DNA of 47,162 nucleotides from Natronococcus amylolyticus DSM 10524 (GTDB lineage: Archaea; Halobacteriota; Halobacteria; Halobacteriales; Natrialbaceae): positions 11,822 through 58,983 of the forward strand of contig NZ_AOIB01000018.1 in assembly GCF_000337675.1 (NCBI RefSeq). The letters are read 5' to 3'. A program made the translations under genes and the position numbers. Shown here piece by piece: positions 1-47,162 of the stretch (position 1 is the first letter of the stretch; each line of letters opens with the position of its first letter). Below the pieces are notes generated by a model that was not told where the DNA came from, did no database searches, and saw nothing but the letters and a program-made list of their open reading frames with translations.

Positions 1-32
1 CCAGCCCGCTCAGAGATGTGTATAAGAGACAG
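1..32. other. Sequencing adapter remnant (Tn5/Nextera mosaic end)
   Basis: Positions 14-32 read AGATGTGTATAAGAGACAG, the 19-base Tn5 mosaic end used in Nextera libraries. The 13 bases before it only partly match an Illumina Nextera arm (CTGAGC on the reverse strand against the expected CCGAGC). This is library sequence joined to a contig end, not archaeal DNA. It interrupts the sugar-porter gene, so genomic sequence should be taken to start near 33. Confidence 0.95.
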
Positions 33-1090
33 CCCGAGAGCCCGGGCAGGAAGAAGGCGAGCCCGAGCAGGCCGAGCATGACGGTCATCCCGACGAGGCC
101 AGTGAGCAACAGCGGCCGCCGACCGGTGCGATCGATCAGGAGCACGGCGACGATCGTCATCACGACGTTGACGACGCCGATCCCGACCGTCGCCAGGATC
201 GAGGCGGTGTCCTGGAAGCCAGTGGACTCGAGGATCACCGGCGCGTAATACATGACGACGTTGATCCCGGTCACCTGCTGGAACGCGGCCAGTCCGACCC
301 CGACGACGAGCATCGGCCGAACCCACGGCTTGAACAGGTCGCCGACGGTGCCGGACTCCGTTTTGACCGTTTCCTTGATCTCGCGGAGCTCCGCGGCGAC
401 CCGGCTCTCGGTCCGGGTACGAGAGAGCACGTCACGAGCGTCGTCGACCCGTCCCTGTTCGTACAGCCAGCGGGGACTTTCGGGCATAAAGAGCATCCCG
501 ACGAACAGGACGACGGCGGGAATCATCCCGAGACCGAGCATCCAGCGCCAGTCGCCGCCACCCGAAAAGGCGTAGTTCACGAGGTAGGCGATGAGGATAC
601 CGCTCGTAATCGTCAGCTGGTTGAGCGAGACCAGCGAGCCGCGGATCTTCGGCGGCGCAAGCTCGGAGATGTAGAGGGGGCCGACCACGGAGGCGAAGCC
701 GATCCCGACGCCGTTGATCAACCGGCCGAAGATCAACACTTCGACGTTCGGGGCGATCGCCATGACGAGCGAGCCGACGAAGAAGATCACGGCACCGACG
801 AGGATGAGTCGACGCCGTCCGAGTCGGTCGGCGAGTCGGCCACCGAACGCGGCGCCGACGATCGCACCGCCCATCGCACCGCTGACGATGAGCCCCTCGA
901 CGAACGAGGCGCTCATGGGGTAGCCAAACAGCGCGGTCAGATCGAAGCTGTTCTGGATGTACAGCATCGCGCCGGCGATGACGCCGGTGTCGAAGCCGAA
1001 CAACAGTCCGTTGAGCGCCGCCAGCGCGGCGACGACGTAGACGAAGGAGTTTCGTCCGGTCTCCTCTGGGGTCGCGTCTTTCGTTGCCAT
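33..1090 (-). CDS. Sugar porter family MFS transporter, C-terminus missing
   Basis: Integral membrane secondary transporter for sugars, probably proton-coupled as known for the family; the substrate cannot be read from sequence. About 352 residues are present, starting MATKDATPEET at the ATG at 1088-1090. Visible hallmarks are GLLFGFDTGVIAGA in helix 1, GGRLADRLGRRR in loop 2-3, PESPRWL after helix 6, FQQVTGINVVMYYAP in helix 7 and DRTGRRP in the C-terminal half loop. Family members are about 450-480 residues, so roughly the last 100-120, with the final three or so helices, are lost at the adapter junction. This is an assembly break and not a pseudogene. A TATA-like box and an inverted repeat lie just upstream. 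Confidence 0.92.
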
Positions 1091-1092
1091 GC

Positions 1093-1154
1093 GGTTAGAA
1101 CTCGAGCGTTCTTTCTAACCCGAGTAAACTAATCTGTCGCTTTCATATAATATA
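1093..1154 (-). promoter_or_regulatory. TATA box and operator-like inverted repeat before the sugar porter
   Basis: A strong AT-rich box (ATATAATATA, 1145-1154) would place transcription start near 1120-1125. Between that point and the ATG lies a perfect 8-base inverted repeat, GGTTAGAA at 1093-1100 and TTCTAACC at 1113-1120, separated by 12 bases. Its place in the predicted start region and leader suits repressor binding. The regulator is unknown. Confidence 0.55.
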
Positions 1155-1221
1155 CATGGATAATAGGAGAATATAACGAACGTCCGTCGACACTGGATCC
1201 GCTCCGTCTGAAACCCGTCTT

Positions 1222-1992
1222 CTACTCCTGATCCGGAAGCCGACGCGGGATCGACCCTCGAATCGGAAGCCGGTCGCAGTAGTGAACGACCGGATCGCCG
1301 GTCGGCGACGGAAGTCCGTTAGCCGCGAACATCGTGTTCTCGTGGATCGTGGCCTCGGCCGGCTGGAGCGGCCACGGATCGTGAGCGATCTCACCCCCCA
1401 TCACGCCCTCGCCCGACGGGGCGTAGAACCGTCGTCGTTCGGTGAGCCAGTATGCGAGCGAATCGGGTTCGGGAACGGAGACATCACCAGTAGGACGGTA
1501 CGACGCCACGAACCGGGCCGGATCACCCGTCTTCGACCAGCGTCGCTCGCTCGAGAACTCGATTCGGTCGCCGCGATCCTCGAGGGACATACGGGCGGTG
1601 TAGACCGGAAGCCGGGTCGCCCGACCGATCGGTTCGCCGACCGCCGGATTGTCGACGTCGACGCTGAAGAAGTAGAGTGCAGGGTCGCCGCGGTGTTCGA
1701 TGTACGTTCGGACGTTGAGCTCGGTGATGTCGACCCTCGCGACGGAGGGGGTTCCCCGCAGTCCGGCGTCGGCGAGGACGAACGGCAATACGCTCAGCCA
1801 GGCCTGCCCGTCTCGAGTCTCGAGTTCGAGCTGATCGGGAACGTGGGGCCGAAGCGCCTCGGGATCGATCGGCCAGTGGACGAACAGCCCCGTTCGCCAG
1901 GTCATCGCGGCGACGTACGGCGCCCTCGGACTCGAGAGGCCGTCGACCGGCCATCGGGCGGGATCCGCTCGCTCTCGTCCGTCGTTCGTCAT
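1222..1992 (-). CDS. DUF2071 (YqjF-like) family protein
   Basis: A 256-residue soluble protein of the DUF2071/YqjF family, which is distantly related to acetoacetate decarboxylase folds and has no settled biochemical role. Family features are the N-terminal MTWRTGLFVHWPIDPEALRPHVP, then WLSVLPFVLADAG, ELNVRTYI and YFFSVDVDNPAV. The ATG at 1992 is chosen rather than the upstream in-frame start at 2046 because an AAATAAAAG box (2019-2027) sits about 31 bases before it, giving an almost leaderless transcript. It stands alone between the sugar porter and leuS. Confidence 0.8.
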   Translation of the reverse strand: MTNDGRERADPARWPVDGLSSPRAPYVAAMTWRTGLFVHWPIDPEALRPHVPDQLELETRDGQAWLSVLPFVLADAGLRGTPSVARVDITELNVRTYIEHRGDPALYFFSVDVDNPAVGEPIGRATRLPVYTARMSLEDRGDRIEFSSERRWSKTGDPARFVASYRPTGDVSVPEPDSLAYWLTERRRFYAPSGEGVMGGEIAHDPWPLQPAEATIHENTMFAANGLPSPTGDPVVHYCDRLPIRGSIPRRLPDQE

Positions 1993-2067
1993 TCGAGCCG
2001 TACTACACACGGACGCGGAAATAAAAGAACAGCCTGCCCGTTCCACGCTCGCCGTCGGGGGTCGGCG

Positions 2068-4734
2068 TCAGTTCTCGGCGCCGTCCTCAATTTCGATCGC
2101 CGGCCGCCCGGGCTCGGCGTTTTTCAGCACGCTCTCGTCGACCGCTTCGGCGCGGCGAACGCTGACCGAGGCCTCGAACTCGCGCTCGAGCAGCCACGCC
2201 GCCGACTCGAGGGCCTCCCGTTCCGCGTCGGGCCCGAGGGTCGTCGACAGCGCCTCGCGCTCGGCCTGCAGGTCCTGGCCGTAGTCGGCCGCGGCGTCAC
2301 CCTGCTCGCGGATGTGGGACTCCTGCATGAGCTCCCCGATCAGGTTCGGCGCGTCGCTCTCGACGGCGATCTCGAGGGCGTCGTACTTCCAGTCGGGCGC
2401 GACGACGACGTCGATCGCCTGCGGGTCTTCGATGCCGGCGACGTCGACGATGTCGCGGACGTCCTCGCGGGTATTCTCGACCAGTTGACGGCGCTTTCGG
2501 ACGTGGTCGCGGTCGATCTCGGCGCTCGGCCACTCGGCCTCGGCGGCGAACCCGTCGTAGCCGAGCTCGTCGTACAGCTCCTCGGCGATGTGGGGTGCGA
2601 CGGGCGCCAGCAGCCGGACGACTGCCGACAGTCCTCGCTCGTAGGTGTCGGCGTGGGGCTCGGCGTACTCCGAATACTGTCTGAGCGTCCGCACCAGGTC
2701 CTGGACCTCCCGCAGCGCCCGGTTGAACGTCAGCTCGTCGTACTTCTCGGTTGCGATGGCGACCGTCGCGTCGATTTCGCCGTCGACGTAGCTCGCGACG
2801 GCGTCGTCGTCGCCGTCGGGATCGTCGTACTCCTCGACCATCTCCTGCAGGCGCGTCAGGAAGGCGTACGTCGAGCGGACGCCCTCCTCGCTCCAGTCGA
2901 AGTCACGCTCCGGCTGGGCGGCCTGCATCATGAACAGGCGGGCGGTGTCGGCGCCGTACTCCTCGACGATCCGCTGGGGTGAGACGACGTTGCCCTTCGA
3001 TTTCGACATCTTCTCGCCCTCGAGTTGGACCATCCCCTGTGCGAGCAGGTTCGTGAAGGGCTCGCGGTGCTCTAAGCCCTCGTGGTCGGCCAGCACCTTC
3101 GTGAAGAATCTCGAATAGAGCAGGTGCATCACGGCGTGTTCGATCCCGCCGACGTACTGGTCGACGGGCATCCAGTCGTTGGCCTGCTCGAGGTCGAAGG
3201 GGGCTTCCTCGAGGTCGGGCGAGACGTACCGCAGGAAGTACCACGAGGAGTCGACGAACGTGTCCATCGTGTCCGTCTCACGGGTGGCGGATCCGCCACA
3301 CTCCGGACAGGTCGTCTCCTTCCACTCCTCGGCCTCGTCCAGGGGGTTGCCGGTCGTGTTAATAAACTCCGGCAGCTCGACGGGCAGCTCCTCCTCGGGG
3401 AGGACGACCGACCCGCAGCCGTCGTGGCAGTGCACGACCGGGATCGGCGTCCCCCAGTAGCGCTGCCGGGAGATCCCCCAGTCCCGGAGCTGGTACTGGG
3501 TGGTCCACTCGGCGGCGTCGACCTCCTCGGTCAGCCGTTCGCGGGCGGTGTCGCTCTCGAGGCCGGAGTACTCGCCGGAGTTGACCAACACGCCGTCTTC
3601 GGTGTAGGCTTCCTCGCTGACGTCGGGCGCCTCGGGGACGGTCTCGCCATCCCAGTCGTCGAGTTCGGGGGCGATCACGGGAACGATCTCCTCGCCCATC
3701 TTCGTCGCGAAGGCGTGGTCGCGCTCGTCGTGGCCCGGAACGGCCATCAGCGCGCCCGTTCCGACGTCCGAGAGAACGAAGTCGGCGACGTAGACGGGAA
3801 TCTCCTCGCCCGTGACGGGGTTCGTCGCGGTCAGGTCGGTTTCGACGCCGTTGGGCTCGTCGCCCTCGGGGTCGGCCTCCTCGTCGATGAAACGCCGTAC
3901 GTCGTCGTCTTCCTCAGCCACCTGCTCGCTGATCGGGTGGTCCGGCGCGAGCGCAAAAAACGTCGCGCCGTGGATGGTGTCGACGCGGGTCGTGAAGGCC
4001 TCGACGCTGCCGTGCCCGTCTATGGAGAACTCGAGTTCGGTCCCCTCCTGGCGACCGATCCAGTTGCGCTGCATCTGGCGCACCGAGTTGGGCCACCCCT
4101 CGAGGTCGTCGATGTCCTCAAGCAGCTCGTCCGCGTACTCGGTGATCTTCAGGAACCACTGCTCGAGTTCGCGCTCCTCGACCGGCGTATCGCAGCGCCA
4201 GCAGAGTTCTGCCTCGCCCTCGACCTGCTCGTCGGCGAGGACGGTCTCACACTCGGGACACCAGTTGACCTCGGCATCCCGTCGATCGACCAGCCCCTCC
4301 TCGTGGAACCGGGCGAAGAGCCACTGGTTCCACCGGTAGTAGTCGGGCGTGCAGGTGGCGATCTCGCGATCCCAGTCGTAGCCAAAGCCCATCGACTCCA
4401 TCTGGCCGCGCATCGTCTCGATGCAGTCGAACGTCCAGTCTCGCGGGTTGGTGTCGCGCTCCTTGGCCGCGTTCTCGGCGGGGAGGCCGAACGCGTCCCA
4501 CCCCATCGGGTGGAGCACGTCGTCGCCCTGCAGCCGTCGGAACCGGGCGTAGGCGTCCGTGATCGTGTAGTTTCGGACGTGGCCCATGTGGAGTTTGCCC
4601 GACGGGTACGGATACATCCCGAGGACGTACGTCGGATCCTCGACGTCGTCGGGCGTCCGGTAGACGTCCGCCTCGTCCCACGCCTCCTGCCAGCGTCGTT
4701 CGACCGCCGCGTGGTCGTATCCCGCGTCGCTCAT
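2068..4734 (-). CDS. leuS: Leucyl-tRNA synthetase, bacterial type
   Basis: Class Ia synthetase of 888 residues that attaches leucine to tRNA-Leu in the cytoplasm. The HIGH signature is HMGH at residues 49-52 within YPYPSGKLHMGHVRNYT, and the KMSKS loop is EKMSKSKGN near residue 575. A CPEC...CWRC zinc module lies around residues 155-180, followed by the CP1 editing region and the anticodon-binding and C-terminal domains. The PYPSGxLHMGHVRNYT context and the length match bacterial LeuRS rather than the larger archaeal/eukaryal form. The ATG at 4734 gives the normal N-terminus. A TATA-like run directly adjoins the start codon (4739-4746), too close for standard use; a weaker box at about 4767-4772 fits better. 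Monocistronic. Confidence 0.97.
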   Translation of the reverse strand: MSDAGYDHAAVERRWQEAWDEADVYRTPDDVEDPTYVLGMYPYPSGKLHMGHVRNYTITDAYARFRRLQGDDVLHPMGWDAFGLPAENAAKERDTNPRDWTFDCIETMRGQMESMGFGYDWDREIATCTPDYYRWNQWLFARFHEEGLVDRRDAEVNWCPECETVLADEQVEGEAELCWRCDTPVEERELEQWFLKITEYADELLEDIDDLEGWPNSVRQMQRNWIGRQEGTELEFSIDGHGSVEAFTTRVDTIHGATFFALAPDHPISEQVAEEDDDVRRFIDEEADPEGDEPNGVETDLTATNPVTGEEIPVYVADFVLSDVGTGALMAVPGHDERDHAFATKMGEEIVPVIAPELDDWDGETVPEAPDVSEEAYTEDGVLVNSGEYSGLESDTARERLTEEVDAAEWTTQYQLRDWGISRQRYWGTPIPVVHCHDGCGSVVLPEEELPVELPEFINTTGNPLDEAEEWKETTCPECGGSATRETDTMDTFVDSSWYFLRYVSPDLEEAPFDLEQANDWMPVDQYVGGIEHAVMHLLYSRFFTKVLADHEGLEHREPFTNLLAQGMVQLEGEKMSKSKGNVVSPQRIVEEYGADTARLFMMQAAQPERDFDWSEEGVRSTYAFLTRLQEMVEEYDDPDGDDDAVASYVDGEIDATVAIATEKYDELTFNRALREVQDLVRTLRQYSEYAEPHADTYERGLSAVVRLLAPVAPHIAEELYDELGYDGFAAEAEWPSAEIDRDHVRKRRQLVENTREDVRDIVDVAGIEDPQAIDVVVAPDWKYDALEIAVESDAPNLIGELMQESHIREQGDAAADYGQDLQAEREALSTTLGPDAEREALESAAWLLEREFEASVSVRRAEAVDESVLKNAEPGRPAIEIEDGAEN

Positions 4735-4890
4735 CTGTTTATATACGTGTGGTAGCGTCGCCGTCGTATACCTTTCTATACAGTGGGCGGACCCTCAACC
4801 GGACTGGTGGGTCGAAAAGAACGGCGTCCACGTTTGGTTCGGCTCGATTGCTCGAGCCGTCGAGAACGGGCGTTTCGATCTCGAGGACGA

Positions 4891-5310
4891 CTACTCGATG
4901 TCGATCGCTCTCGAGTCGTCGCCGCCCTCGACCTTCGGCAGGTGGACCGTCAGGACGCCGTTCTCGAAGCTCGCCGACACCGACTCCTCCTCGACGGGGT
5001 CCGGAAGCCGAATCCGACGGTTGACCGACGTCCGAGTCCGCTCGCGCCGGATGTACCGCTCGGAGGCGTGCTCGAGTTTGTCGGCCCGCTCGGCCTCGAG
5101 GCGCAGGGTCCCCTCGGCGAGGGTGAGCTCGATGTCGTCGGTGTCGTAGCCGGGAAGATCGGCCGTGACGACGTACTCCTCGGCCCTGTCGGCGACGTCG
5201 ACCGGTACCGAACCCGGCACCTGAAGCCCGCCGCTGCCCATCCCGCCTTCGACCTGCTTGCTGACACGGTCGAGCATCTCCTCGATCTCATCGAACGGGT
5301 TTCGTCGCAT
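4891..5310 (-). CDS. Hsp20/alpha-crystallin family small heat-shock protein
   Basis: A 139-residue ATP-independent chaperone that binds unfolding proteins in large oligomers. After a short N-terminal arm (MRRNPFDEIEEMLDRVSKQ), the alpha-crystallin domain covers about residues 35-130 with YVVTADLPGYDTDDIELTL, the LRLEAER strand, the RRIRLPDPV segment and the conserved SFENGVLTVHLPK. The start at 5310 is preferred over the in-frame 5376 because a TTTATC box lies 25-32 bases before it and MRRNPFDEIE is the usual haloarchaeal N-terminus. Confidence 0.93.
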   Translation of the reverse strand: MRRNPFDEIEEMLDRVSKQVEGGMGSGGLQVPGSVPVDVADRAEEYVVTADLPGYDTDDIELTLAEGTLRLEAERADKLEHASERYIRRERTRTSVNRRIRLPDPVEEESVSASFENGVLTVHLPKVEGGDDSRAIDIE

Positions 5311-5334
5311 AGTTTGGCGTAGGTACTCGAAGGG

Positions 5335-5343
5335 GATAAATTC
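5335..5343 (-). promoter_or_regulatory. TATA box of the hsp20 gene
   Basis: GAATTTATC on the minus strand is centred about 28 bases before the ATG at 5310. This predicts a leaderless transcript and supports the chosen start. Confidence 0.6.
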
Positions 5344-5647
5344 TGCTCGGAACAGGGTTCGAAAAGGACCACGCAAACAGGTGGCTCGGCTCCTCTGGTT
5401 TCCCTGATCTCGAGGAGGCGTGGTCCGTATCGTCGTGCTCGGCTCTCGACACGCGATACGCCGTCTCGCTGATCACCGGACTTGCTATCGTCCCGCGACG
5501 TCAGCACGTTCTACGTCCGAGTACATAAGCACTATGCTTGGTATACTCACGCATTCGGTGTGTCGGTTCGCCAAAATCGTCGTCTCCTCTCGAGACAACC
5601 ACAGTGGCCGCTCTCGAGGCCACGGCGAAACGGGACGGGAGAAACGA
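5344..5647. other. Intergenic region, no gene recognised
   Basis: About 300 bases between the hsp20 promoter and the 3' end of the peroxiredoxin gene. It holds a small AAGCA/TGCTT hairpin (5527-5539) and a GTCTC/GAGAC hairpin near 5579-5593. The open frames crossing it are Arg/Ser-rich shadows of flanking genes. No tRNA-like fold was found. Confidence 0.5.
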
Positions 5648-6103
5648 CTACTCGGGGAGCGTCACGCGTCCGTCCTCGAGCGCATCAAGCAGCACCTGCC
5701 GTGCGTGTCCGTCCGGATCGACGTCCTCGTAGGCGGCCTTGACCTCGCCGTCGCCGATAAAGAACGTCGTCCGCGCGGTCGCGCCGTTTCGAACCTCGAC
5801 GTCGAACGCCTCGGCGAGCTCGGCGTCGGGATCTGCCAGCAGGTCGAACTCGAGCCCCTCAGACTCGCAAAACGACTGGTGGGAGTCGACGTCGTCCGTC
5901 GAGACGCCGTAGACGTCGACGCCCGCCTCGTGGTAGGTCTCGAGTTCGTGCTGGAACTGGGTCGCCTCGGTCGTACAGCCCGGGGTCTCGTCCCGCGGGT
6001 AGAAGTACAGCACCGTGGGGTGTTCGAACTCGAGGACGACCTCCTCGCCGTCCTGGTTGCGCGCGGTGACGGTCGGTGCGTCGTTGCCTGCGGTGAGTGC
6101 CAT
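5648..6103 (-). CDS. bcp: Thioredoxin-dependent peroxiredoxin, Bcp type
   Basis: A 151-residue peroxidase that reduces H2O2 and organic hydroperoxides with electrons from thioredoxin-like donors. The thioredoxin fold and the peroxidatic site FYPRDETPGCTTEA are clear, with the catalytic cysteine at residue 43. The second cysteine found five residues later in E. coli Bcp is absent (ATQF here). Another cysteine, C79 in HQSFCESEG, could resolve the disulfide; this is inference. The ATG at 6103 starts MALTAGNDAPTV, normal for the family. Single gene, facing the same way as its neighbours. Confidence 0.92.
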   Translation of the reverse strand: MALTAGNDAPTVTARNQDGEEVVLEFEHPTVLYFYPRDETPGCTTEATQFQHELETYHEAGVDVYGVSTDDVDSHQSFCESEGLEFDLLADPDAELAEAFDVEVRNGATARTTFFIGDGEVKAAYEDVDPDGHARQVLLDALEDGRVTLPE

Positions 6104-6151
6104 ACCCGCAGTACGGTGGGAGGGTGAAAAACGATTTGGACAGCGGCCCGG

Positions 6152-7021
6152 CTACGAGAGATCGGCGTCGCGAAAGCGGAGGTAACCGACCGCGAGCGGG
6201 AGTGCGACCCAGAGCAGCAGTACGGCGGTCAGGAACAGCGGTTCGTGGACGAGCGTCTCGGTCGTCCCCGCTGGAGTCTGGTCAGTCTGGGTTGCACTGA
6301 CTCCCTCCTCCGTCGCGGTGATGGCGATCTGGTTCGCCTCGGGAAGGAGTACGTCCGCACTCGTACTCATCGCGGTAAGGGGATTGAGGTGGTCGACGAC
6401 GGCGATCCACGTCGGCGGATCGGCGCCCGGAAGGCTCCGAGTGACCGCGTAGTAGAGCCCGTCGACGACGTACGACCAGAGAACGGTTGCGAGCAGGTAC
6501 CCCCCGATGGCGACGCTGATCGCTCTGGTTCTGGTCTCGGCGACGGCTGAAATCCCGACCGCGATCGAGACGATCGCTGCCGTCGAAAGGAGAACGAACA
6601 GCACGTACGCCGCGATCGGGACGAGCGGCGGGAGTCCGACCGTCGCCGCGATCATTCCGATCGCCGCCAGAAATCCGCCCAGGACGGCGACTGCGAGAAC
6701 GGCCGTCCGGCCGACGAACTTGCCAATCAACACGTCCAGCCGGGAGTGGGGAAGCCCGAGCAGGAATTTTATGTTACCAGTTTCGCGCTCGCCGACAATC
6801 GCCTGATACCCGACGAGGAGGCCGAGTATCGGCAGCACGATCTCCGTCGCCGGCCCCTCGAGAAACCGTGTTGCGAGCTCCGGATCCGGATCCTCGACGA
6901 CCGCTAGAACGATTCCCTGCGTGAGGACGATAAATCCGAGAAAGATCGCGGTGGCGACCCACAGCGCTCTCGAGCGAATTGCGTCGGCGACGTCCTTGCG
7001 TGCGATATCGACGACCGTCAT
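6152..7021 (-). CDS. ABC-2 type transporter permease
   Basis: A 289-residue membrane subunit of an ABC exporter. About six hydrophobic helices are visible, with a large extracytoplasmic insert between the fifth and sixth (about residues 190-260), as in NosY-like permeases. The segment VGERETGNIKFLLGLPHSR is the cytoplasmic coupling region typical of ABC-2 permeases. The ATG overlaps the end of the upstream ATPase gene by 4 bases (7018-7021), so the two are co-translated. The substrate is unknown. Confidence 0.88.
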   Translation of the reverse strand: MTVVDIARKDVADAIRSRALWVATAIFLGFIVLTQGIVLAVVEDPDPELATRFLEGPATEIVLPILGLLVGYQAIVGERETGNIKFLLGLPHSRLDVLIGKFVGRTAVLAVAVLGGFLAAIGMIAATVGLPPLVPIAAYVLFVLLSTAAIVSIAVGISAVAETRTRAISVAIGGYLLATVLWSYVVDGLYYAVTRSLPGADPPTWIAVVDHLNPLTAMSTSADVLLPEANQIAITATEEGVSATQTDQTPAGTTETLVHEPLFLTAVLLLWVALPLAVGYLRFRDADLS

Positions 7022-7947
7022 CGGCTCGCCTCCGTGACGCCCTCCTCGAACACCGACTCGAGCGACCGCTCTTCGGCGGTGAAATCCTCGATCGTCGCGT
7101 ATGCCTCGATCGCTCGGAAGACGTCGGCTTTCGCGGCGCTATTCGAGAGTGACACAGTGAGAAACGGTGCTTCGGGACCGCTATCGGTAACCGCACACTC
7201 CGTAACCGAGTCGATCGATTCGACGGCGGTCAGAAGCTCTCGAGAAACGGCGTCGGTCTCGACCTCGAGTTCGACCGCAGCGCCGGTTCCGGATTTGAGT
7301 CCCTCGAGATCCCCGCTCATTCGGAGTTCACCGTCAACGAGGATCCCGATTCGATCGCTGACTTCCTCGACCTGCTCGAGAACGTGACTCGAGAAGAAGA
7401 CGGCCGCACCACGGTCCCGTTCCTCGAGTACGATCTCCCTGAGAAGTCGAATCCCGGCCGGATCGAGTCCGCTCGAGGGTTCGTCGAGCACGAGCAGATC
7501 GGGCTCGCCAATCAGTGCCAACGCTATTCGCAGTCGCTGTTTCATCCCCGTCGAGTACTCGCCTACCGAGCGCCGTACTGCGGTCGCCTCGAGTCCGACG
7601 CGATCGGCCAATGCGTCCGGATCGCCGTCCGCTCCCATCGAGTCGATAGCGAACTGGAGATGCTTCCGTCCCGAGAGCCGATCGTACAGCTGATATTGCT
7701 CCGGTAACACGCCGATTCGGTGTTTGATTTCGGCGGATCCCTCGCAGACGTCTCTGCCGAGGACTCGAGCGGTCCCGTCGGTCGGATGTACGTACGATAG
7801 CAACATCGCGATCGTCGTCGACTTCCCGGCGCCGTTCGGGCCGAGGAATCCGTACACTTCGCCGGCCTCTACCTCGAGATCGATCCTCGAGACGACGGTC
7901 TGCGATCCATACTGCTTTGTCAGGTCGTTCGTCCGTATTGCGCTCAT
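7018..7947 (-). CDS. ABC transporter ATP-binding protein (ABC-2 exporter type)
   Basis: A 309-residue ATPase pairing with the permease that overlaps its 3' end. Walker A is GPNGAGKST (residues 36-44), the Q-loop lies in VLPEQYQLYD, the signature is YSTGMKQRL and Walker B is LLVLDEPSSGLDP, followed by the SSHVLEQ switch histidine. The last 90 residues form the accessory domain common in CcmA/NosF-like exporters. A TATA box lies 25-35 bases before the ATG, so the gene probably has its own promoter although the CPBP protease gene ends only 55 bases upstream. Confidence 0.93.
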   Translation of the reverse strand: MSAIRTNDLTKQYGSQTVVSRIDLEVEAGEVYGFLGPNGAGKSTTIAMLLSYVHPTDGTARVLGRDVCEGSAEIKHRIGVLPEQYQLYDRLSGRKHLQFAIDSMGADGDPDALADRVGLEATAVRRSVGEYSTGMKQRLRIALALIGEPDLLVLDEPSSGLDPAGIRLLREIVLEERDRGAAVFFSSHVLEQVEEVSDRIGILVDGELRMSGDLEGLKSGTGAAVELEVETDAVSRELLTAVESIDSVTECAVTDSGPEAPFLTVSLSNSAAKADVFRAIEAYATIEDFTAEERSLESVFEEGVTEASR

Positions 7948-7972
7948 CGGCTTCTCACTGGTTGCCCCATAG

Positions 7973-7982
7973 TACTTATTTG
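7973..7982 (-). promoter_or_regulatory. TATA box of the ABC-2 operon
   Basis: CAAATAAGTA on the minus strand is centred about 30 bases before the ATG at 7947. It lies in the 55-base gap after the protease gene and implies separate transcription of ATPase and permease. Confidence 0.5.
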
Positions 7983-8002
7983 TGGAAGTTATTACTATCG
8001 GA

Positions 8003-8872
8003 TTATTTCTTGGTGGAATTTGATCGGTAGGCGAGTAGTACGGCGGCCGATGCAGCTACTAGTGCGAGTAACACGAACGGAGACACGGTAGCGGCCGCCC
8101 AATTTCCGCCGAATAGGAAACTGGCCTCGGCGTACTCGTAACTAACTATCGCTCGTTCCGATTGCGTTTCAGCGGGCTCGATCGAGATCACCTGAGTGTG
8201 AAACACGGTGTTCCAGACGGCGTGAAGCACGATTGCGTTCCAGACACTTTCCGTGTAGTAGGTGACGAGCGCGTACAGCAGCCCCGCTGAGGTTGCGACC
8301 AGCACGTAGAGCTCCGACGCGCCGGTGCCCGCGACCTTGCTATTGTGCAGCAATCCAAACAGTATCGATGTTAACACGATGGCCGCTGGCCATCCCCAGT
8401 TGTGGCCGACAAACGAGAGCAGATATCCGCGAAATACGAGCTCCTCCGTTATTGCGGCGAGCAGTCCTAACAACACTGCACTGAGTAACACCCTCGAGAG
8501 AAACCGTCCGTCGCTGGCGTGTATCTCGAGCGTCCCCGACAGACCCGCGACGCTACCGACGGTGACGACTCCAACGAGGACGACTGCAACCCCCGCCCAC
8601 CGAAGGATCGACCGACTGGGTACCGTAATAAACACCGACTTGCGTGGAATTCCGACGAGCCTCGGGACGAAAAGGTAGACGGCCAGTGCGACCGGGATGC
8701 CGATCAGTGCCCCCTCCGCTTCCGGGAGGAGCCAGGGAACCGAAAGGAGGCTGTTTGCGACGATGTGGGAGCCAATCAATACTGTGAACATGACTGCGAG
8801 CAGAATCAATGACAGTGTCGCGACTCTCCACTCCTCGACGGCTTCGACAGGACTGTTACGATCCGGGCTCAT
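8003..8872 (-). CDS. CPBP family intramembrane glutamic endopeptidase
   Basis: A 289-residue polytopic membrane protein with about eight hydrophobic helices. Its C-terminal half holds the CPBP (Abi/Rce1-like) motifs: ITEELVFRGYLL (E143, E144, R148), SILFGLLHN with its histidine, and a third motif, VLHAVWNT. Relatives include CAAX proteases and proteins tied to bacteriocin self-immunity; the substrate here is unknown. The ATG at 8872 (MSPDRNSPVEAVEEW) is preferred over 8950, whose extra residues are hydrophilic and unlike the family. It sits between two ABC-2 transporter operons. Confidence 0.88.
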   Translation of the reverse strand: MSPDRNSPVEAVEEWRVATLSLILLAVMFTVLIGSHIVANSLLSVPWLLPEAEGALIGIPVALAVYLFVPRLVGIPRKSVFITVPSRSILRWAGVAVVLVGVVTVGSVAGLSGTLEIHASDGRFLSRVLLSAVLLGLLAAITEELVFRGYLLSFVGHNWGWPAAIVLTSILFGLLHNSKVAGTGASELYVLVATSAGLLYALVTYYTESVWNAIVLHAVWNTVFHTQVISIEPAETQSERAIVSYEYAEASFLFGGNWAAATVSPFVLLALVAASAAVLLAYRSNSTKK

Positions 8873-9198
8873 AGGTTCGGTATTCTCGCGGTCGGTTTCT
8901 AGGATCAACCGCCCTTTCGACTCGATTCGGCACCATCTCGATACGGCCAAAACGGTTGGTGATAGGGCTGTTCTTCGAGCGTCGCGTCTAGAAGGATCCG
9001 ATCTCGACGCTGAGACTACCGCTCAGCGTATCGCCATCGTATCCCGCTTCAATGTATTGGAGCATGGGTATGTCACCCGAGTCTGAATGGTTTCGCTTTC
9101 GGTTATAAACCTGAAAGAAGACGTGGTGCCGGAAGCACCTCGCTCGCCGCGGATCGCTGCAAGATTATTTGTACGATCACGAGGCCCCGATTCGCTGT
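8873..9198. other. Divergent intergenic region between protease and ABC operon
   Basis: This 326-base gap separates divergent genes. On the plus strand a good TATA-like element (GGTTATAAACC, about 9097-9107) and a second one (GATTATTT, 9163-9170) precede the ATPase gene. The second lies about 32 bases before the ATG at 9199. No clear TATA is seen for the minus-strand protease. No coding frame is credible. Confidence 0.5.
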
Positions 9199-10212
9199 AT
9201 GACTGAGAACGATGATCCAACCACAGACCCAATCATTTCTGTCGAGAAGCTGGTCGTGGCGTACGAACGAAGCGAAGAGACGGTTCGTGCAGTCGACGGT
9301 ATCGATCTACAGATCGATCCGGGAACGATCGTCGGACTGATCGGACCGAACGGGGCTGGAAAGACGACGCTGCTCAAAACGTTGCTCGGGCTGGTCTCTC
9401 CGACGGGAGGACGTGTTCGAGTCGATGGAACCGACGTCGCGGAGCATCCCCACCGCGCTCACGCAACGATGGCCGCGGTACTCGAGGGCGCCCGAAGCAC
9501 GTACTGGCGGCTGACGGTCCGGGAGAACCTCGAGTTCTTCAGCCGGATGAACGCCGCGGGGCGCGGTGACGAGCGCGAGCGCATCCGCGCGGCTATCGAC
9601 CGATTTAATCTCACCGATCTCTCGGATGAAGTCGTCAACGACCTCTCTCGAGGACAGAAACAGCGAGTGTCACTGGCGGCGGCGCTCGTACAGGACCCCG
9701 AGATACTGTTCCTGGACGAGCCGACGCTCGGGCTCGACACCGAGGGATCGCTCGAGCTCCAGTCGTCGCTCGTCGACCTCGCGGAGCAGCACGGAACGAC
9801 GATCGTGCTCTCGAGTCACGATCTGCACGCGATCGAATCGATCTGCGATCGGGGTATCGTCCTTGACGATGGTCACGTCGTCGCGGACGACACCGTCGAA
9901 AACCTGGTCGACGTTTTCCGAACCGAGGTGTACGAGCTGGTCATCGAAGGGGCGCTCTCGCCCTCCGCACGAGGCGAGATCGAACGAGCGTACGAGATCG
10001 TCTCCTGTACCGAGCTTCGAGACCGAACGGCCCTGGAGGTCGCCGTTCCGGACGGTAACCGTATTCACGACCTGACCGGTGCGATGGTCGCACACGGCTC
10101 GCAGATCGAGTCGGTTCGGACTCTCGAGGGAAGCCTCGAGGCCGTCCTCGACTCGCTTTCGTTCGAGCGATCGGAACCGCTCGAACGCCGTCCGCTACGG
10201 GGCGCGCCATGA
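9199..10212 (+). CDS. ABC transporter ATP-binding protein, second ABC-2 system
   Basis: A 337-residue ATPase. Walker A is GPNGAGKTT (residues 49-57), the signature is DLSRGQKQRVSLAAAL, Walker B is EILFLDEPTLGLD and the H-loop is SSHDLHAIE. About 90 residues follow the nucleotide-binding domain as an accessory region. It differs from the 7018-7947 ATPase in sequence (for example LSRGQKQR against YSTGMKQR), so the two are not a recent duplication. The ATG at 9199 fits the GATTATTT box better than the in-frame start at 9169. The stop overlaps the permease start by 4 bases. Confidence 0.92.
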   Translation: MTENDDPTTDPIISVEKLVVAYERSEETVRAVDGIDLQIDPGTIVGLIGPNGAGKTTLLKTLLGLVSPTGGRVRVDGTDVAEHPHRAHATMAAVLEGARSTYWRLTVRENLEFFSRMNAAGRGDERERIRAAIDRFNLTDLSDEVVNDLSRGQKQRVSLAAALVQDPEILFLDEPTLGLDTEGSLELQSSLVDLAEQHGTTIVLSSHDLHAIESICDRGIVLDDGHVVADDTVENLVDVFRTEVYELVIEGALSPSARGEIERAYEIVSCTELRDRTALEVAVPDGNRIHDLTGAMVAHGSQIESVRTLEGSLEAVLDSLSFERSEPLERRPLRGAP

Positions 10213-11012
10213 ACGGGTACTGCTCGAGGTCGCCGACCGCCCTCGTCTCGGCAGTATCGGCGCTGGTACGGCGGGATCTGCTCATCATGCGACGGTATCC
10301 GCTAAACACCGCTGGCGCGGTACTGGGTCTGTACGCGCTGTTCCTTCTCGTTTACGTCGGCGGGCGCTCGTTCGTCGGTCCAAGTTTCGGCGAGACGCTC
10401 GGTGCACTGATCGTCGGCTTCTTCCTGTTCGTCATGGCAAACGCGTCCTACCAGTCGCTCGCGGGGCTGTTCGCGACCGAGGCGAAGTGGGGGACCCTCG
10501 AGCAGCTGTACCTCTCGCCGATCGGCTTCGGACCCATCGCGGTGTTGCTGTCGCTCAGTTCCCTGCTGGTGACGTTCTCGATCGGGTTCGCGATGCTCGC
10601 GCTGATGCTCCTGACGACGGGGGAATCGATCTCGCTCGACCTCCTCAGTATCGTTCCGATCGTCGTCCTCACGCTCCTGTCGACGATCGGACTCGGGCTG
10701 CTGTTCGGCGGCGCGACGGTCCGTTACAAGAACGTCAGCGCGGTCTTCGGCCTCGTCAAGTTCGCGCTCGTCGCCTGTATCGCTCTCGGGCCCGCCTCAA
10801 CCGAGTTCGTCGTGTTGAAGCTGCTCCCGCTTACGCAGGGGAGTTACTTGTTGCAGCGGGTAATGAACGAGGGCGTCCGCCTCTGGGAACTCGAGCCTGC
10901 AGAACTCTCGGTGCTCGCGTTCGTGGGAATCGCGTACTTCGTTCTCGGCTACGCGCTTTTCCGGTACTGTACCGACCGCGCTCGAGCAGCCGGGGTCATG
11001 GGACACTACTGA
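10209..11012 (+). CDS. ABC-2 type transporter permease, second system
   Basis: A 267-residue membrane subunit with six predicted helices. The cytoplasmic loop after helix 2 (ASYQSLAGLFATEAKWGTLEQLYLSPIGF) is the typical ABC-2 coupling segment, and LGLLFGGATVRYKNVSAVFGLVKF is typical of drug or polysaccharide exporter permeases. It starts within the last codons of its ATPase (4-base overlap). The exported substrate is not evident. The pair could be a drug, lipid or peptide exporter. Confidence 0.87.
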   Translation: MNGYCSRSPTALVSAVSALVRRDLLIMRRYPLNTAGAVLGLYALFLLVYVGGRSFVGPSFGETLGALIVGFFLFVMANASYQSLAGLFATEAKWGTLEQLYLSPIGFGPIAVLLSLSSLLVTFSIGFAMLALMLLTTGESISLDLLSIVPIVVLTLLSTIGLGLLFGGATVRYKNVSAVFGLVKFALVACIALGPASTEFVVLKLLPLTQGSYLLQRVMNEGVRLWELEPAELSVLAFVGIAYFVLGYALFRYCTDRARAAGVMGHY

Positions 11013-11073
11013 TCGCTGCTGACCGCCTCGAGGGGGCGAAGACACCGTCGATCCGCGACCGAGCATCCCTCAC

Positions 11074-11892
11074 TCACTCGACGACGTGTTCGGTATCGTA
11101 CGACCCGAGCCGTCGCACCCAGCCCTTCTCGGCTAGCTCCTCGATGTCCTCGAGCGCCTCGATCGTCCGGGACTCGTACAGCCCCGCCTCGACGTCGATG
11201 TGGAAGACGTAGTCGCCGAGTCGCTGGCCGCTGGGTCGGGACTCGACCCGCGAGAGATTGATGTCCCGCTCGGCGAAGGGTTCGAGCAACTCGAGCAACA
11301 GCCCGGGGTAGTTCGCGTTCGGATAGACGACGAACGTCGACTTCCCGCCGCCCGTCGAGCGCTCGTCGGCGGACGCGAGCGCGAAAAACCGCGTCGCGTT
11401 CGAGTCCTGGTCCTGGATGTCCTCGGCGAGCACCTCGAGCCCGTTCTCGATGTCGGCGTTCGCGGGGTGGCCGATCCCCGCGATCGAGGCGTCGTCGCGG
11501 GCGAACTCGACGCCCTGGGCGGTGCTGGCGACGGCCTCGAGGGTGGCGTCGGGGTACTCGCGCTCGAGGTAGGAACGACACTGCGCGAGCGCCTGGGAGT
11601 GGCTGGCGATCGTGTCGAACTCCGGTCCCTGGGCGAGCAGCGCGTGGCGGATCGGGGTGACGATCTCGCGGACGATCGCGACGTCGTACTCGGCGACGGC
11701 ATCCAGGCTCTCGGTGACGCTGCCTTCGATGCTGTTCTCGATAGGAACGATCCCGCGGTCGTACTCGTCGGTCGCGACGGCCTCGACGATCGAGGTCACC
11801 GATTGTCGGAACCCGATCTCGTCGTCGTCGTCGATCGCGCTCGCTGCCCGGTGCGAGTAGGTCCCTTCGGGACCGAGCGTGACTGTACGCAT
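11074..11892 (-). CDS. pheA: Prephenate dehydratase
   Basis: A 272-residue cytoplasmic enzyme converting prephenate to phenylpyruvate, the penultimate step of phenylalanine synthesis. The catalytic periplasmic-binding-like domain (about residues 1-180) shows GPEGTYSHRAA, PIENSIEGSV and the catalytic TRFFALA motif. A C-terminal ACT domain (about 190-270) carries ESRPSGQRLGDYVFHID, the known site of phenylalanine feedback inhibition. It is a stand-alone enzyme, not a chorismate mutase fusion. The ATG at 11892 gives MRTVTLGPEGTYS, the normal start. It lies about 4 kb from pheST but is not in the same operon. Confidence 0.96.
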   Translation of the reverse strand: MRTVTLGPEGTYSHRAASAIDDDDEIGFRQSVTSIVEAVATDEYDRGIVPIENSIEGSVTESLDAVAEYDVAIVREIVTPIRHALLAQGPEFDTIASHSQALAQCRSYLEREYPDATLEAVASTAQGVEFARDDASIAGIGHPANADIENGLEVLAEDIQDQDSNATRFFALASADERSTGGGKSTFVVYPNANYPGLLLELLEPFAERDINLSRVESRPSGQRLGDYVFHIDVEAGLYESRTIEALEDIEELAEKGWVRRLGSYDTEHVVE

Positions 11893-12059
11893 TGGCTCAG
11901 TCTTTGCCGGACCGCGTCAAAAGCGCGTCGGAGCGGACGCGTTCGGCTCGGCCGATCGCTCGACTCGCCTCGAGGACGGACCCGGACCCGAGTTGCGATC
12001 GAGCGTTTGACTCGCGGTTCGGAACGGCGTCCTCCGCAAAACAATCGGTTCTCGGACGG

Positions 12060-12368
12060 CTATTCCTCGAGGTGGTCGATTCCCTTCTTGGCGACGTTCG
12101 CTTCCGTAATCTCGCTGGGCATCCAGTCGGGCTTGTCGTCGGGGGCGGTCTCCTCCCAGGCCCAGCCGTCGTAGATGTGGACCTTGTCGGTACCTTTCTC
12201 CCGGAGCCGGAGCTCGATTCGATCCGCCGCGTCCTCGCTCGAGCCCGGCTCGAGTCGGCGAGCTGCCTTGAGTGCGGCCTGTCGCGGCGTGTTTCCCGAG
12301 AAGACGCTCGTCTCGTCGCCGCCCGATTCTCGCAGTGCGAAGTTTCGCTTTCCGTCCTCACGTACCAT
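12060..12368 (-). CDS. MC1 family non-histone chromosomal protein
   Basis: A 102-residue DNA-binding protein of the MC1 family, an architectural chromatin protein of halophiles and methanogens that binds and bends DNA as a monomer. The sequence MVREDGKRNFAL, then VFSGNTPRQAALKAARRL, LRLREKGTDKVHIYDGWAW and the C-terminal DWMP segment are family hallmarks. Three candidate ATGs exist (12398, 12383, 12368). A GGAGG Shine-Dalgarno motif at 12377-12381, 8 bases from the ATG at 12368, decides the start. Unlike several neighbours, this gene therefore appears to use a leader with a ribosome-binding site. Confidence 0.92.
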   Translation of the reverse strand: MVREDGKRNFALRESGGDETSVFSGNTPRQAALKAARRLEPGSSEDAADRIELRLREKGTDKVHIYDGWAWEETAPDDKPDWMPSEITEANVAKKGIDHLEE

Positions 12369-12376
12369 AGTTTTAG

Positions 12377-12413
12377 CCTCCATGTCAGTTCTGCACACGA
12401 TCAGACATAAAGA
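12377..12413 (-). promoter_or_regulatory. TATA box and Shine-Dalgarno of the MC1 gene
   Basis: TCTTTATGT (12405-12413, minus strand) is TATA-like and predicts transcription start near 12382. GGAGG at 12377-12381 lies 8 bases before the ATG at 12368, which is ideal Shine-Dalgarno spacing. The leader would be about 14 bases. Confidence 0.6.
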
Positions 12414-12562
12414 TATCCCCCAAAATCGACGGACTGCGCTACTATGTTTAAATGATCCCGTCGGATCGCTTCGGTCAGTGGTTTCGTCCGAAGCGGCGTC
12501 ACAGCACGATCGTACAGTGTGATTCGGGCCCGAAACGAGATCATTCGCTGTGTCGTAGAAAA

Positions 12563-12576
12563 CACTTAAGTATATC
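12563..12576 (+). promoter_or_regulatory. TATA-like promoter of the small AbrB-like gene
   Basis: ACTTAAGTATATCC places transcription start near 12595, giving a leader of about 12 bases before the ATG at 12607. The MC1 gene is transcribed the other way from the same 238-base gap. Confidence 0.55.
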
Positions 12577-12606
12577 CTACGGCGAAATGCGACCTAGAAT
12601 CCCGCG

Positions 12607-12804
12607 ATGGTCCGGAAAAAGAAGTTGAGTCCAAGCGGTGCGAAAGACGAAGACGGCAACTACCACAACGTCCATCTGAACCTCCACGAGGACGAACTCG
12701 CAGTCGCGGGTATGGATATCGGCGACGAAGTTTTCGTTCGCGTCCGGGACGGGAAGATCATCATCCAGAAAGCTAACGAAGAAGAGGTAGAACACGAGTT
12801 CTAA
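12607..12804 (+). CDS. Small AbrB/MazE-like protein
   Basis: A 65-residue protein with a basic start (MVRKKKLSPSGAKDEDG) and a body, VHLNLHEDELAVAGMDIGD followed by EVFVRVRDGKIIIQKANEE, that reads like a swapped-hairpin AbrB/MazE/SpoVT half-barrel: short strands, a helix with Leu/Ala, then GD-x-V-x-V-R and IIIQ. The function is not established. It could be a DNA-binding regulator or a conserved unknown. No toxin gene is adjacent, so an antitoxin role is not supported. It has its own promoter and lies divergent from MC1. Confidence 0.8.
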   Translation: MVRKKKLSPSGAKDEDGNYHNVHLNLHEDELAVAGMDIGDEVFVRVRDGKIIIQKANEEEVEHEF

Positions 12805-13040
12805 CCAACCACTCCTTCGCTCCGTTCCTGCTATACTGCCGTTTCGCTTCGAGAACACCCTCGTTAGCCTCTCTACCAGGGAGATCAACGACGGCAGCCG
12901 GCCAACGGCTGTGAGGCCCCGGCCCGGCCATAGAACGATCTTTTTGAGGCCTAGTTTGACGAAACTGACAAACCCTTAGTTCAGGACCGTTGGCTACCTA
13001 AAGATACGTGTAGCAGAGAGACTCTCTCTTTCCTGAGTTC

Positions 13041-13066
13041 ATATATCCAACATCATTGTTGATGTT
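13041..13066 (+). promoter_or_regulatory. TATA box with palindrome before the carboxypeptidase
   Basis: ATATAT at 13041-13046 is followed at once by the inverted repeat AACATCA-TTGT-TGATGTT (13049-13066), which would lie between the TATA box and the predicted start near 13067. That position suits an operator. The ATG used is then 13095, giving a leader of about 27 bases. Confidence 0.5.
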
Positions 13067-13094
13067 CTGGAGGATCGGCCCTCATAGAACTCAA

Positions 13095-15923
13095 ATGACT
13101 TGGAATCTAAGTGCTGCTGACTCGAACGAAACTGACGATCGTCTCTCGACTGCCCGCTTCGACGGAGCGGATATCGACCGCCGAACGTTCCTCTCGCTCT
13201 CCGCGGCGACGGGTGCGGCGCTCGCAGTACCCGGGACTGCGGCGGCCGACGTAACCGGGGAACCGATGACCGACGAGTACGCCTTCGTGGTCAACCACAC
13301 GCCCGAAGCGTACGAGGCCGCGACCCTCATCGAGTTCGCCGATCGGGACGATCTCGCAGCTTTCGCGGACGCGTACGAGGACGAGGGCCTCGAGCGCGCA
13401 CCCAAAGCGGTCACGCGGGACTCGCCTTCACCTGCCGCCCACGCACACCTCACGGCCGATGAAGTCGAAGACGTTCTCGAATTCGACGGAATCGAGCGCA
13501 TGGCGTTCTCTCCGGGCGCAAACCCCTGGTGGAAGCTCGAGGCCCCCTACGAGCAGGGGGTCTTCCCGCCCGTCGAAGAGGCCCGAAACTACCTCGGTTA
13601 CGAGGAGACGGCTCAGGCGCTCGAGTACCTCGAAACGACCGCCCCGGACCGGATCTCTGTCGAAACGATCGGCCAATCGCCGGGGTGGGAGAATCGATTG
13701 ACCGACGAGGAGTCCGACCCTCGCGACATCTACGTCGCCGAAGTGACGAACGACGTTCACGACGAGTCGTCGTTCGCGAGCAAGGAGAAGGTCGTCTACT
13801 CGTTGAACATCCACGGCGACGAGCGTGCGGGAACTGAGGCCGGTTGTCGGCTACTCGAGGAGATCGCGTTCGGCGAGGCCGAGGCGTTCGAACCGCTGCT
13901 GGACGACGTCGTTCTGTTGTTCCTGTTTACGAACCCCGATGGCTGGGTCTCGCGCAAGCCACAGACCCACATTCCGTGGGTCGAAGAACACGACACCAAC
14001 TTCCAGCGCGGGAACGCGAGCCAGTTCAATGAGCAGCCGGTCGACACGAATCGCCAGTACCCGACGATCGGGTGGACCGATCCCAACTTCCGGCCGGCCG
14101 AGCCCGACGGTGCACCCGAGGAGTTCCACGACCTCGTTCCCGACTCGCTGGCGATCGTCGACCACTTCCGTGGGTACGACAACGTGGAGTTCCTTTGTGA
14201 CTACCACGGGATGTACACCGCCGATCACATGGTGTTCAACCTCGAGACGAACGCCCCGTTCGACCACGACGGCACCCACGATCTGGACGAGGTCAACATC
14301 CGAATCGGTGAGGGAATGCACGAATTCTGGGGCGATATCGGTGCCATCGCCGACGACATCGAGGCCGCCAGCCAGGCGATGTACGACGAATCGTTCGTCC
14401 CGGACGGGGACAGCTACGAGGGGCTGTTCGACTGGGGGACGATCTACGACTCGTTGTCCTACCAGATCACCGGCGGTTTCCTCTGCTGGGCCGGCCAACC
14501 CGAGGCGTTCGGTGGCCTCGGCGCGATCACGGTCGCTCCGGAGGTTATTCTCTCGAACCACTCCGAGGACGCACAGAAGGAGTGGAAGCCGTACTGGTCC
14601 CGCCACTACGAGGAGGCCTACCGCATCTCGATGCGCGAGTACGCCGAGATAGCGGCCCAGACGACGACTGCGACCGTCGCCACGGCAGATCAGGATACGG
14701 CGTACGTTACGACGGACGCGCTAACGCGGTCCTCGGCCGATTTGCCACACACCGATACCGGTCCGGGCGAGGATCCGTCCGGCGACGGCCACGGCTCCGG
14801 GGCCCGCCGGAGCCACGACGTCGTCCAGCCCGGTTCCGGCGGAAGTACGCGAATCACGGCCGAAGCCACCGACGCCTCGCAGTCGATCTTCATCCACCTC
14901 GAGGGCGTCGGAAACGCGACTCAGGGCGTTATCCGTCTGCTCAACCCTGCAGGGAAGGTCGTCCGCGAGATCGACCTCGAGGCGAAGGCGGATCCGAACG
15001 ACTCGACGGTCCGAAAGCACGACTACGAGGACATCTGTATCCGTCATCCCGAGACGGGTCAGTGGGACGTCGAGATCGAAAGCGACGCCAAGATCAGTGC
15101 CAGCCTGACGACCGTCGACGCCGAGAACGGGATCCCCGATCCCGAGGAAGTACTGGGGTACGAACAGCGAGAGTACCTCGTCAATCCAATGCAGTTCTTC
15201 GCCGATCTCGAGCCGTATCTCGAGGACGGCGACATGGACGGCCTGCGCGTTCACGACGTTCGTATCGGACGCCTGCTCCGGGGCGAGTCCGGCCAGCGCC
15301 ACTACGACAAGCTCGTCGTCTCGCACGACGACGGGATTGACGATCAACAGTACCTCGAGGCGATCGAGGCGTTCGTCGAGGCCGGCGGCGACCTCGTGCT
15401 CACGGACGCGGGTGTGAACCTCCTCGGAGCACTCGAGGTCGGCGACGCCGCGTCGATCACGACCGACGACGTCCGCAACGTCGAGATGCAGTTTGCGAAC
15501 CTCGAGGACCGAGCGTTCGACCACCCGCTACTCGCCGGGATTCGGCCGCGCCAGCAGGAGATCTGGAAGGGATCCCAGCTGGGGTACACGACCGACGTCG
15601 ACCAGCCCGCGACGACCGTCGATCCGGACGCGTTCGCCGCCGCCGGCGGTTCGATTGCCGGGACGTTCGCGGAGTACGAAGACGGAAGCGAGGAGCCCAC
15701 CGGGACCGGTGTCGGTGCGGGAATCCTTTCGGCAGACGGAGCCGAAATCGCCGTCGTCGGATCGGTCCTCCCGCCGGCCCAGCAGACGGAACTTCACCCG
15801 TTCGGGATGGCAGATTACGCCGTCTCCTTCATGGGTCACACGCTGCTGTGTAATGCACTCGGCTTCGAGCAGTGCCGATACGCCGAGGGAGAGCTCGTGA
15901 GGACGTACGGCGAGATCAGATAG
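13095..15923 (+). CDS. Secreted M14 family zinc carboxypeptidase (TAT substrate)
   Basis: A 942-residue protein predicted to be exported folded by the twin-arginine pathway: DIDRRTFLSLSAATGAALA carries RR at residues 29-30, followed by a hydrophobic stretch and an AAA cleavage region near 50. The M14 peptidase domain has the zinc motif HGDE (H240, E243) and the third ligand in DYHGMY (H371), 128 residues later, the spacing expected for the family. Residues about 590-690 resemble a pre-peptidase C-terminal beta domain (SIFIHLEGVG...WDVEIESDAKISASL), and the last 230 form a further alpha/beta region (GGDLVLTDAGVNLLGAL). The upstream in-frame TTG and ATG are rejected because they lie before the predicted transcription start. 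Length is well above a minimal M14 enzyme. Confidence 0.9.
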   Translation: MTWNLSAADSNETDDRLSTARFDGADIDRRTFLSLSAATGAALAVPGTAAADVTGEPMTDEYAFVVNHTPEAYEAATLIEFADRDDLAAFADAYEDEGLERAPKAVTRDSPSPAAHAHLTADEVEDVLEFDGIERMAFSPGANPWWKLEAPYEQGVFPPVEEARNYLGYEETAQALEYLETTAPDRISVETIGQSPGWENRLTDEESDPRDIYVAEVTNDVHDESSFASKEKVVYSLNIHGDERAGTEAGCRLLEEIAFGEAEAFEPLLDDVVLLFLFTNPDGWVSRKPQTHIPWVEEHDTNFQRGNASQFNEQPVDTNRQYPTIGWTDPNFRPAEPDGAPEEFHDLVPDSLAIVDHFRGYDNVEFLCDYHGMYTADHMVFNLETNAPFDHDGTHDLDEVNIRIGEGMHEFWGDIGAIADDIEAASQAMYDESFVPDGDSYEGLFDWGTIYDSLSYQITGGFLCWAGQPEAFGGLGAITVAPEVILSNHSEDAQKEWKPYWSRHYEEAYRISMREYAEIAAQTTTATVATADQDTAYVTTDALTRSSADLPHTDTGPGEDPSGDGHGSGARRSHDVVQPGSGGSTRITAEATDASQSIFIHLEGVGNATQGVIRLLNPAGKVVREIDLEAKADPNDSTVRKHDYEDICIRHPETGQWDVEIESDAKISASLTTVDAENGIPDPEEVLGYEQREYLVNPMQFFADLEPYLEDGDMDGLRVHDVRIGRLLRGESGQRHYDKLVVSHDDGIDDQQYLEAIEAFVEAGGDLVLTDAGVNLLGALEVGDAASITTDDVRNVEMQFANLEDRAFDHPLLAGIRPRQQEIWKGSQLGYTTDVDQPATTVDPDAFAAAGGSIAGTFAEYEDGSEEPTGTGVGAGILSADGAEIAVVGSVLPPAQQTELHPFGMADYAVSFMGHTLLCNALGFEQCRYAEGELVRTYGEIR

Positions 15924-16061
15924 CACGAAACGACGAGGGTATCAGACCCCCTCGAGATCCAAACCCGCACGCGCACTTTTATTCGCTCGAGTGAATCGGC
16001 ACGCGGGCCACCGCTCGCACAAACACGGTACCAGAAAGTCGTTCGTTTCGCTCGCGGAGAG

Positions 16062-17882
16062 CTACCGCAGCGCCTCGAGGTCGAACTCGAAGGCCGCGAC
16101 GGGCACCTCGAGGTCGTGCTCGACGAGCACTTTCGGGTGGATCTCGCCGACGACACCGACGACCTCGCCGTCGATGACGACGTTGGCCGCTCGACCCGGG
16201 ATGAAGGTCGGATGCTCCGTGGCGGGCGTCTCGAGTTCGACGTTGAAATCGCGGGCGAGCGCCTGAAGCCGCGCCTTGGCGTCCTCGTAGCCCGAATCGT
16301 GGCTCGCGAGGACGGCCCCAATGTGGCGTCCCTCGCCGACGCCCGTGTTCTCGGTTTCGTCGAGTTCAGCGGCGAAGCCGACCTCCGAGAGGTGTTGTGG
16401 GTACGCGCGGTGGGTGTTGTTCTCGAGGACCTGCAGCAGCGAGGGCAGACACCAGGTTCGGAGCATCGTGTAGTCCTCACTGTAGGGCTCCTTGATCGTC
16501 GCGGGCTCGCCCGCACCGTAGGCGTCAGTCCCCGGTTCCACGTCGAGCCGTTCGTAGTTCTGTCCCTCGTCGATCATGTGGAAGTTGAGCATGTCCTCGA
16601 AGCCGAGGCCGACGAGCTGCGTTCGAGCCGCGCGCTCGAGCCGCGAGCGCTCGTGACGGCCGCCGACGGTGCCGACCTCGGGGTAGCGGGGCTCGAGGTC
16701 GTTGAACCCGTAGGCCCGTCCGAGGTCATCGATCACGTCGAGCGGGTGAAGCACGTCGACGCGGTAGGGTGGGATCGTCACCTCGTAGACGAGATCGCCC
16801 GTCGACACGTCCTCGGCTTTCGACTCGTCCGAACCTACCGGGCCGTCCCGTTCCTCGAGTCCGTCTCGGTCCTCCAGGGGTGTGATGGAACTCTCGTCGT
16901 CGCCCGTCGCTTCGTCCTCGCTTCTCGTGGCGTCGAGCCCCGAGCGCTCGGCCAGATCGATCACCTCGTCGGGATCGAGATCGATTCCGAGGAGGGTCTC
17001 GATACGGTCGTGGGCGACCCGCTTCGTCTTCGTCGAGAGGTCGGGGCGCACCAACTCGCTGTCGGGGTACTCGACCCGGACGTCCTCGAGCGTCGCACCC
17101 CGCGCTGCGAGCGCGTAGCAGACGATGTTGAGCATCTTGTCGATCGTCCACTGATCGGTGCCGGTCATCTCGACGAACAGATCCCGGGAGTCGGTCGAGA
17201 CCTCCGTCCGCCGACCGTTGATGACTGGCGGGAACGAGAACAGACCGATGTCGTCGTAGATCGCTGGGTAGCGCTCGTACTCGCTGACGAGGTCGGCGTA
17301 CTCTCGGCCCGTCTGGTGTTCCTCGAGCACCTCCGCGGGCGTCAGCTCGGCGTCCGAATCGAGGGGGACAAAGCGGTCCTCGTCGGGTTCAACGCCGACG
17401 TACTGGATGGTCGGGTTGCCCTCGGTAGCCGGACTTCCCTTGAGCATCGTCAGATCGTGAATCCCGATCGCGCCCTTCGCACGTTTGCGACCCATCGTCG
17501 CGTGAAGCTTCTCCTGAAGCTGGATGAGCGAGTCGAGGCCGTCCTCGTCCAGATCGACGTCGCGGATCACCGCGCCCGTGACGTAGGGTCGCTCGTCGGG
17601 GACCGACCCCTCGACCTCGATCGTCCAGTCGGCGGCGTTCGTCGAGGGGACGTGCACGCCGCGGGCGTCGCCGTACTGGTAGCGCATCGAGCGCGCGACG
17701 CCCTCGACCGAGAGCCGATCGAGGCGGTCGGGCGCGAACTCGAGTTCGAACTCGTCGTCCTCGGTCCAGCCCTCGAACTCGAGGCCGAGGGCGAACAGGT
17801 CCGCCTGCAGTTCCTCGTCGCTCTTCTCCTCGCGGCCGGTCAGTTCGCGCAGTTCGTCGGGATCGATGTCGACGGTTGGCAT
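16062..17882 (-). CDS. pheT: Phenylalanyl-tRNA synthetase beta subunit
   Basis: A 606-residue beta subunit of the class IIc (alpha-beta)2 enzyme that charges tRNA-Phe. It has the archaeal layout: no N-terminal tRNA-binding OB extension, a B3/B4 editing domain (about residues 80-270, with KRAKGAIGIHDL), B5 (about 275-400) and a C-terminal inactive synthetase-like core with EVGTVGGRHERSRLERAARTQLVGLGFEDM. A Glu/Asp-rich insert of about 50 residues (about 320-370) is probably a halophilic surface loop. The start codon overlaps the pheS stop by one base, so the subunits are translationally coupled. Confidence 0.97.
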   Translation of the reverse strand: MPTVDIDPDELRELTGREEKSDEELQADLFALGLEFEGWTEDDEFELEFAPDRLDRLSVEGVARSMRYQYGDARGVHVPSTNAADWTIEVEGSVPDERPYVTGAVIRDVDLDEDGLDSLIQLQEKLHATMGRKRAKGAIGIHDLTMLKGSPATEGNPTIQYVGVEPDEDRFVPLDSDAELTPAEVLEEHQTGREYADLVSEYERYPAIYDDIGLFSFPPVINGRRTEVSTDSRDLFVEMTGTDQWTIDKMLNIVCYALAARGATLEDVRVEYPDSELVRPDLSTKTKRVAHDRIETLLGIDLDPDEVIDLAERSGLDATRSEDEATGDDESSITPLEDRDGLEERDGPVGSDESKAEDVSTGDLVYEVTIPPYRVDVLHPLDVIDDLGRAYGFNDLEPRYPEVGTVGGRHERSRLERAARTQLVGLGFEDMLNFHMIDEGQNYERLDVEPGTDAYGAGEPATIKEPYSEDYTMLRTWCLPSLLQVLENNTHRAYPQHLSEVGFAAELDETENTGVGEGRHIGAVLASHDSGYEDAKARLQALARDFNVELETPATEHPTFIPGRAANVVIDGEVVGVVGEIHPKVLVEHDLEVPVAAFEFDLEALR

Positions 17883-19390
17883 TAGTAGGTCACCTCCGCG
17901 TTCCGCAGGAACTCGAGGTCGGCAAGCGTCCCGTGGAGGTCACGGATATCCTCCGCGCCCGTGGCGAGCATCGCGAGCCGCTCGAGCGCCAGCCCCCAGG
18001 CCATGACGTCGCAGTCGACGCCCAGCGGCTCGAGCATTTCCTCGCGGAAGATCCCCGAGTTACCGATCTCGATCAGTTCGCCCGTCGTGGGGTGTGTCCC
18101 AAAGAGCTCGAAGCTCGGTTCGGTGTAGGGGTTGTAGTGCGGTTTGAACTGAATATCCTCGATACCGAACTGGGCGTAGAACTCCTCGAAGGTGCCCATC
18201 AGATCGCGCACGGAGAGGTCCTCGGCCATCACCCAGCCCTCGATCTGGTAGAACTCGAGCAGGTGGGTCGCGTCCAGGGTGTCGTTGCGGTAGGCCTTCT
18301 CGACGCTGAAGAACCGCGCGGGCGGTTCGATCTCGCCGATCTCGGTACCGGAAAGATACCGTGTAGAGAGCGAGGTCGTGTGCCCCCGCAGGGCGAGCGC
18401 CCGCGCGAAGTCCTCGTCCCAGGGCGAGTGATAGCCCTCGCCGTCCTCGCCGACGCCCTCGCGGTGGGCGCGCTCGACGCGTTCGACCAGCCCCTCCGGG
18501 AGATCGTCGATGTGAGTCGGCTGCTCGAGGGCGAAGCGATCCCAGTGCGTTCGCGCTGGGTGGTCCTGGGGCATGAACAGGCAGTCGTTGATCCAGAAGT
18601 CCGCGTCGGCGTGGGGGCCGTCCATCTCCTCGAACCCCATCCCGACGAGGACGTCCTTGACCCGCTCGGACATCTCCCGGAGGACGTGGACGCACCCGCC
18701 CTCGACGGTCTCGGCGTCGGCCTCGACGTTGTACTCGGCGAACTTGACGTCCTCCCACTCGCCGCTGGTGAGCAGTTCGGGGGTCACCTGGCCGACGGTC
18801 TCGGCAGTTTCGACGCCGGCCATCAGCTCCGTCACGCCCTGCTCGGTGAGTTCCACCTCGCGGACCGTCGACTCGGCGACCTCGGCGAGCCCGCGGCGCT
18901 CGAGCTGGTCTAAAACGTTACTCTCATCGAGCGTTCCCTCGCCCGCGAGTGACTCGAGGGCGTTGGCCTCCGGATCCGCGGCGGGATCGGCGTCGGGGTC
19001 GGCCGTGATCTCGCCGCTGTCGATCGAGCCGTACCCCTTCCGGGCGTAGTTCGAGAGCGCGATGTCGACCGCCGCGCCCTCGAGTCCCGAACTCCCGATG
19101 ACCTGCCCCATCGGGGCGGGATCAGCGTCGGCGCCGGCCTCGAGGGCGGCCTCGTAGAGCCGAACCTCGGGCAGGCCGTCCCCGACGTACGTCCGTCCCT
19201 CGTCGGTGAGCGAGATCGTTTCATCGACGCGCTCCGTGACGGCGACCAGTCCCTGCTCCTCGAGCTCGAAGGCCGCCCCGGTAACGGTTTCGGGCGGCAG
19301 GTCGGTCGCCGCGGCGAGGGCGTCGACGGGCGTCGCCTCGTCGGCGTTCGCGGCCTCGAGGACCGCGACCTGTGATTCTGGTAGTTGCAT
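17882..19390 (-). CDS. pheS: Phenylalanyl-tRNA synthetase alpha subunit
   Basis: The 502-residue catalytic subunit. The N-terminal 200 residues hold winged-helix-like repeats (PVDALAAATDLPPETVTGAAFELEEQ and later LDQLERRGLAEV) typical of archaeal/eukaryal PheS, which contact tRNA. The catalytic core has class II motif 2 (FFSVEKAYRNDTLDATHLLEF), the Phe-pocket region (FKPHYNPYTEPSFELFG) and motif 3 (AWGLALERLAM). It is the first structural gene of pheST. The ATG lies about 165 bases after a small Phe-rich ORF on the same strand, leaving an unusually long leader. Confidence 0.97.
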   Translation of the reverse strand: MQLPESQVAVLEAANADEATPVDALAAATDLPPETVTGAAFELEEQGLVAVTERVDETISLTDEGRTYVGDGLPEVRLYEAALEAGADADPAPMGQVIGSSGLEGAAVDIALSNYARKGYGSIDSGEITADPDADPAADPEANALESLAGEGTLDESNVLDQLERRGLAEVAESTVREVELTEQGVTELMAGVETAETVGQVTPELLTSGEWEDVKFAEYNVEADAETVEGGCVHVLREMSERVKDVLVGMGFEEMDGPHADADFWINDCLFMPQDHPARTHWDRFALEQPTHIDDLPEGLVERVERAHREGVGEDGEGYHSPWDEDFARALALRGHTTSLSTRYLSGTEIGEIEPPARFFSVEKAYRNDTLDATHLLEFYQIEGWVMAEDLSVRDLMGTFEEFYAQFGIEDIQFKPHYNPYTEPSFELFGTHPTTGELIEIGNSGIFREEMLEPLGVDCDVMAWGLALERLAMLATGAEDIRDLHGTLADLEFLRNAEVTY

Positions 19391-19480
19391 TCGCTTGTCT
19401 GAATGGCTGTCGGTCGGTCAGTTAGCGGTTCCGACTCCGTTCGACGCGTCCTCGACTCGAGTTCGGCACCTCCAGCGTCG

Positions 19481-19542
19481 CTCGAGGGCGTGACGGGACG
19501 CGGACGGTTTCGCCGAGGGTGATCGGTGTGGTCGCCCTCGAG
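19481..19542 (-). promoter_or_regulatory. Inverted repeat in the pheST leader
   Basis: CTCGAGGGCG at 19481-19490 and CGCCCTCGAG at 19533-19542 form a perfect 10-bp stem with a 42-base loop. It lies between the small Phe-rich ORF and pheS. The downstream arm could alternatively pair with a third CTCGAG-containing stretch at about 19451-19461. Mutually exclusive stems are what attenuators use, but CTCGAG is a common and self-complementary word in this genome, so this is suggestive only. Confidence 0.4.
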
Positions 19543-19555
19543 TCCACCGGTCCGG

Positions 19556-19636
19556 TTACCGGGCGAGAAAGAAGCCGAACCCCTGAGCCGTAGCTGACTG
19601 GCGGACGACGCGCCGATCGCGGGGTTCGGATGCCAT
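19556..19636 (-). CDS. Candidate 26-residue Phe-rich leader peptide before pheST
   Basis: A short ORF, ATG at 19634-19636 to TAA at 19556-19558, encodes 26 residues ending QGFGFFLAR, with three phenylalanines within four residues shortly before the stop. A TATA-like box is centred about 29 bases before the ATG, which predicts a leaderless transcript starting at this codon. Between its stop and pheS lie about 165 bases with an inverted repeat. Phe codons in a leader before pheST recall the bacterial pheM attenuator. Whether it is translated or regulatory is not shown; the alternative is a chance ORF in the 5' leader. Confidence 0.45.
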   Translation of the reverse strand: MASEPRDRRVVRQSATAQGFGFFLAR

Positions 19637-19660
19637 GTGCGAACGATTGCGACGGTGGTG

Positions 19661-19668
19661 CAAAAACG
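19661..19668 (-). promoter_or_regulatory. TATA-like box of the pheST transcript
   Basis: AACGTTTTTG on the minus strand is the only AT-rich stretch in the 240 bases before pheS. It is centred about 29 bases before the small leader ORF, so the pheST mRNA probably starts there. Confidence 0.45.
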
Positions 19669-19743
19669 TTACGTGACGCTCGCTAGTCGGGGTTCGTAGA
19701 ATCGATCCACACAACGCGTTCGTCGGCGATACTCCGAAAACCC

Positions 19744-19868
19744 CGAACCCGTTCGAGGAAGACAGGCGACCGTAGGACCGCAGCCGCAGGCGAGGACCGC
19801 ACGGAGCCTCCCGACTCGAACGGGTTCGCCCCTTTCAGTCCCACCCGACGGTGGCCCGGTAGGGGTGG
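19744..19868 (-). ncRNA. Structured intergenic element with GGTGGGACTGAAAGGGGC core
   Basis: A perfect 14-bp inverted repeat (CGAACCCGTTCGAG, 19744-19757; CTCGAACGGGTTCG, 19815-19828) encloses 57 bases. On the minus strand it is preceded directly by GGTGGGACTGAAAGGGGC (19828-19845) and by CCACCC/GGGTGG pairing (19841-19846 with 19863-19868). The loop holds GGACCGCA twice (19775-19782, 19794-19801). From memory, the core resembles a motif recurring between genes in haloarchaea and often mistranslated as PTVGLKGA; this needs a search. It follows trpS by about 40 bases, so it may be a 3'-UTR structure, terminator, small RNA or dispersed repeat. Confidence 0.45.
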
Positions 19869-19904
19869 CCGTTACGGTCCAAAAGACGGAGCCTGTGGAC
19901 TCGA

Positions 19905-21485
19905 TCAGGCCTTCCGCGGCGACTCGAGCTCGATGTCAGCTGCCTCGAGCAACTCCTCGACCTCTGCGCGTTTCTCCTGGTGTTCCTCGAGGAACTCCCG
20001 CATGAGCTGGGCGGCCTGCTCCTTGCAGTCGCCACAGAGCCGTTCGCCGCCGACACACTCGTCGTACACCCGCTTTGCGAACTCGTCGTCGTCGCCGGCC
20101 AGCAGGTAGGCGTACAGCTCGTAGACCGGGCACTCGTCGGCCTTTCCCCCCTTCTCGCGTTGCTCTTCGGCCGTTTCGCGGCCCCCGGTCGTCGCGGATT
20201 TGACTTTGTCGTACCCCGTCTCAGGGTCGTCGAGCAGCGAGATGTGCGAGGCGGGAACTGACGAGGACATCTTGCCGCCCGTCAGCCCGGTCATAAAGCG
20301 GTGGTAGATCGACGACGGCGGACGGAAACCGTAGCCGCCGTTGTCGACCTCGACCTCACGGGCCAGCTCTTCGGCCTCCGCGCGGTCGATTTCGAAGGCG
20401 TCGACGTGGTTCTCGTAGACGCGCTTCTCGCCGTCGATCGCGTCGATGAGGGCGTCGAACGCCTCGTCGGTCGCCCGGCGGTCGAAGAAGCGGGTCCGCG
20501 GACGGACGGGTTCCATGCCGGCTTCCTCGAGTTTCGTCAGGACCGAACTCAGGGTGTCGGCGGGGACGGAGAGCTCCTCGAGGGGGGTCCCTTCGATCGC
20601 CTCCGCAACGTGGACACACCGGAGCTGGTCGTCGTCGAACTCGGCCGGGTCGAGTTTCTCGTGGAAGTCGGCGACGAGGTCGCGCTCCGCGTCCTCCAGT
20701 TCGAAACTTGCGTACGCCTTCGAGACTTTGAAGAACCGGGTCCGCTCGGCCAGGTCGCGGGCCAGGCGAACGTGGGGATCCTGATCGGGCCCGACCGGGA
20801 TAACGGTCGGTTTGGGCCCCTCGAGCTGGGGGTAGAGGATGTCGGCCATCTGGGTAACGACCGACTGCATGTGCGAGACGTCGGTCTCGCCGTCGAAGCC
20901 GTAGATCGCCTGGAACTCCGAGAAGTTGGCGTCGGCGCCGATATCGAAGGCCAGGTCCTGGACCTCCCGGTTCGTCGACTGGCGGTACAGCGTCCCCTCA
21001 TCTGGGTCGAACCCGAGCGCGAGCAGCGAGAGCAGGTAGTCTCGGGCGTGCTCGTCGATCTCGTCCCAGCTCATCCCGCGGGCCGAGTTCGCCTCGAGGT
21101 CGGCGATCAGCCCGTAGGCGTCGGCGCCCTGCTGCTGGTGCCAGATGATCTCGTCGAAAACGAGCTTGTGGCCGATATGGGGGTCGCCGGTGGGCATGAA
21201 GCCCGAGAGGACCGCGGCGTCCTCGCCCTCGCGCAGCGCCTCGGCGACCGGTCGGTAGTCCCGGTGGCCGAAGATGACCCCGCGACGCATCAGGTAGTGT
21301 GGGTTCGGTACCTCCTCGAGGACCTCGTCGAACTCCTCGATGCCGAACTCCTCGAACAGCTTTCGGTAGTCGGAGACGGCCGAGGAACCCCACGGGTCCA
21401 GCGCGACGTCGTCAGCTCCGGCTGCCCCGCCGTCCGCGATCGGTTCCCCTGACTCGGACTCCTCGACTGGCTCGTCTCCGGTCAT
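19905..21485 (-). CDS. trpS: Tryptophanyl-tRNA synthetase
   Basis: A 526-residue class Ic synthetase that charges tRNA-Trp. The HIGH motif is HIGH at residues 103-106 in MPTGDPHIGHK, and the KMSKS motif is GGKMSSS near residue 405. The archaeal-type N-terminal extension begins after an acidic, low-complexity stretch (residues 1-32) that looks like a halophilic tail. A GGERLCGDCKEQ segment near the C-terminus holds a CxxC pair. The ATG at 21485 is the first in frame; a shorter start is possible because the first 30 residues look unconserved. The structured element follows its stop. Confidence 0.95.
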   Translation of the reverse strand: MTGDEPVEESESGEPIADGGAAGADDVALDPWGSSAVSDYRKLFEEFGIEEFDEVLEEVPNPHYLMRRGVIFGHRDYRPVAEALREGEDAAVLSGFMPTGDPHIGHKLVFDEIIWHQQQGADAYGLIADLEANSARGMSWDEIDEHARDYLLSLLALGFDPDEGTLYRQSTNREVQDLAFDIGADANFSEFQAIYGFDGETDVSHMQSVVTQMADILYPQLEGPKPTVIPVGPDQDPHVRLARDLAERTRFFKVSKAYASFELEDAERDLVADFHEKLDPAEFDDDQLRCVHVAEAIEGTPLEELSVPADTLSSVLTKLEEAGMEPVRPRTRFFDRRATDEAFDALIDAIDGEKRVYENHVDAFEIDRAEAEELAREVEVDNGGYGFRPPSSIYHRFMTGLTGGKMSSSVPASHISLLDDPETGYDKVKSATTGGRETAEEQREKGGKADECPVYELYAYLLAGDDDEFAKRVYDECVGGERLCGDCKEQAAQLMREFLEEHQEKRAEVEELLEAADIELESPRKA

Positions 21486-21665
21486 TAGCTGCGTTTTGGC
21501 GCGCCAGCGCGCAAAAGGCTTCGGCTTCGCGACTCGAGGTCGATCCGTCGAGGGTCGTTTCGTGAAACGGTTGTCGTCACCTCCCTGAGCCGTACTATCG
21601 ACCGCGGTCGACCGCCGTCAGCGCAAATTTTTGTCGGATTGTGGGAATAGACGCGTACTGAACTG

Positions 21666-22904
21666 ATGCCGACTATCGAACACTCTCCGGACCACATCGC
21701 TCACAAACTAGTCACGAACACCGGCTCTCCCGCCAGAATCTACCTGGCGGGCGAGACGCTCACGGTTCCCACGAAACCGTATCGAAGCGGAACGCCGCCG
21801 ACCATCGAACTGTCCGTTTCGCACCTCGATGCCGTGATCGAGCGTGCTGACGTAGTCGATGGTGGACACAACGTCGCAGGGTTCGGCGGCCTCCACATAC
21901 CGGCTTCGGAGTGGGAGCGAACCGGACTCGGACGGCACTGGAACGCGGACGGCGCCGCGGTTGGCGAACCGTTTTCGAACACCGCCCGACGGCTCGAGGT
22001 GTGGGCCAGTCGGGAGGATGCACTCTACGAAAGCGAACGCGACGATTGGTCGTTCGATCACCTCGAGCCGGTTCCGGAGACGTCACCGCTGGTCCGGGAG
22101 TGGGAACCTCTCGCTAATGACGGACCCGATCGGCCGCCGGTTCCATTATCGACCCCGGAGCTCGTTCTCTCCGTTCTGCACGCCGAGGACGCAGCGTCGC
22201 GAACCAGCGGCTTCGACCGGCTCGAGGTCGGCCGAATCGACGGTATCGAAATCCTCGATGAGCTGGAAGTGTGGCCGACCGAGCCCGAAGTCGAGACGGT
22301 GGATATCGACCCGTCGCCTCGACACCCGCGCGTCGACTACGACGCGCTCGACCCGCTGCCACAGACCGACGACGTCCTCGCGGTGGTTCACGCGATTAAT
22401 CGCCACGCAAAACGGTTCGACACCGAAGCCGATCGAGCGTACCGGATCGGCGACGGTGCCCGGGCTCGTGTCTACTCGCTCAAGAAGAAGGCCCTGTACA
22501 GAACGAAGACGGTCGCGGTTCACCGGCTCGTCAAGATGGATCCGGAGCGAACGCGGGTGGCCCGTCACGATCTCAACGGCGTCGACGAGATGTACTGCTT
22601 CTATTTCGGGGACGAGTATTCGTTCCATCAGCCGATCCCTGCGGTCGCTGACGAGCTACTGGACGATATCGCCGCCGACGATTTGGAGACGACGGCGATC
22701 GATTTCGAGCCGTCGGCGGAGATGCAGGATCTCGAGTACTCGCTTGACGAAGCGCTGTGTTTCCTCGCGAGTCACCGGCTCGACGCTACCGACTACCTGG
22801 ACGCGACGGCTGTAGAAGACTACGACCGGGGAGTCGAGCTCTCGACGACGTTCGACTGTCTCGAGACGGACAACCCGACTGACTCGAGCCACAGCGATCG
22901 GTAG
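21666..22904 (+). CDS. Unrecognised 412-residue protein
   Basis: I do not recognise a family. The protein is soluble and acidic with no signal peptide or membrane segment. The first 120 residues look like a beta-rich unit (ARIYLAGETLTVPTKPYRSGTPP, ELSVSHLDAVIERADVV, AGFGGLHIPASEW). The second half has a charged segment, ARVYSLKKKALYRTKTVAVH, followed by RHDLNGVDEMYCFYFGDEY, which may be a conserved core, and an acidic tail. GC content and acidic composition match the neighbours. It is followed after 32 bases by the methyltransferase gene on the same strand and may be co-transcribed with it. It stands divergent from trpS. Confidence 0.75.
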   Translation: MPTIEHSPDHIAHKLVTNTGSPARIYLAGETLTVPTKPYRSGTPPTIELSVSHLDAVIERADVVDGGHNVAGFGGLHIPASEWERTGLGRHWNADGAAVGEPFSNTARRLEVWASREDALYESERDDWSFDHLEPVPETSPLVREWEPLANDGPDRPPVPLSTPELVLSVLHAEDAASRTSGFDRLEVGRIDGIEILDELEVWPTEPEVETVDIDPSPRHPRVDYDALDPLPQTDDVLAVVHAINRHAKRFDTEADRAYRIGDGARARVYSLKKKALYRTKTVAVHRLVKMDPERTRVARHDLNGVDEMYCFYFGDEYSFHQPIPAVADELLDDIAADDLETTAIDFEPSAEMQDLEYSLDEALCFLASHRLDATDYLDATAVEDYDRGVELSTTFDCLETDNPTDSSHSDR

Positions 22905-22936
22905 CGTGAAGCGTCAGCGAACCCAACCGGGACCGA

Positions 22937-23338
22937 ATGCGGAGTCACGTGTTCGACCACGGGATCGAAATCGACGACTCGAGAATCGACGCGTCCTCGG
23001 AGACGATCCGCGAGCAGCTGCGCGAGTACGAGGACGGCGCCCGCAAGACGTTCGCCCTCGAGATCGAGTACCCAGAGGACTTCACGGGAGCCGTTATGCG
23101 ATCGATCGCGGCGATTCCGTTCGGCGAGACCCGCACCTACGGCGACCTCGCGACGGAGCTCGAGACGGCACCGATCGCCGTCGGGCAGGCCTGCGGTCGG
23201 AACCCGATCCCCGTCGTCGTCCCCTGTCACCGCGTCGTGGGTCACGACTCGCCCGGCGGGTACGGCGGCGGCCTGGAGCTGAAACGGTGCCTGCTCGAGC
23301 ACGAGGGAATTGCGGTTCCGGAAGCCAAACGCCGGTAG
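22937..23338 (+). CDS. ogt: Methylated-DNA--protein-cysteine methyltransferase
   Basis: A 133-residue suicide repair protein that moves alkyl groups from O6-alkylguanine to its own cysteine. The active site PCHRV has the acceptor cysteine at residue 97, and YGDLATELETAPIAVGQACGRNP contains the helix-turn-helix with the Arg finger region. The N-terminal domain is short (about 50 residues), so the protein is the compact Ogt/Ada-C form. The ATG at 22937 overlaps no gene. It lies 32 bases after the 412-residue protein. Confidence 0.93.
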   Translation: MRSHVFDHGIEIDDSRIDASSETIREQLREYEDGARKTFALEIEYPEDFTGAVMRSIAAIPFGETRTYGDLATELETAPIAVGQACGRNPIPVVVPCHRVVGHDSPGGYGGGLELKRCLLEHEGIAVPEAKRR

Positions 23339-23439
23339 CTCGGAGCTAAACCCGCACCGATCCGCCGGTCGTGAGGAGCGCACGATGACCATTGCTTCCG
23401 CCAAAAGGACCATTAGTGACAACGACAGTTCAAGTTACG

Positions 23440-23901
23440 ATGAGCTATCGGGATCGCTTCCGTCCACACGTCGTCGGGGCAGGACGGAACGGCGGACTCC
23501 TCCTGTTAGCAGTAGGTGTCCTCTCGTTGCTCTTCTCCGTCGGGTTCGTCCTCGACGTAGTAGATATCAACCTTTCTCTCGGCTGGCTCGTAGTCACGTT
23601 CGGGATCGCTGTCACCGCAGGAGCGGTGCGGGCGGGTCTCGTTCCGACGATCGGTGCGCTGTGGCTTTTCGCCCTCTGGTGGTACGTCTTTCCACCGCTG
23701 GTGGGCTATCTCACCGGGAACTGGGCAACGGGCTCTCGGTACACGTACCCTCGGCTGTTGGACTACGGGTATACCTCGGCGTACGACGAACTGGTCGGCG
23801 GGATCGAGAGCGGCGTCGGGTTCGGTCTCCCGCTTGCGATCGTCGTCGGAACGGTTGGATACATCGCTGGAACCGCCATTTCGTGGTACTCAACACGCTA
23901 A
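23440..23901 (+). CDS. Small four-helix membrane protein
   Basis: A 153-residue protein with about four hydrophobic segments (GLLLLAVGVLSLLFSVGFVL, SLGWLVVTFGIAVTAGAVRAG, IGALWLFALWWYVFPPLVGYL and GLPLAIVVGTVGYIAGTAISW). No family was recognised. The ATG at 23440 (MSYRDRFRP) is chosen over 23392 because positive residues then directly precede helix 1, and a weak AT-rich box lies near 23411. It is convergent with endA. Confidence 0.7.
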   Translation: MSYRDRFRPHVVGAGRNGGLLLLAVGVLSLLFSVGFVLDVVDINLSLGWLVVTFGIAVTAGAVRAGLVPTIGALWLFALWWYVFPPLVGYLTGNWATGSRYTYPRLLDYGYTSAYDELVGGIESGVGFGLPLAIVVGTVGYIAGTAISWYSTR

Positions 23902-23934
23902 CGTCTCGCCTGTAGACAACGGTCGTGGGATTCC

Positions 23935-24972
23935 TCAGGGCGTCAGCCGCTCGAGCGACCACCACTCGATCCCGTCATCGCCAACCAGGGCGAACACCAT
24001 CGTCTTACGGACCCCGTGGGCCAGCCGGACGTCGAGGGCGATGTCGCGGGGCTCGAAGACGTGGTCGTCGGGGTGGACCCGCACCAGCAGCTCGGAGTGA
24101 CCGAGATCGTCGACCGAATCGACGTCGGCGTAGGTCCGGAAGTCCGCGCCGAACTTGTAGCCCGTCTTCGGCACGAGCCCGCGCTCGCGTAGCTCGGCGT
24201 AGACCCGCAGCCGGCGGTCGAACCGCTCGCCTTCGACCTCGCGGCCCCGTTCCCGGACGGTCGCGGGCTCGAGGTCGAGTGCGCCCCCCTCGGCGAGGTA
24301 GGTCGCCTCGAGCAGCGAACACTGCAGCGTCGGCTCGTCGTACTCCCGGCCCTCGAGAGGCTGGCCGTAGAACGTCTCCTCGTACAGCTCGAGGGGTGGT
24401 TCCCAGACGACCACGCGGTCGGCGAGCAGGTCCGCCTCACAGCTCTCGGGGAGTCCGGACGCCGAGGAGCCCGCAGGATCCCGGCGGTTCACCTCGAAGT
24501 ACGTGATCTCGCTTTCCTCGTCGACGACCGCGAGGACGCCCGCCTCGAGGTCTCGGCCAGCGACGTCGGTTCGCTCACCCAGCACCCGCAGGGCGTAGGC
24601 GATCTCGCCGTCCCCGGGTCCCTTTCCTCGGGGGAAGACGGCGAACTCCGTCTCCGGGGGGTCCTCGACCCACGGCTCCGCTGCGGGCGAGAGGTAAAAC
24701 CCCCGCTCGCGGAGGTCGGCGTAGACCAGGAAGCGGACACCGAAGTCGGGACCGGGTTCGCGGGCCAGCAGCGACCGGAAGTCGAGTCGCTCGTCGCCGT
24801 CGACAACGGCCGCGAGGTCGCCCCGGTAGAGCAGGTGGGCCGCCTCGACCGGCGCGAGGGCGATCTCGTTGCCCTCGAGCGGGTAGCCGTAGCCCCGCGA
24901 GTCGTGATAGCGCTGGCGGGCGTCGCCGCCGACGCGGACGACGCCGTCCTCGAACCGCCCCTCGAGTGACAT
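23935..24972 (-). CDS. endA: tRNA-splicing endonuclease EndA
   Basis: A 345-residue enzyme that cuts archaeal tRNA and rRNA precursors at bulge-helix-bulge junctions. It has the tandem arrangement of the long euryarchaeal form: an inactive N-terminal repeat (about residues 1-165, with FLVYADLRERGFYLSPAAEP) and a catalytic C-terminal repeat with YAELRERGLVPKTGYKFGADF (tyrosine), HSELLVRV (histidine) and VRKTMVFAL (lysine), the known triad. The ATG at 24972 is used; the in-frame upstream extension to 25137 is Arg/Ser-rich shadow of the next gene. A TATA-like box about 27 bases upstream supports this. Confidence 0.95.
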   Translation of the reverse strand: MSLEGRFEDGVVRVGGDARQRYHDSRGYGYPLEGNEIALAPVEAAHLLYRGDLAAVVDGDERLDFRSLLAREPGPDFGVRFLVYADLRERGFYLSPAAEPWVEDPPETEFAVFPRGKGPGDGEIAYALRVLGERTDVAGRDLEAGVLAVVDEESEITYFEVNRRDPAGSSASGLPESCEADLLADRVVVWEPPLELYEETFYGQPLEGREYDEPTLQCSLLEATYLAEGGALDLEPATVRERGREVEGERFDRRLRVYAELRERGLVPKTGYKFGADFRTYADVDSVDDLGHSELLVRVHPDDHVFEPRDIALDVRLAHGVRKTMVFALVGDDGIEWWSLERLTP

Positions 24973-24973
24973 A

Positions 24974-25003
24974 CCCGGCTCTTTGCCGGGGATCACTAAG
25001 TGG
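24974..25003 (-). promoter_or_regulatory. TATA-like box and hairpin before endA
   Basis: CACTTAGTG (minus strand, about 24995-25003) is centred near 27 bases before the ATG. A perfect 6-bp inverted repeat, CCCGGC-TCTTT-GCCGGG (24974-24990), fills the space up to the start codon. If the transcript is leaderless the repeat acts only as DNA; otherwise it would mask the start. Confidence 0.4.
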
Positions 25004-25036
25004 CTGTGGATCCTGTCGGAGCCGGCTCCGGCCAGT

Positions 25037-25801
25037 TCAGTCGTCGACGCCGGCCTCGACCCGGTACTCGCCGACCCGGCCGCAGGTCGCGTCGAGACAG
25101 CGCGCGCCGGTTCCGGTCTCGAACGTCGGCAGTCCACAGCCGCAGTCGCCGTCGACGACGCCGGCGGGCACCGCGAATCCGGTGTCGCAGTCGGGGTAGT
25201 GCTCGCAGCCGGCGATCAGTCCGCCCCGCCGGAGGATCCGAAGATCGCCGTCGCAGTTCGGCTCCGGGCAGTCCCACTCGCGGTCGAACGCCTCGCGGAC
25301 GGCCTCGTCCAGCGACTCACAGCCTCGGTCGAGACAGACGTCGAACGCGAGCCCGCGCTCGACACGCATTCGTGGGAGGCCACAGTCACAGCGCTCCTCG
25401 CGGATCGTCGCGTCCGAGGGTATCCCGTAGCGGTCGCCGCAGTCGACGCAGTGAACTCCCGAGGAGCGAACGAGAGCCCCATCACAGTTCGGACAGGTTC
25501 CGACGGGCGTTCCCGCGGCCGAGGCCGGGTAGTGGGCGAACCCCTCCTGTTCGTGGGCGGCGATCCGCAGCGTCTGGGTGTCCTTCTTCGCGACGAGCGT
25601 AAAGTCGCCCGCCCGGTCGCTCGAGACGCTATCGGCCCGGGTGAGCCAGGCGACGGGCTGGTAGCCGTCGATATCGTGGACGAGCACGGTGTTGTCGGGC
25701 TTGACGATCGTCGTTACTCGACCGCGGTACTCCGCTCGGTCGGCGTCCTCCGCGATGACGGTGCAGTCGCCCGCGAGCACGCGGATGGAGTCGTCGATCA
25801 T
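25037..25801 (-). CDS. NucS N-terminal-like domain fused to zinc ribbons
   Basis: A 254-residue protein. Residues about 1-95 (VLAGDCTVIAEDADRAEYRGR, then IVKPDNTVLVHDIDGYQPVAWL) match the N-terminal DNA-binding domain of the NucS/EndoMS mismatch endonuclease. The nuclease domain is absent; instead there are Cys-rich units: CPNC...CVDC, CDCG...CLDRGC, CPEPNC...CEHYPDC and CGCG...CLDATC. The third resembles topoisomerase I C4 zinc fingers. It is likely a DNA-binding, non-nuclease protein. The ATG at 25801 is supported by a TATA box 28 bases upstream. It is divergent from the HD gene and 64 bases from endA on the same strand. Confidence 0.8.
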   Translation of the reverse strand: MIDDSIRVLAGDCTVIAEDADRAEYRGRVTTIVKPDNTVLVHDIDGYQPVAWLTRADSVSSDRAGDFTLVAKKDTQTLRIAAHEQEGFAHYPASAAGTPVGTCPNCDGALVRSSGVHCVDCGDRYGIPSDATIREERCDCGLPRMRVERGLAFDVCLDRGCESLDEAVREAFDREWDCPEPNCDGDLRILRRGGLIAGCEHYPDCDTGFAVPAGVVDGDCGCGLPTFETGTGARCLDATCGRVGEYRVEAGVDD

Positions 25802-25823
25802 GAGGTCGTTGGCCGCGCTTCGG

Positions 25824-25833
25824 TACTTAAATT
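25824..25833 (-). promoter_or_regulatory. TATA box of the NucS-N/zinc-ribbon gene
   Basis: AATTTAAGTA on the minus strand is centred 28 bases before the ATG at 25801, the spacing of leaderless haloarchaeal transcripts. Confidence 0.55.
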
Positions 25834-25900
25834 CGAGGGCGAGAGTCGGGTTCTCGGGCACAACGTTACGCTTTTTCCCAGCCCGCGAATCCACGACGGT

Positions 25901-26605
25901 ATGGCGGATTCGAACGAGGGATTCGCCGGATCGGTGAATCCATCCCGGCTCGAGGACGACGTCGCGGCCCTGGCACGGGCGCTGCGGGCAGCCGAGGAAC
26001 CGGACGACGAACTCCGACGGCGAGCGGAGTCGGTTGCCGGAGAGCTGCAGGACCTTCTCGCAAAAGCCAACGGCGGACACGCATCGATCGACACCCGAAC
26101 GGGTGGAACGATCACGCCGCTGGCTCCCGAACCCGAGCGGATCGAGCTGGCCGATGTCGCCCATGCGCTGTCGAACCTCAGTCGGTTCGCGGGACAGGCC
26201 AAGTGCTTCTACAGCGTCGCTCGCCACTCGGTTCACGTCAGCCGCGAGGTCGAGGCCCGGGACGGGGGTCAGGCGGCGCAGCGATGGGGACTGCTCCACG
26301 ACGCCAGCGAGGCCTACCTCTCGGACGTCCCCGCCCCGGTCAAGCGGAGCCTTCCGGGGTACACGGCCGCCGAGCGTCGGCTCCAGACGGCCGTCCGGGA
26401 CGCGGTGGGACTCGAGTTGACGGCCGAGGACGAACGGCTGGTCGACGTCGTAGACGGCGCGATCGGGCGGTACGAGCTCGCGGTTCACTTTCCGAGCGAA
26501 CGCCGAGAGAAACCCCAGCTCGAGGTCGCTCCCGCGGATATCGATCCCGATACCGAACCGAAAACACTGTTCCTCGAGCGGGCACGTGAACTAAATCTCG
26601 AGTGA
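25901..26605 (+). CDS. HD domain phosphohydrolase (YfbR-like)
   Basis: A 234-residue metal-dependent phosphohydrolase. The metal-binding set is visible: H109 in YSVARHSVHVS, HD at 133-134 in GLLHDASEAYLSDVPAPVK, and a later D within DVVDGAIGRYE. HDASEAYLSDVPAPVK is the hallmark of the YfbR/phage-type HD family, which acts on nucleotide monophosphates in characterised members. Substrate here is inference. The first 60 residues (acidic, helical) are extra to the family core. The ATG at 25901 is preferred; the same frame is open far upstream by chance. Confidence 0.87.
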   Translation: MADSNEGFAGSVNPSRLEDDVAALARALRAAEEPDDELRRRAESVAGELQDLLAKANGGHASIDTRTGGTITPLAPEPERIELADVAHALSNLSRFAGQAKCFYSVARHSVHVSREVEARDGGQAAQRWGLLHDASEAYLSDVPAPVKRSLPGYTAAERRLQTAVRDAVGLELTAEDERLVDVVDGAIGRYELAVHFPSERREKPQLEVAPADIDPDTEPKTLFLERARELNLE

Positions 26606-26647
26606 GCCGAAAACGGATCGAGCGAGGCGAAAGGCGGAGCCGACGGG

Positions 26648-27535
26648 TTACTTGACGGCCGATTCGGCCATCCGCTGTGGGAAGCCGACGATGAGCGCGA
26701 TCAGCCCGTCGGCCTCCTCGTCGTCGCGGAGGTAGGATCGAATGCGTTGACTGACCATCTCGACGGCGACGATCAGCACGAAGACGACCAGGATTCCGGC
26801 CATCATGTTGTCGTAGGCGCGCATCCCCTGCTGGACCTCGATGACGACGCCGATACCGCCGCCGCCGAGCAGTCCGAGCGTGACGGCCTGGCGGACGTTC
26901 ACCTCGAAGATGTACAGCGTCCAGGCGATGAAGGAGGTCTTGACCTGGCTCAGCATGCCGAAGCTAACCGTCTGGGACTTCGAGGCGCCGGTCGTCTCCA
27001 TCGCCTCGATCGGTCCCTCCTTGATCTCCTCGAGTTCGTCGGTAAAGAGACGGCCGAGATTGCCGATCGTGCTGACGAAGATCGCGATCGTCGAGGTGAT
27101 CGCCCCGAGTCCGCTAAGCGGGATGAAGATGAAGAACCACACCAGCGCGGGGATCGCGCGGGAGACGGCCATGATCGACCGGAAGATGAAGTTAAACGGG
27201 AAGGGAGTCACCCGGCCACTTCCCAGGACGCCCAGTGCGAGCGCGAAGGGGATTCCAAAGACGGTTCCGACGAACCCCATCGCGAGCGTGATTCCAGCCT
27301 CGAGCGGCAGGTTCTCCTCGATGAGGAACTCGAGGTCCGGGACGTAGTTGACGATCTGGTCGGTGAAGTACGGCCACTGCTGGTAGAGGTAGCCAAAGGA
27401 GAAGTCCATCAGCCGTATCGAGCCGTACAGTGCGGCGACGAACAGCACTGAGAGGAGTCCGTACATGATCCACCGGACTCGGCGGGTGAGCCGGATCTCC
27501 TCTAACCGTTGCTCGATGGCGCTGTCGGTGCTCAT
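26648..27535 (-). CDS. phnE: Phosphonate/phosphate ABC transporter permease
   Basis: A 295-residue permease with about six membrane helices. The EAA-type loop near residue 180 (EAMETTGASKSQTVSFGMLSQVK) contacts the ATPase, and SRAIPALVWFFIFIPLSGLGAI is typical of PhnE. It overlaps the phnC stop by 4 bases and ends the phnD-phnC-phnE operon. Confidence 0.94.
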   Translation of the reverse strand: MSTDSAIEQRLEEIRLTRRVRWIMYGLLSVLFVAALYGSIRLMDFSFGYLYQQWPYFTDQIVNYVPDLEFLIEENLPLEAGITLAMGFVGTVFGIPFALALGVLGSGRVTPFPFNFIFRSIMAVSRAIPALVWFFIFIPLSGLGAITSTIAIFVSTIGNLGRLFTDELEEIKEGPIEAMETTGASKSQTVSFGMLSQVKTSFIAWTLYIFEVNVRQAVTLGLLGGGGIGVVIEVQQGMRAYDNMMAGILVVFVLIVAVEMVSQRIRSYLRDDEEADGLIALIVGFPQRMAESAVK

Positions 27536-28299
27536 TGGGTCGCCTCCCGCTTGTCGTCGCCGGTCGACAGGAACTCTTCCATGTCGATGCCGCCGTACAG
27601 TTCGTCGATCACGTCGAGGGTCAGTTCGTCACCGTAGCCGTCGAAGACCAGCTTTCCGTCCGCAAGCCCGATGAACCGCTGTCCGAACTGTCGAGCGAGG
27701 TTGACCTGATGGAGGCTGATCATCGCGGTCAGGCCGCGCTGTTCGGCCGCGGTACGGAGATACCCCATGACTGTCTGTGCGCTGCCGGGATCGAGACTCG
27801 CGACCGGTTCGTCGGCGAGCAGGATATCCGACTCCTGAACGAGCGCCCTGGCGATGCCGACCCGCTGTTGTTGGCCACCGCTCATGCGACCGGCTCGCTG
27901 CTCGGCCTCGTCGAGCAGTCCGACCGTCTCGAGCGCCTCGAGCGCTCTGATCTTGTCCTCACGGTCGTTAAACCGGAGCACGCTCTCCAGGTAATCGGCC
28001 CGGCTCAGCGCGCCGGTGAGCGCGTTCGAGTACGCGCTCATTCCCTCGATGACGTTGTGCTGCTGGAAGACCATCGAGACGTCGTTTCTGTGGGACGTGA
28101 CCGGTTCGTCCTGGACGTACACTGCGCCTTCGGTCGGCGCGGCGAGTCCGTTGATACACCTGAGAAGCGTCGACTTTCCCGACCCCGAGATGCCGAGGAC
28201 GACGACGAACTCCCCCTCTTCGATCTCGAACGAGACGTCGTCGAGAGCGACCGTCTCCCCGTACCGTTTTGTAAGGTTTTCTACTCGAATAGCGGACAT
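27532..28299 (-). CDS. phnC: Phosphonate/phosphate ABC transporter ATP-binding protein
   Basis: A 255-residue importer ATPase. Walker A is GISGSGKST (residues 36-44), the Q-loop is in SMVFQQHNVI, the signature is MSGGQQQRV and Walker B is ILLADEPVASLDP, then MISLHQVNLA with the switch histidine. The Q-loop sequence FQQHNVI and the DEPVASLDP motif are typical of PhnC. It lies 37 bases after phnD and overlaps phnE by 4 bases. Confidence 0.95.
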   Translation of the reverse strand: MSAIRVENLTKRYGETVALDDVSFEIEEGEFVVVLGISGSGKSTLLRCINGLAAPTEGAVYVQDEPVTSHRNDVSMVFQQHNVIEGMSAYSNALTGALSRADYLESVLRFNDREDKIRALEALETVGLLDEAEQRAGRMSGGQQQRVGIARALVQESDILLADEPVASLDPGSAQTVMGYLRTAAEQRGLTAMISLHQVNLARQFGQRFIGLADGKLVFDGYGDELTLDVIDELYGGIDMEEFLSTGDDKREATQ

Positions 28300-28336
28300 G
28301 ATTAAATTTGGGTGCGGTACCTATCGTGTCTGGCCG

Positions 28337-29347
28337 CTACTCTTCCTCAAAGTCTTCGAATTCGAGTCCAAGTTCGTCGAGGACCTCGTTGACCGGTTCG
28401 TAGTCGTCCATGCTGGCTTCCTCGATACCGGTAAACCAGAGTTCGTAGTCCTCGCCGACGTCCTCGGGGATGAGGTCCTCCTCGTCGGCCGAAAGCAGCG
28501 CCTCTTCGATGTCCTCGCGGACCGGATCGTCCCACTCGCTGCGGGCCATGATCGGCGCTCGAGGCAGCGGCTCCGAGACGTCGAGCAGCTGTAGTTCCTC
28601 CTCGTCGTCTTCCAGTGCCGACCCGGCGCCGTCGTACTCCGCGGAGTGCTCGACGAACTCCTCGTACTCGTCGAACTGCTCCTGGGGTATCTGGGGCGCG
28701 GACGCGAACGCACCCGTTGCCGCAGCCGCGACCGTATCGTCGTTGACCATCTGTTCGCGGGCCGTGTCGTGGTCGCCCGCGGTCTGGATCTCGAGGTCCT
28801 CCGCATCCCCCTGCGGGAAATCACCGATATCCAGTCCCGTGTCGCTCAGCATCGTCGCCGGTGCCAGCGTTCCACTGAACGACATCAGCGCGCCAACGGC
28901 GATCGACTCACCTTCGAGATCCTCGACGCTCTCGATGTCGCTGTCCGGCGTGGTGATGATCGTCGAAAAGTACAGCGGGCCGCCGAAGGCCGTCCGCATC
29001 CCGAGGACGTCGGCGAACCCCTCGCCGCCCGGCACCGCCGTCGGCGACGTGTCGGCCATCTCCGCTTGGTTGGCGTCGAGCGCCTCGAGGGTCTCGACGT
29101 AGCTGCCGGCACGGATGAGTTCGATCTCGGCGCCGGTCTCCTCCTCGAGGTACTCCTTCATCGGCGTGTACTCCTCGATGATGTCGGTCTGTTCCTCCGC
29201 CGGGTTCAGAATGAACCGAACGGCGTCGCCGTCGCCGTCGTCGCCGTTCCCCCCGAGACAACCAGCCAGCCCCGCCAGTCCGACCCCTCCGGAGGTCGCC
29301 AGAAACGTTCGTCGTGTGCTATCGCCACAGCGTGGTGTCCGGACCAT
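28337..29347 (-). CDS. phnD: Phosphonate/phosphate-binding lipoprotein
   Basis: A 336-residue extracellular substrate-binding protein. The N-terminus has a twin-arginine motif (STRRTFLATSGG) and a lipobox, LAGC, with the lipid-attached cysteine at residue 29, so it is exported folded by TAT and anchored as a lipoprotein. The following Gly/Asp-rich linker is typical of haloarchaeal lipoproteins. The binding domain shows FILNPAEEQTDIIEEYTPMKEYLEEETG and GPLYFSTIIT. It opens the phnDCE operon. No C-P lyase genes follow in this window, so the ligand could be phosphonate, phosphite or phosphate. Confidence 0.93.
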   Translation of the reverse strand: MVRTPRCGDSTRRTFLATSGGVGLAGLAGCLGGNGDDGDGDAVRFILNPAEEQTDIIEEYTPMKEYLEEETGAEIELIRAGSYVETLEALDANQAEMADTSPTAVPGGEGFADVLGMRTAFGGPLYFSTIITTPDSDIESVEDLEGESIAVGALMSFSGTLAPATMLSDTGLDIGDFPQGDAEDLEIQTAGDHDTAREQMVNDDTVAAAATGAFASAPQIPQEQFDEYEEFVEHSAEYDGAGSALEDDEEELQLLDVSEPLPRAPIMARSEWDDPVREDIEEALLSADEEDLIPEDVGEDYELWFTGIEEASMDDYEPVNEVLDELGLEFEDFEEE

Positions 29348-29370
29348 ACATAGTACGGTAAGTGAATCGG

Positions 29371-29379
29371 GATAAAGTC
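29371..29379 (-). promoter_or_regulatory. TATA box of the phnDCE operon
   Basis: GACTTTATC on the minus strand is centred about 27 bases before the ATG of phnD and predicts a leaderless operon transcript. Confidence 0.55.
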
Positions 29380-29483
29380 AATGATAGTTTCGCAGTATGG
29401 GCGGTTTCTTTTCATATTTATCGCTACAAGACCGATAAAATCTCACGAGCGATCATCGACCGCCCGATCGGATTTCGGTCGGA

Positions 29484-29490
29484 TTTAATA
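29484..29490 (+). promoter_or_regulatory. TATA box of the P-loop kinase gene
   Basis: TTTAATA is centred 26 bases before the GTG at 29513. It supports both leaderless transcription and the GTG start. Confidence 0.6.
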
Positions 29491-29512
29491 CCTGTACGGA
29501 CGACCACCAGTC

Positions 29513-30031
29513 GTGGCCCGTCCAACCCTGATCGTCTACTGTGGCTTGCCGGGCGTGGGCAAATCCGTCGCTTCGGCGTACACGGCCGACCGGCTCGAGG
29601 CCGAGCGCTACCGAAGCGATCGGGTTCGGAAGCGACTTTTCCCCGATCCCGACTACACCTCGGCCGAAACCGACGCGACCTACGCCGAGTTGCTCTCGCT
29701 CGCGCAGTCGACTCTCGAGTCCGGGACCGACGTCGTCCTCGACGCGACGTTCCAGTCGAAACCGTACCGCGATCGAGCCGCCGAGATCGCCGGCGCGGTC
29801 GGCGCCGATTGCACGTTCGTCTACGTCGACTGCGACGTCGACGTCGTCGAGGAGCGCATCGAGAGCCGAACCGACTGCGTCAGCGACGCCCACTTCGAAC
29901 AGCACCTGCAGCTGCGCGAGACGTTCGACTCCCTCGAGTGCGAGCACGTGACGATCGACAACTCCGGCTCGCTCGAGCAGACCCGCGAGCAGATCGACCG
30001 CGCGCTGCTCGCGCCGGTCGCCACGCAGTAA
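29513..30031 (+). CDS. P-loop kinase-like ATPase (AAA_33 family)
   Basis: A 172-residue single-domain P-loop protein. Walker A is GLPGVGKS (residues 11-18) and a Walker B-like VVLDATF follows, then the Arg-containing lid region near DRAAEIAGAVG. This matches zeta-toxin/gluconate-kinase-like small-molecule kinases of the AAA_33 type. The substrate is unknown. It starts at GTG (29513), chosen from the TATA box spacing. The following HD gene is 69 bases downstream on the same strand. Confidence 0.82.
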   Translation: MARPTLIVYCGLPGVGKSVASAYTADRLEAERYRSDRVRKRLFPDPDYTSAETDATYAELLSLAQSTLESGTDVVLDATFQSKPYRDRAAEIAGAVGADCTFVYVDCDVDVVEERIESRTDCVSDAHFEQHLQLRETFDSLECEHVTIDNSGSLEQTREQIDRALLAPVATQ

Positions 30032-30100
30032 CACTGGGATCGGTTCGCAGCCGACGTCCAGACCACCGCGGCTAAGAGCCCGGTCCGCCGAGTGTCGGCC

Positions 30101-31279
30101 ATGACGACGACGATCAAGGACAGCGTCCACGACTACATCGAACTCCGCCCGACGGCGGAGGCGCTGCTCGACACCGAACCGATGCAGCGACTCCGCTACG
30201 TCCGGCAGCTGAGCACCGTCCAGCTCGTCTACCCCGCCGCGAACCACACCCGCTTCGAGCACAGCCTCGGCGTCTACCACCTCGCCTCGCGGGCCGTCGA
30301 CCAGCTCGAGCTCGAGGACGCCCTCGCCGATCGACTCAGGGCCGCCGCACTGGTCCACGACGTGGGTCACGGCCCCTTCGGCCACCAAACCGAGGCCGCC
30401 ATCGAGCGCCACCTCGGGCGCCACCACGACGAGATCGGGTGGTTGCTCGCCGAGACCGAACTCGGAACGGTCCTCGAGGAGCGAGGAATCGACCCCGACG
30501 CCGTCGCGGCGACCGTCGACGGCCGCGGCCCGCTAGGCGAACTCGTCTCCGGCGCGCTCGACGTCGATCGGATGGACTACCTCGTTCGCGACGCCCACCA
30601 CACGGGCGTCCCCTACGGAACGATCGACCACGCGCGGCTGATCCGGGCGTTCCGACGCGTCGACGGCGAGCTGGTGATCGCCGACGGCAACGTCGCCAGC
30701 GCCGAGAGCGCGCTGATCGCCCGGACACTGATGAACGCGACCGTCTACCGCCACCACGTCTCCCGGATCGCCGGCGCGATGCTCGACCGGGCCAGCGAGC
30801 GCGTTCTCGCTGACGGCGTCCTCGAGCCCGAACGCTTCGCGCGACTGACCGACGAGGAGCTGCTGGCGGCGCTCGCCGACCACGAGCCGACGGCCGACGC
30901 CGCGAGCCGCCTGCGCAACCGTCGGCTCTACAAGCGCGCGGCCTGGGTTCGACGCGAGGGCGTTCCCGAGCGATTCGTCGGCCTCGAGTACGATCGTACC
31001 CGAGAACTCGAGCGCGAGATCGCGAGCGTCGCCGACGTCGCCCCGTCAGCCGTGATCCTCGACAGCCCCGGGATGCCCTCCTCGCCGGAATCGCGGGCGC
31101 GGGTGCTCGTCGACGGCGAACCCCGTAGTCTCGGCGACCGCTCACCGCTGGTCGCCGGCCTGGACGCCTGCGCACGCGAGATCTGGCGCCTCGGGGTCTA
31201 CGCTCCACCGGATCGTCTCGACGCGGTTCGCGAGGCGGCTGCCGACGTCCTCGAGCTCGAGGGTGACCCCGAACCGTAG
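30101..31279 (+). CDS. HD domain protein, dNTP triphosphohydrolase-like
   Basis: A 392-residue protein of the dGTPase/SAMHD1-like HD superfamily. The ordered metal ligands are H54 (NHTRFEHSLGVYH), H86-D87 in LVHDVGHGPFGHQTE and an aspartate in DVDRMDYLVRDAHHTG. These motifs are diagnostic for HD proteins that hydrolyse deoxynucleoside triphosphates; archaeal members are mostly uncharacterised. The C-terminal third (about residues 260-392) is family-specific. The ATG at 30101 is chosen over the GTG at 30092. It is convergent with the MazG-like gene, whose stop lies 15 bases away. Confidence 0.88.
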   Translation: MTTTIKDSVHDYIELRPTAEALLDTEPMQRLRYVRQLSTVQLVYPAANHTRFEHSLGVYHLASRAVDQLELEDALADRLRAAALVHDVGHGPFGHQTEAAIERHLGRHHDEIGWLLAETELGTVLEERGIDPDAVAATVDGRGPLGELVSGALDVDRMDYLVRDAHHTGVPYGTIDHARLIRAFRRVDGELVIADGNVASAESALIARTLMNATVYRHHVSRIAGAMLDRASERVLADGVLEPERFARLTDEELLAALADHEPTADAASRLRNRRLYKRAAWVRREGVPERFVGLEYDRTRELEREIASVADVAPSAVILDSPGMPSSPESRARVLVDGEPRSLGDRSPLVAGLDACAREIWRLGVYAPPDRLDAVREAAADVLELEGDPEP

Positions 31280-31294
31280 CCATCGTTCGCCCTC

Positions 31295-31603
31295 TCAGTT
31301 GCCCGAGCCCGCCGATCCGTCCTCTTCGAGCCGCCGTTCGTACTTCTCGAGGGCTTCCTCGAGTGCGTCGTCGGCGTCGATCTCGAGGTCGTCGGCGAGT
31401 GCAAGCAGCGCAAACAGCGCGTCGCCGATCTCGTCGGAGCTGATCTTGAGCTCGTCCGGCTCGGCGCCGTAGGCGGTCGACTCGTTGGCGTCCTTGGCGA
31501 GTTCGCCGATCTCCGAGACGAGGTCGAGCAGCCTGAACTCCGGCGGCATCTCGAGGTCGTGGTCGTCGACGAACGCCGCGACTCGTCGCTGTTGGTCCTC
31601 CAT
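31295..31603 (-). CDS. MazG-like nucleotide pyrophosphohydrolase
   Basis: A 102-residue all-helical protein of the MazG/all-alpha NTP-PPase superfamily. The metal-binding EIGELAKD (E31, E34) and the second motif SSDEIGDALFALLALAD supply the four acidic ligands. Short single-domain members act as dimers or tetramers and clear non-canonical NTPs. The ATG at 31603 (MEDQQRRVAAF) begins directly before the first helix; the longer in-frame extension to 32164 is shadow of the next gene. Confidence 0.88.
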   Translation of the reverse strand: MEDQQRRVAAFVDDHDLEMPPEFRLLDLVSEIGELAKDANESTAYGAEPDELKISSDEIGDALFALLALADDLEIDADDALEEALEKYERRLEEDGSAGSGN

Positions 31604-31665
31604 GGGGTCGGAGACGAAAGCCAGCTCAAAAACGTACGACGTTTCGGAACCGACGGGGACCGTCG

Positions 31666-32958
31666 CTACAGATACCCCAGCAGCGGCATCGCGAGCCCGA
31701 CCACCCAGCCCAGCAGGCCGACGCCGAAGAGTACGACGCCCTCGGTGTCGTTGCGGGCGGTTCCCGCGGCGAGCAGCCCGAGGGTGACGATCAGCCCGAG
31801 TCGGTGGAGCAGCAACTCGAGCGGCAGCGCCGTCACCCCGACTGCGGCGAAATCCAGCAGGAACCCCAGCCCGAGCCCGACGACGGTAAACGTAAACGCC
31901 GACTGGGGCGCAAGCGGCCGCCCGAGCCAGTTCACGACACGCTGTAGCCGCAGCAGCCGGCCCGCCCGCTCGAGCGACTGTGTGAGCACGATCGCCGTCA
32001 CCGGTAACCCGACCGCCAGGATCGGGTAGAGTGCGACGACGAACGCCTGCGGCGTGATCCACGGCACCGCCGCTTCGACGGCGATTCCCGCACTTCGAAC
32101 GCCGACGACCAGTCCCGCCAGCGCCCCGATGAGGACGAACCCGCGGACGTTCAGGTACGCCCACTCGAGCAGCCGGCGGGCACCCCGCAGGGCTCCTTTA
32201 GCCTTCCCGCCGCCGGCCAGCCCGAGGACGCCGAGCACGCTCCCGATCACGACGGGGCCGACGGCCGCCAGCTCGACGACCGAGAGCCAGCCGTCGTTCC
32301 ACCCGCCGTGCGTGCCGTGGTACTCCCGTCGCACCTCCTCGACGAACGGCTCGTCGAGGAACTCCCCCTCGAGCGTGTTCTGGGACTGCTGGATGTCGGT
32401 CACCGTGTGTCGAAGCCGGAAGAAGTCGAAGTGTTCCTGGTGGACCTGGATAGCCGTCCAGTCGTCGTATTCGGTCGTGTACGCCCGGATGTGGTGTCGA
32501 CTGCCGAGGTACGTCCCCGAGTGGAGCTGGTAGCTCTCGTCGAGCCAGACACCCTCCCCACCGTGGGGTTCGGTGTCGACGTAGGTGTACCGCGTCGAGC
32601 CGTGGGCGTCGTCCCACTGGATCGCGTCCTCCTCGTCCTCGTAGGCCTCGGCTTCGTCCTCCTCGTCGGGGTCGAGCTCCTCCCACTCGAGTTCGTCCTG
32701 GGCGACCAGCGCCCGCTGGACGCGCTCGTCGTCGCCGTGGACGATCACGTTGAGCGCGAGGGTCCGCTCGTCGGTCGACCGATCTCGGCTCGTGTAGGGC
32801 CAGACGTGGCTGCCGTTCTCGTCGGGCTGGATCAGCCGGTCCTGCTCGAGCGTCTCGGGCTCTCCCGGCTCGGTCGTCGGATCGACCACGCCGCCGGCGA
32901 CCAGGTAGCTGCCGACGAGGACGAACAGACCGATCAGCAGAAGGGAGCGCCTGTTCAT
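31666..32958 (-). CDS. Membrane protein with LssY_C-like domain
   Basis: A 430-residue protein. An N-terminal anchor (MNRRSLLLIGLFVLVGSYLVAGG) is followed by an extracytoplasmic region (about 30-230) with ALNVIVHGDDERVQRAL, YTYVDTEPHGGEGVWLDESY and SRHHIRAY. This order of segments, especially RHH-R preceding an aromatic, recalls the LssY C-terminal domain found beside PAP2 phosphatases. After it come about five to six further helices. No PAP2 domain is present, so the role is unknown. A 45-residue Glu/Asp-rich stretch (about 100-130) is probably a halophilic insertion. Confidence 0.6.
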   Translation of the reverse strand: MNRRSLLLIGLFVLVGSYLVAGGVVDPTTEPGEPETLEQDRLIQPDENGSHVWPYTSRDRSTDERTLALNVIVHGDDERVQRALVAQDELEWEELDPDEEDEAEAYEDEEDAIQWDDAHGSTRYTYVDTEPHGGEGVWLDESYQLHSGTYLGSRHHIRAYTTEYDDWTAIQVHQEHFDFFRLRHTVTDIQQSQNTLEGEFLDEPFVEEVRREYHGTHGGWNDGWLSVVELAAVGPVVIGSVLGVLGLAGGGKAKGALRGARRLLEWAYLNVRGFVLIGALAGLVVGVRSAGIAVEAAVPWITPQAFVVALYPILAVGLPVTAIVLTQSLERAGRLLRLQRVVNWLGRPLAPQSAFTFTVVGLGLGFLLDFAAVGVTALPLELLLHRLGLIVTLGLLAAGTARNDTEGVVLFGVGLLGWVVGLAMPLLGYL

Positions 32959-33262
32959 CGATCTCCCGATGGGACCCTCGTCGGTCGCCCGCAGCGCCGC
33001 GAACGGCACCGCCTTCGGCAGGCTTCCCGCCCGTTCGATCCGGCGAGTGTTCGTCCGTCCGGTTCGCACTGAACTCCTCGTCTCCCCCGTCGTCGCATCT
33101 GCCCTGTGCCTCGAGTCGAGAACTGAAGTAACTACTGCAGGCTCGAGGGCGAGACCGGACCCCGAGGCCTGAACTGGCGCCCGTTTCGCGGTGATCGCGT
33201 CGCCGCAGTAACGGACCGCTGCCGGCGAAATACGTTTCCCCGACGGCACGAACCTCTCGCAC
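32959..33262. other. Divergent intergenic region
   Basis: A 304-base GC-rich gap between divergent genes. A weak AAATACG box (about 33228-33234) lies some 32 bases before the DJ-1 gene. No obvious TATA was seen for the membrane-protein gene and no coding frame is credible. Confidence 0.4.
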
Positions 33263-33859
33263 ATGGTCGACGTTACCGCGGAGATCCTGCTGTTCGACGG
33301 GTTCGACGAACTTGACGCCATCGGGCCCTACGAGGTCCTCGCAAACGGTGCCGAGGCCGGCGCCTCCCTCGAGGTTCGGCTCGTTACGCTCGAGGACGCG
33401 GACCTCGTCACGGCGAGCCACGAGCTTCGTGTGGAACCCGACGGCACGCTCGGCGAGCCGGACCTGCTGGTCGTCCCCGGGGGCGGGTGGACGAGCGACG
33501 ACGGCGGGGTGCGAACCGTCGTCGACGACGGTTCGGTTCCGGACGCCGTCGACGAGCGCTTCGCAGGGGGTGCGACGGTCGCGTCGGTCTGTACCGGCGC
33601 GATGATCCTCGCCGAGGCGGGGCTACTCGAGGGTCGTCCCGCGACGACCCACCACGACGCGCTTGCGGACCTCGAGGAGTCGGCCGCGAACGTGGTCGAG
33701 GAACGGGTCGTCGACGACGGCGACGTGCTCACGGCCGGCGGCGTCACGGCCGGGATCGATCTGGCGCTGTGGCTGCTCGAGCGCGAGTTCGGCGCCGAGG
33801 TCGCCGAGGCGGTCGAGACGGAGATGGAACACGAACGTCGGGGCGAGGTCTTCGGCTAG
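33263..33859 (+). CDS. DJ-1/PfpI family protein
   Basis: A 198-residue class I glutamine-amidotransferase-like protein. The nucleophile elbow is VASVCTGAMILAEAGLLEG with cysteine 110, and VVPGGGWTSDD and TAGGVTAGIDLALWL are family hallmarks. The CTGAMIL/GGVTAGIDLALWL pattern resembles the isonitrile hydratase and GlxA-type subgroup rather than the PfpI protease. It lacks the C-terminal AraC domain of GlxA regulators. Precise activity is unknown. Confidence 0.88.
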   Translation: MVDVTAEILLFDGFDELDAIGPYEVLANGAEAGASLEVRLVTLEDADLVTASHELRVEPDGTLGEPDLLVVPGGGWTSDDGGVRTVVDDGSVPDAVDERFAGGATVASVCTGAMILAEAGLLEGRPATTHHDALADLEESAANVVEERVVDDGDVLTAGGVTAGIDLALWLLEREFGAEVAEAVETEMEHERRGEVFG

Positions 33860-34030
33860 GCGTCGTTGGGAGGACGACTTTCACCCCGTCTCGAGGTTCG
33901 ACCGAGTGAACCAACTCGTTACGTAGCGATTGCGAATGGAACACTGCGGAAAGTGCTAAGCATCCCGAGCGAAGCGAGCGGTTCACCGCCGGAGCGGGGT
34001 GAAACCCTGCGACGGCGGCCTTTTGGCATC

Positions 34031-34145
34031 ATCAGAACCGCTTCACGGTTCTGATTAGCAGTCAGAACGCGTTGCGTTCTGACGACATCAACGGGTTTTG
34101 CCGGGGGTTGAGGTTGGCGTCTACGACGCCAACCGATGCCCCCGG
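34031..34145. repeat. Cluster of three perfect 10-bp hairpins
   Basis: Three successive perfect inverted repeats occur: ATCAGAACCG/CGGTTCTGAT (34031-34055, 5-base loop), GTCAGAACGC/GCGTTCTGAC (34061-34083, 3-base loop) and GGTTGGCGTC/GACGCCAACC (34112-34134, 3-base loop). The third is enclosed by CCGGGGG (34101-34107) and CCCCCGG (34139-34145). The first two share the word CAGAAC. Dense short hairpins with tiny loops are typical of IS200/IS605-type transposon ends, of MITEs and of structured RNAs. No transposase gene adjoins, so a remnant or a non-coding element is possible. Confidence 0.6.
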
Positions 34146-34233
34146 TAAAAGAGGTTGCTGTACATATCGCATTCGTCTTCTGAGTGACTTGCCGACGGAA
34201 CCACCCGGCGGCGCACGTACGACGGCCAAACGG

Positions 34234-34239
34234 CTATAC
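34234..34239 (+). promoter_or_regulatory. TATA-like box of the HAD hydrolase gene
   Basis: CTATAC is centred about 29 bases before the ATG at 34265 and supports that start over the in-frame upstream codon at 34184. Confidence 0.5.
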
Positions 34240-34264
34240 GTCCGTCCCCGGTAGCCCGACGTAC

Positions 34265-34921
34265 ATGAGTGCAGTTCTGTTCGATATGGACGGCGTGCTC
34301 GTCAACTCCGAGGACTACTGGGTCGAGTTCCAGCGCGAGGAGATCCTCCCCGCGGCCGTCCCCGACGAGGACGTCGACGTCGCCGAGGTCAGCGGGATGA
34401 ACTACGCCGAGATCTACGACTACCTCGAGGAGGAGTACGGCACCTCGATCTCCCGCGAGGAGTACCTCCAGAAGTTCAGGGAGGCGGCCGAGGAGCTGTA
34501 CACCGAGCGCGTCGACTTACTCGAGGGGACCCACGACCTGCTCGCCGAACTCGACGATCGGGGCGTGCCGACAGCCGTCGTCTCCTCCTCGCCACACGAC
34601 TGGATCGGGATGGTCCTCGAGCGCTTCGAGCTCGAGGGGGAGTTCGACGAGGTGATCAGCGCCGAGGAGATCGACGGCGACAGCAAGCCCGAACCGGACG
34701 TCTTCGAGTACGCCGCAGAGGAGGTCGGCGTCCCCGCCGACGAGTGCGTCGTCGTCGAGGACTCCGAGAACGGTATCGAGGCGGCCGACCGCGCGGGCAC
34801 GATCGTCGTCGCCTACCGGATCGACGCCCACGGCGACATCGACTACTCGCCGGCCGATCGGACCGCTGACACGCCGGCCGAGGTTCGGGAGGCGGTCCTC
34901 GAGCTCGTCGAGGAGACGTAG
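34265..34921 (+). CDS. HAD family hydrolase, beta-phosphoglucomutase-like
   Basis: A 218-residue haloacid-dehalogenase-superfamily phosphatase. Motif I is FDMDGVLVNSE with nucleophile D7 and acid D9, motif II is VVSSSPHDW, motif III contains the lysine of DSKPEPDVFEYAAEEVG and motif IV is VVVEDSENGIEAADRAG. A helical cap lies between motifs I and II (about residues 15-80), as in subfamily I phosphatases and beta-phosphoglucomutases. The substrate is not predictable. It stands alone after the hairpin cluster. Confidence 0.9.
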   Translation: MSAVLFDMDGVLVNSEDYWVEFQREEILPAAVPDEDVDVAEVSGMNYAEIYDYLEEEYGTSISREEYLQKFREAAEELYTERVDLLEGTHDLLAELDDRGVPTAVVSSSPHDWIGMVLERFELEGEFDEVISAEEIDGDSKPEPDVFEYAAEEVGVPADECVVVEDSENGIEAADRAGTIVVAYRIDAHGDIDYSPADRTADTPAEVREAVLELVEET

Positions 34922-34989
34922 CTGCCGTCCTCCGGCTGGGTGCCGATCGCGTTTGTAGAAATCGGATGATCGATGATTATCCTGCCTGA

Positions 34990-34997
34990 TTTTATAG
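34990..34997 (+). promoter_or_regulatory. TATA box of the CPxC protein gene
   Basis: TTTTATAG is centred 26 bases before the ATG at 35020, a clear leaderless-type promoter. Confidence 0.65.
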
Positions 34998-35019
34998 GTG
35001 CTCGCTCGAAAGGTGCGGT

Positions 35020-35253
35020 ATGGACGATATCGACCTCGACGAACTCGCTGCATCGTTGACCCTTCGCGAGGAGAACCAGGCGATCAAGAGCTACCAGAAC
35101 ACGGTCGCGGTCTCCTGTCCGGCCTGTGACCTCCAGTTCGACGACCTCGTCGTCTGCAAGGAGAACCCGACGAGTCTCAACCTCTCACAGCAGCTCGACC
35201 TCTGTGTCGGCTCGGCCGACGGCCAAGCGGTCATCTTCACGCACAAGAAGTAG
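35020..35253 (+). CDS. Small conserved-looking CPxC protein
   Basis: A 77-residue protein, MDDIDLDELAASLTLREE at the start, with SCPACDLQF (a CPxC pair near residues 33-36) and two further cysteines in VVCKEN and LDLCVGS. These four may form a small zinc ribbon; this is inference. The final FTHKK is basic. No function is known to me. It is convergent with the helicase gene, the two stops being only 4 bases apart. Confidence 0.8.
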   Translation: MDDIDLDELAASLTLREENQAIKSYQNTVAVSCPACDLQFDDLVVCKENPTSLNLSQQLDLCVGSADGQAVIFTHKK

Positions 35254-35257
35254 TCGG

Positions 35258-37618
35258 TCAGACGACGTCCACCGTTCGCTGTTCCTCGAGCGGGACGAGG
35301 GGCTCCTCGGGGAAGGCGACGCTAACGCGGAACTCGAGCGTGTCGGCGTCGGCGCCGAAGACGCCGACCGGAACCGTCTCCGTATCGCGCAGGTAGGTGC
35401 TCGCACTAGTCATCTCGACGCCATTTACCGTGACTCGAATCCCCGCCCGCGCTGGCTCGCCGACGTTTCGGACGGTGACTTCACAGACGTCGTTCTCCCC
35501 GGCTCCGATCGCTTCCGGAAACGCGCCCCACTCGAGTTCGACGGCGGGCAGCGACTGGGCGCCCTCGTAGACGCCTTCGGCGACGCCCTCCGAAAGTCCA
35601 GCTTCGACGAGTCCGGTGACCCCGGCACCGACGACGTCGCCCGGCGTCGACAACCCTTCTTTCGAGAGCTTGCTCGCTCGTCCGGGGCCGACGCCGTCGA
35701 TCGCGGTGAGTCCCACGGCGTCCTCGGCGACGCCGTTTTCGACTCGAGCCTCGACTCGTCTCGCGAGGTTCGCGGCGTGTGGGTCGGCCAGCCGGTCGAG
35801 GAAGGCGCCCAGTGCGGAGAGCAGGCGGGTCGCGTTCTGCCTGATGACCCAGGCGTCGCTTCTGAGCTCCGGCGGAACCGAGCCGCTGGCAGCCCCGCGC
35901 AAGATTGCGAGCACCTTCCGCTGGCCCGCCTCGAGGTCGCCCGTCTCCTGGCCGACGAGCACGGCGCTGATCGCGTCGCGCTCGTCCTGGCGGGCCGACA
36001 CCGAGTCGAACTCCGCGGCGCTCGCGACGGCCTCGAGCAGGTCGTCGGGTCCGAGGGCGTCGCTCTCGTTCGCCTGATCGCAGAGCGCCGCGAAGGTGGC
36101 TGCGGTCTCGAGACGAAGGTAGTACTTCGAGGCGAGCACCCCTCGAGGGGTCGCCTCGATCGAGAGGTCACCGGACTCGCCCATCGCGACGAACCCCCGG
36201 TCGACGAGCCCCTCGAGGCAGTCCCGGACGCGCTGGCGAAGGTTCGGGAAGTCGTACTCTTCGGGTTTGGACTGGCCGCGGACGTAGTAAAAGGTCGTCT
36301 CGAGCCAGTCCATCACGTCCTCGAGGTCGGTGATCGTTCCCATCGCGATCTCGGCGTTGAGGTGGGTCTCGAGGGTCTCGGCGAGGCGGGACTCGATCTC
36401 CTTCCCGTCCCGGAGCAGTCGGCGGTACTTGTCGGCCTCCGCCGTATCGCAGACGACCCAGCCGTAGCCGACGTCGTCGTAGCCGGGCCGGCCGGCCCGC
36501 CCGAGCATCTGGAGGACGTCGAGGGGACTCATGTCGACCTCGCCTTCGAGGGGGTCGTGGAGCTTCGTGTCCCTGATCACGACACAACGGGCGGGGAGGT
36601 TGACGCCCCAGGCGAGCGTCGAGGTCGAGAACAGCAGTTCGACGTGGCCCGCCTTGAACCACTCCTCGACGAGGTCGCGGTCGTTCTTCGAGAGCCCGGC
36701 GTGGTGGAAGGCGACGCCGTCGAGCACGGAGTTACGCAGGGTGTCGTTCTCGAGCTCCTGGGCCTCGGTGTGGAAGTCGTAGTCGCCCCGGGCGCCCATC
36801 GGAATATCGCGTTCGGCGATCTCGTCCCTGGCCTTCTCGGCCGCCCGGACGGTGTCCTGCCGGGAGGAGACGAAGACGAGCGACTGGCCGTCCTCACGGA
36901 GATGGGGTTCGGCGAGATCCAGCGCTCGGTAGAGCCGGCGGTACTTGTCGGCGAAGGCGTTGTCGCCGTGGGTGTAGGTCCTGACGCCGGCGTTGAGTTC
37001 GACGGGACGGTACTCCTCGCCGAACTCGAAGGTCGCCTCCTCGGGCGCGTCGAGCCAGGCGGCAACGTCGTCGACGTTGGGCATCGTCGCCGAGAGGGCG
37101 ACGATCCGTGGCTCGCAGAGCCGCCGTAGGCGGGAGATCGTCACCTCGAGTACCGACCCTCGGCGGTCGGCGTCGAGCAGGTGGACCTCGTCGATGACGC
37201 AGACGTCGATGTCGGTGACGAAGTCGTACCGACGGGAGTCGTGTTTTCGGGTCGCCGAGTCGAGCTTCTCGGGGGTCATCACGAGGATGTCGGCGTGGCG
37301 CGCGCGCCGCGGGTTCAGGTCGCGCTCGCCGGTGACGACGTACACCGAGTAGTCGAGGGCCTCGAAGCGATCCCAGTCGTCTTCCTTCTCGTTGGTCAGG
37401 GCCCGCATCGGCGCGATAAACAGCGCGGTGCCGCCGTCGGCCAGCGTCTTGCAGATCGCCAGTTCGGCGAGCGCGGTCTTGCCGGAGGCCGTCGGCGCGC
37501 TCGCGACCACGTTTGCCTCGGACTCGAGCAGCGCGGGCAGGGCCTCGCGTTGCATCCGGTTGAACTCCGCGAAGGCGAAGGCGTCGGCGAACTCGGGTAG
37601 AACCTCGGCGACCTCCAT
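35258..37618 (-). CDS. Ski2-like DEVH-box helicase (Hel308-related)
   Basis: A 786-residue superfamily 2 helicase. Q-region FAEFNRMQREALP, motif I APTASGKT (residues 41-48), Ia APMRALTNEK, II DEVH (143-146), III SATMPN, V STSTLAWGVNLPA and VI QMLGRAGRPGYD are all present. A winged helix and a ratchet domain follow (about 400-640), then helix-hairpin-helix-like GVGPGRASKLSKEG (about 655-670) and a C-terminal beta domain of about 100 residues (VTVRNVGEPARAGIRVTVNG), a Sec63-like Ig fold. That tail makes it closer to Brr2/Ski2 architecture than to minimal Hel308. The role, DNA repair or RNA remodelling, is open. The ATG at 37618 is preferred over 37645. Confidence 0.9.
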   Translation of the reverse strand: MEVAEVLPEFADAFAFAEFNRMQREALPALLESEANVVASAPTASGKTALAELAICKTLADGGTALFIAPMRALTNEKEDDWDRFEALDYSVYVVTGERDLNPRRARHADILVMTPEKLDSATRKHDSRRYDFVTDIDVCVIDEVHLLDADRRGSVLEVTISRLRRLCEPRIVALSATMPNVDDVAAWLDAPEEATFEFGEEYRPVELNAGVRTYTHGDNAFADKYRRLYRALDLAEPHLREDGQSLVFVSSRQDTVRAAEKARDEIAERDIPMGARGDYDFHTEAQELENDTLRNSVLDGVAFHHAGLSKNDRDLVEEWFKAGHVELLFSTSTLAWGVNLPARCVVIRDTKLHDPLEGEVDMSPLDVLQMLGRAGRPGYDDVGYGWVVCDTAEADKYRRLLRDGKEIESRLAETLETHLNAEIAMGTITDLEDVMDWLETTFYYVRGQSKPEEYDFPNLRQRVRDCLEGLVDRGFVAMGESGDLSIEATPRGVLASKYYLRLETAATFAALCDQANESDALGPDDLLEAVASAAEFDSVSARQDERDAISAVLVGQETGDLEAGQRKVLAILRGAASGSVPPELRSDAWVIRQNATRLLSALGAFLDRLADPHAANLARRVEARVENGVAEDAVGLTAIDGVGPGRASKLSKEGLSTPGDVVGAGVTGLVEAGLSEGVAEGVYEGAQSLPAVELEWGAFPEAIGAGENDVCEVTVRNVGEPARAGIRVTVNGVEMTSASTYLRDTETVPVGVFGADADTLEFRVSVAFPEEPLVPLEEQRTVDVV

Positions 37619-37835
37619 CAGACGGAGACGGGGAGCGACGGGCAAAAGGCGTTTCCTTCGGCGTCTCTCGAGTTCGGCGGTGATCGGCGACTACGGCGTT
37701 CGCGATCGGCTGCCGGCGGCGGCCTCGTCGGCCCGATCCGAAACCGTGCCGTGGTGCGCTCGGTCGTGGCGTCCGATCGGATACGCGACGAACGACGGAC
37801 GAATCCCAGGTACGTCACTAAAGCAGCAGTCCGTC

Positions 37836-39245
37836 TCAGTCCGCCGCCTCGGAGCTCGCGGTTTCGACGGCGCGGGCGTTCATACCCGTCTCGGTCTCGT
37901 ACCAGTAGTACGCGCCAAGTCCCAGCGCGGCGACGATGTTCGAGATCGTGACGCCCCAGAAGATGCCGACGACGCCCAGCCCGAGCAGGTAGGCGCCGGC
38001 GAGCGCGACGGGCAGCCGGACGATCCAGTACTGAAACAGCGTCGCGACCAGACTCGTTCGCGTCCGCCGGGCGCCGTTGAACCCGGCCTGGAGGAGGTAG
38101 GTGGCGCCGATCGCCCAGTAGCCGTACGCCAGGATCCGCAGGTACTCCGCGGCGAGTTCGACCTCCGCCGGGCTCGCGTCGGGAACGAACAGCATCGACA
38201 GCGTCTCCGGGATCGCCCACTGGGCGGCGCCGACCGCGGTGAGCCCGACGCTCGCGATGACGACTCCGACCCACGTCGTCCGCCGGGCTCGCTCGGGGCG
38301 TTCGGCGCCGAGGTTCTGCCCGACCATGCTCTGTGCGGCCTGTTGCAGTCCGATCGCGGGAACGAACGCGATCGCCGCGACCCGGGCGCCGATCGTGTAC
38401 GCCGCCAGCCCCGCCGCGCCGCCGACGATCGCAACGAGCCAGATCATCCCGACGCGGGCCGACTGGCTCGAGAGGTACTGGCCCGCAGTCGGCCACCCGA
38501 TGTCGACGATCTCACGACAGTCCTCGAGCGTGAGATCGGCGTCCGCCCGCGAGAGGGCGAACCCGTCGCGACCGCGGATCGCCATGCCGAGTCCGAACGT
38601 GAAGCCGACGCCGTACCCGATCACCGTCGCCAGCGCGGCGCCCGGAACGCCGAGTTCGGGGAACAGCCACCAGCCGAAGATCAGGAACGGGTCGAGGACG
38701 AGGTTCGTCGCGACCGCGACGACGTTGATGTAGAGGGCCGCGCGGGTGTCGCCCCAGCCGACGAAACTCGCCTCGACGGTGTCGCTTGCGCTCATCAGGG
38801 GAATCGCGAACGCGAACGTCGCGAGGTAGGCAGCGGCGTACTGGGTGACGACCGTGCCGGCCCCGAAGAGGCCGACGATCCATCCTGCGAGGACCCAAAC
38901 TGCGATACCGACGAGCAGCCCGGCGACGAATCCGACGACGGTTCCGTTGACCGCGGCACGTCGCCCCTTTCCGAGTTCGTCCGCGCCGACGCGCTGTGAG
39001 ACGAGAACCTGGGTGCCGACGCTGGTGCCGACCGCGACCGCGGCCAGCAGACCGATTATCGGAAACGTCAGACCGACAGCGGCGACCGCCTCGAGGCTGT
39101 GGCGGCCCAGCCAGAGGGTGTCGACGAGCTGCTGGAGGACCTGGACGAGGTTCTGGACGAGCAACGGCGCGGCGAGGACCGCGAGCACCCGCGGTATCGA
39201 GCCCGTCGTAATCTCCTCGCGGTCGAGGTCGAGCATCCTGATCAT
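37836..39245 (-). CDS. MATE family efflux transporter
   Basis: A 469-residue multidrug/toxin exporter with 12 helices in two bundles. Family features are VLQQLVDTLWLGRHSLEAVAAVGL, the loop QRVGADELGKGRRAAVNG, and GWGDTRAALYINVVAVATNLVLDPFLIFG in the first half, with GLQQAAQSMVGQNLGAERPERAR in the second. Sodium- or proton-coupling cannot be read with confidence. Three ATGs are available (39263, 39245, 39236); the box at 39264-39279 places the transcript start near 39245, so this codon is used. Divergent from lipA. Confidence 0.93.
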   Translation of the reverse strand: MIRMLDLDREEITTGSIPRVLAVLAAPLLVQNLVQVLQQLVDTLWLGRHSLEAVAAVGLTFPIIGLLAAVAVGTSVGTQVLVSQRVGADELGKGRRAAVNGTVVGFVAGLLVGIAVWVLAGWIVGLFGAGTVVTQYAAAYLATFAFAIPLMSASDTVEASFVGWGDTRAALYINVVAVATNLVLDPFLIFGWWLFPELGVPGAALATVIGYGVGFTFGLGMAIRGRDGFALSRADADLTLEDCREIVDIGWPTAGQYLSSQSARVGMIWLVAIVGGAAGLAAYTIGARVAAIAFVPAIGLQQAAQSMVGQNLGAERPERARRTTWVGVVIASVGLTAVGAAQWAIPETLSMLFVPDASPAEVELAAEYLRILAYGYWAIGATYLLQAGFNGARRTRTSLVATLFQYWIVRLPVALAGAYLLGLGVVGIFWGVTISNIVAALGLGAYYWYETETGMNARAVETASSEAAD

Positions 39246-39263
39246 ATAGATGCCGACATGCAC

Positions 39264-39321
39264 GATAAATATTTTTATCGGATACTATGTGAGATAAGGT
39301 TGGGGGACCACAACCGTTTTT
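39264..39321. promoter_or_regulatory. Divergent promoters of the MATE and lipA genes
   Basis: GATAAATATTTTTATC (39264-39279) is a strong AT-rich, self-complementary box about 26 bases before the MATE start at 39245. On the plus strand CGTTTTTCAC (about 39315-39324) lies about 26 bases before lipA. A GGTTG/CAACC inverted repeat (39298-39302, 39311-39315) lies between them. Confidence 0.5.
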
Positions 39322-39345
39322 CACGCTGGCCCGCCAGATCGAGGT

Positions 39346-40311
39346 ATGAGCAGCGTCCGCAAGCCCGACTGGCTCAAGATGCGTCCGCCATCGGGTCAGG
39401 AGTTTACCGACATTCGCAAGCGCCTCCGCGAGCGGAACCTTCACACCGTCTGTGAGGAGGCCAACTGTCCGAACCTCGGCGAATGCTGGTCCGGCGGCGC
39501 CGGTACCGGCGACGGCGCGGGCGGGACGGCCACGTTCATGCTGATGGGCGATCGCTGCTCTCGAGCCTGCAACTTCTGTGACGTCCAGACTGGGGGGATG
39601 GAGCCGCTCGATCCCGACGAGCCCGCGAACGTCGCCGAGGCTATCGCCGAGATCGGCCTCGACTACGTCGTGCTCACGAGCGTCGACCGGGACGACCTCC
39701 CCGATCAGGGCGCCGGCCACTTCGCCGAGACGATCCGCGAGATCAAGGCCCGCCACCCCGGCATTCTCGTCGAGGTGCTGATTCCGGACTTCCAGGGCGA
39801 GGACCACCTCGTCCGGAAGATCATCGACGCGGAACCCGACGTCATCGCCCACAACGTCGAGACCGTCGAGCGACTCCAGTTTCCCGTCCGGGACCGTCGA
39901 GCGGGGTACGAACAGAGTCTGGGCGTGCTCGAGCAGGTCGAGCGTGAGTCCGACGTCTACACGAAGACGTCGATCATGCTCGGCCACGGCGAGTACGACC
40001 ACGAGGTGTACCGGACCCTGGCGGACCTCCGCGAACGGGGCGTCGACATCGTCACCCTCGGCCAGTACCTCCGGCCCTCCCGGGACCATCTCGAGGTCCG
40101 TCGGTACGACCACCCCGACAAGTACGAGACCTGGCGGCGAGTCGCCGAGGAGGAACTCGACTTCCTCTACTGCGCCAGCGGCCCGATGGTCCGCTCGTCG
40201 TACAAGGCCGGCGAGCTGTTCGTCGACGCAGTCCTCCGCGAGGGGAAGACCGTTGCCCAGGCTCGCCAGGACGCCCGCGAGGAGTCGGGATCGGCGACGG
40301 CTGCCGAGTAG
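39346..40311 (+). CDS. lipA: Lipoyl synthase
   Basis: A 321-residue radical-SAM enzyme that inserts two sulfurs into octanoyl groups on lipoyl domains. Both [4Fe-4S] clusters are evident: the auxiliary cluster C36, C41, C47 in VCEEANCPNLGECW and the radical-SAM cluster C71, C75, C78 in CSRACNFCD. The C-terminal RSSYKAGELF supplies the serine ligand of the auxiliary cluster. An extra Gly-rich insert (GGAGTGDGAGGT) sits between the two cluster motifs. It precedes the oxoacid dehydrogenase operon by 243 bases, where it would lipoylate the E2. Confidence 0.97.
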   Translation: MSSVRKPDWLKMRPPSGQEFTDIRKRLRERNLHTVCEEANCPNLGECWSGGAGTGDGAGGTATFMLMGDRCSRACNFCDVQTGGMEPLDPDEPANVAEAIAEIGLDYVVLTSVDRDDLPDQGAGHFAETIREIKARHPGILVEVLIPDFQGEDHLVRKIIDAEPDVIAHNVETVERLQFPVRDRRAGYEQSLGVLEQVERESDVYTKTSIMLGHGEYDHEVYRTLADLRERGVDIVTLGQYLRPSRDHLEVRRYDHPDKYETWRRVAEEELDFLYCASGPMVRSSYKAGELFVDAVLREGKTVAQARQDAREESGSATAAE

Positions 40312-40488
40312 TTCGTTCACGACTCGTCCTCGTCCCCGGAGACCGACCGATCGTCCACTATCCGGATTATTTTTCGATATACACTCTACATCCCCCTCCT
40401 TTCGGCGTCCTGACACGGACGATCGGTCGATTCGAGACGGCTTCCCCGACCACTCTCGCCGTGTCGAGCAAGAATCTCACCGATAGTA

Positions 40489-40546
40489 AACTATTTACGA
40501 AAATCCTTTAACGCGAGCGATAATTCGTTAGGGTATGCACAGGTGG
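40489..40546 (+). promoter_or_regulatory. Promoter and Shine-Dalgarno-like site of the dehydrogenase operon
   Basis: CTATTTACG (about 40489) and CCTTTAACG (about 40505) are TATA-like. The second predicts transcription start near 40535. AGGTGG at 40541-40546 lies 8 bases before the GTG at 40555, a Shine-Dalgarno-like spacing that decides this start. Confidence 0.5.
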
Positions 40547-40554
40547 GTACACCC

Positions 40555-41685
40555 GTGAGTACGATACAGCGAGACCCGCAGGACCGCGTACAGGTGCTCG
40601 ACGACGCCGGACGCGTTCTCGAGGGCGCCGAGGTGCCTGACCTCCCCGAGGAGGAGTTCGTCCAGATCTACGAGCAGATGCGCCTCGTCCGCCACTTCGA
40701 CGAGCGGGCCGTGAGCCTGCAGCGCCAGGGTCGGATGGGAACGTATCCACCCCTGTCCGGCCAGGAGGGCTCCCAGATCGGCAGCGCCCACGCGTTGGCC
40801 GACGAGGACTGGCTGTTCCCGAGCTACCGCGAGCACGGCTCGGCGCTCGTTCGAGGCATGTCGCTCAAGCGAACCCTGCTGTACTGGATGGGCCACGAAC
40901 TGGGCAATCAGATCCCGGACGACGCCAACATCTTCACCGTGGCCGTCCCGATCGCAACCCAGATCCCGCACGCGACGGGTGCAGCGTGGGCCTCGAAGCT
41001 CAAGGACGAGGAGAAGGCGTTCCTCTGTTACTTCGGCGACGGCGCGACGAGCGAGGGTGACTTCCATGAGGGGCTGAACTTCGCCGGCGTCTTCGACACG
41101 CCGAACGTCTTCTTCTGTAACAACAACCAGTGGGCGATCTCCGTCCCCCGAGAGCGCCAGACCGCGAGCGAGACGCTCGCCCAGAAAGCCACCGCCTACG
41201 GCTTCGAGGGCGTTCAGGTCGACGGGATGGACCCGCTGGCGGTGTACAAGGTAACTCGTGACGCCGTCGAGAAGGCGAAGAACCCGGATGCAGTCGAGGA
41301 CGACTCGCCCGGTAGCGCGACCAGACCGACGCTCATCGAGGCAGTCCAGTACCGCTTCGGTGCCCACACGACGGCCGACGATCCGTCGGTCTACCGCGAC
41401 GACGACGAAGTCGAGCGCTGGAAACAGAAGGATCCCATCCCGCGCATGGAGACGTTCCTGCGGAACAACGGCATGCTCGACGACGAGCGCGTCGACGCTA
41501 TCGAGTCCCGGGTCACCGAGGACGTCGCCGAGGCGATCGATGCTGCCGAGGCGGTCGAACGGCCTGACCCCGAGGAGATCTTCGCCCACGTCTACGAGGG
41601 AATGCCAAAGCGACTACAGGAACAGCTCGAGTGGTTCGAATCGATCCGAGAGCGACACGGCGACGACGCGCTTCTGGAGGGCTAA
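40555..41685 (+). CDS. pdhA: 2-oxoacid dehydrogenase E1 alpha subunit
   Basis: A 376-residue thiamine-diphosphate enzyme subunit. The TPP-binding motif [20 protein letters not shown] ending at CNNNQWAIS is complete, and HSGxG-like [18 protein letters not shown] follows. The start is GTG at 40555 (MSTIQRDPQ) rather than the in-frame GTG at 40543, because AGGTGG lies 8 bases before it. It is the first gene of pdhA-pdhB-pdhC-lpdA. Biochemistry of related haloarchaeal complexes has not settled whether pyruvate or a branched-chain oxoacid is the substrate. Confidence 0.93.
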
Positions 41686-41686
41686 T

Positions 41687-42673
41687 ATGGCTGCAGAATC
41701 GGAAAATCTCACGCTGGTACAGGCGGTACGCGACGGGTTGCAAAGCGAGATGGAACGCGACGACGACGTCGTCGTCATGGGCGAGGACGTCGGCAAGAAC
41801 GGCGGCGTCTTCCGCGCCACGGAGGGGCTGTACGACGAGTTCGGCGAGAACCGCGTCATCGACACGCCGCTTGCGGAGTCGGGTATCGTCGGCACGGCGG
41901 TCGGCATGGCCGCCTACGGGATGCGTCCCGTCCCCGAGATGCAGTTCCTCGGCTTCATCTACCCGGCGTTCGACCAGATTGTCTCTCACGCCGCGCGCCT
42001 GCGGACGCGCTCCCGCGGGCGGTACACCTGCCCGATGGTCATCCGCGCCCCCTACGGCGGCGGGATCCGGGCACCCGAACACCACTCCGAGTCCTCGGAG
42101 GCGATGTTCGTCCACCAGCCCGGTCTGAAGGTCGTCATCCCCTCGACGCCCTACGACACGAAGGGATTGCTGGCGAGTGCGATCCGCTCACCCGATCCGG
42201 TGCTCTTCCTCGAGCCGAAACTCATCTACCGGGCGTTCCGCGAGGAGGTTCCGAACGAATCCTACGAGGTGCCGATCGGCGAGGCAGCCGTCCGCCGCGA
42301 GGGGTCCGATATCTCCGTGTTCACGTGGGGCGCGATGAGCCGACCGACCCTCGAGGCCGCCGAGAACCTCGCCGGCGAGATCGACGTCGAAGTCGTCGAC
42401 CTGCGGACGCTGTCGCCGCTGGACGAGGAGACGATCGTCGAGTCGTTCAAGAAGACCGGCCGCGCGGCGGTCGTCCACGAGGCGCCCAAGACGGGCGGGC
42501 TGGGCGCGGAGATCGCCGCGACGATCCAGGAGGAAGCCCTGCTCTACCAGGAGGCACCCGTCAGTCGTATCACCGGGTTCGACACGCCGTTCCCACTGTA
42601 CGCGCTCGAGGACTACTACCTGCCCGAGCCGGAACGCATCGAGGACGGCATTCGAGACACAATGGGGTTCTAA
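41687..42673 (+). CDS. pdhB: 2-oxoacid dehydrogenase E1 beta subunit
   Basis: A 328-residue subunit completing the E1 active site. Motifs include MGEDVGKNGGVFRATEGL, TPLAESGIVGTAVGMAAYG, MPVIR-like YTCPMVIRAPYGGG and HHSESSEAMFVHQPGLKVV. The ATG is one base after the pdhA stop. The conserved C-terminal YLPEPERIEDGIRD is present. Confidence 0.95.
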   Translation: MAAESENLTLVQAVRDGLQSEMERDDDVVVMGEDVGKNGGVFRATEGLYDEFGENRVIDTPLAESGIVGTAVGMAAYGMRPVPEMQFLGFIYPAFDQIVSHAARLRTRSRGRYTCPMVIRAPYGGGIRAPEHHSESSEAMFVHQPGLKVVIPSTPYDTKGLLASAIRSPDPVLFLEPKLIYRAFREEVPNESYEVPIGEAAVRREGSDISVFTWGAMSRPTLEAAENLAGEIDVEVVDLRTLSPLDEETIVESFKKTGRAAVVHEAPKTGGLGAEIAATIQEEALLYQEAPVSRITGFDTPFPLYALEDYYLPEPERIEDGIRDTMGF

Positions 42674-42674
42674 C

Positions 42675-44324
42675 ATGGTACGCGAGTTCAAACTACCCGA
42701 CGTCGGCGAGGGAGTCGCCGAGGGCGAACTGGTCAGCTGGCTGGTCGCGGAGGGTGACACTGTCAGCGAGGACCAGCCGGTCGCGGAGGTCGAGACCGAC
42801 AAGGCGCTCGTCGAAGTCCCCTCCCCGGTCAACGGTACCGTCAGAGAACTTCACTGGGAGGAAGGCGAGATGGTCCCCGTCGGCGATCTGTTCGTCACGT
42901 ACGACGTCGAGGGCGAGGAAAGCGAGGGGCCGAGCACGGAAGAGCCGACCGCGTCGGAAGACGAACGGGCGGGCGAACCGCCGGGCGTCGACTCGCCCGA
43001 GGAGGCCCAGGCGAGCGCGGACGACGAACCCGCCGGCGACGCCGGTGCGACGGGTGCCGAAACCGGCGAGGTCGAACCGCCCGAGGACCGGGTCTTCGCG
43101 CCGCCGCGCGTCCGACGGCTGGCCCGCGAGGAGGGGATCGACCTCTCGACGCTCGAGGGCAGCGGTCCCGGCGGTCGGATCACCGCAGCCGACGTGGAAG
43201 CCGCCGCGGGCGGATCGGACACGTCCTCGGAGTCGGCGGAAACCGAGACGACGCCCGAGGAATCCGCGTCCGACGCGGGGGCGGACTCGAGTTCCGGCAC
43301 GGCCGACACCGCCGCGTCCGACACCGAAACGGCCGGAGCGCAGACGACACAGACGACCACACCGACACAGGTCGAGTCCGCCGACCGCGATCGGACTCTG
43401 GCCGCGCCCGCGACTCGAAAGCTCGCCGAGGAGGAGGGTGTCGACATCGACGCCGTTCCGACCGACGAGGAACGCGACGGCGAACCGTACGTCACCCCCG
43501 AGGCCGTCCGGGAGTATGCCGAAGCCCAGCAGCGGGCACAGGAGGCAGACGCCGAGGCCGTTTCTGCGGGTGAGCCGGTCGGCGCGAAGGGAACCGAGTT
43601 CGCCGAGGGCGAACGCGAACGTCGGGAGCCGTTCAAGGGCGTCCGGAAGACGATCGCCGACGCGATGGTCGAGTCGAAGTACTCGGCGCCCCACGTCACT
43701 CACCACGACGAGGTCGACGTCACCGAACTCGTCGAGGCTCGAGAACGTCTCAAACCCCGGGCCGAGGAACAGGGGATCGGCCTCACGTACATGCCGTTCA
43801 TCATGAAGGCCGTCACCGCGGCGCTGAAGGAGTACCCCGAAATGAACGCGGTGATCGACGAGGACAACGAGGAGATCGTCTATCGGGACTACTACAACGT
43901 CGGCATCGCCACGGCGACCGACGTCGGTCTAATGGTCCCCGTCCTCGAGGACGCCGACCGAAAGGGACTCCTGCAGCTATCCTCGGAGATGAACGAACTC
44001 GTCACGAAGGCCCGGGAGCGCTCGATCAGCCCCGGCGAGCTCCGGGGGTCGACGTTTACGATCACGAACGTCGGCGGTATCGGCGGGGAGTACGCGACGC
44101 CGATCCTGAACTACCCCGAGTCAGGGATCCTCGCCGTCGGCGAGATCAAGCGCAAACCCCGCGTCGTCACCGACGAAAACGGCGAGGAGTCGATCGAACC
44201 GCGCTCGGTGATGACGCTGTCGCTGTCGTTCGACCACCGACTGATCGACGGCGCCGTCGGCGCACAGTTTACGAACGAACTGATGGAGTACCTCGAGAAT
44301 CCGGAACTGCTACTGCTCGAATGA
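42675..44324 (+). CDS. pdhC: Dihydrolipoamide acyltransferase (E2)
   Basis: A 549-residue E2 core. One N-terminal lipoyl domain (about 1-80) carries the lipoyl lysine K43 in ETDKALVEV. An acidic linker follows, then a peripheral-subunit-binding domain at about 139-175 (APPRVRRLAREEGIDL...GGRI) and a second similar unit near 240-285 (AAPATRKLAEEEGVDIDAV), separated by a Ser/Thr/Glu-rich linker. The catalytic domain (about 315-549) ends with SFDHRLIDGAVG near residue 520. The length exceeds a single-PSBD E2. It starts one base after pdhB. Confidence 0.94.
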   Translation: MVREFKLPDVGEGVAEGELVSWLVAEGDTVSEDQPVAEVETDKALVEVPSPVNGTVRELHWEEGEMVPVGDLFVTYDVEGEESEGPSTEEPTASEDERAGEPPGVDSPEEAQASADDEPAGDAGATGAETGEVEPPEDRVFAPPRVRRLAREEGIDLSTLEGSGPGGRITAADVEAAAGGSDTSSESAETETTPEESASDAGADSSSGTADTAASDTETAGAQTTQTTTPTQVESADRDRTLAAPATRKLAEEEGVDIDAVPTDEERDGEPYVTPEAVREYAEAQQRAQEADAEAVSAGEPVGAKGTEFAEGERERREPFKGVRKTIADAMVESKYSAPHVTHHDEVDVTELVEARERLKPRAEEQGIGLTYMPFIMKAVTAALKEYPEMNAVIDEDNEEIVYRDYYNVGIATATDVGLMVPVLEDADRKGLLQLSSEMNELVTKARERSISPGELRGSTFTITNVGGIGGEYATPILNYPESGILAVGEIKRKPRVVTDENGEESIEPRSVMTLSLSFDHRLIDGAVGAQFTNELMEYLENPELLLLE

Positions 44325-44361
44325 TGAACCTTACTACGCTACCACGAGAGAGGTCCACGTA

Positions 44362-45825
44362 ATGGTCGTCGGAGACGTCACCACCGGAACGGACGTACTG
44401 GTAATCGGCGCGGGCCCCGCGGGCTACGTGGCCGCGATCCGGGCCGGACAGCTCGATCTGGACGTAACGCTCGTCGAAAAGGACGCCTACGGGGGGACCT
44501 GTTTGAACGACGGCTGCATCCCCTCGAAGGCGCTGATCACCGCCACCGACGTCGCCCACGAGGCGGGCAACGCCGAGGAGATGGGGATCCACGCCGACCC
44601 CGCAGTCGACCTCGCCGGCATGATGGGCTGGAAGGATGACGTCGTCGATCAGCTTACCGGCGGCGTCGAGAAGCTCTGCAAGGCAAACGGCGTCAACCTA
44701 CTTGAGGGGACCGCCACCCTCTCGGACGAGAACACCGTCCGGGTCTCTCACAGCGGTGAGGGACAGGGCTCCGAGACCCTCGAGTTCGAACACGCCATCG
44801 TCGCCACGGGCTCGCGCCCGATCGAGATCCCCGGCTTCGAGTACGACGACGAGCCGGTGATCGACTCGACCCAGGCCCTCGCCCTCGAGTCGGTACCGGA
44901 CTCGATGGTGATCGTCGGCGCCGGCTACATCGGGATGGAGCTCGCCGGCGTCTACGCGAAGCTCGGCACCGACGTGACGGTCATCGAAATGCTCGACAGC
45001 ATCCTGCCGGGCTACGACGACGATCTCAAACGCCCCGTCAAACAGCGCGCAAACGACCTTGGGATCGAGTTTCACTTCGGCTACGCGGCCTCGGAGTGGG
45101 AACAGCAGGGCGACGGAATCCGCGTCGTGGCCGAGGCACCTGACGAGGCGGCCGCCGACGGTGGTCAGACTGAGGCCGTCGAGGACGACCCCCTCGAGCT
45201 CGACGCCGAGAAGGTCCTCGTCGCCGTCGGCCGCGAGCCGGTGTCGGACACGCTCGAGCTCGAAAACGCCGGCGTCGAGACCGACGACCGCGGGTTCATC
45301 CAGACCGACTCGCAAGCGCGCTCGAACGTCGAGCACATCTTCGCCGTCGGCGACGTCGCCGGCGAGCCGATGCTCGCTCACAAGGGTAGCATGGAGGGCC
45401 AGGTCGCCGCCGAGGTGATCGCCGGCGAGCCGTCGGCGATCGACTACCAGGCCATGCCCGCGGCGGTGTTTACCGAACCCGAGATCGGTACCGTCGGAAT
45501 GTCCGAGTCCGAGGCCGAGGAGGCCGGTTTCGAGACTGTCGTCGGGAAGTTCCCGTTCCGTGCCAGCGGCCGAGCACTGACGACCGGTGAGTCCGACGGG
45601 TTCGTCAAGATCGTCGCCGACGACGACCAGGGCTACGTGCTGGGCGCCCAGATCGTCGGTCCCGAAGCATCCGAGCTGATCGCGGAACTCGGGCTCGCGA
45701 TCGAACTCGGTGCGACGCTCGAGGACGTCGCCTCGACGGTCCACACCCACCCGACGCTTTCGGAGGCAGTGATGGAGGCTGCCGAGAACGCGCTCGGTCA
45801 CGCGATTCACACACTGAATCGGTAA
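44362..45825 (+). CDS. lpdA: Dihydrolipoamide dehydrogenase (E3)
   Basis: A 487-residue FAD flavoenzyme that reoxidises dihydrolipoamide with NAD. FAD motif GAGPAGY (about 16-22), redox-active C47-x4-C52 in GGTCLNDGCIPSK, the NAD motif GAGYIGMELAGVYAKLG, GDVAGEPMLAHKG and the C-terminal catalytic HTHPTLSEAVMEAA are all present. It lies 37 bases after pdhC and ends the operon. Confidence 0.97.
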   Translation: MVVGDVTTGTDVLVIGAGPAGYVAAIRAGQLDLDVTLVEKDAYGGTCLNDGCIPSKALITATDVAHEAGNAEEMGIHADPAVDLAGMMGWKDDVVDQLTGGVEKLCKANGVNLLEGTATLSDENTVRVSHSGEGQGSETLEFEHAIVATGSRPIEIPGFEYDDEPVIDSTQALALESVPDSMVIVGAGYIGMELAGVYAKLGTDVTVIEMLDSILPGYDDDLKRPVKQRANDLGIEFHFGYAASEWEQQGDGIRVVAEAPDEAAADGGQTEAVEDDPLELDAEKVLVAVGREPVSDTLELENAGVETDDRGFIQTDSQARSNVEHIFAVGDVAGEPMLAHKGSMEGQVAAEVIAGEPSAIDYQAMPAAVFTEPEIGTVGMSESEAEEAGFETVVGKFPFRASGRALTTGESDGFVKIVADDDQGYVLGAQIVGPEASELIAELGLAIELGATLEDVASTVHTHPTLSEAVMEAAENALGHAIHTLNR

Positions 45826-45960
45826 CCGAATCGACGACTATTTTCGGAGTTCGAACTCGAGCGGTTCGACCCACAGCACCGCCCGACGTTCGCCGGTCGA
45901 GAGTGCAGTACACCGCGTCAACGGAGCGTGCTGATCGGGCGAGAACGGCCGATCCCACCA

Positions 45961-46242
45961 CTACTGAACGTACAGCGAATAGGCGATTACCGAAAAGCCT
46001 GCCAGAACGAGCAGGCTTTCGAGAAGCACCCCAGTTACGAGCGAGACGCCGAGCAGTTCGTGAAGCACGCCCGCTAGAACGAACCCGAGGGTGACGATAC
46101 CGAATCCTCCCGCGAGATAGCCAAGCGCCGGCTGGCGGGTTCGGCGGTAGGCCTTGAACGCGAAGTACGTGATCACGCCGCCAACGACGAGAACGAGGGT
46201 CTTGACGATTGCCAATACGAGCGCAGTTTCTATTCCAGTCAT
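45961..46242 (-). CDS. Small three-helix membrane protein
   Basis: A 93-residue protein with three hydrophobic helices: ALVLAIVKTLVLVVGGVITYFAF, then ALGYLAGGFGIVTLGFVLAGVL and VTGVLLESLLVLAGFSVIAYSLYV, linked by the basic loop KAYRRTRQP. It resembles small haloarchaeal DUF7521-type proteins often paired with a winged-helix gene. Its start overlaps the regulator's stop by 4 bases. Confidence 0.82.
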   Translation of the reverse strand: MTGIETALVLAIVKTLVLVVGGVITYFAFKAYRRTRQPALGYLAGGFGIVTLGFVLAGVLHELLGVSLVTGVLLESLLVLAGFSVIAYSLYVQ

Positions 46243-46616
46243 GTCTCCTTTCGCACCTCAGACCACAGTTCGGCGAGCCGTTCGTCAGCTGTCCGAGCCG
46301 GACGCTCGATCTGTACCGACAGCGACCGATCGTCCTCGAGCACGAGCGTAATTTCGTCGAACGCGACCGAGTACTTGCTCGCGTGGTGGCCGTCACGACG
46401 AATTTCGGTCGACTCCTCGAGCAGCGTCGAGTCGGTCAGTAGCTCCAGCTTTCGGTACAGCGTCGACTGTGGGATCTCACACCGAGCGTTGAGCTCCGAC
46501 GCTGTCATCGGCTCCTCGAGTTTCCGGATGATCTCCCGACAGTCGGGGTCGTCGAGCGCAGAACAGATCACTTCCGGTGACGGCGGAGGTTCCGAAGTGA
46601 TCGGATCCTGGACCAT
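46239..46616 (-). CDS. ArsR-like winged-helix transcription regulator
   Basis: A 125-residue protein. The wHTH domain runs from about 15 to 85: ICSALDDPDCREIIRKLEEPMTASELN, the recognition helix region CEIPQSTLYRKLELLTDSTLLEES, then a beta wing RRDGHHASKYSVAFDEITL. The C-terminal 35 residues include RLAELWSEVRKE. It is translationally coupled to the small membrane protein, suggesting a signal- or stress-responsive pair. The ligand is unknown. Confidence 0.88.
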   Translation of the reverse strand: MVQDPITSEPPPSPEVICSALDDPDCREIIRKLEEPMTASELNARCEIPQSTLYRKLELLTDSTLLEESTEIRRDGHHASKYSVAFDEITLVLEDDRSLSVQIERPARTADERLAELWSEVRKET

Positions 46617-46640
46617 TCGTCTCCCTCTTGTGACGCGCGA

Positions 46641-46650
46641 GGTTTATCGG
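46641..46650 (-). promoter_or_regulatory. TATA box of the winged-helix gene
   Basis: CCGATAAACC on the minus strand is centred about 29 bases before the ATG at 46616, consistent with a leaderless transcript. Confidence 0.55.
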
Positions 46651-46920
46651 CATCGATGCGGATTGCCGTTTCCGCCTGCAAATGTCGTACGGCTTCGCCC
46701 TCTCGAAGCCTTCTTGCCCGTTCGTGCTCGAGGAGTGAACACGCGGGTATCATTCGGTCCGACCGTACCTTCAAGGGAGGAATGAACGGCCGACCTCCGC
46801 CCGCGTGATATCAGTTTCACTTCTAGTGCGAGTATCTTTGACTGAATTGTCAACTGTATTCCTAGACGAGCAAAAACCATGGTACGGTACCGTATTCCGA
46901 ACTGTATCTGCTTCGACAGC

Positions 46921-46979
46921 CATATATACCAACCCACCACTCGATACTACTGTGATCGACGTGGCAGATCTGCCACGTC
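46921..46979 (+). promoter_or_regulatory. TATA-like box followed by a perfect 22-bp palindrome
   Basis: CATATATACC begins at 46921. Starting 30 bases after it, GACGTGGCAGA and TCTGCCACGTC (46958-46979) form a perfect, spacer-free palindrome. It would sit just downstream of the predicted transcription start, as an operator or an RNA hairpin. The regulated gene would lie at or beyond the right edge. Confidence 0.5.
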
Positions 46980-47115
46980 CCTCCGGCCGTTCTCCGGCAC
47001 GGAGGAAACCGTTCCACCAGACCCGTCTCGTCATCGACCGTTCGATCGGTCGAGTTTCCGGATGCGAGTTCCGGACGGGCCGATCCGACGGCCTTAAGTA
47101 CATACGGGAACTCGG

Positions 47116-47162
47116 ATGGAACGCAATCGAGAACCCGACGGCGCCGCTCGGCGGCCCGTCGG
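47116..47162 (+). CDS. Possible start of a gene running off the window
   Basis: An ATG at 47116 opens a frame MERNREPDGAARRPV that reaches the window end. A CTTAAGTA box is about 20 bases upstream, slightly too near for the usual spacing. Too little sequence is present to assign a product. Confidence 0.25.
   Translation, partial: MERNREPDGAARRPV

Follow-up and report, generated by a model that had tools for sequence, protein, structure and literature searches.

A modular palindromic repeat of haloarchaea with exchangeable hairpins, a putative portable transcript-end element

INTRODUCTION

The BOX repeats of Streptococcus pneumoniae are assembled from modules in the order boxA-boxB(n)-boxC (PMC3049150). 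They share with the haloarchaeal repeat described here a modular, non-autonomous, and interspersed character, a variable number of inner hairpins, strong RNA-like folds, and an enrichment between convergent genes. The two differ in that BOX modules keep their own sequence, whereas in the haloarchaeal repeat the stem sequences are exchanged completely and layout and linkers are kept. The haloarchaeal repeat is furthermore archaeal and GC-rich and shares no known sequence with BOX; we liken it to BOX by its working and not as a family member. A similar likeness in working, rather than membership, connects it to the SPRITE repeats of Streptococcus (PMC3049150), which also combine a hairpin with a T-run near gene 3′ ends; unlike SPRITE, it carries several hairpins in a row and T-runs on both strands, and it is spread across an entire order.

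The PATEs and SMRs of Haloquadratum walsbyi (PMC3119063) are likewise haloarchaeal, transposase-free, mobile repeats, the SMRs having inverted ends, no known transposon, and a length of ~110 bp (PMC3119063). By their descriptions both stand apart from the present repeat, which has no IS605-like ends as in PATE, is longer than the ~110 bp of an SMR and multi-hairpin, and, unlike PATE/SMR, was not located within an IS605 element in any case seen. A further parallel is offered by the Rickettsia palindromic elements (reviewed in PMC10969869), since one hairpin pair of the haloarchaeal repeat, here called A/B, is also found in-frame in unrelated proteins; that pair measures ~57–60 bp versus ~150 bp, is haloarchaeal, and encodes SQNAxRSDD.

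Here we analyse a copy in Natronococcus amylolyticus DSM 10524, contained in a stretch of 47,162 nucleotides that we call the window. That it belongs to a dispersed non-coding repeat between haloarchaeal genes is well supported. Our preferred reading, to which we assign a probability of roughly 0.45, is a haloarchaeal palindromic repeat, modular and non-autonomous, whose hairpins are rebuilt or swapped and which putatively serves as a portable transcript-end element. By analogy, it probably resembles the streptococcal BOX/SPRITE repeats in how it works, acting putatively at transcript 3′ ends. No description of the family was found in the open-access literature searched or in Rfam, which at its curated threshold gave no match in the window, and as far as these sources go the repeat is undescribed. 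If the preferred reading is true, a structured repeat that is common in haloarchaea, and apparently unannotated there, moves between loci and may set the transcript ends of core genes.

ARCHITECTURE OF THE WINDOW ELEMENT

The element occupies positions 33918–34166 on the + strand, with approximate ends (GTTACGTAG... and ...GTTGCTGTACATA) placed by reference to copies elsewhere in the genome. It sits in the Natronococcus genome between a DJ-1/PfpI family gene (33263–33859, + strand; Pfam PF01965, E 1.2e-28) and a gene for a HAD-superfamily hydrolase (34265–34921, + strand; Pfam PF13419, E 1e-32). An earlier note had drawn attention to three perfect 10-bp stems with loops of 3–5 bases, one of them inside a 7-bp outer stem. 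All were found at 34031–34055, 34061–34083, and 34101–34145, as was the CAGAAC common to the first two, and they represent three of the five stems of a single element. Absent from that note were two imperfect stems, HP1 and HP2, directly upstream; because these adjoin the noted hairpins, the unit is taken to run from GTTACGTAG at 33918 as far as ~34166, a length of ~250 bp.

From its left end, the element on the + strand begins with the boundary motif GTTACGTA (33918–33925), which several copies mirror with a right-hand TACGTAAC; in the window copy the left motif is retained and the right one is missing. HP1, CCCGAGCGAAGCGAGCGG (33964–33981), has a GAA loop and a tandem GA/GA internal loop and is slightly decayed in the window copy. 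The same internal loop recurs in HP2, CCGCCG-GA-GCGGGGT-GAA-ACCCTGC-GA-CGGCGG (33986–34018), which is followed by the conserved linker CCTTTTGGCATC (34019–34030) with its T-run. Next comes an optional 59-bp twin-hairpin insert (34031–34089), preceded by CATC (34027–34030), ending in CATC (34086–34089), and falling between CATC and AACGGG. Its hairpin A, ATCAGAACCG-CTTCA-CGGTTCTGAT (34031–34055), has a perfect stem, 34031–34040 with 34046–34055, and a loop of 5. The 5-nt linker TAGCA (34056–34060), of a length common at hairpin-B sites, leads to hairpin B, GTCAGAACGC-GTT-GCGTTCTGAC (34061–34083), with a perfect stem, 34061–34070 with 34074–34083, and a loop of 3. HP3, TTTTG-CCGGGGG...GGTTGGCGTC-TAC-GACGCCAACC...CCCCCGG-TAAAA (34096–34150), was delimited by sequence and stem search. 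Its inner perfect 10-bp stem pairs 34112–34121 with 34125–34134 across a loop of 3, and its outer 7-bp stem (CCGGGGG, 34101–34107; CCCCCGG, 34139–34145) is lengthened by TTTT/AAAA.

The window is GC-rich and lone perfect 10-bp hairpins are not rare there: six with loops of 3–8 were counted, against a mean of 2.3 and a maximum of 7 in order-3 Markov shuffles. Although single hairpins are unremarkable, the clustering is beyond chance, as had been claimed; from the shuffle rate, three within 115 bases are estimated at ~4e-5 per window. The 255-nt stretch 33916–34170 also folds far better than its dinucleotide shuffles (z −8.4 as RNA, −7.4 as DNA).

COPIES AND DISTRIBUTION

A sequence search of the Natronococcus genome returned 16 match rows at ~9 places. 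Besides the window copy these include C13:302863 (90% identity), C13:317557-317839, C5:68787-69013, C2:8259-8537, C21:162978-163263, C13:120318, and C13:259814, with a further weak copy on C9. The copies at C2, C5, C13:317k, and C21 (L005–L009) contain one N, on both sides of which repeat sequence is duplicated, and are probably assembly (scaffold) joins inside repeats. Hairpins A and B are missing from most copies (e.g., L017 and L096), and copies without the A/B insert match the window element over both flanking segments.

Among relatives, 32 of 61 genomes gave matches. A covariance model (R1), which represents the three stems HP1-HP2-HP3 of the core and was built from 19 short cores, found matches in 135/195 Halobacteriales genomes, covering 49/67 genera. 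In a phylum-wide sample of 197 genomes, the 25 with matches all lie within Halobacteriales, and R1 gave no match in the sampled genomes outside that order. R1 E-values are rough, and copy numbers are lower bounds since 16 candidates were scored per genome.

STEM TURNOVER WITHIN A FIXED LAYOUT

Aligned copies follow the pattern GCATnCG-HP1-TTCACC-HP2-CCTTTTTTCATCGAAG-TTTTTT-HP3-AAAAAAGTTCG, or a T4 variant of the core, CCTTTTGGCATCAACGGGTTTT...AAAAGAGGTT, which is the form of the window copy. Within this layout the stems turn over. Double compensatory changes affect 12 of 34 consensus pairs in the 19 short cores (RNAalifold), and 57 parsed elements carry 42 different HP3 arms, 33 HP2 arms, and 18 HP1 arms. 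Between distant genomes the stems are near perfect, yet unrelated in sequence, while the linkers, T-runs, and strand-specific tandem G-A internal loop persist. It is unusual for a structure to survive when its sequence is wholly replaced, and one may ask whether RNA or folded DNA is the target of selection.

A strand-neutral count of paired cells over the 57 elements gave 1279 Watson–Crick pairs and 137 others (10 G-T, 7 A-C, and 120 of other kinds, a class that takes in the conserved internal loop), and the tandem GA/GA loop was present in 47/56 elements against 2/56 with its opposite-strand equivalent TC/TC, all these counts being descriptive because related sequences are not independent. 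The near absence of wobble pairs and the lack of strand bias fit upkeep at the DNA level better than RNA selection. A plus-strand RNA reading of the G-U cells in the RNAalifold table was dropped, the strand-neutral count being unbiased.

These data bear on two other explanations. An order-wide structured RNA family, whether a non-coding RNA or a 3′-UTR riboregulator conserved for RNA function rather than a repeat, would suit the conserved architecture, the covariation, the presence in 49/67 genera, and the strand-specific GA/GA loops. We consider it improbable in view of the few G-U pairs, the missing Rfam match, the occurrence within single genomes of several near-identical copies whose flanks differ, and the presence or absence of copies at orthologous sites. 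The second holds that these are purely selfish palindromic repeats, SMR/MITE-like and devoid of host function, with stems kept by template-switch correction during replication and a 3′-end location that reflects tolerance. Quite possible, though short of even odds, it draws on stems that are almost pure Watson–Crick without strand bias, and on loops and inversions such as hairpin flipping gives. Palindrome correction should, however, erase GA mismatches, whereas the GA/GA loop and the T-linkers are held on one strand across unrelated stems.

The loops in question are 3 nt long and toggle between complements, for example GAA/TTC and GGA/TCC, on otherwise identical stems; the near-identical copies L097 and L098 have the inside of HP3 in opposite orientations.

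MOBILITY AND EXCHANGE

The earlier note had suggested, as possibilities, a transposon end of the IS200/IS605 kind, a MITE-like remnant, or an orphan TnpB guide-like RNA. Across 52 loci from 13 genomes (22 with TnpA domains and 30 with TnpB domains, taken with ~1.5 kb on each side), neither BLASTN nor the covariance model detected related ends, and with 0/52 such loci the IS200/IS605/TnpB reading is unsupported. One related copy among the 52 (L091) lies ~500–650 bp downstream of a tnpB as an independent element, and the stretch between them is not tnpB; it is the single instance of the proximity to tnpA or tnpB that the note had proposed as a check, near the gene and not adjoining it. No tnpB adjoins the window copy or the L091 copy, where a TnpB-RNA scaffold would be expected, and stems wholly different between copies are at odds with descent from the guide scaffold of a single TnpB. 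In favour of an IS200/IS605 remnant, a PATE, or an orphan TnpB guide RNA are the hairpins near the ends, the lack of a visible target duplication, the richness of haloarchaea in IS1341-type genes (with 20 TnpB-domain matches in the Natronococcus genome itself), and the PATEs described in Haloquadratum (PMC3119063). Given the 0/52 loci, the unconserved stem sequences, and the inverted-repeat ends of several copies, we regard this origin as very improbable; the absence of related ends led us to reject it. What survives of the MITE-like description is a dispersed, transposase-free, structured repeat with many copies and one empty site, without the tie to IS200/IS605/TnpB.

That empty site, which the note had proposed to seek in relatives, belongs to another copy, at C13:302863. 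Where the Natronococcus genome has ~350 bp, a sister species (G005) has a 5-bp gap and another relative (G006) ~30 bp, which indicates that the units move or are exchanged; the G005 site is too diverged to show a target-site duplication. Two further genomes (G004 and G007) hold other inserts at this site. These inserts and several copies share outer arms, CAGTAG...GTTACGTA and TACGTAAC...CTACTG, known from other loci. In Natrononativus amylolyticus (G009), four nearly identical copies have differing flanks and sharp left ends. For the window copy itself the relatives offer no comparable empty site, their synteny next to the HAD gene being different. The modules, too, come and go at one site, for which the orthologous loci L126 (G000 C13:317k) and L101 (G004 C45) provide direct evidence: with both flanks in common, the former has the A/B insert and the latter lacks it, and HP1/HP2 also differ between the two. 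The cores of L105 and L108 carry other inserts. The repeat resembles BOX both in its dispersed copies with empty sites and in its fixed outer modules around an optional, variable inner hairpin module.

The empty and swapped sites, together with the outer imperfect inverted repeats CAGTAG...CTACTG round several copies, also suit the selfish-repeat explanation. Under our preferred reading, the core is the row HP1-HP2-T-linker-HP3, further hairpin modules, A/B among them, can join it at fixed linkers, and the + strand would fold into a row of hairpins. Copies would spread, and hairpins would be rebuilt or swapped, through an activity on folded single strands, for which a trans-acting recombinase and template switching during replication are candidates. 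Homologous recombination between repeats could be part of the exchange. No mobilising enzyme was found, nor any matching transposase at the tnpA/tnpB and arm-flanked loci examined.

Entire genes, too, are flanked or adjoined by the outer arms CAGTAG...GTTACGTA and TACGTAAC...CTACTG, at G000:C21:59132-61100 (L312) and at L313, L316, L319, and L321. They are a SelO gene, a lipoprotein-like, a response-regulator-like, and a subtilase-like ORF, and an AT-rich ORF, and a gene-cassette system is possible.

GENOMIC CONTEXT AND A PUTATIVE ROLE AT TRANSCRIPT ENDS

Gene orientations were read from a simple codon-usage caller, whose calls are approximate, with neighbours named by eye. A first set comprised 33 copies, mostly from Natrialbaceae; 26 have an upstream gene pointing at the element, and 15 sites are convergent versus 2 divergent. 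A distant set of 40 loci includes 12 convergent, 11 divergent, and 15 codirectional arrangements. The divergent arrangement was confirmed at the orthologous loci L329, L330, and L347, with a start codon ~48 nt from the element, and a Natrononativus plasmid copy lies between divergent genes by annotation. Because some copies are thus placed, a strict two-way terminator for convergent genes only was rejected as a general rule.

The end of HP3 falls 2–6 nt from a stop codon in ~13/40 distant loci, in other families, and the genes ending there are unrelated (UvrB-like, IF-2-like, EngB-like, and PcrB-like, by eye). In many copies HP2 is followed by T5-T6 and then C, and on the other strand the neighbouring gene's stop codon is soon followed by a T-run. 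Both features fit the T-stretch termination of Haloferax volcanii, where, in vivo, termination reaches 95% of transcripts at a T5C stretch and 59% at a hairpin (PMC7237163). The T-runs of the window copy are only 4 long, shorter than T5C, and judging by this sequence it may be weak or inactive as a terminator.

As the repeats are frequent at gene 3′ ends and their T-runs can be read on both strands, we tentatively picture a portable transcript-end element, either a terminator or a 3′-UTR structure, that genes on either side could use; on sequence grounds we hold this putative terminator role to be a little less than an even bet. A 3′-end location is also typical of tolerated parasites, as argued for BOX/RUP (PMC3049150), and for that reason counts against the role. 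Selfish-repeat behaviour is its main rival, and by analogy with what is argued for SPRITE (PMC3049150) the two need not be exclusive. Purely selfish repeats are hard to square with the tight abutment on stop codons in distant families.

HAIRPIN B WITHIN AND BEYOND THE REPEAT

Of 243 Halobacteriales genomes, 31 contain the hairpin-B pattern, CAGTCAGAACGC-N(2-8)-GCGTTCTGAC, and the reversed control matches none. A scan of ~85,000 species located 91 stretches, haloarchaeal throughout among the matches listed; viral carriage was discarded, IMG/VR yielding 0 matches. Around ~101 hairpin-B sites (202 rows, both strands), 81 are preceded, over a 5-nt linker, by another near-perfect hairpin, 52 are followed by one over a 7-nt linker, and these constant linkers indicate that hairpins are built into arrays with fixed spacing.

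Hairpin B also lies within the ORF of unrelated proteins (L130, L135, L154, L158, and L159, at position ~1501), where it encodes SQNAxRSDD in-frame; the hosts appear by eye to be histidine-kinase-like, P450-like, and diphthine-synthase-like, and the reading frame looks broken in L134 and L141. Such a module in proteins would be an archaeal parallel of the Rickettsia palindromic elements. A broader formulation seems somewhat unlikely as a whole: an order-wide haloarchaeal element class that exchanges hairpin cassettes, keeps its architecture, T-linkers, and G-A loop, acts as a putative two-way transcript-end signal, and has a twin-hairpin module that also occurs in-frame in proteins.

In one gene family (...NIEKLS*; L149, L150, L151, and L153) the genes carry tandem A/B units at their 3′ ends, the gene end being repeated after each unit. 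The draft genome of Halobacteriales archaeon QS_8_65_32 (G159) contains 23 exact hairpin-B patterns, against 0–6 elsewhere.
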